Positions 1 to 33,207 of a stretch of DNA of 33,207 nucleotides are shown here, piece after piece (the stretch's first letter is position 1; the number at the start of each line of letters is the position of its first letter). A program made the position numbers and the translations under genes. The notes below the pieces were generated by a model, which was not told the origin of the DNA, did no database searches, and was given only the letters and a program-made list of their open reading frames with translations. Origin of the DNA: Oceanospirillum linum (GTDB lineage Bacteria > Pseudomonadota > Gammaproteobacteria > Pseudomonadales > Halomonadaceae); contig NZ_MTSD02000011.1 in assembly GCF_001995095.2 (NCBI RefSeq), positions 1 through 33,207 on the forward strand, written 5' to 3'.

Positions 1-112
1 AAACGGGACAGCACAACCCCTAAAACGAGAAAAAGGCAAAATAAGTGAAAATAATGTGAATTATAAGAAAGACAGGCCGCCGTGTAGTGTTCAGGCTAAG
101 GCACTGAGGGCA

Positions 113-150
113 AAAGAAAAGCCCGACACCTTACAGATGACGGGCTTTCA
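113..150 (-). terminator. Intrinsic terminator of serB
   Basis: On the minus strand an AAAGCCCG / CGGGCTTT stem with a loop of about 15 nt is followed by a T-rich run (TCTTTT). It lies just beyond the serB stop codon, so serB transcription probably ends here. Nothing else is seen in bases 1-112. Confidence 0.75.
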
Positions 151-168
151 GGCATACAAGCACTCAAA

Positions 169-1380
169 TCAGTCAAGATCCCGGTCGCTATAACCGATCA
201 GATAAAGTATCGCATCCAAGCCAAGGTTCGACAGTGAATGCTTGGCGCTTTCTTTTACAATAGGCTTTGCCCGGAACGCGATACCCAAACCGGCTGTCCC
301 CAGCATGGGCAGATCATTAGCTCCATCCCCTACCGCAATCGTCTGTTCCAGTCGCACCCCTTCATCCGCGGCGATCTGTTTTAGCAGCTCTTTCTTACGC
401 TCTCCATCCACAACCACACCGGTGACGTTACCTGTCACCTTTCCATCCCGGATCTCCAGGGCATTGGCATGAACGTAATCAATACCCAGCTTCTTCTGCA
501 GGTATTCACCGAAATAAGTAAAACCGCCGGACAAAATAGCGGTGGTATACCCCAGTGCATTAAGAGTAGAGATCAGCTTCTCTGCGCCTTCAGTAATTTT
601 AAGGTTTTCTGCGATCCCCTGAAGAACACTTTCATCAAGACCTTTCAGCAGTGCAACCCGGCGCTTAAAGCTCTCAGTAAAATCGATTTCACCCCGCATT
701 GCACTTTCGGTAATTTCCGAAACCTGCTCACCAACACCTGCCGCCTTCGCCAGTTCATCAATAACCTCTGCCTCGATCAGTGTTGAGTCCATATCAAAAA
801 CCACCAGACGACGATTGCGACGGAAAACGTTGTCTTCCTGGAAAGAGATATCCACAGCCAGTTCATTGGCCAGACTCAGAAACTGTTCGCGGATCTTTGC
901 CGGATCCTCAGGATCTCCACGAACAGAGAACTCCACACAGGCACGACTTTGCTCTGAAAGCTGCCGTAGAGGAATGCGTCCGGACAGGCGATTAATCCGA
1001 TCAATATTTAGTTCATTATCAGCCACGACACCGGTAACCCGGGCAATATGCTCCGCCGTTACCTGTCGCGCCAGCAAGGTCACAATAAAACGGTTTTTAC
1101 CCTGTCCATCGACCCAGTGGCCATAACTATCTTCTGCCACCGGAGTAAAACGGATATTTACCCCTAACTCATGGGCTTTAAACAAAACATCCCGCAGGAC
1201 CGGTGAAGATTCAGCTTCCTCTGGTATGTGTACCAGTACACCCAGAGATAAAGTGTCATGGATAACGGCCTGACCGATATCCAGAATGTTGACGCCATAA
1301 CCCGCCAGGATATCCGTAATAGAAGAGGTTAGCCCTGGCTTATCGACGCCAGAGATATTGATAAGAATAATTTCTTTCAT
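169..1380 (-). CDS. serB: Phosphoserine phosphatase SerB
   Basis: Cytoplasmic HAD phosphatase that hydrolyses O-phosphoserine to serine, the last step of serine synthesis. The start is set at the ATG giving MKEIILINISG, because the upstream extension crosses the promoter and lacks family similarity; this gives 403 aa. Residues 1-80 form an ACT-like regulatory domain, with a second degenerate one following. The HAD core is complete: motif I FDMDSTLIEAE (nucleophile and acid Asp), the cap with ESFKRRVALLKG, motif II LSGGFTYF, and motif IV GDGANDLPML. The two-ACT-like SerB form is common in marine and pseudomonad gammaproteobacteria. It is separated from the mscS gene by a terminator and has its own probable promoter, so it is likely a single-gene unit. 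Confidence 0.96.
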   Translation of the reverse strand: MKEIILINISGVDKPGLTSSITDILAGYGVNILDIGQAVIHDTLSLGVLVHIPEEAESSPVLRDVLFKAHELGVNIRFTPVAEDSYGHWVDGQGKNRFIVTLLARQVTAEHIARVTGVVADNELNIDRINRLSGRIPLRQLSEQSRACVEFSVRGDPEDPAKIREQFLSLANELAVDISFQEDNVFRRNRRLVVFDMDSTLIEAEVIDELAKAAGVGEQVSEITESAMRGEIDFTESFKRRVALLKGLDESVLQGIAENLKITEGAEKLISTLNALGYTTAILSGGFTYFGEYLQKKLGIDYVHANALEIRDGKVTGNVTGVVVDGERKKELLKQIAADEGVRLEQTIAVGDGANDLPMLGTAGLGIAFRAKPIVKESAKHSLSNLGLDAILYLIGYSDRDLD

Positions 1381-1421
1381 GAAGCTGCCCGTGGGAAAAC
1401 TGAACCTTAAAATTTGTGCGC

Positions 1422-1430
1422 AGTATATCA
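1422..1430 (-). promoter_or_regulatory. Candidate extended -10 promoter of serB
   Basis: The minus strand reads TGATATACT, a TGn-type extended -10 hexamer, about 42 nt upstream of the serB start codon and downstream of the mscS terminator. No good -35 box is visible at 16-18 nt, which is tolerated in extended -10 promoters. This is inferred from sequence only. Confidence 0.4.
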
Positions 1431-1459
1431 GAGCCTTGTTAAGCGAGGTATTTAACAAA

Positions 1460-1490
1460 CAAAAAAGGGTGGCCAAAGCCACCCTTTAGT
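1460..1490 (-). terminator. Intrinsic terminator of the hldE-mscS end
   Basis: The minus strand has a perfect AAGGGTGGC / GCCACCCTT stem with a short loop, followed by TTTTTTG. It lies 16 nt after the mscS-type stop codon and ends the long minus-strand glycan and hldE transcription unit before serB. Confidence 0.85.
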
Positions 1491-1505
1491 ATCAATTCTG
1501 AAAAC

Positions 1506-2327
1506 CTATTCAGAATGCTTATAAAGATGCACATCCCGCTGAGGAAAAGGAATAGAGATCCCTTTCTCATCAAACGTCAGCTTAATTTTCTCTGTCAGGT
1601 CGAATTTTGTCGGCCAGTAATCCGCAGCATCAACCCAGACCCGTACGGTAAAGTTTACTGAGCTATCAGCCAGTTCACTGACCGCAACCATAGGCTCAGG
1701 GTCCTTCATACCACGGGGTTCTGCCGCAATAATCTCATTCAGCGTTTCTTTTACCAGACGAATATCATCATCATAGCTAACACCCACCAGCAGATCGAGA
1801 CGACGGGTAGGCTGAGCCGAGTAGTTCGTCAGGTTACCATTAACCAAGGAGGCATTAGGCACCACGATCAGTTTATTATCCGGTGTTATCAGCCGGGTAT
1901 TCAGCATCGCGATACGGTCAACACTGCCAGAGACGCCAGCACCTTCAACGAAATCACCTTTCTTAAAAGGACGCTGGGATACCAACAGAATACCTGCCGC
2001 CAGATTTTCCATAGAACCTTTAAGAGCCAGACCAACCGCCAGGCCGGCAGCACCCAGAGCAGCAATCAGCGACGTCGTATCAACCCCTAACTCACTAAGT
2101 ACCGAAATAAACAGAATAATCAGCAATACAGCATGGGCAATCTGGCCGATAAAGCTGGCCGCTGCCTCATCCATATTCTTTCTTTTCAGCAGAGAAACCA
2201 ACAGGTTTCTGATTCTCTTAGTGACCCACAGGCCGATAACCAGCAGAAGCAAAGCAGGCCAGATCATATCCGCCCACTGCAATGCAATATCGGTCCAGTC
2301 GTTTAACTGAACATTTGTTAAATCCAT
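1506..2327 (-). CDS. Small-conductance mechanosensitive channel, MscS family
   Basis: Inner-membrane channel that opens under membrane tension to release solutes on hypo-osmotic shock. At 273 aa it is close to E. coli MscS (286). Three hydrophobic segments lie at about residues 22-42, 60-82 and 85-118. The third is the Gly/Ala-rich pore helix (AALGAAGLAVGLALKGSMENLAAG), followed by the family motif RPFKKGDFVE. The cytoplasmic beta domain (IVVPNASLVNGNLTNYS) and alpha/beta vestibule follow. It starts 15 nt after the hldE stop with an AAGGA ribosome site, so it is co-transcribed with hldE. A strong terminator follows it. Confidence 0.93.
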   Translation of the reverse strand: MDLTNVQLNDWTDIALQWADMIWPALLLLVIGLWVTKRIRNLLVSLLKRKNMDEAAASFIGQIAHAVLLIILFISVLSELGVDTTSLIAALGAAGLAVGLALKGSMENLAAGILLVSQRPFKKGDFVEGAGVSGSVDRIAMLNTRLITPDNKLIVVPNASLVNGNLTNYSAQPTRRLDLLVGVSYDDDIRLVKETLNEIIAAEPRGMKDPEPMVAVSELADSSVNFTVRVWVDAADYWPTKFDLTEKIKLTFDEKGISIPFPQRDVHLYKHSE

Positions 2328-2342
2328 CAGATGATCCTTCTA

Positions 2343-3773
2343 TTATTTAAGACTAGATTGATGAGCAGCTTCAATAATGCCCGTGGTGGAATACCCGTCC
2401 TCAAAGTTAAGTACTTTGACCTCACCGCCTGAAGCCAGAACAGCATCGGCTCCCACGATCTCTTCCAGTTGATAATCCCCACCCTTAACCAACACATCCG
2501 GGAGCAGCGCATCGATAATACGCGCCGGAGTATCTTCTTCGAAAGCAACCACCCAATCCACCGACGCCAGGCCACCCAGAACATGCATGCGGTGCTCAAG
2601 GTCATTGATGGGACGGGAAGACCCTTTCAGGCGGGATACAGATGCATCCGAGTTAACAGCTACGATCAGCTTATCACCCAGTTTTCGGGCAGCATTAAGG
2701 TAGCTGACATGTCCCGGATGCAAAATATCAAAACAGCCATTGGTAAAGACAACCTTCTCGCCCCTATGACGCGCGCTTATCAGGGCTTGAATCAGCGTTG
2801 TTTCATCAAGCACTTTCTGCTGATCCAGACCGGAATGATTCATCAGTTCAGTATTCAGCTCCGCCAAAGACACGGTATCTGTACCCAGCTTAGAAACCGC
2901 AATACCGGCCGCAATATTCGCTATCTCCACCGACTGCTCCAGGCTGAGACCTCCGGCTATACCGGCAGCCAGAGTTGCAATAACCGTATCCCCGGCTCCG
3001 GTCACATCAAAGACCGCTTTTGCATTAGCTGCGAAATACACCGGATCTTTATCTGCCTGAAAGAGTGTCATGCCTCTTTCACTACGGGTCAGCAGCAAAG
3101 CCTCCAGCTCAAGATCACGTAACATCGCGACCGCTTTCTGAACAACGGCTTCTTCACTCCCGCATCGACCCACGACCGCCTCAAACTCCGACATGTTAGG
3201 CGTCAATAGTGTTGCACCACGGTAACGACTAAAATCGACACCTTTAGGGTCAACCAAAACAGGGAGCTTCCTGTCACTGAATAATGCAATTAAAGACTGA
3301 ACCTCTGCCAAAGACCCCTTTGCATAATCTGACAGTACCACAACCGAAGCACCAGCTGACTTTGCTATCACCTGCTCCCTGAGGGCCGCCGCATCAGAAG
3401 CACTGAAAGGCTCCTCCTGATCCAGGCGCAACAGTTGCTGGTGGCGGCTCATAATGCGCAGTTTCGTAATGGTTGGCTTATCAGAAGAGCGGACAAAACA
3501 GGCGTCAACGCCACTCTGCCCAAGCAGAGCCGACAGCTCCTCACTCTCAGAGTCACAACCCACGATACCGGCAACTTCCGATGGAACCTTCAGCGCCGAA
3601 AGGTTCAATCCCACATTGGCCGCACCTCCGGCCCGGCTATCATTGGACTGTACTTTAACAATGGGAACCGGTGCTTCAGGAGAGATACGTTCCGTCGAGC
3701 CATACCAGTACTTATCAAGCATTACATCGCCCACAACAAGCACTTTATTCTGGTGAGATTCAAAAAGGTTCAT
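2343..3773 (-). CDS. hldE: Bifunctional heptose-7-phosphate kinase / heptose-1-phosphate adenylyltransferase HldE
   Basis: Makes ADP-heptose precursor for the LPS inner core in two steps: phosphorylation of heptose-7-P at O1, then adenylylation of heptose-1-P. The N-terminal ribokinase-like domain (residues 1-320) has VVGDVMLDKYWYG and the catalytic GAGDT motif. The C-terminal nucleotidyltransferase domain (from about 340) has FTNGCFDILHPGH, with the HxGH motif. I prefer the ATG giving MNLFESHQN (476 aa; E. coli 477 aa). An in-frame GTG 21 nt upstream is also possible, and neither has a strong Shine-Dalgarno site. It is the promoter-distal member of the glycosyltransferase group and marks the locus as LPS core synthesis. 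Confidence 0.96.
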   Translation of the reverse strand: MNLFESHQNKVLVVGDVMLDKYWYGSTERISPEAPVPIVKVQSNDSRAGGAANVGLNLSALKVPSEVAGIVGCDSESEELSALLGQSGVDACFVRSSDKPTITKLRIMSRHQQLLRLDQEEPFSASDAAALREQVIAKSAGASVVVLSDYAKGSLAEVQSLIALFSDRKLPVLVDPKGVDFSRYRGATLLTPNMSEFEAVVGRCGSEEAVVQKAVAMLRDLELEALLLTRSERGMTLFQADKDPVYFAANAKAVFDVTGAGDTVIATLAAGIAGGLSLEQSVEIANIAAGIAVSKLGTDTVSLAELNTELMNHSGLDQQKVLDETTLIQALISARHRGEKVVFTNGCFDILHPGHVSYLNAARKLGDKLIVAVNSDASVSRLKGSSRPINDLEHRMHVLGGLASVDWVVAFEEDTPARIIDALLPDVLVKGGDYQLEEIVGADAVLASGGEVKVLNFEDGYSTTGIIEAAHQSSLK

Positions 3774-3833
3774 AACAGGATCGACTCGTATCACAACATT
3801 AAAACAGGTTCGGTAACAGCATGAATCACAAGC

Positions 3834-4568
3834 TTAATAACCCCGGATTTCATGGTAAATATTGGTCAGAATATTCAGGAAAAGGTTTTTAACCTTGAAC
3901 AGCAACTTCGTCAGTTTAGACCATGCAGGCGCCTTTCCTGCGTGTCGATTACCGATCTCAGAGTTTTCATCCGTCGGGTCGACAGGGGCAACCGGGCGGG
4001 GAGACAAACCAAACAGAGGCACCCGATGCAGGTTCTGATGCCGGAGAAAGACATCAACCGGATAAACAAACTCATCACTGCTCTTTAAGAATGCCTTCGC
4101 AGCACGGGGTGAAACAGCATAACAGGTGGTACGTTGCGGAATCTTCAGAAACTTCACCAACTCAAAACCATCACGCTCAAACACTGTTTTCTGCAACCTG
4201 GGCCCATTATCTTCCAGGCGGATAAAAGGGTAACGCGGCATCAGGGACTCAACCTGAGCCAGAACATCATGAATGCAGTCCCGAAGTATAAAATCGTCTT
4301 CAAGCACAACAATAGGCTCATCCAGCTCAACACACTTTTCCCAGGCAAGGTAATGACTGGCGTAACACCCCCCTTCCCCCGGCTTTGATGGTCGGCCATG
4401 ACGAATCAGGAACTTGGATGGTTTAAATTTTTTCAGCAGAGGGTGGCTACCCTCCTTGCCATCCACGCCATCAATAAACTCGAAAGCCAGATCATGCTCA
4501 GCCATCAGCTTGCGAACAGCATCCCTACGGTCAGTGGAACGCAACATACTTAATACAAAAATTTTCAC
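3834..4568 (-). CDS. Glycosyltransferase family 25 (LPS-type)
   Basis: Probable LPS sugar transferase of family GT25 (Lex/Lob/Lgt type), 244 aa. Family features are the N-terminal KIFVLSMLRSTDRRDAV (short beta strand, then the S-x2-R-x2 motif), FEFIDGVDGKEG, the SHYLAWEKCVEL segment and the acidic metal/nucleotide-sugar motif VVLEDDF (about residues 86-92). The C-terminal region is basic and amphipathic and may dock on the membrane. It starts 4 nt after the stop of the GT4 gene and is therefore translationally linked to it. Members of this family usually transfer galactose or glucose to LPS; the actual sugar cannot be read from sequence. Confidence 0.88.
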   Translation of the reverse strand: MKIFVLSMLRSTDRRDAVRKLMAEHDLAFEFIDGVDGKEGSHPLLKKFKPSKFLIRHGRPSKPGEGGCYASHYLAWEKCVELDEPIVVLEDDFILRDCIHDVLAQVESLMPRYPFIRLEDNGPRLQKTVFERDGFELVKFLKIPQRTTCYAVSPRAAKAFLKSSDEFVYPVDVFLRHQNLHRVPLFGLSPRPVAPVDPTDENSEIGNRHAGKAPAWSKLTKLLFKVKNLFLNILTNIYHEIRGY

Positions 4569-4572
4569 CGTA

Positions 4573-5553
4573 CTAATTCCACTCCAAGAACTGCTTGATA
4601 TGACCGCCCACCATGGCCGGCTCGGTTTCTGCCAGGGTTTTACCTTCCAGAATATGGTGGTACAACGTAAGGTAACGCTCCGTCATGACCTCCGCATTAA
4701 AATGGTCCCTCGCATAAACATGGCAGGCCTCCCGGGAAAAGCGTTCCGTATCCTGCAGTAAAGCGGCCATATCATCAGAGTTGGTCACCAAAGCCCCAAA
4801 CTCCGGCTTGATTAACTCAGGTAAAGAACCATGGGGACTTCCGAATACAGGGCAGCCAAAATACAGGCTTTCAATAATGGCCAGACCAAAGGGTTCATCC
4901 CAGCGCACAGGAAAAACCAAACCTTTTGAACGATTCAGCACCACCGCTTTTTCACGATCATTCACCATGCCATGGAAATGAATACGCGGACTCAGAGTGA
5001 ACCGGAACCCCATACGAAAATTCAGCCGTCGCCCCCCCAGCACCTCCAGTGTCTCCGATCTGGTCTTCAGTACCGAGCGGATTGCACCTTTAACATTCTT
5101 GATACGCCAGGCAGCATTGCCAAGAAAGTGAAAAGTATCTCTTGGCTGATCCAGCTCCGGGGCCGGATACTCAGACCAGTCCAGACCATTATGGACAAAG
5201 CACTCAGAGCCATGCCTTTCGGCATGGCGGCGGGAGACAAATACAGTATTTTTTGGCAACGGATAGCGATTGAAATTGCCATGTTGTGTATATAAAAAAG
5301 GCTTGCTGGGTTTAACCTCCAGCTCACCGTTCAGGTGCACAATATCCACATCATCCGGCACCTGATCGTCAATCGGCAAAGATCGATCCAGCGGAATCAC
5401 ATGCGCAAAATCGCAGCATGAACCTTCCGGAGCCAGAAACACAACTTCATGCCCCTTTTTAACCAGTGTCTTGCCCAGCCCCCAGACAACACGATTGATA
5501 CCACCGTACTCCTTCGGCGGCAGTTCACTGGTCACATGTATTAAGATTTTCAT
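4573..5553 (-). CDS. Glycosyltransferase family 4
   Basis: GT-B fold retaining glycosyltransferase, 326 aa, probably acting on the LPS core at the cytoplasmic face. The N-terminus KILIHVTSELPPKEYGGINRVVWGLGKTLVKKGHEV is the acceptor-domain Gly loop typical of GT4. The C-terminal donor site is visible as FPVRWDEPFGLAIIESLYFGCPV, containing the E-x7-E motif. Its ATG overlaps the stop of the GT90 gene by 4 nt (ATGA), which indicates translational coupling. It is somewhat short for GT4, with a compact N domain. Donor and acceptor are unknown. Confidence 0.88.
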   Translation of the reverse strand: MKILIHVTSELPPKEYGGINRVVWGLGKTLVKKGHEVVFLAPEGSCCDFAHVIPLDRSLPIDDQVPDDVDIVHLNGELEVKPSKPFLYTQHGNFNRYPLPKNTVFVSRRHAERHGSECFVHNGLDWSEYPAPELDQPRDTFHFLGNAAWRIKNVKGAIRSVLKTRSETLEVLGGRRLNFRMGFRFTLSPRIHFHGMVNDREKAVVLNRSKGLVFPVRWDEPFGLAIIESLYFGCPVFGSPHGSLPELIKPEFGALVTNSDDMAALLQDTERFSREACHVYARDHFNAEVMTERYLTLYHHILEGKTLAETEPAMVGGHIKQFLEWN

Positions 5554-6485
5554 CGCGATGCCTGAGCCTGTTGAGAAAGTTTGAAATATTTTTGCAACAC
5601 CATCAGAAAGATCAGTCGCTCCATTTTCCGGTCCCGGAAATGTTTCACGTAGGCGTTAGCATTTGCCACAATCGCCTTAGCTTTCTCCGGGTGAGCAAGA
5701 AAATACCTAAGCTTCTCCTCCAGATCCGAGTAGTCCGGTTTAACACAGATATAGTGAAAATCCGGTATCAGACGACCTTCCATAAACCAGGTTTCATAAT
5801 GCGGCTCCGGCATCACCGCCACGGAGTTCGTCGCCATCACCCATTTAAGGTTGGACGCAACATCATAACCTTCGAGACTGACAATAAATTTGTACCGCAT
5901 CTGTTCCTGAGGAGACAGAAAAGGCTTGTAGATAGCACTTCCCTTGTTCTCTGCTTCAACGGAACCGACATCACACATCGGATGATCAGAGAATTTATCC
6001 AGGAATAATTTTCTGTGAGGCTGTGGCGCATTTCCGCGCCAGACCGCTAAATCCTGCTTCTCTTCATATTGGTAAGGGTCATCAAAAAAGCGGAAATGCC
6101 GGTGGCTGTTAATTTTCAGCAGTACCGAGTTTTCATTGGCATCACCTATCGGCCGACTCTTAACAAAGCTTGGCTTATCAGGTACGTGGGTAATGTCACC
6201 AAAAAGATAGCTAAAGCCTAAGTGGCGATCAAAATTAGCCAAATGCCGCTTCATATCGTAGTAGTAAGCGCTACCCTTACCGCGCTTAAAAGTACCAATT
6301 TCAGCATCAAAGTCAGAGTGGAAAGGGGCATCTATTTTTAGGTAGTAGTCCACCCGATCCATAACATATTGCCTTTCCTGCTCAGAAAGACGGGAAAACT
6401 CTTTTTCAGGATTGATCGGGAATTTTGACCGGAACCAGGATTCCCAGATCGCACTCAGGAAAAAAAACACCTTAGGTCTTTTCAT
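5550..6485 (-). CDS. Glycosyltransferase family 90 (CAP10/LpsA-like)
   Basis: 311-aa protein of the GT90/CAP10 family, which includes the fungal capsule xylosyltransferase Cap10 and bacterial LPS-modifying proteins of the LpsA type. Diagnostic stretches are DLAVWRGNAPQPHRK (residues about 148-162), the CDVGSVE region, SPQEQMRYKFIVSLEGYDVASNLKWVMATNSV and the E-rich segment around PHYETWFMEGRLIP. The order W-R-G, then K-F-x5-EG, then S-x-LKW is the usual GT90 signature. No signal peptide is evident, so it probably acts in the cytoplasm. It lies 11 nt after ugd. Because UDP-glucuronate can be converted to UDP-xylose or used directly, a pentose or uronic-acid transfer is possible but unproven. 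Confidence 0.82.
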   Translation of the reverse strand: MKRPKVFFFLSAIWESWFRSKFPINPEKEFSRLSEQERQYVMDRVDYYLKIDAPFHSDFDAEIGTFKRGKGSAYYYDMKRHLANFDRHLGFSYLFGDITHVPDKPSFVKSRPIGDANENSVLLKINSHRHFRFFDDPYQYEEKQDLAVWRGNAPQPHRKLFLDKFSDHPMCDVGSVEAENKGSAIYKPFLSPQEQMRYKFIVSLEGYDVASNLKWVMATNSVAVMPEPHYETWFMEGRLIPDFHYICVKPDYSDLEEKLRYFLAHPEKAKAIVANANAYVKHFRDRKMERLIFLMVLQKYFKLSQQAQASR

Positions 6486-6496
6486 ATAACTCTCTA

Positions 6497-7681
6497 TTAA
6501 TCCTTACCGAAAATATCACGACTGAATACGCGAGCACTGACATCTTCAAGCTCATCAGAGATGCGGTTAGCCAAAATAACAGAAGACCTTTCTTTAAAGC
6601 GATTCAGGTTATTATCAACGTCTATACCCATAAACTGACCATCGCTGATGGTAGGTTCATAGATCACCAACTCACAACCCGCATCAATAAGGTGTTTGAT
6701 AACATCAATAATCGCCGACGCTCTGAAATTATCTGAGCCGGACTTCATAACCAGGCGGTAGATGCCAACAACACCGTCAGAGCGTTCAATCAGAAGATTA
6801 CTGATAAATTTCTTCCGCGTTTCATTGGCATCAACAATTGCCTTAATAAGGTTACTGGGCACCGAATCATAGTTGGCTAATAACTGCCGGGTATCCTTAG
6901 GCAGACAGTAGCCACCATAACCAAATGAAGGATTGTTATAGTGAGCCCCGATTCGGGGATCTAAACCAACCCCCTGAATGATCTGCCGGGAGTCCAGCTG
7001 ATGTACCGCCGCATAGGTATCCAGCTCATTAAAGTAGGCAACACGCATGGCAAGGTAAGTATTGGAAAATAACTTGATAGCCTCAGCTTCTGTGGAGCCT
7101 GTATATAAAGTTTCCACATCCGGCTTATCAGAACAAGTGCGTAATATGTCGGCAAACTGACGGGCGCGCTCAGTATCAGCACCTACAATAATGCGGGACG
7201 GATATAAATTATCATACAGAGCCCGGCCTTCGCGCAGAAATTCAGGGGAAAAGTAGAGATGCGGATATGCCAGATTATTTCTGAGTTCCTCAGTAAAGCC
7301 AACGGGGACTGTTGACTTAATAATAATGGTTGCCTGATCCGCCTCAGACGTTCCTGACATCAGCGTCACAACCTGACGGCAGACAGACTCCACGGAGGAT
7401 GTATCAAAGTAGTTTGTTTCAGGATCGTAATCTGTTGGTGTCGCAACAATCACACAACGCGCACCTTCAACCGCTGAAGACAAATCTGTCGTTGCAGAGA
7501 AATTCAGATGCTTATTGCAGAGAAAGTCTGCAACCTCTGCATCATCAATGGGCGACAACCCTTGATTCAGCCCTGACACCTTGTCTTCATCTATGTCAAC
7601 GGCAACAACATCGCAGCGCTGAGCCAAAAGCAATGCATTTGAAAGTCCGACATAGCCTGTTCCAACAACTGCTACTTTCAT
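6497..7681 (-). CDS. ugd: UDP-glucose 6-dehydrogenase Ugd
   Basis: Oxidises UDP-glucose to UDP-glucuronate with two NAD+. At 394 aa it belongs to the short enterobacterial-type Ugd (E. coli 388). The NAD-binding loop VVGTGYVGLSNALLLA is at the N-terminus. It is followed by KSTVPVGFTE, the catalytic Glu in SPEFLREG, the Lys/Asn pair in IKLFSNTYLAMRVAYFNEL, and the nucleophilic Cys in YGGYCLPKDTRQL (Cys at about 259). The ATG at 7681 is chosen because it has an AAGAGA ribosome site at the right distance; a TTG two codons upstream is less likely. All catalytic residues are present, in contrast to the paralogue at 11731-13065. Confidence 0.96.
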   Translation of the reverse strand: MKVAVVGTGYVGLSNALLLAQRCDVVAVDIDEDKVSGLNQGLSPIDDAEVADFLCNKHLNFSATTDLSSAVEGARCVIVATPTDYDPETNYFDTSSVESVCRQVVTLMSGTSEADQATIIIKSTVPVGFTEELRNNLAYPHLYFSPEFLREGRALYDNLYPSRIIVGADTERARQFADILRTCSDKPDVETLYTGSTEAEAIKLFSNTYLAMRVAYFNELDTYAAVHQLDSRQIIQGVGLDPRIGAHYNNPSFGYGGYCLPKDTRQLLANYDSVPSNLIKAIVDANETRKKFISNLLIERSDGVVGIYRLVMKSGSDNFRASAIIDVIKHLIDAGCELVIYEPTISDGQFMGIDVDNNLNRFKERSSVILANRISDELEDVSARVFSRDIFGKD

Positions 7682-7715
7682 TAACAATCTCTTTTAAAAA
7701 TAAAACAGTAATAAT

Positions 7716-8351
7716 TTAAACGTCTTTCCTGAAAAAAAGACTATAAAAAACCATTGCAGAACCTATAAAAATAATGGAATAACCGTACAGCTCGATACAT
7801 TCCTGAATAGCTGATTTAAAGATATACAAATAGCGATCCTGCATAATCGGCTCCCAGATCTTCGAAGAGCCAAAAATACGACTGAAAAACAGCACCAACA
7901 GTACACCAAAAGCAGTGAATATACCTCCGGGAATTTCCAGGAAGGTGTAAAGGCTCTGCCGGGTTTTCTGCCAACCTTTTGCCGCAATATAAATACCTGT
8001 CAGAGCGACAATAATCGCCGGATATTTCCAGAATCCATGCACGATGGCATCCAAAAACATATCCAGTTCACGGATAAATAACACACCATAGAATGCGGTC
8101 ACCAGTGCAAAGAAAGGCTCCTTACCGCGGGACTTGATATACAGCACCAAATAACAGAGCAGGCTGATGAACAAGAAGGTTTCCTGCAAAATCTCAGTCA
8201 GGGATGTTTCATCAACACTCTGATTGAGCACAACCGCATCAATATAGAGCACCCCAGGCGCCACCAACATAAAGAAACCCAGAAACAGATAAAACCCTAA
8301 CCGTTTTAGCAGGGCTGCTCCAGTTACCGTTGCAGGTGTATCTTTCAGCAT
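7716..8351 (-). CDS. Six-helix integral membrane protein of unknown function
   Basis: I do not recognise this family. It is a 211-aa hydrophobic protein with about six membrane segments (roughly residues 19-39, 55-74, 80-100, 112-128, 142-162 and 187-206), short loops and a basic C-terminus (FFRKDV). The start MLKDTPATV is preferred over an ATG 18 nt upstream, because a GGAAG ribosome site lies 8 nt before it and inside the longer reading frame. It is 34 nt upstream of ugd and probably co-transcribed with ugd, the glycosyltransferases and hldE. A role in envelope glycan export or membrane adaptation is only a guess from context. Confidence 0.75.
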   Translation of the reverse strand: MLKDTPATVTGAALLKRLGFYLFLGFFMLVAPGVLYIDAVVLNQSVDETSLTEILQETFLFISLLCYLVLYIKSRGKEPFFALVTAFYGVLFIRELDMFLDAIVHGFWKYPAIIVALTGIYIAAKGWQKTRQSLYTFLEIPGGIFTAFGVLLVLFFSRIFGSSKIWEPIMQDRYLYIFKSAIQECIELYGYSIIFIGSAMVFYSLFFRKDV

Positions 8352-8539
8352 GTCATTGTCTTCCTTCATTTAAAATAATGGCCAGCTCTCTAACCGGCCT
8401 CTCTTTACCAAAGCCATCTGCACCCAGATCCATGCATATTTCCCACCGCTGCAAAGATAACATCAGGCACAGGGAAATATCAGGCACAGGCAGATTTTAC
8501 GCCTTCCCGGCTGAAATTCAGAGAGGTTGCCCGCAATAA

Positions 8540-8577
8540 AATAAAAGCCCCGGAGTGAAATCACCCAAGGGCTTTTG
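8540..8577 (-). terminator. Intrinsic terminator of the TraF-family outer-membrane gene
   Basis: The minus strand has an AAAAGCCC / GGGCTTTT stem, extended by an inner GGGTGA / TCACTC stem, then ATTTTATT. It lies 22 nt after the stop codon of the beta-barrel gene and separates it from the membrane-protein/ugd operon. Confidence 0.75.
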
Positions 8578-8599
8578 CCGAACCGCTATTATCAGGGTT

Positions 8600-9928
8600 T
8601 CAGAAAGATTCTTCAAAGCTCAGTTGTAACCCCAAACGACGGGGTATGCTATTGCCATCAACTTCAGCCGTATCCAAACCGTAGGTCAGATCAAAATTAG
8701 CAACGCCGCGGAATAGCCCCATGCCAAAGTTAACGGCAGATAGCTCTTCACCGCTAAGGTTTTTCTCATAGCCCAGGCGCAGTGTCGGTACAACAGCACT
8801 GGATGGAAAGTAAACACCGGAGACATGCAGCATCTGCACCTCATCGCCCACCAGATCATCAACTTTATTCAGATCCGCACTGGCGGCCAGCATCAATGCG
8901 CGCTCTTTCAGAAAAACAGCACCATCCACTGTACCTTGGGTTTCCAGGGTTACGCCACCATCCAGGGAGATCTCACTGCTGAACGCCTGAGCATCAGCAC
9001 TGTCCTGCAGGGAACCATATTTCAGCTCCGGGCTATTGATGTTTTTCACCGCAAAGCCCAACTGATAGTTTTCAGCCAACCAAACAGCCCCCAGATCAAC
9101 ACCCAGAGCAGAACTGTCTTTGGCATTATCATCTAATCCATCGGAGATCAGATCGCCCACGTCTTCATCATCATCACGATCAACGGCAGCCACTTCCTGA
9201 CTCAGGGATGCAGAGTACAGATTTGCTTTTGCCCCCAGGACTAACTGACCGGCCAGCCCTCCAATGGAGTTCAGACCGGATACAGGCTGGCTATAACCCA
9301 GCCCAAGCTGAAACAGAGCACCGCCCCGCACAAAAACAGCGGAATCTGTCTTCAGGTCATAGTCACTCAGATCTCCGGTTCCCACCTTCTGCAGCGGTGC
9401 ATCAAGAAAGCTCACCGCCGATATCGCAGACACAGACGCATCCACACTGATCACCCCAGGCAGATCACCCACCTGAAAAACAGCGGGTAATCCGGGTACC
9501 GCGACAGAAAAAGCGGTTTTAATACGCCCACTGTCACCAAACTCCTTCAGCACAGAACTGAAGTCATCCAGAATCACATCCGCCGCCGCATCCGCCTCAG
9601 CAATGGAGGTGTACCGCCCGGCCATCAGATCATCATCAAAATCATCAAGGGCATCCATAAAGCGATCAACTTCATCCTCAAAGTTGTCTGCTTCACCAAA
9701 CTCAACACTGCCGCCGATCTGTGACAGATAGCCCAGACGCACCGACTCCTCTTCTGTATCCAGCACCAGATATCCCGCCGCCGGATTATAAAGAACGCTA
9801 TTCACCGTTGTCGGAGAGGCGACCTGCCCCAGAGTCGTTGCCGCCCCATAATTTCCCACAATAGCCGCAGAAAAGGCCGGGGCAGACAAAGCCAGAGTCA
9901 CCGCAGCCGTTAAGATATTTTTTTTCAT
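8600..9928 (-). CDS. TraF-family (TraF_2) outer-membrane beta-barrel protein
   Basis: 442-aa protein with a clear signal peptide (MKKNILTAAVTLALSAPAFSA). Its N-terminal region has NSVLYNPAAGYLV, as in FadL-like and conjugal-transfer-TraF-like barrels (Pfam TraF_2). Alternating hydrophobic strands run through residues 200-442, ending in LSFEESF with the C-terminal Phe typical of Bam-inserted outer-membrane proteins. A strongly acidic stretch (DRFMDALDDFDDDL and others) lies near residues 85-105. These chromosomal 'TraF' proteins are not evidence of conjugation, and their function is poorly known. The start is set by an AAGGGA site 7 nt before the ATG. It is a single-gene unit with its own terminator. 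Possible roles are uptake of a hydrophobic compound or envelope structure. Confidence 0.8.
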   Translation of the reverse strand: MKKNILTAAVTLALSAPAFSAAIVGNYGAATTLGQVASPTTVNSVLYNPAAGYLVLDTEEESVRLGYLSQIGGSVEFGEADNFEDEVDRFMDALDDFDDDLMAGRYTSIAEADAAADVILDDFSSVLKEFGDSGRIKTAFSVAVPGLPAVFQVGDLPGVISVDASVSAISAVSFLDAPLQKVGTGDLSDYDLKTDSAVFVRGGALFQLGLGYSQPVSGLNSIGGLAGQLVLGAKANLYSASLSQEVAAVDRDDDEDVGDLISDGLDDNAKDSSALGVDLGAVWLAENYQLGFAVKNINSPELKYGSLQDSADAQAFSSEISLDGGVTLETQGTVDGAVFLKERALMLAASADLNKVDDLVGDEVQMLHVSGVYFPSSAVVPTLRLGYEKNLSGEELSAVNFGMGLFRGVANFDLTYGLDTAEVDGNSIPRRLGLQLSFEESF

Positions 9929-9971
9929 GGTATGTCCCTTGAGTTGAACATGGTGTGTCCTTTGGGTTGAA
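9925..9971 (-). repeat. 23-bp tandem duplication of the ribosome site and start region, with 8-codon leader ORF
   Basis: Two adjacent 23-bp copies (9926-9948 and 9949-9971, about 4 mismatches) each contain a purine-rich ribosome site followed by CC-ATG. The upstream ATG at 9951 opens an 8-residue frame (MFNSRDIP) whose TGA overlaps the ATG of the outer-membrane gene. Translation of the main gene could therefore be coupled to a leader peptide. Confidence 0.7.
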
Positions 9972-10110
9972 TTAGCCTGTGGGCGTGAGCCATAGGGCGT
10001 TTCATCTGAAATAGTACAGATTAAGCACCCCGTGATAAACGGAACCAACGTATAAAAAACACCTTTTCGAGCAATACACTGCCCTCAGACTCAAGGTACA
10101 TAGAGATCCA

Positions 10111-11691
10111 TTAAAGAACGTGTTTAAGCAGTTGATTCGCCTCTGCAATCAGGCTATTCAGATGCTGTTCACCTTTAAAACTTTCAGCATACACCTTACA
10201 AAGTGGCTCAGTGCCGCTTGGCCGGGCTGCAAACCAGCCATTCTCAGTGACAACTTTAATGCCACCGATCGCCGCCTGATTACCGGGGGCGTTGACCAGC
10301 ACACTCTGAATCACCTCACCGGCAAGCTCTGAGGACTGAATACTGTGTGCATCAAGATGTTTAAAGCCCGCTTTCTGTTCCGGCGTTAAGGGCGTATCAA
10401 CCCGGCGGTACACCGGATGACCATGGCGCTCAGTCAGGTGCTGGTAATACTCAGAAGGGGATTTTCCGGTCACCGCCATGATCTCTGCCGCCAGCAGACA
10501 CAAAGCGATCCCATCTTTATCTGTTGACCAGGGTTCACCACTTCGGGTCAAAAGGGTTGCCCCAGCGCTCTCCTCACCACCAAAAGCCAGCCAGCCCTGC
10601 TGTAACCCCTCCACAAACCATTTCAAGCCCACCGGCGTTTCATACAACACCCGGTTATGGCTTGCCACCACACGGTCAATCATTGAAGAGGAAACCAGTG
10701 TCTTACCAATTTTCAGAGACCGGGACCACTGAGGACGATGGGTCAGCAGATAATCGATACAGACCGCCAAAAAATGATTCGGGCTCATCAGCCCCTGCTG
10801 GTCAACAATACCGTGGCGATCCGCATCCGGGTCATTACCAAAGGCCAGGTCAAAGCGCTCTTTAATAGCCAGCAGTTTTTCCATGGCAAAGGGGCTGGAG
10901 CAATCCATACGGATCTTGCCATCATGATCCGGTGGCATAAACGCAAAACTGCCATCAAGCGTATCGTTGACCACCTCCACAGGAATCCCGGTTTTTTCCG
11001 TCAACGCCTGCCAGACAGGCAAACCTGCACCACCTAAAGGATCAACCCCCAGTTTAAGGCCCGCCTCCCTGATCGCCGCCAGATCAACAACCTGTTCAAG
11101 GTCTGCCAGATATTGGCCGGTGTAATCAAAAGGCTCCGCCGACGCAATCCCAGCCTCCAGAGGGATACGCTTCACCCCCTCAAGCCCCGCAGCCAGATAA
11201 CCATTGGCCCGATCCTGAATCCAGCCCGTGGCATCCGTATCCGCCGGGCCACCGTGGGCCGGGTTATATTTAATGCCACCATCTTCCGGTGGATTATGGG
11301 ATGGTGTAATCACCAGCCCATCACTTAACTGATCCGGGAATTTCCGGTTGTGTACAAGAATGGAATGACTGATAACCGGCGTTGCCGTAATCGCTGATTC
11401 ACCGGCATCAATACGCACATCAATACCGTTTGCCACTAACACACGTAATGCCGAATTCCACGCCTCTTCCGACAGCGCGTGGGTATCACGCCCCAGATGC
11501 AAAGGCCCGGTGTAGCCCTGCAACTGCCGGTAATCCGCAACAGCCTGAGCAATCGCCAGTACATGGTGCTCATTAAATGAGGTTTTCAGGGACGAACCCC
11601 GATGCCCTGACGTACCAAAACAAACCTGTTGTAAAGGATTACCCGCATCCGGTATCCGCGCAAAATAATCCTGTAATAACGCCGTTAACAT
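10111..11691 (-). CDS. pgm: Phosphoglucomutase Pgm
   Basis: Interconverts glucose-6-P and glucose-1-P, feeding GalU. The 526-aa protein matches the E. coli Pgm type of the alpha-D-phosphohexomutase superfamily along its length (E. coli 546 aa, the difference being a shorter N-terminus). It has FGTSGHRGSS near residue 26, the phosphoserine loop VITPSHNPPEDGG, the Mg-binding loop GNDPDADRHG, the sugar-binding loop GGEESAGA and the phosphate-binding C-terminal loop RPSGTEPLCKVY. It sits 39 nt downstream of the degenerate dehydrogenase gene and completes a precursor-supply set with galU, pgi and galE. Confidence 0.96.
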   Translation of the reverse strand: MLTALLQDYFARIPDAGNPLQQVCFGTSGHRGSSLKTSFNEHHVLAIAQAVADYRQLQGYTGPLHLGRDTHALSEEAWNSALRVLVANGIDVRIDAGESAITATPVISHSILVHNRKFPDQLSDGLVITPSHNPPEDGGIKYNPAHGGPADTDATGWIQDRANGYLAAGLEGVKRIPLEAGIASAEPFDYTGQYLADLEQVVDLAAIREAGLKLGVDPLGGAGLPVWQALTEKTGIPVEVVNDTLDGSFAFMPPDHDGKIRMDCSSPFAMEKLLAIKERFDLAFGNDPDADRHGIVDQQGLMSPNHFLAVCIDYLLTHRPQWSRSLKIGKTLVSSSMIDRVVASHNRVLYETPVGLKWFVEGLQQGWLAFGGEESAGATLLTRSGEPWSTDKDGIALCLLAAEIMAVTGKSPSEYYQHLTERHGHPVYRRVDTPLTPEQKAGFKHLDAHSIQSSELAGEVIQSVLVNAPGNQAAIGGIKVVTENGWFAARPSGTEPLCKVYAESFKGEQHLNSLIAEANQLLKHVL

Positions 11692-11730
11692 ATCAGAACC
11701 CTAAAATATAACGTATCTCGCAGCCCGCCA

Positions 11731-13065
11731 TTACAGCGCCTGCCCCCGACCAATCGCGGAATAAACCAGCCCGGCCTGTGCCGCCAACCGGGGTGAATAA
11801 ATATTACGGCCATCCAGCAACAAAGGCGTATTCATCATGGATGCAATTCGGGCAAGATCCTGATTCCAGAACAGTTTCCACTCCGTAATCAGCATAATGG
11901 CATCCGCTTTTTCAGCGGCCTGCTCCGGGCTGTCACAATAAATCACCTGATCAGCCCTGCAGGTCTGGCCTGCCTGTTCCGCCTGACGCTCAAGCCAGAC
12001 CTTCAGCGAACCCATCGCCATAGGATCATAAACCCTGACGGTTACCCCATGACTCAGCAAAGCCTGTAACAGCACCAAAGAAGGGCTACCGGCAATACTG
12101 CTGGTGTTCGGTTTAAAGGCACAGCCCCAAAACGCCACCGACCGCCCCTTAATATCGGCATTGAAATAACGCCAGAACTTCTGAAACAGAAGGTCTTTCT
12201 GCTGCTCATTAATCTGCTGGACACTACTCAGCAACCCCTGATCAATCCCCTGGCTATGCTCCGTCGCCTGCAGCTCCTGCCCGAGAAAATTCAGAGTATC
12301 GTTAAACGCTTCACCACCGAAACCACAGCCCGGATAAAGATACTGATGACCAATGCGGGGGTCAGCCCCTAACCCCAGACGGACAGACTCAATATCCACA
12401 CCCTGACGGGCCGCCAGATCCGCCAACTCATTCATAAAGCTGATCCGGGTGGCCAACATGCCATTGATACCAATTTTGGTCAGCTCTGCCTCCTTGGACG
12501 TCATCACCATCGCCGCATCTTTACTGCGATTAAACGGCGACATCAGTTCACGTATCAGAGCGACACCGGCAGCATCTTCACTGGCACCAATCAACAGGCG
12601 ACCGGAGCGGGTAAAGCTCTCCAGAGCGCGCCCTGCTTCAATAAAAGAGGGCCAGTACAAGCACTCCACCCGCTTATCACCAATGGCCTCAATCAGTAAG
12701 TCCTGCAATCTATCTGTCGTGCCCACCGCCACAGGTTGAACCAAAGCATAAACAGAGCGACTTCCTGCAGATAAACCCTGAGCAAAATCCTGCAACACAG
12801 GAAAGCGTTGTTCCGAGGTCAGATTTGTCCGCGCATCAATCAGCAGATGATAGACCCGATCAAACACATTATCCGGCCCCGGAATCAGTAATAGCCGCTC
12901 CTGCCGGTACTGCTCCTGCAGTAAGCGCAGCAGATCCAGCTCGGCAATCTCACCGGACTCATCCGGCAACCGGTCTGCCGACATCACCACCTGACAACCT
13001 GTGGAAGAGAGCGCGCCAGCCATGGTCCAGGCTGCCAGGCTGTCACCTAAAATTCGTATGTTCAT
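11731..13065 (-). CDS. Degenerate UDP-glucose/GDP-mannose dehydrogenase paralogue (likely pseudoenzyme)
   Basis: 444-aa protein of the UDP-Glc/GDP-Man dehydrogenase fold whose catalytic and cofactor sites have decayed. The N-terminal Rossmann loop, normally GxGYVG, reads ILGDSLAAW. The motif SPEF reads WPSF, so the catalytic Glu becomes Ser140. The active-site GGSCFPKD-type motif reads GFGGEAFNDT, so the nucleophilic Cys becomes Ala253 and the PKD Lys is lost. In contrast, the substrate-side Lys197/Asn201 pair, GADPRIGHQYLYPGCGFGG, the C-terminal UDP-sugar domain (CAFKPNTSSIAGSPSL), TEWKLFW and DGRNIYSP are kept. The frame is long and open, so it is under selection rather than a decaying gene. 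It could bind a UDP-sugar as a regulator or scaffold. Oxidation activity is unlikely. Confidence 0.85.
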   Translation of the reverse strand: MNIRILGDSLAAWTMAGALSSTGCQVVMSADRLPDESGEIAELDLLRLLQEQYRQERLLLIPGPDNVFDRVYHLLIDARTNLTSEQRFPVLQDFAQGLSAGSRSVYALVQPVAVGTTDRLQDLLIEAIGDKRVECLYWPSFIEAGRALESFTRSGRLLIGASEDAAGVALIRELMSPFNRSKDAAMVMTSKEAELTKIGINGMLATRISFMNELADLAARQGVDIESVRLGLGADPRIGHQYLYPGCGFGGEAFNDTLNFLGQELQATEHSQGIDQGLLSSVQQINEQQKDLLFQKFWRYFNADIKGRSVAFWGCAFKPNTSSIAGSPSLVLLQALLSHGVTVRVYDPMAMGSLKVWLERQAEQAGQTCRADQVIYCDSPEQAAEKADAIMLITEWKLFWNQDLARIASMMNTPLLLDGRNIYSPRLAAQAGLVYSAIGRGQAL

Positions 13066-13146
13066 TCACTACCCTGCAACTGCTGTATTAAGCTTTAAAC
13101 CAACGGGGAATACGCACACGTATTATTTATCAGAGGCGCACCTGAG

Positions 13147-13902
13147 TCAGGTCGAGTGGTTTACCCTGTCCTTTTCATCCGGTAACTGCATATAGTCACC
13201 GTACTTATGGGTTAAATATTCTTCTACCTTGTTAGGAACAGGAATATCCATTCCCTCAAAACGGATCTGTCTTAACGGGAATAGCTGATCTTCCGTCAGA
13301 ACATCATTTAACATCGCATAGCCCCAGGTTCCCGTACCACGACCAGACAGCGCTCGGGATGCGCGATCAAGTTCAGCAAACAGGGTATCCGACGATTTAA
13401 ACCGATTCATAAGCTTATATAAGGAAAATTTTATAGTATCAAAATAGCTACCGTGCTTTTTGAAAACAGATTTCTTAAAGTTTCTTCTTATTTTATTCAG
13501 ACTTTTTTTCTTTGATTTCCAATCTTCAAGTTCATCCCAGGGGAAAACATCAACAAAAATATAGCGACCAATATCATATTTTAATAAATCAAGGTCAAAA
13601 AAAGGCACATCTTTATTTAAAACCTTACTAAAATAGATAGGATAGTTTTTCTCATTAGCATGATTCATGATTGAAAAGCTATCAGGCAGCCTATGCTCCA
13701 ACTGCAGAAATTTCTCATAATCCTCACGCAACATCGCAATATCAATATCATCATCCCAGGGAATAAAACCTGAATGCCTGACTGCGCCAAGGGCCGTACC
13801 ACCCACAGCAAAATAAGAGATGCCTTCTTCCTTAAAGATTCTGTCCAACTCTTTCAGCATCGATAATTGATGCAGTTGTATCTCACGAATATTACTCAAC
13901 AT
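13147..13902 (-). CDS. LicD-family phosphotransferase
   Basis: 251-aa member of the LicD/fukutin-type nucleotidyltransferase-fold family, which transfers phosphocholine or phospho-polyols from CDP-linked donors to glycans. The signature is near-textbook: YFAVGGTALGAVRHSGFIPWDDDIDIAMLREDYEKF, with the GG pair at 34-35 and metal-binding Asp residues at 50, 51, 52 and 54. No signal peptide is seen. The coding region is visibly AT-richer and more Lys-rich than its neighbours, suggesting separate acquisition. It overlaps the ligase gene by 11 nt. Because tagD lies just upstream in the same unit, CDP-glycerol is the most economical donor. CDP-choline is less likely, since no licA/licC genes are visible in this window. 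Confidence 0.88.
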   Translation of the reverse strand: MLSNIREIQLHQLSMLKELDRIFKEEGISYFAVGGTALGAVRHSGFIPWDDDIDIAMLREDYEKFLQLEHRLPDSFSIMNHANEKNYPIYFSKVLNKDVPFFDLDLLKYDIGRYIFVDVFPWDELEDWKSKKKSLNKIRRNFKKSVFKKHGSYFDTIKFSLYKLMNRFKSSDTLFAELDRASRALSGRGTGTWGYAMLNDVLTEDQLFPLRQIRFEGMDIPVPNKVEEYLTHKYGDYMQLPDEKDRVNHST

Positions 13903-15196
13903 CAGCCATCATCCAATTCTGAAAATATTGATACTTAAAAACAAAACCTAAATAACCTGAAAGAATAACATTCCACAAGAGCAATGATTCGTCAAAATAT
14001 AAAACAGACATAAACAAACCATTAATAAGATAGAACAGCATGAAAAATATATAAAAAACCAGAAAATCCAGAGACATCTGCCCCGCCTTAAATAGCCGGA
14101 AAACCCTCCGGGTCAACCAGAAGAGCAAAGACAGAAACAGCAAAACGCCGGGCAGACCATAAGCCAAAAACAGCTCAAGGAGATCATTGTGTACCGTGAC
14201 AAAATGCCTGTCGCCAAAGAAGTTTCCGGCTTTTTCGTGTAGATAATGGTTACCACCTTCTCCCCAGCCTGACCAAAAGCGGTCCAGCCCCATATGCCAG
14301 GCATCCACCCAAAAATGAATCCTTAAGCCAAAGCTGTTTCTCGGTATACCGGTCAGATCCCCATTGATCAAAGACTGAATAACACCGGATTCATCCAGAA
14401 CTTTCCGGGCAATGGAATCAAAGTAACCCAGCCTGAAAAGCACAACCGACAGAATAACCAGAAGAGAAGCAGACAGGGTAAAAAGCCAAAAAAGCCGGAC
14501 AAAAGACCCGCCACGGCGACAAGCAAAAAAAAGCAACGCAAAAAGGCTCAGAGCAACCAGAACAGCCAGTGCCAGATAGATCGCCCGGGTTTGGGAAGCC
14601 CAGACAGCAAACAAAAGCACCATCACAAGAAAGCCCCAAAGCAAAAACCGCCAACTTAACAGCCTGGAACCTATCATTCGCTGGGAAAAAACAAGCAGCC
14701 CAATCAGGGCAACTCCATAGATCATGCCCATCGTAATGGGGTGCCGACCAAAGCCTGTACGCTGCCCCATAAGGGCATCACTAACATCTTCCAACCCGTT
14801 TCCGGCCAGCCAGGGCATCAGAAGCGCAGATAACCCAAGCGCCCCCCACAGTAAAAAGGTTTTGGGCACACTGCCTGCAAGAACAAGTGCTATAGGAATA
14901 AAAAGAAATTTATTTGCCAGGCTCTCCACTCTGGGAGAGCTATCAGCTACCTCTGGTTGCTGAATCAGCATAAAAACCCAACTGCTTATGGCGATCAGAA
15001 TGGCAAATGCCAGAAAATAAAATGGAGGTTTTTTTATAGAGAAGTGTCGGTCTTTTAAGACCAGAAACATCAGAAAAAGAACAGAGATACCGAAAACCAA
15101 CTCGGCAACAGCTTCAAAAGCAAGAGCAAAAAAAGCATAAAACACAGCAGCTAACAGCAATAGATCTGTAGGCTTAAACCTATAATAAAAGTCCAT
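13892..15196 (-). CDS. O-antigen ligase / polymerase family membrane protein (WaaL-like)
   Basis: 434-aa polytopic protein with about ten to twelve membrane segments and a large periplasmic loop between about residues 265 and 340. The loop carries LRIHFWVDAWHMGLDRFWSGWGEGGNHYLHEK and the conserved FVTVHNDLLELFLAYGLPG, as in the O-antigen ligase family (Pfam Wzy_C). Such proteins join lipid-linked glycans to lipid A-core in the periplasm. Ligase and polymerase members share the fold, so a Wzy role is possible. It starts 15 nt after tagD and overlaps licD, so the three are translationally linked and probably act on the same glycan. Confidence 0.85.
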   Translation of the reverse strand: MDFYYRFKPTDLLLLAAVFYAFFALAFEAVAELVFGISVLFLMFLVLKDRHFSIKKPPFYFLAFAILIAISSWVFMLIQQPEVADSSPRVESLANKFLFIPIALVLAGSVPKTFLLWGALGLSALLMPWLAGNGLEDVSDALMGQRTGFGRHPITMGMIYGVALIGLLVFSQRMIGSRLLSWRFLLWGFLVMVLLFAVWASQTRAIYLALAVLVALSLFALLFFACRRGGSFVRLFWLFTLSASLLVILSVVLFRLGYFDSIARKVLDESGVIQSLINGDLTGIPRNSFGLRIHFWVDAWHMGLDRFWSGWGEGGNHYLHEKAGNFFGDRHFVTVHNDLLELFLAYGLPGVLLFLSLLFWLTRRVFRLFKAGQMSLDFLVFYIFFMLFYLINGLFMSVLYFDESLLLWNVILSGYLGFVFKYQYFQNWMMADVE

Positions 15197-15211
15197 GAAT
15201 TATCCTGGGTC

Positions 15212-15604
15212 TTAATGATTCTTCAGGTTAACTTTTATATCTGTGGTAGACACTTCAGGTGTTCTTTCCAGATAAACCACATCACATTGACTCTTAAGAA
15301 AATCAAATTTTCCTTTCCAGTCATCGCCTATAACAAACGCATCTATTTTATAGAGTGAAATATCTGTATTTTTCTGCTCCCAGCTTTCCTCAGGAATCAC
15401 TAGGTCAACATAGCGTATCGCTTCCAACAAAATTTTTCTTTTCTCGTAGTCAAAATAGCACGTCTTCTTTTTTGACAACGCATTGAACTCATCGGTACTC
15501 AGAGCAACGATAAGATAGTCCCCTTCCTGACGGGCTCTGCGCAAAAGATTAATATGTCCATAGTGCAAAAGATCAAAAGTTCCGTACGTTATCACACGCC
15601 GCAT
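15212..15604 (-). CDS. tagD: Glycerol-3-phosphate cytidylyltransferase (TagD)
   Basis: 130-aa cytidylyltransferase making CDP-glycerol from CTP and sn-glycerol-3-P. It closely follows the Bacillus TagD pattern (129 aa): RVITYGTFDLLHYGHINLL with the HxGH motif at 14-17, ALSTDEFN, KRKILLEAIRYVDLVIPE, GDDWKGKFDFLKSQCDVVYL, and the C-terminal RTPEVSTTDIK equivalent of RTxGISTTxIK. The start is the ATG giving MRRVITY, which has a GGGAG site 5 nt upstream; longer frames lack one. In Gram-positives this feeds wall teichoic acid. In a Gram-negative LPS-type locus it suggests a glycerol-phosphate substituent. It is the first gene of a tagD-ligase-licD set. Confidence 0.93.
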   Translation of the reverse strand: MRRVITYGTFDLLHYGHINLLRRARQEGDYLIVALSTDEFNALSKKKTCYFDYEKRKILLEAIRYVDLVIPEESWEQKNTDISLYKIDAFVIGDDWKGKFDFLKSQCDVVYLERTPEVSTTDIKVNLKNH

Positions 15605-15638
15605 GCTGACTCCCAAACGTCCCATAATCGGGCTAAAA

Positions 15639-15671
15639 ATTATAATATCGGTACGCTTTGCACCTTTGTAA
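15639..15671 (-). promoter_or_regulatory. Candidate sigma70 promoter upstream of tagD
   Basis: On the minus strand, TTACAA (15666-15671) is followed after 18 nt by TATTAT (15642-15647), with an overlapping TATAAT. This lies about 35 nt upstream of the tagD ATG, in the short AT-rich gap after galE. If real, it starts the tagD-ligase-licD unit independently of galE. Confidence 0.45.
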
Positions 15672-15689
15672 CGACGGCTATACTAACGA

Positions 15690-16706
15690 CTACGCATACC
15701 CATTGGGGTTTTGCGACTGCCAACGCCAGGTATCTTCCATCATCTGATTCAAACCTAACGTGGCCTTCCAACCCAGAACGTTTTCTGCCTTAGAGGCATC
15801 GGCCCAGAACTCAGGCAGATCACCGGGTCTGCGTGGTGCTATCCGGTAAGGCAAAGAACCTGCAATCGCCCCTTCAAACGCCCGCAGCATATCCAAAACA
15901 GAATACGCCTGCCCTGTACCTAAATTAAAAACATCAACGCCTGGCTGCTGCAGCCAGTCAAGCGCTTTGAGATGGCCATCCGCCAAATCCACCACATGCA
16001 GATAATCACGGCGACAGGTTCCATCCGGTGTCGGATAGTCATTACCAAAAACAGACAGATACTCACGCTTACCGGCAGCGACCTGAGCCATATAAGGCAT
16101 AAGATTGTTCGGAATACCCTTAGGGTCTTCGCCGATTAAGCCGCTGGAATGCGCACCCACCGGATTAAAATAGCGCAGCACAGCAATTCCCCACTCAGGG
16201 TCTGAGCGGTAAAGATCTTCTAAAATCTGCTCTACCATCGCTTTACTGGTGCCATAGGGTTGCGTTGTCTTTCCGCGCCCCAGGGCTTCATGATATGGCA
16301 CCGGCGCCTCTTCACCGTAAACCGTGGCCGATGAGCTGAAAACAAGGCGCTTGACATTCACCTCCTGCATCGCTCTGCACAAACTCAGGGTACCGGAGAC
16401 ATTCGTGTCATAGTAATCCAGAGGCTTAACAACACTCTCACCAACCGCCTTCAGGCCCGCAAAATGGATCACACCCGTAATACAATGTTCCGTCAATAAC
16501 CGGCAAACCAGAGGCGTATCGCCTATATCACCCTTAACAAACTTAAGGGTGCGCCCGCTCAGGGCAGACACCCGCTCCAGCGCCGTCTCGGAGCCATTGC
16601 AAAGATTATCCAGTACCACAACATCAAAGCCAGCCTGCAACAACGCCAGGCAGGTATGAGAACCTATATAGCCCGCACCGCCGGTCACCAGTATTTTTTC
16701 ACTCAT
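15690..16706 (-). CDS. galE: UDP-glucose 4-epimerase GalE
   Basis: 338-aa short-chain dehydrogenase/reductase that interconverts UDP-glucose and UDP-galactose with bound NAD. The N-terminal TGGAGYIGSHTCLALLQAG is the NAD-binding loop. FSSSATVYGE supplies the catalytic Ser and YGTSKAMVEQ the Y-x3-K pair. RYFNPVGAHSSGLIGEDPKGIPNNLMPY is the GalE-specific substrate region. Length equals E. coli GalE (338). It follows pgi by 36 nt and precedes tagD. It supplies UDP-galactose for the local glycosyltransferases. Confidence 0.97.
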   Translation of the reverse strand: MSEKILVTGGAGYIGSHTCLALLQAGFDVVVLDNLCNGSETALERVSALSGRTLKFVKGDIGDTPLVCRLLTEHCITGVIHFAGLKAVGESVVKPLDYYDTNVSGTLSLCRAMQEVNVKRLVFSSSATVYGEEAPVPYHEALGRGKTTQPYGTSKAMVEQILEDLYRSDPEWGIAVLRYFNPVGAHSSGLIGEDPKGIPNNLMPYMAQVAAGKREYLSVFGNDYPTPDGTCRRDYLHVVDLADGHLKALDWLQQPGVDVFNLGTGQAYSVLDMLRAFEGAIAGSLPYRIAPRRPGDLPEFWADASKAENVLGWKATLGLNQMMEDTWRWQSQNPNGYA

Positions 16707-16742
16707 GATTCTTTATTCCATTTCGGGAACGTCATGTCAGGC

Positions 16743-18410
16743 TCATTTATTTTCCTGGCTTTCCCGCCTGAAACCCGCAATTTTATCGGCCAGAAAGCGC
16801 GTTGAGCTGTCCAGAACCACGCTATCATCACCGGTGGGCTGATTTAACAGAGGCTGCAACTGAAGCGCAACCTGCTTACCCAGTTCCACGCCCCATTGAT
16901 CGAAAGGGTTGACCCCCCAGATACCCGCCTGAGTGAAGACTTTATGTTCGTAGCAGGCGACCAGCGCCCCCAGAGAGAAAGCATCCAGACGCTCCAGCAG
17001 TAGCGTTGAGGAGGGTTGATTACCCGGATAAAAACGGAACGGGTTATCCGTCAGATCAACCGCATCATTACCCAGCGCCAGCACTCTGGACTGAGCCAGG
17101 CAGTTGGCAATATTCAGCTCATGCTGAGCCACCAGCGCCTCGCGGTGTTTCCGGTTTATCGACCGGGAAACATCCTCCGCCGCAGTGTCATAACGGTTCG
17201 CCGCCAGAATAAAATCCGACGCAACCGGTTGTGTTCCCTGATGCAGCAGCTGATAAAACGCATGTTGAGCATTAGCGCCAACCTCCCCCCAAAGCACCGG
17301 GCAGGTCGCATAATCAATCGGCACACCATCCTGGGTCACCGACTTGCCATTACTCTCCATCTCCAGCTGTTCCAGATAGGGAGGAAAATACTTAAGACGG
17401 CCATCATAAGGCAAAATCGCATGGGCACGGATATCCAGCACATTCACATTCCAGATACCCAAAAGCGCCATCATCACCGGCACATTCTCTAATGGTGGCG
17501 CCGTTCGGAAATGCTCATCCATCTCATGGGCCCCCGCCAGCAACTCCCGGAAAACCGGCATGCCCAGATCCAGGGCGATGGCACAGCCCACCGTAGACCA
17601 AAGGGAAAAACGCCCCCCAACCCAGGGCCAGAAAAGCAGCTGATTATCCGAAGGAATACCCCACTGCTCCATTTTATCCACCGATGCCGAAATACCGATA
17701 AAATGGCAGCGCAACATCAGAGACGGGTCAGGACAGACACGCTCCAGCCAGGCCCGGGCCGTATCCGCATTTGACAGGGTATCTATGGTGGTAAACGATT
17801 TAGACGCAATCAGAAAAAGGGTTGTCTCAGGGTTCAGGTGCTCCAGCAGATCAAATAGCTGACTACCATCAATCGTGGAAGCAAAGTGCACCCGAAGATC
17901 CCTCGCCTCCGGCAACGCATACTCCTTCAGCGCCTGAGTGACCATAAGCGGGCCCAGATCACTACCACCAACCCCCAGGTTAACAACATCTGTTATTCGC
18001 TTACCGGAGAACCCACGCCAGACACCGGCATGGATTTTACACACCAAGTCCTCCATCTGGCGTAACTGCTGGCTGACTTCAGGAAAATCACGATCCAAGG
18101 ATTCATCCGGCAGCCGCAAACGGGTATGAAGAGCAGCACGGCCCTCACTCCGGTTTACCTCTGCACCAGCAAAAAGCCCATCAATGGCACTGGGCAGCTT
18201 CAACTGAATAAAGAGTTGCTCCAGCCCGGAAAGCACATACGCATCAACCCGTTGCTTACTGAAATCCAGGGTCAGCGCCGGTGCAGCGATATGCATCTGC
18301 TCAGCTCTTTTTGGATTCTGCTGAAACAGATCGGTCAACGTCGGCATACCGGATGCCAGGCCAGCCAGAAACTTAAAAGCGGGGTGCCCGGTAAGTAAAG
18401 GTGTTGTCAT
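16743..18410 (-). CDS. pgi: Glucose-6-phosphate isomerase Pgi
   Basis: 555-aa glycolytic enzyme interconverting glucose-6-P and fructose-6-P (E. coli 549). It has VNLGVGGSDLGPLMVTQAL, SKSFTTIDTLSN (phosphate binding), WPWVGGRFSLWSTVG (Pgi signature 1), the ESNGKSV segment and NPFDQWGVELGKQVAL (signature 2, with catalytic Lys). The start MTTPLLTGHP is chosen because the open frame continues upstream into a REP element, where the extra 36 residues are repeat-derived. In several marine gammaproteobacteria pgi sits beside galU/galE in glycan loci, as here. Confidence 0.96.
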   Translation of the reverse strand: MTTPLLTGHPAFKFLAGLASGMPTLTDLFQQNPKRAEQMHIAAPALTLDFSKQRVDAYVLSGLEQLFIQLKLPSAIDGLFAGAEVNRSEGRAALHTRLRLPDESLDRDFPEVSQQLRQMEDLVCKIHAGVWRGFSGKRITDVVNLGVGGSDLGPLMVTQALKEYALPEARDLRVHFASTIDGSQLFDLLEHLNPETTLFLIASKSFTTIDTLSNADTARAWLERVCPDPSLMLRCHFIGISASVDKMEQWGIPSDNQLLFWPWVGGRFSLWSTVGCAIALDLGMPVFRELLAGAHEMDEHFRTAPPLENVPVMMALLGIWNVNVLDIRAHAILPYDGRLKYFPPYLEQLEMESNGKSVTQDGVPIDYATCPVLWGEVGANAQHAFYQLLHQGTQPVASDFILAANRYDTAAEDVSRSINRKHREALVAQHELNIANCLAQSRVLALGNDAVDLTDNPFRFYPGNQPSSTLLLERLDAFSLGALVACYEHKVFTQAGIWGVNPFDQWGVELGKQVALQLQPLLNQPTGDDSVVLDSSTRFLADKIAGFRRESQENK

Positions 18411-18465
18411 GATATCCAAATAAAACTCAATAATGTTTTTGTGCCGTAAAACGTAACCAGCAGAT

Positions 18466-18626
18466 GTAGGTGGGGCTTTAGCCCGTCGCAGTGCCATCAG
18501 CAAACGCCAATCCGGCATTTAACGGAGCACATGGTGCATGACGTTGCTCGTGCCTCGCGCCTTATGCACCCTACAAAACCCACGACCGTCATGATCACCG
18601 TTTGTCGCCCTATAAGGGCGACCTAC
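18466..18626. repeat. REP-type palindrome pair A (pgi-galU gap)
   Basis: Two GTAG-headed palindromes in inverted orientation: 18466-18488 (GTAGG-TGGGGCTTTAGCCCGTC) and 18602-18626 (TTGTCGCCC-TATAAGGGCG-ACCTAC). They share the outer GTAGG/CCTAC ends and enclose about 110 nt that includes the motif AAACGCCAATCCGGCATTTAAC, also seen in copy B. The right edge overlaps the end of galU. No other gene is seen in 18411-18622. Confidence 0.75.
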
Positions 18627-19510
18627 ACGCTAGCATCTCCCCGGTCGGGCTCAAGCAAACCAGCTTCCCGGCCCAGCACTGTATTCGCCTGAAGCCAGCC
18701 GGGAATATGCCCGCAATCAAAGGTTCGGCCACTCATACGAAACGCATGAACAGCATCCCCCTGGCGGATCAAATCGGCAATTGCATCCGTCAGCTGAATC
18801 TCTCCCCCGGCACCGGGTCCGGTTTCTGCCAGATGCTGCATAATCGTCCCCGGAAGAATATAACGACCAATCACAGATAAACGGCTGGGAGCCTGATTCC
18901 GAGCCGGTTTCTCAACTAGCCCTTTAATCGGCAGGCACTCACCGGCTGCAGGTTCAGCACCATCACAATCGACAATGCCATACTGATCAACACGCTCCAG
19001 AGGCACCCGCTCAACCATAATCTGCGCCGCCTGTTGTGACTGAAACGCTGCCACCATCGCCTTAAGATCACAGCCCGTATCATCGACCTGAGGTTTAACC
19101 AGCACGTCGGGCAGAATCACAGCAAAAGCCTCCTCAGAAGGAATCAGATGCGCCGCACAATGGATAGCATGACCCAGTCCAAGTGCCCTATCCTGACGGA
19201 CACTGGTAATTTTAAGCTCCGGTGGAGCAATTCCCCGTAACGCCTCCAGCAAAGCTGTCTTACCTTTACGCTCAAGCTCCGCCTCAATTTCATAATGACT
19301 ATCAAAGTGATCTTCCACCGCAGACTTACCACCACGGGTTACCAGAATCACCTCATTCAACCCTGCTGCCAGAGCCTCTTCAACAACATGCTGAATCAAA
19401 GGACGGTCCAACACAGGCACCATCTCCTTGGGAATAGATTTACTAATAGGCAGCAAACGGGTTCCCAAACCGGCAACAGGAATAATGACTTTATTCAGCC
19501 CAGCAGACAT
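18623..19510 (-). CDS. galU: UTP-glucose-1-phosphate uridylyltransferase GalU
   Basis: 295-aa enzyme making UDP-glucose, the substrate of GalE and Ugd. N-terminal VIIPVAGLGTRLLPISKSIPKEMVPVLDRPLIQHVVEEA is the nucleotide-binding and Lys-containing signature of bacterial GalU. LGLGHAIHCAAHL and FAVILPDVLV follow, and VEKPARNQAPSRLSVIGRYIL is conserved. A GAGG site lies 6 nt before the ATG. The C-terminus ends GDASV, and the stop codon TAG belongs to the edge of a REP palindrome, so the last residues may differ from those of relatives. It is probably the first gene of the galU-pgi-galE supply group. Confidence 0.96.
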   Translation of the reverse strand: MSAGLNKVIIPVAGLGTRLLPISKSIPKEMVPVLDRPLIQHVVEEALAAGLNEVILVTRGGKSAVEDHFDSHYEIEAELERKGKTALLEALRGIAPPELKITSVRQDRALGLGHAIHCAAHLIPSEEAFAVILPDVLVKPQVDDTGCDLKAMVAAFQSQQAAQIMVERVPLERVDQYGIVDCDGAEPAAGECLPIKGLVEKPARNQAPSRLSVIGRYILPGTIMQHLAETGPGAGGEIQLTDAIADLIRQGDAVHAFRMSGRTFDCGHIPGWLQANTVLGREAGLLEPDRGDASV

Positions 19511-19698
19511 ATCAACCTCAGAAATCAGTAAAACAGAACACAGAACGAACAGGCAGGGGGAGTCAACATCCAGAGCGCGCGACAGTCAAAGACCAGACCC
19601 TGACAAACATTACATTGAATCACCTGATCTCTGCAGCGCATTATCAACCAAAGGAAACACCATGAAAAGGGCAACAAGCTTACCGAAAAACGGTGTTA

Positions 19699-19729
19699 TA
19701 AAAAAGAGAGACACACTGGCCTCTCCTTA
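19699..19729 (-). terminator. Intrinsic terminator of the FecR/Slam-like operon
   Basis: The minus strand has an AAGGAGAG / CTCTCTTT stem (one G-T pair) with a 10-nt loop, followed by a further T run and ATAA. It lies about 30 nt after the stop of the C-terminal cargo frame and upstream of galU. A second small stem, ACCG / CGGT, lies at 19682-19694. Confidence 0.55.
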
Positions 19730-19759
19730 TTCTCCGTTAACCTATCGAAACATGAGTGT

Positions 19760-21178
19760 TTAGCGCTCAAAAACAGCAACACCTTTACCATCAATACCCA
19801 GTGTTTCAATCATCAGCATCGCCCCTTCAGCCTCCGTCCCGGCAAAACGCCCGCTAATAAAACCTCCTGACAGTGCAGGGGGAATAGAAACGGTCGTCAG
19901 GCTGATGCCATTAAAACCATTAATATCAGGTAAAGGCAAAGAGTTAGCCTCCAGGGCACCATCAGTACCAAAATCCAAATAAATACTCATATAACTGCTC
20001 GTAAAATCCAGCTCAAGACTGCTTGACGAGTCCAGAGTCATAACAGGGCTTCCCATGGCATCGTAGATATCACCACCAGCTGCCAACTGAAAGTTCACAG
20101 AAGGGCTGCCCGTCAGGGTTTGTAGATCATGAATATCGTTGAGAATCGGTGCCTGCGCAGTAAACATATAAGGGAGCGGACCAATATCAGCCTTTGTGAT
20201 ATGAACCAGGCTGGGGTCCAGATCATCAATATCATAATCGGCCTCCTGCCAGATCCCCCAAAATACATCGCTGCCATCCGGCAATGTATAACTGGAAGGA
20301 GGGCTTTGTATCCCCTGACTAGTCAAGCGGATCGCCATAACATCGCTGCCTAATGACAGGGATGTTTCGATGGACTCTGCCCCTGCAATATCACAGGGTA
20401 TCAGGCAACCAACAGACTTAATGTCATAATTCAGACCACTTGCATTGTTGAAACCTGCCAACCCAAAGTACTGAGAAGGGCCGGGTTGTCCGGGAGATGT
20501 AAAGCTACTATCCATCCCCATCAAAGCCACGCCAACCTCCCCGGACAGGCTCAAGGTGGGAATTTCCCCGTAAACTACACCGAACATACCATCAACCACT
20601 GAGCCGTCGCCGGAGAAGCCACCCACAAAATAACCACTGGCCCCAATCTCAGGACTGGACTCAGAATAATAAAACCCGGAAAGATCCATACCCGACGCCG
20701 TAAAATCCCCGACACTTACCCCGGTATGGTTCATAAGGTGCATAGTGTCAGAATCAGTCCCCTCAAAGAAGACCTCACTGCGCAGCAACATATCCATCGT
20801 ATCTAAACTGATACGCATATCATACAGCTTTAAACCATTCATAACCGGCTGTACCCCACTGGTATCAGCAGCCAATACAAACTCGTAAAAACCGCCTATT
20901 GCCGCAGAACTCATCAAAGACTCCAGCTCAAAGGCGTCATCCAGTACCGAATCACTGGCCGCATAGACAAGAGAGCCCAGAGGTGATCCCTGGCTGATCA
21001 TTGTATCCCGGTCAAGATAGAGAAACTCACTTTCAGGCCAGACACCCAGGTAGGTTTTGCTGTTGGTATCCGGGTGCACTTGCACCAGATGCATCTGGTT
21101 AGCCACGGAGGTATTCAGCATCCGCCGCTGAAGCCTCAGGCCGCTATCAAGATTAGCCCCACCAGAACCGGCACAACC
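19760..21178 (-). pseudogene. C-terminal TbpB-like portion of the frameshifted FecR-domain surface protein
   Basis: This frame has no signal peptide. It reads back without a stop past its first ATG (21121) to a TGA at 21179-21181. The residues before that ATG (GANLDSGLRLQRR) look like real protein, so this is the second half of the gene at 21136-22632 in another frame. It has roughly 450 residues and is rich in Gly, Ser and Asp. Repeated beta-strand patterns are visible (GYFVGGFSGDGSVVDGMFGVVYGE; VFWGIWQE). It ends in GGFISGRFAGTEAEGAMLMIET...VAVFER, which resembles the last strands of the TbpB-type/Slam-cargo beta-barrel. Function is inferred from this resemblance and from the neighbouring transporter, not from a recognised full-length homologue. 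Confidence 0.65.
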
Positions 21179-22632
21179 TCACCGGAGGTATCCGTAAAAC
21201 TTTCCCACTGGGTTTCTGCTCCGTCAAAGCTCAAAACAGAGCCCGCAGTCCCTGCAAACAAAAGACCTTTTTGCGTCACAGAGCCGATAGGGTTTTCTCC
21301 CCCTGACAAGATACGCGCACAGGAGTCATAACCCAGCAGAGTACAACGGGAGTCAATCTGCTCCGCCAGTTCTTTTTCTGCACAGGAGGCATAACCCGCA
21401 CTCTGACAAATCGTCTCCTCAGCCGAAGACTCCTCTTTAGCCTGACAGGAGGTGTAACCTTCCGCCTGACACGCCGACTCCGCCAGTAAGAATGCCTCTT
21501 TTGCCTGGCAGGAGGTATAACCTTCCGCCCGACAGGCCGCCTCCGTCAGCAGATGGAACTCTTTAGCCGAGCAGGATGTATAACCTTCAGCCCGACAGGC
21601 TGCCTCTGTCAGCAAATGAAATTCTTTCGCCGAACAGGAAGCAAAGCCCTCATTTCGGCACTGCAGTTCAGCCAGTTCTTTAGCTTCTTTATCAGCACAG
21701 GAAATAAAGCCCTCTTCGCGGCAGGCAGCTTCAACAAAATCCAGATCACCTTCCTCTTCTTTTTTAAGCTGCTGCTCCTGAACCTCAGGATTCTGAAGAT
21801 GGTTTTCTCCTACCCCTAAACCAGGCACCGGGTTTGCCGGGCCTCTGCGGGGCTCACCCTGCTCACCATTGCCGGGGGGAGCATCCGGGCCTGGGCCACC
21901 CGGAGCCGTATTAAAGATGGCAGCATCTGCCGGAAAAGCCTCCGGCGGCGTATCAGGGCTGTACATCGCCAGAGCCTGACCGGCGCGAATCACACGGGTT
22001 CCGGTTGTTGTTGCCGCAGCAGCCCCCTGTTCAACCATCAGGTATGAACCTGAGCGTGTACCGGAAGGCAGGTCAGTCGTTCCCTCTGTAAAGTGCAGCA
22101 GACGAATAATGGTACCCCGGATACCGATGGTCGCCACCGGCGTTCTGAAACTGACGTTTTCCGGTTTACGGTGGCCTATGGCACCGGTAATAGAGCGCAA
22201 GCCACCGCGGACAATATCTGTTTTCTGAAAAGAGGCATCGGCATTATCCGTAAAGGTATACTCTGAGATCGTTATCTCTGAATTCGGTTTAACCGCCAGC
22301 GTACCGCCATCGGTAAAACGGAGCTGCACGCTACTGGCAGAAGCGGTGACCAGACGATCACCCTGAAAAACACTCGCTCCCCGCCGGGCGGGCTTGCTCT
22401 TCCCCTCCTGCTCATGCACCACAGTACCGTGCACAAACATCAGCTGCCCGGCTTTTTCTTTTTGCCCAGTGCCGTCCCCTTGCCCCGAGCTCTCCCCTTG
22501 CCCAGAGCCCTCTGCAGCTCTAACCGACAGGGGCAAAAGCAAAACCAGCAACAGAACAAAAGCTGCACGCAAAACCCAGGTGTTAAACGAGGCAGAGTGC
22601 CACTTGCCTGCTGTCGAAACGAATCTGTTCAT
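21136..22632 (-). CDS. FecR-domain secreted protein with seven Cys repeats (N-terminal part, frameshifted)
   Basis: 498-aa frame starting at the ATG giving MNRFVSTAGKWHS, 14 nt after the transporter stop. A signal peptide (core LRAAFVLLLVLLLPLSVRA) is followed by a Gly/Ser/Gln-rich linker. A FecR-type domain spans about residues 85-180 (FQGDRLVTASASSVQLRF; SEITISEYTF; RTPVATIGIRGT). A Pro/Gly-rich stretch follows, then seven 21-residue Cys repeats at 301-447. The frame then ends at VGLILIAA*, whereas the shifted frame continues as GANLDSGLRLQRR into the downstream frame. Adding one G to the G4 run at 21157-21160 would give a single 957-aa protein. FecR domains in exported proteins of this kind do not indicate iron-sigma control. 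Confidence 0.75.
   Translation of the reverse strand: MNRFVSTAGKWHSASFNTWVLRAAFVLLLVLLLPLSVRAAEGSGQGESSGQGDGTGQKEKAGQLMFVHGTVVHEQEGKSKPARRGASVFQGDRLVTASASSVQLRFTDGGTLAVKPNSEITISEYTFTDNADASFQKTDIVRGGLRSITGAIGHRKPENVSFRTPVATIGIRGTIIRLLHFTEGTTDLPSGTRSGSYLMVEQGAAAATTTGTRVIRAGQALAMYSPDTPPEAFPADAAIFNTAPGGPGPDAPPGNGEQGEPRRGPANPVPGLGVGENHLQNPEVQEQQLKKEEEGDLDFVEAACREEGFISCADKEAKELAELQCRNEGFASCSAKEFHLLTEAACRAEGYTSCSAKEFHLLTEAACRAEGYTSCQAKEAFLLAESACQAEGYTSCQAKEESSAEETICQSAGYASCAEKELAEQIDSRCTLLGYDSCARILSGGENPIGSVTQKGLLFAGTAGSVLSFDGAETQWESFTDTSGEVVPVLVGLILIAA
21292..21732 (-). repeat. Seven 21-residue (63-bp) Cys-containing coding repeats
   Basis: Seven consecutive in-frame units with the pattern C-x3-G-[Y/F]-x-S-C-x2-K-E for most copies, each with two Cys separated by seven residues. 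Units 2-5 are most alike (CRAEGYTSCSAKEFHLLTEA type); units 1, 6 and 7 are more diverged, and unit 7 lacks the KE. This is coding repetition, not a CRISPR: there are no unique spacers. Confidence 0.9.
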
Positions 22633-22645
22633 CACTCTCTGCCTC

Positions 22646-23710
22646 TCAGCGCCACGAATAAGCCACATTGATATTCGTAATAACCTGATCAAAATTAAAA
22701 AAATCAATGCTTGAGTTCTGCTTGCGGTATTCTGCCCCGGTCGTCACATACCAATCGGGTTCAGGAATCCAGGTCAGAGCTGCCGTACCGGAAAAAACAT
22801 CATCCTCCCGGGAAGCATCTGACCATTGGTTATAAAAGCCAAACCCCCGCGTATCATAAACAAGCCGCTGATATGACACGCCCAGTTGCAGATTCAACCG
22901 GTTACTCAGCCGGTTATCCGCCTTAAACTGCAAACGCCCACGCCAGGCATCGCCACCGTCCCGCCGGTCATCAGCAAACTCCCGCTCTAAAGCAGAAGCC
23001 CCCTGCAACAGCCAGCTCGCAACCGGAACCGACAACGCCGCCTCCGCCTTTAATGCAGCATAGTCGTTATTTGAAGCCTCGGTATAAGCCGCCTTCTTCA
23101 GGGACAGCCCTGTGGAAAGATAACTCTCCGTCAACACAGGCTGCTCAACTCCTGCCCTCAACACCAGCAGATCAAAAAGCGGCTCCAGCGGCTGTTCAGT
23201 AAATACACGCCCCACACTAGCCTGGGTGATCACAAAGTGATCCGTCAGCCATTTATAGCGCCATATACCATTGGCCTGCAGAGCGGTCACCGAATACGGC
23301 TGCAGCTCAGTTTCCGTATAAAGCCGACTCTGGGCCCCTGCTGTAAACTGAAGGGTATGACGATCATCAACAGGAAACAGCCCGGTATACTGTGCATTAA
23401 GATCAGAAAAATAACCGGACTCATCACTGATCCGGGTCTGAAAAAGTCCGCCAAAAAGATCCAGCTGATAATCAGAGGGCGCGCCATTCACATTCGAATC
23501 AAAGCCCAGGCCAGCCCCCAACAGGAAACGATGGGAAGGCTCGGTTTTTTTTCTGTTCTGCTCTGCTATCTGCTCCCGGTATTTACGGATCAGCTCCGCA
23601 GCTTTCGCCGGAGGCTCCAGAGTCTGCAGCAAAGCAAATTCTTTATCTGCGGCACTGAACTGCCCCAACTGAGTCATAGCGATAGCCCGCTCAAGCCGCC
23701 CCCCCCGCAT
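22646..23710 (-). pseudogene. Slam/DUF560-like outer-membrane transporter, barrel portion (frameshifted)
   Basis: The main part of a TPR plus beta-barrel outer-membrane protein. From the frameshift onward it reads RLERAIAMTQLGQFSAADKEFALL, completing the TPR begun in the upstream fragment. It then gives FLLGAGLGFDSNVNGAPSDYQ and about 14 amphipathic strands, ending in NINVAYSWR. The phrase GLGFDSNVN and the TPR-barrel order resemble the surface lipoprotein assembly modifier (Slam, DUF560, type XI secretion) family, which moves cargo across the outer membrane. The internal ATG at 23710 (MRGGRLER) directly abuts the G8 run but would give a product without a signal peptide. Other TPR-linked barrels are possible alternatives. 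Confidence 0.65.
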
Positions 23711-24080
23711 GATCAGGCTGTACCTGCAGCAAACGATCCAGCACAAAAATCCCCACCGATGGCTGACCAGACCTGACCGCCGCCAGCCCCATAAGATAGT
23801 CAAATTCAGGCACCCCGGCATACTCCGCCTCCGCCGCAGACAAAAGCGTCAGAGCCGCAGCAGTATCTCCCTCAGACAGTACCTGTTGCGCCCCACGCAA
23901 AACATCAGCCAGCGGGGCAGGTTTTTCAGCCAAGGAGTTTACCTCATCCGCCAGGGCATCCGTTGCACTGATCATAAGAACGCAAACCAACAAAAACGCC
24001 TGTACCATACAGAAAGACAACCAGGCAGCAGCACACTCAGTGCTTTTTCCCCGACCCATAGCAGACTCCGGCTCAATCAC
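23691..24080 (-). pseudogene. Slam/DUF560-like transporter, signal peptide and TPR portion (frameshifted)
   Basis: 129-aa frame with a signal peptide (core VQAFLLVCVLMISATDALA) and the start of a TPR domain (AAALTLLSAAEAEYAGVPEFDYLMGLAAVRSGQPSVGIFVLDRLLQVQPDHAGG). It then runs into a stop four codons after the G8 run. Removing one G joins QPDHAGG to RLERAIAM, the usual TPR continuation, and gives one 477-aa protein with the 22646 frame. The start is GTG at 24080 (AGAGGA site 8 nt upstream) or ATG at 24059 (CGGAG 6 nt upstream). The reading frame can be switched by a one-base change in the G run. Confidence 0.7.
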
Positions 24081-24455
24081 AGGGTAAATCCTCTAACTTA
24101 AACATAAATTACATATTCTCACATAATGAGACGGCTAAAGATGTTACCCGGCAAAAGAAAAAGGCTGAATGAGCCGTATAAGGCATCATAAAAAAACCAG
24201 AAAAAGATAAGTATCCCAGTAGAATGCTATAAAAAATAACGAAATAAAGTTAAAAAAGAACAAAATACTCTAAACTTTGGACTAACACTTATTTATGATC
24301 CCAGGCAAATAAATACCACTTACCTCCTCACCACTCAACACACAGGCCGTCATATTGCGAAACAAGTCACAACCCTTTATAACCTGCACCAACTGAGCGC
24401 AACACTAAGAAACAAAGGGTTACTCAGAATCACAATCCCCCTCTCTCTCAATCGC
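24081..24455. other. 375-bp AT-rich non-coding gap upstream of the Slam-like operon
   Basis: No open frame with a ribosome site is visible on either strand. The stretch is AT-rich with several A and T runs (about 24180-24300), consistent with promoter or regulator-binding DNA for the minus-strand operon. I do not see a convincing -35/-10 pair or a strong terminator for the beta-CASP gene that ends at 24456. Confidence 0.5.
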
Positions 24456-25844
24456 TCAGGCAAGTCGTACAACGACAGGGGTGCCCCGTTTAGCATACTC
24501 AGCTTCCAGCACCTGCTTTAGCTTTTTCCGGGCTGCAGAATCACCATGAATAAGACTGATATTCCCCGGCAAACGCCGCATTCCAAGGACAAAGCGCACC
24601 AGATCGGACTGATCTGCATGGGCGGAATAACCGGACAGCGCCGCCACCTGCGCCCGCACATCATAGCGCTTACCCTCCAGCTCAACCCAACCGCCCCTTG
24701 GGCCATACTTTAAGAGTGCCGCCCCCGGTGTCCCCGCAGCCTGATAGCCCACAAACAGAACCTGATGCCGTTTGTCACCCAGGCAGGCCTTCAGATAATT
24801 AACAATGCGGCCACCGGCAGCCATACCACTGGCGGCAATCACCACCGCCGGACGCCGGTAACGGCTTAAATACTCCACCGTCAGCTGATGCTCCCCATGA
24901 TCGCCCACCGTATACAGCGTCTCAAAATTAAGCGGATGTCTGCCGCTGCCCAGCCGACGCCTTGCCTCAGCATCCCAGAACGGCTTAAGTTTCCGGTAAA
25001 CCTCAGTAAAGCGCGCCGCCAGTGGAGAATCCACAATCACCTCTAACTGTTTTAGGGGTGAATCAGCGTCAGCTTTATGGATCAGATGTTCAATCTCGTA
25101 CAGCAGCTCCTGGGTGCGACCAATACTGAAGGCCGGAATCAGCAGGCAACCCTCCTGTTCAATAGAGCGCTGCAGATACCCCAGAAGCGCCGCAGAACGC
25201 TGCCGCCGGTTTTCGTGGCTCTTATCACCATAGGTGCTTTCAAGAAAAAGCCTATCCGCCTGATACGGTGATCTCGGCGCTGGCAGTAACGGCGACCAGG
25301 GCGCGCCTAAGTCACCGGAAAAGACCACACGTTCAGCGTTATCGGGCCGCTGCAGATCACACTCCACAAAGGCCGAACCCAATATATGTCCCGCCCGCTG
25401 CAACTTAAGCCTGAGACGGACCCCGCCCTCATCGTAAATGCCGTGCCACTGCTTATAAGGCAGGGCAACCAACTGAGAGGTCAGTTGCTTTAAAACCCGC
25501 TCAATCAAGCGCTTATCGCGGGTAAAGCCGATCTCCAGCGCATCCTCAATCACCAGAGGCAACAACATCGCCGAAGGCTCAGAACAGATAATCGGCCCCT
25601 TATACCCCGCCGCCAGCAGGTAGGGTAAACGGCCCACATGATCGATATGCACATGGGTGATCACCACCGCTTGCACCGATGTCAGATCAAACTCAATGGT
25701 CAGATCCTCCCGGTCCCGGGCCTCATCCCCCTGAAACAAGCCGCAATCCACCAGCACCGAACATGCCGCAGAAAGAAAAAGCTGATGACAACTTCCGGTA
25801 ACTCCCTCGGCACCACCGTGGTGCACAACCCTTGGATAAGACAT
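24456..25844 (-). CDS. Beta-CASP metallo-beta-lactamase-fold RNA nuclease
   Basis: 462-aa cytoplasmic enzyme of the beta-CASP branch of MBL-fold hydrolases, which cleave RNA using two zinc ions. Metal ligands lie in VITHVHIDHVGRLPYLL (HxHxDH at 64-69), in GHILGSAFVE (His) and in FSGDLGA (Asp). The beta-CASP motifs are LESTYGDKSHE, IVDSPLAARFTEVYRK, VVIAASGMAAGGRIVNYLK, VLFVGYQAAGTPGAALL and LSGYSAHADQSDL. The start is fixed by a strong AAGGAGG site 5 nt before the ATG at 25844. Homologues in gammaproteobacteria are often free-standing, with unknown RNA targets. It has no evident link to glycan synthesis. Confidence 0.9.
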   Translation of the reverse strand: MSYPRVVHHGGAEGVTGSCHQLFLSAACSVLVDCGLFQGDEARDREDLTIEFDLTSVQAVVITHVHIDHVGRLPYLLAAGYKGPIICSEPSAMLLPLVIEDALEIGFTRDKRLIERVLKQLTSQLVALPYKQWHGIYDEGGVRLRLKLQRAGHILGSAFVECDLQRPDNAERVVFSGDLGAPWSPLLPAPRSPYQADRLFLESTYGDKSHENRRQRSAALLGYLQRSIEQEGCLLIPAFSIGRTQELLYEIEHLIHKADADSPLKQLEVIVDSPLAARFTEVYRKLKPFWDAEARRRLGSGRHPLNFETLYTVGDHGEHQLTVEYLSRYRRPAVVIAASGMAAGGRIVNYLKACLGDKRHQVLFVGYQAAGTPGAALLKYGPRGGWVELEGKRYDVRAQVAALSGYSAHADQSDLVRFVLGMRRLPGNISLIHGDSAARKKLKQVLEAEYAKRGTPVVVRLA

Positions 25845-26128
25845 CCTGTCCTCCTTACACATATCCTTAAATTCCTATCAAAACCGCATTACAACCCTAA
25901 GCTGTCCACAACAGTATTATGACCTTTTTAAGGTTTAGCAGAGCCCGCGTAAAAATCCAGTCCAGAGTAAAATCCCCAGAAAGTGCTGTTTAAAATCAGA
26001 TATAAATCGGCTAAATTAGCCCGCGAATGCAAGAACCGTTAATAAAGCGAAGGTTAAATTAGAATAAAACCGTTAAAAGCAGCAGCGCTATTGCAAGGAC
26101 TTTGACTTAATTTCTAAGGAACATTGAA

Positions 26129-27115
26129 ATGAAGAAGCAAAAAAACCTTCTTGTCACAGGTATCAGTCTGGCCATTCTAAGTGGCTGTGGTGGTGGCAGC
26201 AGTGACAGTGATAGTCTTGATGACGCATCCGCAACCCGCCTGAAAGGAACCGCAGCCACAGGTGCTGCCATTGCCAACCAACCGGTGATTGCCAAATGTG
26301 CCGATGGCACAGGCTTCCTGAGCAGTGTTGTCACAGATACTGACGGCGAGTGGAGCGGCGACATTGGCGAGAACGCACTACCCTGCGCCCTGAAGGTTAA
26401 CAGCCCGCTACTGAACAGTGATCTGTACAGCTTTGCCAGCAGCTTCGGCACCGTTAATATCACACCATTAACCAATCTGGTGGTTGCCCGCGCCGCCGCC
26501 ACATCCCCGGAAGACTGGTTCAGCCGTACCGATATCAGTCTCAGCCAAAGCCAGCTTGATGCCGCCACCTCCAGCCTGACCAGCGCACTGTACAGCTCCG
26601 GCTTTGATCTGCCCAGCGGCAACCCGGTCACCACAGATTTTGATATTGGCGACGACTGGGACGAGGTACTGGACGACCTGCTGGCCTCCATCGAAAACAG
26701 CGGTAGTTTCGATGGCTATTCAACCCTGCTGACCAACTTCCTGGAAGGTAACAACACACTTCCGGTCTATGTAGACAGCGATATCGACTATGATGATGAC
26801 TATAGCGATATCATCCAAGACTTAGATGGCTATACCGCAGGCTATGACCTGACCATATCAACCTACGTAGACGAAACAGCTTCTCCGGTAGTTAGCTTTA
26901 TAGAAAAAACCATGAAACCTAACTCAAAAAGTGAGTTCTGTGTAGATGATCTGTATGACGACCTAAAAGACAGCAGCGGTGCATACACCTGGGAATTGGT
27001 AAGCTGTAGCTTCTCCGGTAACAGCGGGGAGATCCGCACGAAGACAGTTATTAACGTCAATGGCTTTAACAGCACCATCAACCAGAGAACAACTTACGTT
27101 TACAGCAAACGCTAA
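26129..27115 (+). CDS. Secreted lipoprotein of unknown function
   Basis: 328-aa predicted lipoprotein. A basic, hydrophobic leader (MKKQKNLLVTGISLAIL) ends in the lipobox LSGC, followed by a GGGSSDSDS linker. The next region (GTAATGAAIANQPVIAKCADGTGFLSSVVTDTDGEW) resembles carboxypeptidase-regulatory/SdrD-like beta-sandwich repeats found in surface lipoproteins. The central part is very acidic with DIDYDDDYSDIIQDLD near residues 216-231. The C-terminal region has two further Cys, in SEFCVDDL and VSCSF. An AAGGA site lies 8 nt before the ATG. It is a single-gene plus-strand unit, convergent with the rhamnan-type gene and followed by REP elements. No specific function can be assigned. Confidence 0.82.
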   Translation: MKKQKNLLVTGISLAILSGCGGGSSDSDSLDDASATRLKGTAATGAAIANQPVIAKCADGTGFLSSVVTDTDGEWSGDIGENALPCALKVNSPLLNSDLYSFASSFGTVNITPLTNLVVARAAATSPEDWFSRTDISLSQSQLDAATSSLTSALYSSGFDLPSGNPVTTDFDIGDDWDEVLDDLLASIENSGSFDGYSTLLTNFLEGNNTLPVYVDSDIDYDDDYSDIIQDLDGYTAGYDLTISTYVDETASPVVSFIEKTMKPNSKSEFCVDDLYDDLKDSSGAYTWELVSCSFSGNSGEIRTKTVINVNGFNSTINQRTTYVYSKR

Positions 27116-27180
27116 ACCTTACTGAAAGCGCATAGTAAACAGTGCACATAATAAATAGCGTACAAAGTAAACGGTGCGGG

Positions 27181-27358
27181 GCATTTAACGCTACCCGTGT
27201 TGTCGCCCTAAAGGGCGACCTACAGAAAAGGTGAGAAGGACGACCTTCATTAGCGTCATGCAAAATGTAGGTCGGGCTTTAGCCTGTCAACGATCCCGCC
27301 GTAAACGCCAATTCGGCATTTAACGCTACCCGTGTTGTCGCCCTAAAGGGCGACCTAC
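27181..27358. repeat. REP-type palindrome cluster B between convergent genes
   Basis: Three GTAG-type palindromes lie at 27200-27223, 27267-27288 and 27335-27358. The first and third read TTGTCGCCCTAAAGGGCGAC followed by CTAC. The middle one is the inverted type, GTAGGTCGGGCTTTAGCC. A 43-bp segment is exactly repeated at 27181-27223 and 27316-27358 (period 135). Decayed fragments are seen near 27236-27246 and 27371-27384. The cluster lies between the 3' ends of the lipoprotein and rhamnan-F-type genes, a usual place for REPs, and could act as a bidirectional transcript end. Confidence 0.8.
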
Positions 27359-27400
27359 GAGAAAAGATAGGAAGGGCAACCTACAGCGACCACCAACCTG

Positions 27401-30280
27401 CTAGCTTACAAGGCCGCGACCGCAGTAGTAATCATCTAAAGTTATTTTTTTCATAAATGCTAATTCTTCATCTGATAGCTGGCTTACAAAGGTTTCATAG
27501 AGCTGGCAAGCCACTTGAGTTGAAGGTGCAAACTCTGGCAATAACTGTTCGCGTATATTGATAGCATCGTCGACATAAGCCAATACACCTTGTTGTAGTT
27601 CTTCCCGTAGCGGTTGGCAGGCTGTTTCCTGTAAAGACAGATCACGGAAAACACCGGCTATTTGCTGCTCAGTCTCGGTGTATTTTACAACTTGTGCAGA
27701 GTCAGAACTTAAGAGTTTTTCTAACTCAAAATTGTAGCGATACATTAGAGGGGCACCAACAGTCGGTTGAACACCCTCATAGTAACAGCCCGTGGTATCA
27801 ACACTGTGGCGTTGTGCTACAGCCTCCGAACGGTCATCGGTCAGCAGGTAATGGCCCTGCGTTGATTGGGTTAGCAGCCCATTAAGGTATCCCTGAATGG
27901 TGGCACCATAACCCACATCAACGACCGTTTGTTTGCCATCAGCTTCCATTCCCTGACTGGCTAAATACTTCAGTAAGGCGGCTTTTTCTACGGCTGCAGC
28001 AGCAAGGATATCAGCTTCCAGCAGCTTGAAGAGTTCGAGTAGGTGCTTAGTGTTTCCATCACGTACTTCAACCTGTTTATCTGCCTGCCAGTTCGTTTGC
28101 TCAGAAATGGTTTGCCACTGCTCGGCACTTAAACTAAGACCGAAGCGTTCTTTCAAAAAGCCCGCCAGGTTATTAGAGTAATAATTGTTCCGGGCAATTT
28201 TGAGAATATCATCCAGGTTCTTCAGCGATGGCACACTAACGGCGCGACGCGAAACAACCAGATAATGGCTGCTGGCAGACACGTCAAGGTTAGCCGTCCA
28301 ACGATCAAACACCTGCTTAATAAGCTCCCCTTCCCGGGCAAGAAAATACAAGCGCTCAATATTATTGTCCCGCGCTTGCTCTGACAGCCAGTGCGCAAAG
28401 CCCGTTAACAAAGGCCCAACCAGGCTATAACCTATATTAAATGCGGTAGGTTTAATTAAGTTGTAGGGGTTAAGCTGTGGATAGGCGACTGCAGCAAAGT
28501 TCTTTTGTAACACCAAACCCAAGGTTAGCTGGGCATTTAAATCGCCCTGTTGCTCAATGTTTTCCAGCAGTCGACGCCAGCGCGGTAGTGAACGGGTAAT
28601 ATCGGTGGCACGTAAGGTGTGCAGTGCATTTGCGCCTAAATCGAGTGGAATCTGTAAATCGGAACGTTCATTATCACCCACCATAAGAAACTCTTGGGGC
28701 TGCAAAGCATATTTATCGAACAGATACTTGTAGAGCTCGCCAGTATCTTTACGCAGGCCAATATCACTGGAAAGATACAGTGATTGCCAGCCTTCAATAC
28801 CATGATCATGCAAGGTAGTTTTTATGTGCTCTACAGGAAGAAACATATCCGAGATAAGCACAACAGGTTTGCCGGTGGCCAGAGCCTTATGAAACAGCTC
28901 TAAACCGCCTTTGCGCGGTTTAACACTGGCGTACTCAACCTGCTCTTCCAGTGCCTGCAACTGACTGACCTGTTCTTGCGGCAGACCGGTCATCTTCTGA
29001 AAATGTTGATAAACAACGTGCAGATTAATATCGCGACCGGCTTGTTGTCGGGCACTTGCTTCAGCCTGTGCACGGTATTCCAGATAGATTTTTCCTAAAT
29101 TTGGGTTCTCCGGGGAACGGCCTGCCCGAAGCGCAACAATTTCTTTAACCGCTTCCGGGTCCAGCATAGGGCGAGTGAGCAGGGTGTCAAAAATATCAAA
29201 GCCGATCAGTTTTACTTTTGAAGCATTAAGCTCTTGATGGATTATTTCAAAGCTACGCTCTAGCACAGTATTGAAACGCCAGGCTGACCAGCTGGGTGTT
29301 TGCCTGTCTTTAATGATTCCAATGGGATAGCCTTGACTGGGGCTGACCAGGCCCAGCAAACGCTCTAAACAATGGGCAAAAGTGCCGTCGGTTTGCCCAG
29401 CTTCCTCAGCAAAATCATTTAGGGTAATTCCGGCATCAAACAGCGGCTTAATAGCCGCTGTACGCGCCCAAAACATAGTACCGGCAGGAAAGTCAAAATA
29501 GACATTAGGGAAGTGACGAATACCCAGACGTGCACACCATTGAGCCCCCAAAGCCTTATTAGCCAGCCAATGGTTAGCAAAATAAGGTATCAGGTAAAAA
29601 TTCTGCGGGTAAACAAGGCCACGGGCATGATTGCCCTGTAGCAAAGTAAAAATTCTGCGAATCTGCTCCGGGCTACCCAGCAGGCTGCTACACAGGTATT
29701 GACGCCAACCCTCAGTTGCACCTTTGTTGTACAAAGACTTTTTACTGTGTAAATGAGCCACGTAATCATATCGGGCAAGTTGTTCACCAAAGGCACAAAA
29801 CATAGGAGCGATATCACGCCCACGATTAGCCACCACTTCTATTTTAAGATGCTTAAGCAGTGGGAGGTTACTGAATTTTTCCTGACAGATGGCCTTGCCC
29901 TGTTCATCCGTTACAGAGATGTATAAGTCATAATTAAACGGCATGTTTTTTAAATAGCCAACAAATTCATCAGACAGATCGGTGTAATACATGTGCAGAT
30001 GAATAGCAATGCGGCCCAGTGATTTTTTTGCTGGCGGCAAGTCTTCAATTAAAATTAATTCTTCACAATGATTTATAGCAGGCGTTAAAATCTTGCTATT
30101 TTTCCACATATGGAAGTGTGGCGTGCCATAAAAAACCCAGGGAAACACCCGATAAATAAAGTTCACCAATGGGTTTCTTATCTTTACTGGCAGTTTCCAG
30201 TAAACACGCTTAGCCAACGATAAAAAAATCTCGCGCAACCGTAATACTTTATTTTTAGCTGATTGAATCAGGATATTCAT
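27401..30280 (-). CDS. Rhamnan synthesis F-domain / HAD-like protein
   Basis: 959-aa multidomain cell-surface polysaccharide protein. Residues about 90-345 match the rhamnan synthesis protein F (RgpF) family: IAIHLHMYYTDLSDEFVGYL, NRGRDIAPMF, VAHLHSKKS and FPAGTMFWAR. Residues 358-580 form an HAD-superfamily domain with GFDIFDTLLTRP (nucleophile Asp 362), LISDMFLP and VGDNERSDLQIP. The last 380 residues hold no motif I recognise. Similar fusions occur in O-antigen and capsule clusters, where the F domain is thought to act in rhamnose-containing glycan assembly. The N-terminal 50 residues are basic and amphipathic, consistent with membrane association. The ribosome site is weak. It lies 57 nt after a family 2 glycosyltransferase gene and is probably co-transcribed with it. 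Confidence 0.85.
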   Translation of the reverse strand: MNILIQSAKNKVLRLREIFLSLAKRVYWKLPVKIRNPLVNFIYRVFPWVFYGTPHFHMWKNSKILTPAINHCEELILIEDLPPAKKSLGRIAIHLHMYYTDLSDEFVGYLKNMPFNYDLYISVTDEQGKAICQEKFSNLPLLKHLKIEVVANRGRDIAPMFCAFGEQLARYDYVAHLHSKKSLYNKGATEGWRQYLCSSLLGSPEQIRRIFTLLQGNHARGLVYPQNFYLIPYFANHWLANKALGAQWCARLGIRHFPNVYFDFPAGTMFWARTAAIKPLFDAGITLNDFAEEAGQTDGTFAHCLERLLGLVSPSQGYPIGIIKDRQTPSWSAWRFNTVLERSFEIIHQELNASKVKLIGFDIFDTLLTRPMLDPEAVKEIVALRAGRSPENPNLGKIYLEYRAQAEASARQQAGRDINLHVVYQHFQKMTGLPQEQVSQLQALEEQVEYASVKPRKGGLELFHKALATGKPVVLISDMFLPVEHIKTTLHDHGIEGWQSLYLSSDIGLRKDTGELYKYLFDKYALQPQEFLMVGDNERSDLQIPLDLGANALHTLRATDITRSLPRWRRLLENIEQQGDLNAQLTLGLVLQKNFAAVAYPQLNPYNLIKPTAFNIGYSLVGPLLTGFAHWLSEQARDNNIERLYFLAREGELIKQVFDRWTANLDVSASSHYLVVSRRAVSVPSLKNLDDILKIARNNYYSNNLAGFLKERFGLSLSAEQWQTISEQTNWQADKQVEVRDGNTKHLLELFKLLEADILAAAAVEKAALLKYLASQGMEADGKQTVVDVGYGATIQGYLNGLLTQSTQGHYLLTDDRSEAVAQRHSVDTTGCYYEGVQPTVGAPLMYRYNFELEKLLSSDSAQVVKYTETEQQIAGVFRDLSLQETACQPLREELQQGVLAYVDDAINIREQLLPEFAPSTQVACQLYETFVSQLSDEELAFMKKITLDDYYCGRGLVS

Positions 30281-30337
30281 AACGTGGGGTAGTTTCCGTA
30301 AAATTTAATTAGGTTTATTATAACAACTTATAAATTA

Positions 30338-31297
30338 TTATAATTTATTAAAAATAGCAGAAAAAATTAATCCCAGATTACCCAGGAAAGTCTGACGGTA
30401 AAAACCGCAACGTTTTATTAAAATTAAACGCGAAATCATTTTTTTCTGTCGTGCTTCAATAAGGTTATCTATTATTTTTCGATTTTCAGATGTAAGCCTG
30501 TGCTCAAGGGTACGCAAAGCCGTAATATGTTGATCATTCCAGGTTTTAAAATGACCGTGCCAGAGTTTCAATATACGCTTATAACGAGCAGCAAAGGAAG
30601 AGTTCATACCAATTAAGTTATGCGGGTGCTGGCGATAACGTATAGAGGGATGACGATCATAATGCACCAAACCTCCACAGCCAGTGATTAAAATATAAAC
30701 CCACCAATCATGTATATTAATTGTTAAACCTTCGCCCGCCTCAACTAATAAATCACGTGCCGCATTATTAAAAACCATCGTATTACCGCCCGCAATATTT
30801 TGCATTAATGCATTAGCAAAACTAGGTTTTTTATTAAATAAAGGAGACAGGCCTATTTCATTGTTCTCTGTATCGACTAAACGAGTGCGGGAGCAATACA
30901 AAGCAGGCATATCAGAAGGTACTGATTGAAGAAAACGCAGCGCACGCTCAAGTTTGTCTGCCTCCCAAATATCGTCCTGATCAGAGTAAGCATAGTAATC
31001 TGCGACGATGTCGGTATTACAGGTTAAAGAAAGAAAATTAGCAGCAAAACCCCTGGCTGGGCCGGAAAGGACTTCCAGCGGCTGACCGGGCCAGCTTTGC
31101 TGACGTTCTCTCAGAATTTGTAGAGTGGTGTCCGTTGAACCATCGTCCGAAGCATAGACCTGCCAATTGGAGTGGCTTTGTGCTGAAAAAGAGTCAAGCT
31201 GTTCGTTAAGAAAGTGCTGGCCATTATAGGTACACAGTAAAATAGCTACTTTAGGGCAGGCAGCACCCTGATCTTTTTTGGCGATGTTCTCAGACAT
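30338..31297 (-). CDS. Glycosyltransferase family 2 (rhamnosyltransferase-like)
   Basis: 319-aa GT-A fold transferase. VAILLCTYNGQHFLNEQLDSFSAQS leads to YASDDGSTD (nucleotide-binding Asp at 51-52) and YAYSDQDDIWEADKL (DxD-type metal site around 106-109). This is the pattern of the rhamnosyltransferase-like GT2 subgroup. The C-terminal quarter is basic (RQKKMISRLILIKR) and may bind the inner membrane. The gene is AT-rich at both ends and lacks a clear Shine-Dalgarno site. It pairs with the rhamnan-F/HAD protein, supporting a rhamnose-type glycan, although no dTDP-rhamnose synthesis genes are in the window. Confidence 0.88.
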   Translation of the reverse strand: MSENIAKKDQGAACPKVAILLCTYNGQHFLNEQLDSFSAQSHSNWQVYASDDGSTDTTLQILRERQQSWPGQPLEVLSGPARGFAANFLSLTCNTDIVADYYAYSDQDDIWEADKLERALRFLQSVPSDMPALYCSRTRLVDTENNEIGLSPLFNKKPSFANALMQNIAGGNTMVFNNAARDLLVEAGEGLTINIHDWWVYILITGCGGLVHYDRHPSIRYRQHPHNLIGMNSSFAARYKRILKLWHGHFKTWNDQHITALRTLEHRLTSENRKIIDNLIEARQKKMISRLILIKRCGFYRQTFLGNLGLIFSAIFNKL

Positions 31298-31772
31298 TTT
31301 TTAAAAAACCTGCATAGCAAAATTTAAGTCAGCACATAAACCAGGCAGCTAACGGACAGGAGCCGTCCTTACAAAAAATAAGCCGTAGACACCAAAAAGG
31401 ATTGCGGGCAAGAGTAGCCAAACCAGCAGAGCGGAATTGTAGCAAAATGGTCTGAGATTAAAAAGTGATGCGCGTATGCGCAACGCCTGTTGATTCCTTA
31501 CAGTCTCAATCATTGCCAATGAGCCAAACTATTTCTGCTTTGCCCAGCAAAATCTGAGACAATATCGGCCTGTTTTTGATGGGCAGGCGGCTGAGCAGAT
31601 CCAGCCTGCCTATTTACCACAAGGCCAAAAATAGTTAGCACAAGACCACAGAAAGCCGAAACCCAGCATAAAACGGAGCCAAAAAGCTCACTAACGAATA
31701 AAAGGTTTTCTGCACTTGATAAACACATTAAAATAATTAATAAATACAACACTTTAGCATGGATAGGAGTTG
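31298..31772. other. 475-bp intergenic region between divergent glycosyltransferase genes
   Basis: It separates the minus-strand and plus-strand family 2 transferases, so both promoters should lie here. I see a small perfect inverted repeat, TGCGC-GTAT-GCGCA, at 31469-31482, and a hydrophobic 97-codon minus-strand frame without a ribosome site, which I do not accept as a gene. The right half becomes AT-rich towards 31740. Confidence 0.5.
31716..31743 (+). promoter_or_regulatory. Candidate promoter of the plus-strand glycosyltransferase
   Basis: TTGATA at 31716-31721 and TAATAA at 31738-31743 are separated by 16 nt, about 30 nt before the start codon and just upstream of an AGGAG ribosome site (31765-31769). 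The match is modest. Confidence 0.35.
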
Positions 31773-32891
31773 ATGGTGTCAACCGATGCAAACCTTGTTT
31801 CAATTTTAATCAGAACCCTTAACCGTCCTGTTACTCTTGCTAAAGCGGTAGATTCAGCATTACAGCAGACCCATCGCCCGTTAGAAGTTGTGATTGTTAA
31901 TGATGGTGGTGAAGCACCCGACCCAGAATTAGAAAGCCTGGCGAACGAACATCAGGTTCAGCTTAATGTGGTTAATTTAGAGGTTAACCAAGGACGCTCT
32001 AACGCCGCTAATGTGGCTTTAAAAGAGGCCCAGGGTGAAGCACTATTATTTTTAGATGATGACGACTGGATAGATCCGGATCATATATCTAAATTGCTTC
32101 CGGTATTACAGGAAAACGCTGAACTTATTGCTGTTTATTCAGACACTGCCTGTGTGTTTTCAGCAACTAAACCAGAGATACTGAAAGTTTTTGATTATGA
32201 GTTTGACCCTCAGCGGCTGGCTTATGAAAGTTACTTACCCATTCACTCAGTCTTATTTAAAAACAATAAAATAAGCCAGGCCTGCCAGTTTGATACCCGG
32301 TTAGATATGTATGAAGATTGGAACTTTTGGGTGCAACTGGTCGCTAAAGGGCAAATGCAACGCGTGCCGGGAGTAACGGCCTGGTATAGCGCCCAGTTAA
32401 GTGGCATGGGTATAGGTCTTGAACCACAGGATCACAGTGCAGAACTGGCTAAGTTTTTTAGATTAACAACGCCCTTTTATACTGATAAACAAATTAATGC
32501 ACTGCTATTTATGTGCTGGAATTTTTTTGGTCTTGAGCAATCAAAAAAACACAATGAAGGGTTATTATCAGAGCTGCAATTAGAACTCGCCAACAGCCGT
32601 CAGCGTGAGCAGCAGCAACAGCAGCAACAACAACAGCAACTGGCTAATAACCAACAGCGTGAACAAGAGCACGCCATCATAAAAGAAGAGTTAGATTCTT
32701 TAAGAAAAAGCCTGGCGGATATTACACAGCTTCTACAAGAAAAGAAGGGCATGGCTGCCTTGTATGAAAAAATAAAGCATAAAAGCTTTACATTTTTTAG
32801 TTTGTTAGCGGACGGTAACTTACAAGGCATTAAAGTACATTTATTTAAAAACATAAAAAATGTTCTTAAAAGAATCAAAATAATAAAATAG
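31773..32891 (+). CDS. Glycosyltransferase family 2 with poly-Gln coiled-coil tail
   Basis: 372-aa protein. Residues 1-245 form a GT-A domain with VSILIRTLNRPVTLAKAVDSALQQ, IVNDGG (43-46) and LLFLDDDDWIDPDHI (metal-binding Asp at 95-98). Residues about 260-345 form a helical, Gln/Glu-rich segment with ten consecutive Gln, then heptad-like IKEELDSLRKSLADITQLLQEK. The C-terminus is Lys-rich (NIKNVLKRIKIIK) and probably membrane-binding. The AGGAG site lies 3 nt from the ATG and 6 nt from the following GTG (31776), so the true start may be the GTG. It is AT-rich, on the opposite strand to the other glycan genes, and flanked by REP and IS sequences, suggesting late acquisition. The sugar is unknown. 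Confidence 0.87.
   Translation: MVSTDANLVSILIRTLNRPVTLAKAVDSALQQTHRPLEVVIVNDGGEAPDPELESLANEHQVQLNVVNLEVNQGRSNAANVALKEAQGEALLFLDDDDWIDPDHISKLLPVLQENAELIAVYSDTACVFSATKPEILKVFDYEFDPQRLAYESYLPIHSVLFKNNKISQACQFDTRLDMYEDWNFWVQLVAKGQMQRVPGVTAWYSAQLSGMGIGLEPQDHSAELAKFFRLTTPFYTDKQINALLFMCWNFFGLEQSKKHNEGLLSELQLELANSRQREQQQQQQQQQQLANNQQREQEHAIIKEELDSLRKSLADITQLLQEKKGMAALYEKIKHKSFTFFSLLADGNLQGIKVHLFKNIKNVLKRIKIIK
32610..32639 (+). repeat. Ten-codon CAG/CAA (poly-Gln) tract
   Basis: Ten Gln codons in a row (mixed CAG and CAA) lie inside the coiled-coil part of the glycosyltransferase. The flanking peptide LANSRQREQ / LANNQQREQ is itself duplicated on either side, suggesting local tandem duplication. A length change in whole codons would not break the frame. 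Confidence 0.85.
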
Positions 32892-32917
32892 TATTATTTT
32901 ATTAGCCACGCTCAAAT

Positions 32918-33080
32918 GCAGGTCGGGTTTAGCCCGTCAGGATTGTCGCCCTAAAGGACGACCTACATTGCACGGAGTGTAACGCCATTCCCGTATTTTT
33001 GTAGGTCGTGGCTTTAGCCCGACGCGGATCCATCGATAATCGCTAGGCCCGGTATTTAACGCTGCCTATGTTGTCGCCCT
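32918..33080. repeat. REP-type palindrome cluster C, last copy truncated
   Basis: Palindromes lie at 32918-32940 (GCAGGTCGGGTTTAGCCCGTC type), 32943-32966 (TTGTCGCCCTAAAGGACGAC plus CTAC), 33001-33023 (GTAGGTCGTGGCTTTAGCCC type) and a half copy, TTGTCGCCCT, at 33071-33080. The last one stops at CCCT, exactly where the IS110-type end begins. No other gene is seen between 32892 and 33114. Confidence 0.78.
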
Positions 33081-33207
33081 GTAGATACCATCTCTCCGAA
33101 CCGTCCGTAAAGGGTTAGCTAACCACTTGCGGGCGGTATTCGCTTTGATGTTTTACAACGCCAAAACAAATCTGTACCAACTTACGCATTCCGGCTCCTA
33201 AAGCCTG
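33081..33207 (-). mobile_element. IS110-family insertion sequence, right end only
   Basis: The end of an insertion sequence that runs off the window. It carries the 3' tail of an IS110-type transposase and about 34 nt of non-coding end (33081-33114), and borders a split REP palindrome. IS110 elements lack classical terminal inverted repeats and are placed by a DEDD recombinase with a guide (bridge) RNA. The short distance from stop codon to element edge fits the IS110 subgroup, whose guide RNA lies at the other end. The exact boundary is inferred from the point where REP similarity stops. Confidence 0.65.
33115..33207 (-). CDS. IS110-family transposase, C-terminal end (partial)
   Basis: 31 codons, including the TAA stop, reading off the right edge of the window. 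The peptide GAGMRKLVQICFGVVKHQ followed by SEYRPQVVS matches the typical C-terminus of IS110-family transposases (Transposase_20 region: MRKL-x2-I-x-FGV-x-K). The N-terminal DEDD catalytic domain lies outside the window. It is convergent with the plus-strand glycosyltransferase. Confidence 0.75.
   Translation of the reverse strand, partial: QALGAGMRKLVQICFGVVKHQSEYRPQVVS

Follow-up and report, generated by a model that had tools for sequence, protein, structure and literature searches.

The stretch of DNA analysed here (the window) comprises 33,207 nucleotides of Oceanospirillum linum (GCF_001995095.2, contig NZ_MTSD02000011.1, positions 1 to 33,207 of the forward strand). Two adjacent genes at 19,760 to 24,080 are read from its minus strand (Table 1). 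The first encodes a protein with TPRs and a beta-barrel. The second starts with an ATG at 22632, 13 nt past the barrel stop codon (22646-22648), and encodes an exported protein with a FecR domain and Cys repeats, in the following called the cargo. This gene anatomy had been proposed in an earlier note on the same DNA and is hereby confirmed. The terminator suggested there after the cargo gene stands only in part: folding yields a hairpin of 10 pairs with U6 at its 3' end, which is possibly an intrinsic terminator, whereas the stretch holding it folds no better than shuffled sequences (z -0.83) and the hairpin is absent from the consensus terminator scan. The window as a whole is a polysaccharide locus, and the neighbours scanned with Pfam include, among others, genes for polysaccharides and for a beta-CASP hydrolase. 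The UDP-sugar dehydrogenase encoded at 11734-13065 has an intact frame although it lacks a match to the Pfam N-domain.

Table 1. Features of the gene pair in the O. linum window
Feature	Position	Strand	Basis
Barrel gene, 5' piece: leader and TPR of Slam-like (DUF560-type) outer-membrane protein	23691..24080	-	ORF, TPR_19
C8/G8 run, frame change point of barrel gene	23699..23706		same residues in O. maris without the run
Barrel gene, 3' piece, other frame: beta-barrel part; homologous from about 23710 on	22646..23821	-	ORF, O. maris identity
Cargo, N-terminal piece: SPI-type leader, FecR/retention-like beta domain, Pro/Gly-rich linker, seven Cys repeats	21136..22632	-	PF04773, AF2, PDB 5ix9
DNA tandem array within Cys-repeat region, period 63, 3.3 copies	21433..21639	-	repeat search
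Cargo, C-terminal piece: two predicted TbpB-like lobes	19760..21121	-	AF2 and Foldseek
Hairpin and U run directly past cargo stop; possible intrinsic terminator	19703..19728	-	predicted fold

In this assembly each of the two genes is split into two frames by a single break, and the ORF pieces were analysed as found, with the frames left unrepaired. The barrel gene breaks at the sole C/G run of at least 8 within the whole window, the cargo gene near 21136-21160. In Oceanospirillum maris the barrel and the cargo are each encoded by a single open frame, which shows that each broken window gene is one gene. The O. maris copy contains two tandem cargo genes, the first partly N and the second intact with FecR. 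As both window genes are frame-broken, the annotated copy may be switched off or decayed in the sequenced cells, or mis-sequenced. That the pair consists of decaying pseudogenes, or that both breaks are assembly errors, with the biology confined to relatives, is a serious alternative, albeit in our judgement the less probable case. It is favoured by the occurrence of one break per gene when a Pfam scan of 18 other long window ORFs, including one with no match at all, brought none to notice, and by the presence, on one contig of the O. linum genome, of another Slam-like barrel together with another FecR protein that has a lobe match. However, the frames remain long and open on either side of both breaks and align with the unbroken O. 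maris proteins (49% identity for the barrel protein, 38-39% for the cargo), so that any decay would be recent. Furthermore, reversible slippage classically occurs at runs such as G8.

The barrel protein has N-terminal TPRs and a C-terminal barrel, present as pieces in the window and as a single ORF in O. maris. In the 5' piece, TPR_19 (PF14559) was detected with E=3.5e-4, under the Pfam cut-off, and the barrel-family profiles also match this piece (23691-24080). The earlier note had called the protein a Slam-like outer-membrane transporter. Among 60 members of the barrel family, 42 match SlipAM (PF04575) and 9 match TPR_Slam at E<=0.001, and, TPRs aside, SlipAM is the Pfam family matched most often. 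A barrel-only profile aligned with an alignment of five strong SlipAM proteins over 287 columns (E=9.4e-34) and with each of these proteins singly (probability 42-99%). As controls, four proteins of the same loci (one TraF_2 by Pfam and three presumed barrels, two of them close kin) reached <= 3.6% and <= 38 columns in the profile comparison. By these sequence comparisons the barrel family is homologous to DUF560/SlipAM. The window protein itself fits this picture less well. Neither its barrel piece nor the O. maris barrel matched PF04575 at E<=1, no match to PF04575 was found in the O. linum genome by a search that matched 27 of 274 genomes, and as single sequences the window and O. maris barrels reached 21.7% and 56.6% probability against the strong SlipAM set. 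Since PF04575 is not matched although 42/60 relatives match it, we name the window barrel Slam-like only; judged by sequence, it belongs to a divergent branch and is not a Pfam-defined SlipAM member. A PDB sequence search for Slam-like barrels returned TPR matches in the best 60 of 83 rows, and a strong SlipAM protein gave no match when searched against the PDB by sequence; a structure model of the barrel would thus lack a Slam counterpart in the PDB.

Given its surroundings, the TPR and barrel protein might instead export polysaccharide for the capsule/EPS cluster around it, in the manner of BcsC, PgaA or EpsL, the FecR protein being an unrelated neighbour. NCBIfam EpsL matches 31/60 barrels (O. 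maris with 28 bits against a cut-off of 275), BcsC, which has TPRs too, matches 33/60 (irrespective of its cut-off), and Pfam BBP2_2 matches 24/60. Against this stand the predominance of SlipAM just described, the TbpB-like partner and the maintenance of the barrel-FecR pair where the neighbourhood differs, among the matches listed. We therefore consider a polysaccharide exporter very improbable.

The neighbourhood survey, a check proposed in the earlier note, shows that the pair recurs in other genomes. A FecR ORF lies -250 to +400 nt downstream of the barrel in 38 of 41 loci (40 listed loci and O. maris). In a second set, consisting of the best 80 of 135 relatives named with a 7-row barrel alignment (a 36-row alignment was too diverse for the contig scan), the FecR domain starts <=900 nt downstream of the barrel in 74/80. 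The two sets overlap (cargo L067/L135, L060/L101 and L084/L164 are equal in length and in the ends shown), and thus their counts are not independent. Left out of the paired count were L004/L096 (O. maris), L059 (FecR upstream of the barrel), L079, L103, L160 (contig ends), L124, L170 and L171, the last three being the 3/80 loci with a barrel without FecR. Barrel-profile matches occurred in 102 of 201 family genomes; many of these are TPR-only and were left out of the barrel counts. All six genus genomes drawn, O. maris included, have a barrel with a FecR neighbour. When 20 loci were chosen by PF04575 score alone, FecR was present in the fetched flanks of 14, but in none of the five strongest. 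The second barrel of the O. linum genome adjoins a CHASE2 cyclase, and the 8 kb read there contain no FecR. In many beta- and gammaproteobacteria, cargo with FecR and a TbpB lobe directly adjoins a Slam-like barrel, and since the same pair recurs in other genomes, the window pair is more than a chance arrangement.

The cargo begins with an SPI-type leader without a lipobox, as read from the sequence in agreement with the earlier note, which is followed by the FecR domain; sequence and model contain no cytoplasmic N-terminal domain. PF04773 was detected with E=2.4e-7 (31.6 bits, cut-off 24) and is present in all 29 cargo scanned. The FecR region matches PDB 5ix9 both as a sequence profile (E=5.4e-6) and in the fold of its AF2 model (TMt 0.82 over 75 columns). 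We take 5ix9 to be the M. primoryensis domain named in the LapA retention paper. The NCBIfam LapA retention module NF033682 matches 23/29 cargo at E<=0.01, FecR and retention folds being related; it scores 32.5 bits on the window piece (cut-off 50) and below 50 wherever scores are shown, most of the 29 being without a shown score. A FecR-only exported protein of the O. linum genome (L200) also matches retention_LapA. The best matches of a fold search with the FecR piece differ from those of the C-terminus (one comparison, with a second beta-containing model), and the FecR part matched a single PHROGs family, whose function is unknown. By analogy, the likeness of the FecR region to the retention domain of giant RTX adhesins suggests that a protein domain may take the place of the lipid by which known cargo is anchored.

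The FecR domain could also be that of an envelope regulator, as in FecI-FecR, with the barrel as outer-membrane sensor of a cell-surface signalling pair. FecR anti-sigma regulators share PF04773 with the cargo, anti-sigma structures of this type appear among the weaker fold matches (4m0n, E=0.02; 6ovk, E=0.13), and a home-made CHASE2/cyclase profile matches in the fetched flanks of 12/41 and 13/80 loci. In addition, a paper on Lysobacter reports that Slam and a TbpB-like protein are encoded together with a sigma factor, a FecR regulator and a TonB-dependent transporter (PMC11233812). The cargo, however, differs from such regulators by its leader, by having no cytoplasmic domain and by the fused repeats and TbpB-like lobes, and no sigma factor or TonB receptor was found among the window neighbours scanned. 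A signalling pair is thus improbable.

The seven Cys repeats, noticed earlier between FecR and the C-terminus, proved to be CX7C units at an exact spacing of 21 residues (about 21319-21723). They occur in 3 of 115 sequences, in the window and O. maris only, and are therefore no general feature of the cargo. A profile that included the repeats matched PDB repeats of Toxin A, Hemorrhagic toxin and Cell wall-binding repeat protein, and these matches were gone without the repeats. As no single stretch did better than an independent E of 0.78 in the three alignments listed, they were read as repeat periodicity.

For the C-terminus, the TbpB-like barrel postulated before is upheld by the predicted fold and lacks a counterpart in Pfam. 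The AlphaFold (AF2) model of the window C-terminus is two-lobed with a mean pLDDT of 81.4, and its 31 Foldseek PDB matches at E<=0.001 are all TbpB, LbpB or hemophilin, the kind of cargo that Slam (type XI) exporters carry, including hemophilin 7rea (chain B in the TbpA-TbpB complex entries was assigned as TbpB by length). Thus, the model predicts two TbpB-like lobes. Pfam TbpB_B_D matched none of the 29 cargo at E<=0.01, so that the evidence for a TbpB likeness comes from the fold and from weaker links in sequence. NCBIfam slam_lipo matches 4/29 by E-value (E<=0.01). Of 101 complete FecR ORFs, 83 match a profile of the TbpB-like lobe, and the match always ends <=60 residues from the C-terminus; ten of the 18 complete ORFs without a detected lobe are shorter than 320 residues. 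The same profile matches a cargo-like neighbour of the strong SlipAM locus L010 (6.7e-6), but no link emerged when the lobe alignment was compared by profile with four such neighbours at strong SlipAM loci. The lobes stand in tandem, with up to seven profile matches in cargo of the Oceanospirillum group. Searched singly, the C-terminus of the window cargo had matches in only 2/201 family genomes (O. linum itself and O. maris), and a single-protein contig scan with it found no relative.

The window pair is like the type XI system (Slam/DUF560/SlipAM, PF04575) in that a TPR and barrel gene adjoins a Sec-exported protein with one or more TbpB-like lobes. It differs in its divergent barrel, which is under the Pfam threshold, and in a non-lipidated cargo with a FecR/retention-like start, a putative Cys-repeat rod and tandem lobes. 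Two papers report translocation of TbpB by Slam1 in proteoliposomes (PMC9090332) and secretion of a non-lipidated cargo by a DUF560 protein (PMC8406197). Hemophilin/HrpC, a soluble TXISS-1B cargo, shares with the window cargo the SPI leader, the TbpB-like barrel and the DUF560 partner; PMC8406197 describes it with one TbpBBD domain and without an annotated handle domain, and mentions no FecR or repeat modules in that description. The N-terminal beta domain of the cargo may be related to the retention domain of RTX adhesins of the LapA/MpIBP type, as it matches PDB 5ix9 and, below cut-off, NCBIfam NF033682. LapA, in contrast, leaves the cell by the type I route and is set free by LapG (PMC13090378), whereas the window cargo has a Slam-like partner and no LapG protease (PF06035) was detected in the O. 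linum genome at E<=0.001, a control being matched in Caulobacter.

We infer that the two genes probably form an export pair of the type XI (Slam/DUF560) kind, and we regard the whole explanation, a type XI-like export unit with a FecR-bearing, TbpB-lobed cargo, as likely. The reading in the earlier note is thereby supported, and neither of the outcomes that it named as refutations has occurred. The TPR and barrel protein would reside in the outer membrane with its TPR part towards the periplasm. The cargo would cross the inner membrane by Sec with its ordinary non-lipoprotein leader and then pass the barrel, which would recognise it via the C-terminal TbpB-like lobes. Because the cargo has no lipid anchor, the FecR domain would be the most likely element to keep the N-terminal end of the protein in or just beneath the outer membrane; this anchoring, drawn by analogy, is somewhat less likely than not. 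The Cys-repeat rod, perhaps stapled by disulfides, and the two lobes would be displayed outside, where a role in binding or adhesion may be envisaged. A bolder version describes a lipid-free surface fibre exported by Slam, in which a periplasmic FecR plug replaces the lipid, a CX7C-stapled rod of 21-residue helices runs across or beyond the outer membrane, two (elsewhere up to seven) lobes are displayed outside, and slippage at the G8 run of the exporter gene toggles the display. As a joint claim this is rather unlikely.

Searches of the open-access literature found no FecR-bearing cargo of a type XI system, and the pair suggests that an established secretion system has a branch whose cargo was not found described there. 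If the fibre existed, it would combine type XI secretion with the way in which giant RTX adhesins are retained, and some uncharacterised environmental DUF560 clusters would gain a cargo. Should the FecR domain serve as the anchor, the type XI system would need no lipid on its surface proteins, and roles of non-lipidated cargo beyond haemophores would become testable in harmless marine bacteria. A 2021 T11SS paper describes nine out of ten DUF560 clusters as coming mostly from water and soil organisms and as lacking characterised proteins (PMC8406197), and a 2025 survey seeks the cargo of clusters 1 and 3 (PMC12282271). For some of the remaining clusters, the protein with FecR and TbpB lobes is a ready cargo candidate.

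On the minus strand of the window, between 24080 and 19760, an exporter gene is followed by a cargo gene (see the table). The N-terminal part of the cargo begins with a leader of the non-lipoprotein type; then come a FecR domain (PF04773, 2.4e-7), a linker rich in Pro and Gly, and seven CX7C units with an exact 21-residue spacing. In O. maris (genome G056, a relative within the genus that agrees with the Oceanospirillum maris DSM 6286 record at all 9604 bases compared), the exporter is a single ORF of 462 residues, and behind it stand two cargo ORFs in tandem, one of 1005 residues, which is partly N, and one of 1006. Because the exporter is unbroken and cargo ORFs are present in O. maris, the window contains two real genes, each copy being broken once. 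The pieces were analyzed separately, with the frames left as in the assembly. The frame change in the exporter coincides with the sole C/G run of at least eight in the window, and slippage at this G8 run may account for it; the frame breaks may also reflect an assembly error or recent decay, and none was noticed elsewhere in the window in a Pfam scan of 18 other long ORFs (one ORF unmatched). A TraF_2-type protein is encoded at 8600-10048 of the window, and its counterpart lies 3' of the O. maris pair (L004:9542-10900).

Features of the window gene pair and of related loci (L, fetched loci; G000, the window's own genome)
Feature	Position	Strand	Remark
Exporter gene, leader and TPR piece	23691-24080	-	separate frame from barrel piece
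Exporter gene, beta-barrel piece	22646-23821	-	second frame
Cargo start ATG	22632	-	13 nt past exporter stop
Cargo C-terminus, beta-rich	from 21121 on	-	different frame; window sequence
Second-barrel region	L186:1513-3048 (G000:C220) with L186:3660-5873; L201:1195-2901		
Large Oceanospirillum-group FecR cargo	L191:3644-9061; L192:1187-8818 and 10942-17874; L189:4100-9997		

The pair recurs in other genomes. A barrel profile of O. maris and the window matched 50 of 274 genomes of the class, the own genome included, and all six genomes drawn from the window's genus contain a barrel with a FecR neighbor. Of 41 loci (O. maris and 40 from the PF04575 and barrel-profile match lists), 38 have a FecR ORF immediately 3' of the barrel, the exceptions being L004 (the O. 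maris locus, cargo partly N), L059 (reversed order) and L079 (contig end). In a second set, the best 80 of 135 relatives, mainly Gammaproteobacteria and Betaproteobacteria with many MAGs, the FecR domain begins at most 900 nt downstream in 74 loci; the remaining six are three loci without FecR, two contig ends and the O. maris locus. An independent view comes from 20 loci picked by PF04575 alone: FecR was present in the flanks of 14/15 weaker matches and of none of the five strongest. The three second-set loci that have a family barrel but no FecR neighbor are L124, L170 and L171, the last an Erythrobacter MAG.

The transporter had been proposed to be Slam-like, which holds for the family by its homology to SlipAM, whereas the barrel piece of the window itself has no SlipAM (PF04575) match in Pfam. 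Sixty barrels were aligned, namely the window piece and 59 barrels of named loci, that of O. maris among them; at E<=0.001, PF04575 matched 42 of the 60 and TPR_Slam nine. The barrel-only family profile aligned with an alignment of five strong-SlipAM proteins over 287 columns (E=9.4e-34) and with each of them singly at a probability of 42 to 99%, as compared to at most 3.6% and 38 columns for four proteins of the same loci that served as controls, one being TraF_2 by Pfam and the rest presumed barrels. As single sequences against the five-protein set, the window piece reached 21.7% and O. maris 56.6%. Plain BLASTP with a limit of E<=1e-6 connects the 42 first-set barrels (41 loci and the window piece): five barrels retrieve the full 42 apiece, the window piece only eight including itself.

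The C-terminus of the cargo had been likened to TbpB, and the structural comparison agrees. AlphaFold2, supplied with the window's own 453-residue C-terminal piece and 21 rows from named loci, predicted two beta-rich lobes (mean pLDDT 81.4). All 31 PDB matches found by Foldseek at E<=0.001 are TbpB, LbpB or hemophilin, chain B of TbpA-TbpB complexes being taken as TbpB by its length; HphA, HpuA and NHBA rank next, among porins and others, with probabilities of about 0.1-0.4. TbpB, LbpB, HpuA and hemophilins are cargo of Slam-type exporters according to the available part of PMC8406197. Whole-model TM-scores are low (0.24-0.31), since the lobes are oriented differently or their relative placement is uncertain (pTM 0.54). 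At the sequence level, a link to TbpB-type cargo is weakly suggested: the NCBIfam model 'Slam-dependent surface lipoprotein' matches 4/29 cargo (best 2.4e-6), and our home-built lobe profile matches a cargo-like ORF adjoining one strong SlipAM locus, L010 (6.7e-6). TbpB_B_D matched none of the 29 cargo in Pfam, and profile-profile comparison of the lobes with four cargo-like ORFs at strong SlipAM loci, including that of L010, gave no match.

FecR was matched by Pfam in all 29 cargo scanned. The lobe profile matches 83 of 101 complete FecR ORFs, the match always ending no more than 60 residues before the C-terminus, with one lobe in 67 and more than one in 16; ten of the 18 unmatched ORFs are shorter than 320 residues. 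The cargo in genomes G028, G044 and G067 have 1805 to 2543 residues and up to seven lobe matches, and the large Oceanospirillum-group cargo (L189, L191, L192) show five to seven clear tandem matches, weak ones excluded. A lipobox-like string occurs within the first 60 residues in only 2/98 cargo of more than 300 residues, L067 and L135, which show the same sequence. Of 115 sequences, only the window cargo and both O. maris cargo proteins have the Cys repeats. Besides FecR, a LysM domain is present in 2/29 cargo, and L085 reads like one; G067 contains two consecutive exporter-cargo pairs.

The model of the window FecR/Cys piece has a mean pLDDT of 72, with values of about 90 in the repeat helices. 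Each Cys repeat contributes one 16-residue helix, and CX7C spans the turn, where disulfides may form. The sole PDB match of this model at E<=0.001 is 5ix9 (TMt 0.82, 75 columns), labelled cell surface anchoring domain in the fold search and antifreeze protein in the sequence search; a FecR-only profile likewise matched this chain alone among PDB sequences (5.4e-6). We take 5ix9 to be the anchoring domain of the Marinomonas primoryensis adhesin. Weaker fold matches include anti-sigma factors (E 0.02-0.17) and, further down, fHbp and TbpB (E 0.4 and worse). The NCBIfam 'retention module-containing protein' was found in 23/29 cargo at E<=0.01, the window piece scoring 8.2e-8 and 32.5 bits, below the cut-off of 50. 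The available part of PMC13090378 describes such a membrane-anchoring domain as first reported in the Marinomonas primoryensis adhesin, and the retention module of Lap-type adhesins as periplasmic until cleaved by LapG. The window's own genome gave no LapG match. Another exported protein of this genome, which has FecR only (L200), also matches the retention module, so such a match by itself is no proof of anchoring.

Because known Slam biochemistry (PMC9090332, available part) offers a model and a DUF560 protein secretes a non-lipidated cargo (PMC8406197, available part), we propose that the cargo would be exported by Sec and held by a periplasmic chaperone, and that its lobes would then pass through the exporter barrel. 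The FecR domain might, as we infer, retain the N-terminus in place of a lipid. With its tandem lobes and putative rod, the cargo may be a surface protein that serves in binding or adhesion. No FecR cargo of Slam, DUF560, T11SS or SlipAM systems was found in the open-access papers searched; FecR does not occur in the main text of the 2025 cargo survey (PMC12282271) or in the text listing of the 2021 T11SS paper (PMC8406197). A Lysobacter gene group described in the available part of PMC11233812 combines TbpB-like and Slam proteins with FecR, but there the FecR regulator is a separate gene.

The own genome encodes a second Slam-like barrel (G000:C220), which adjoins a CHASE2/cyclase gene (Pfam); a look-alike gene occupies the corresponding position in both O. 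maris (L187) and G028 (L188). Some 11 kb from this barrel, the contig encodes another FecR protein that the lobe profile matches (1.8e-4). By profile, no CHASE2/adenylate-cyclase-type gene was detected in the window. Such genes recur near barrel-FecR pairs, with matches to the same profile in 12/41 and 13/80 loci, some of which may be cyclase domains only; L197:5337-7553 is CHASE2 by Pfam.
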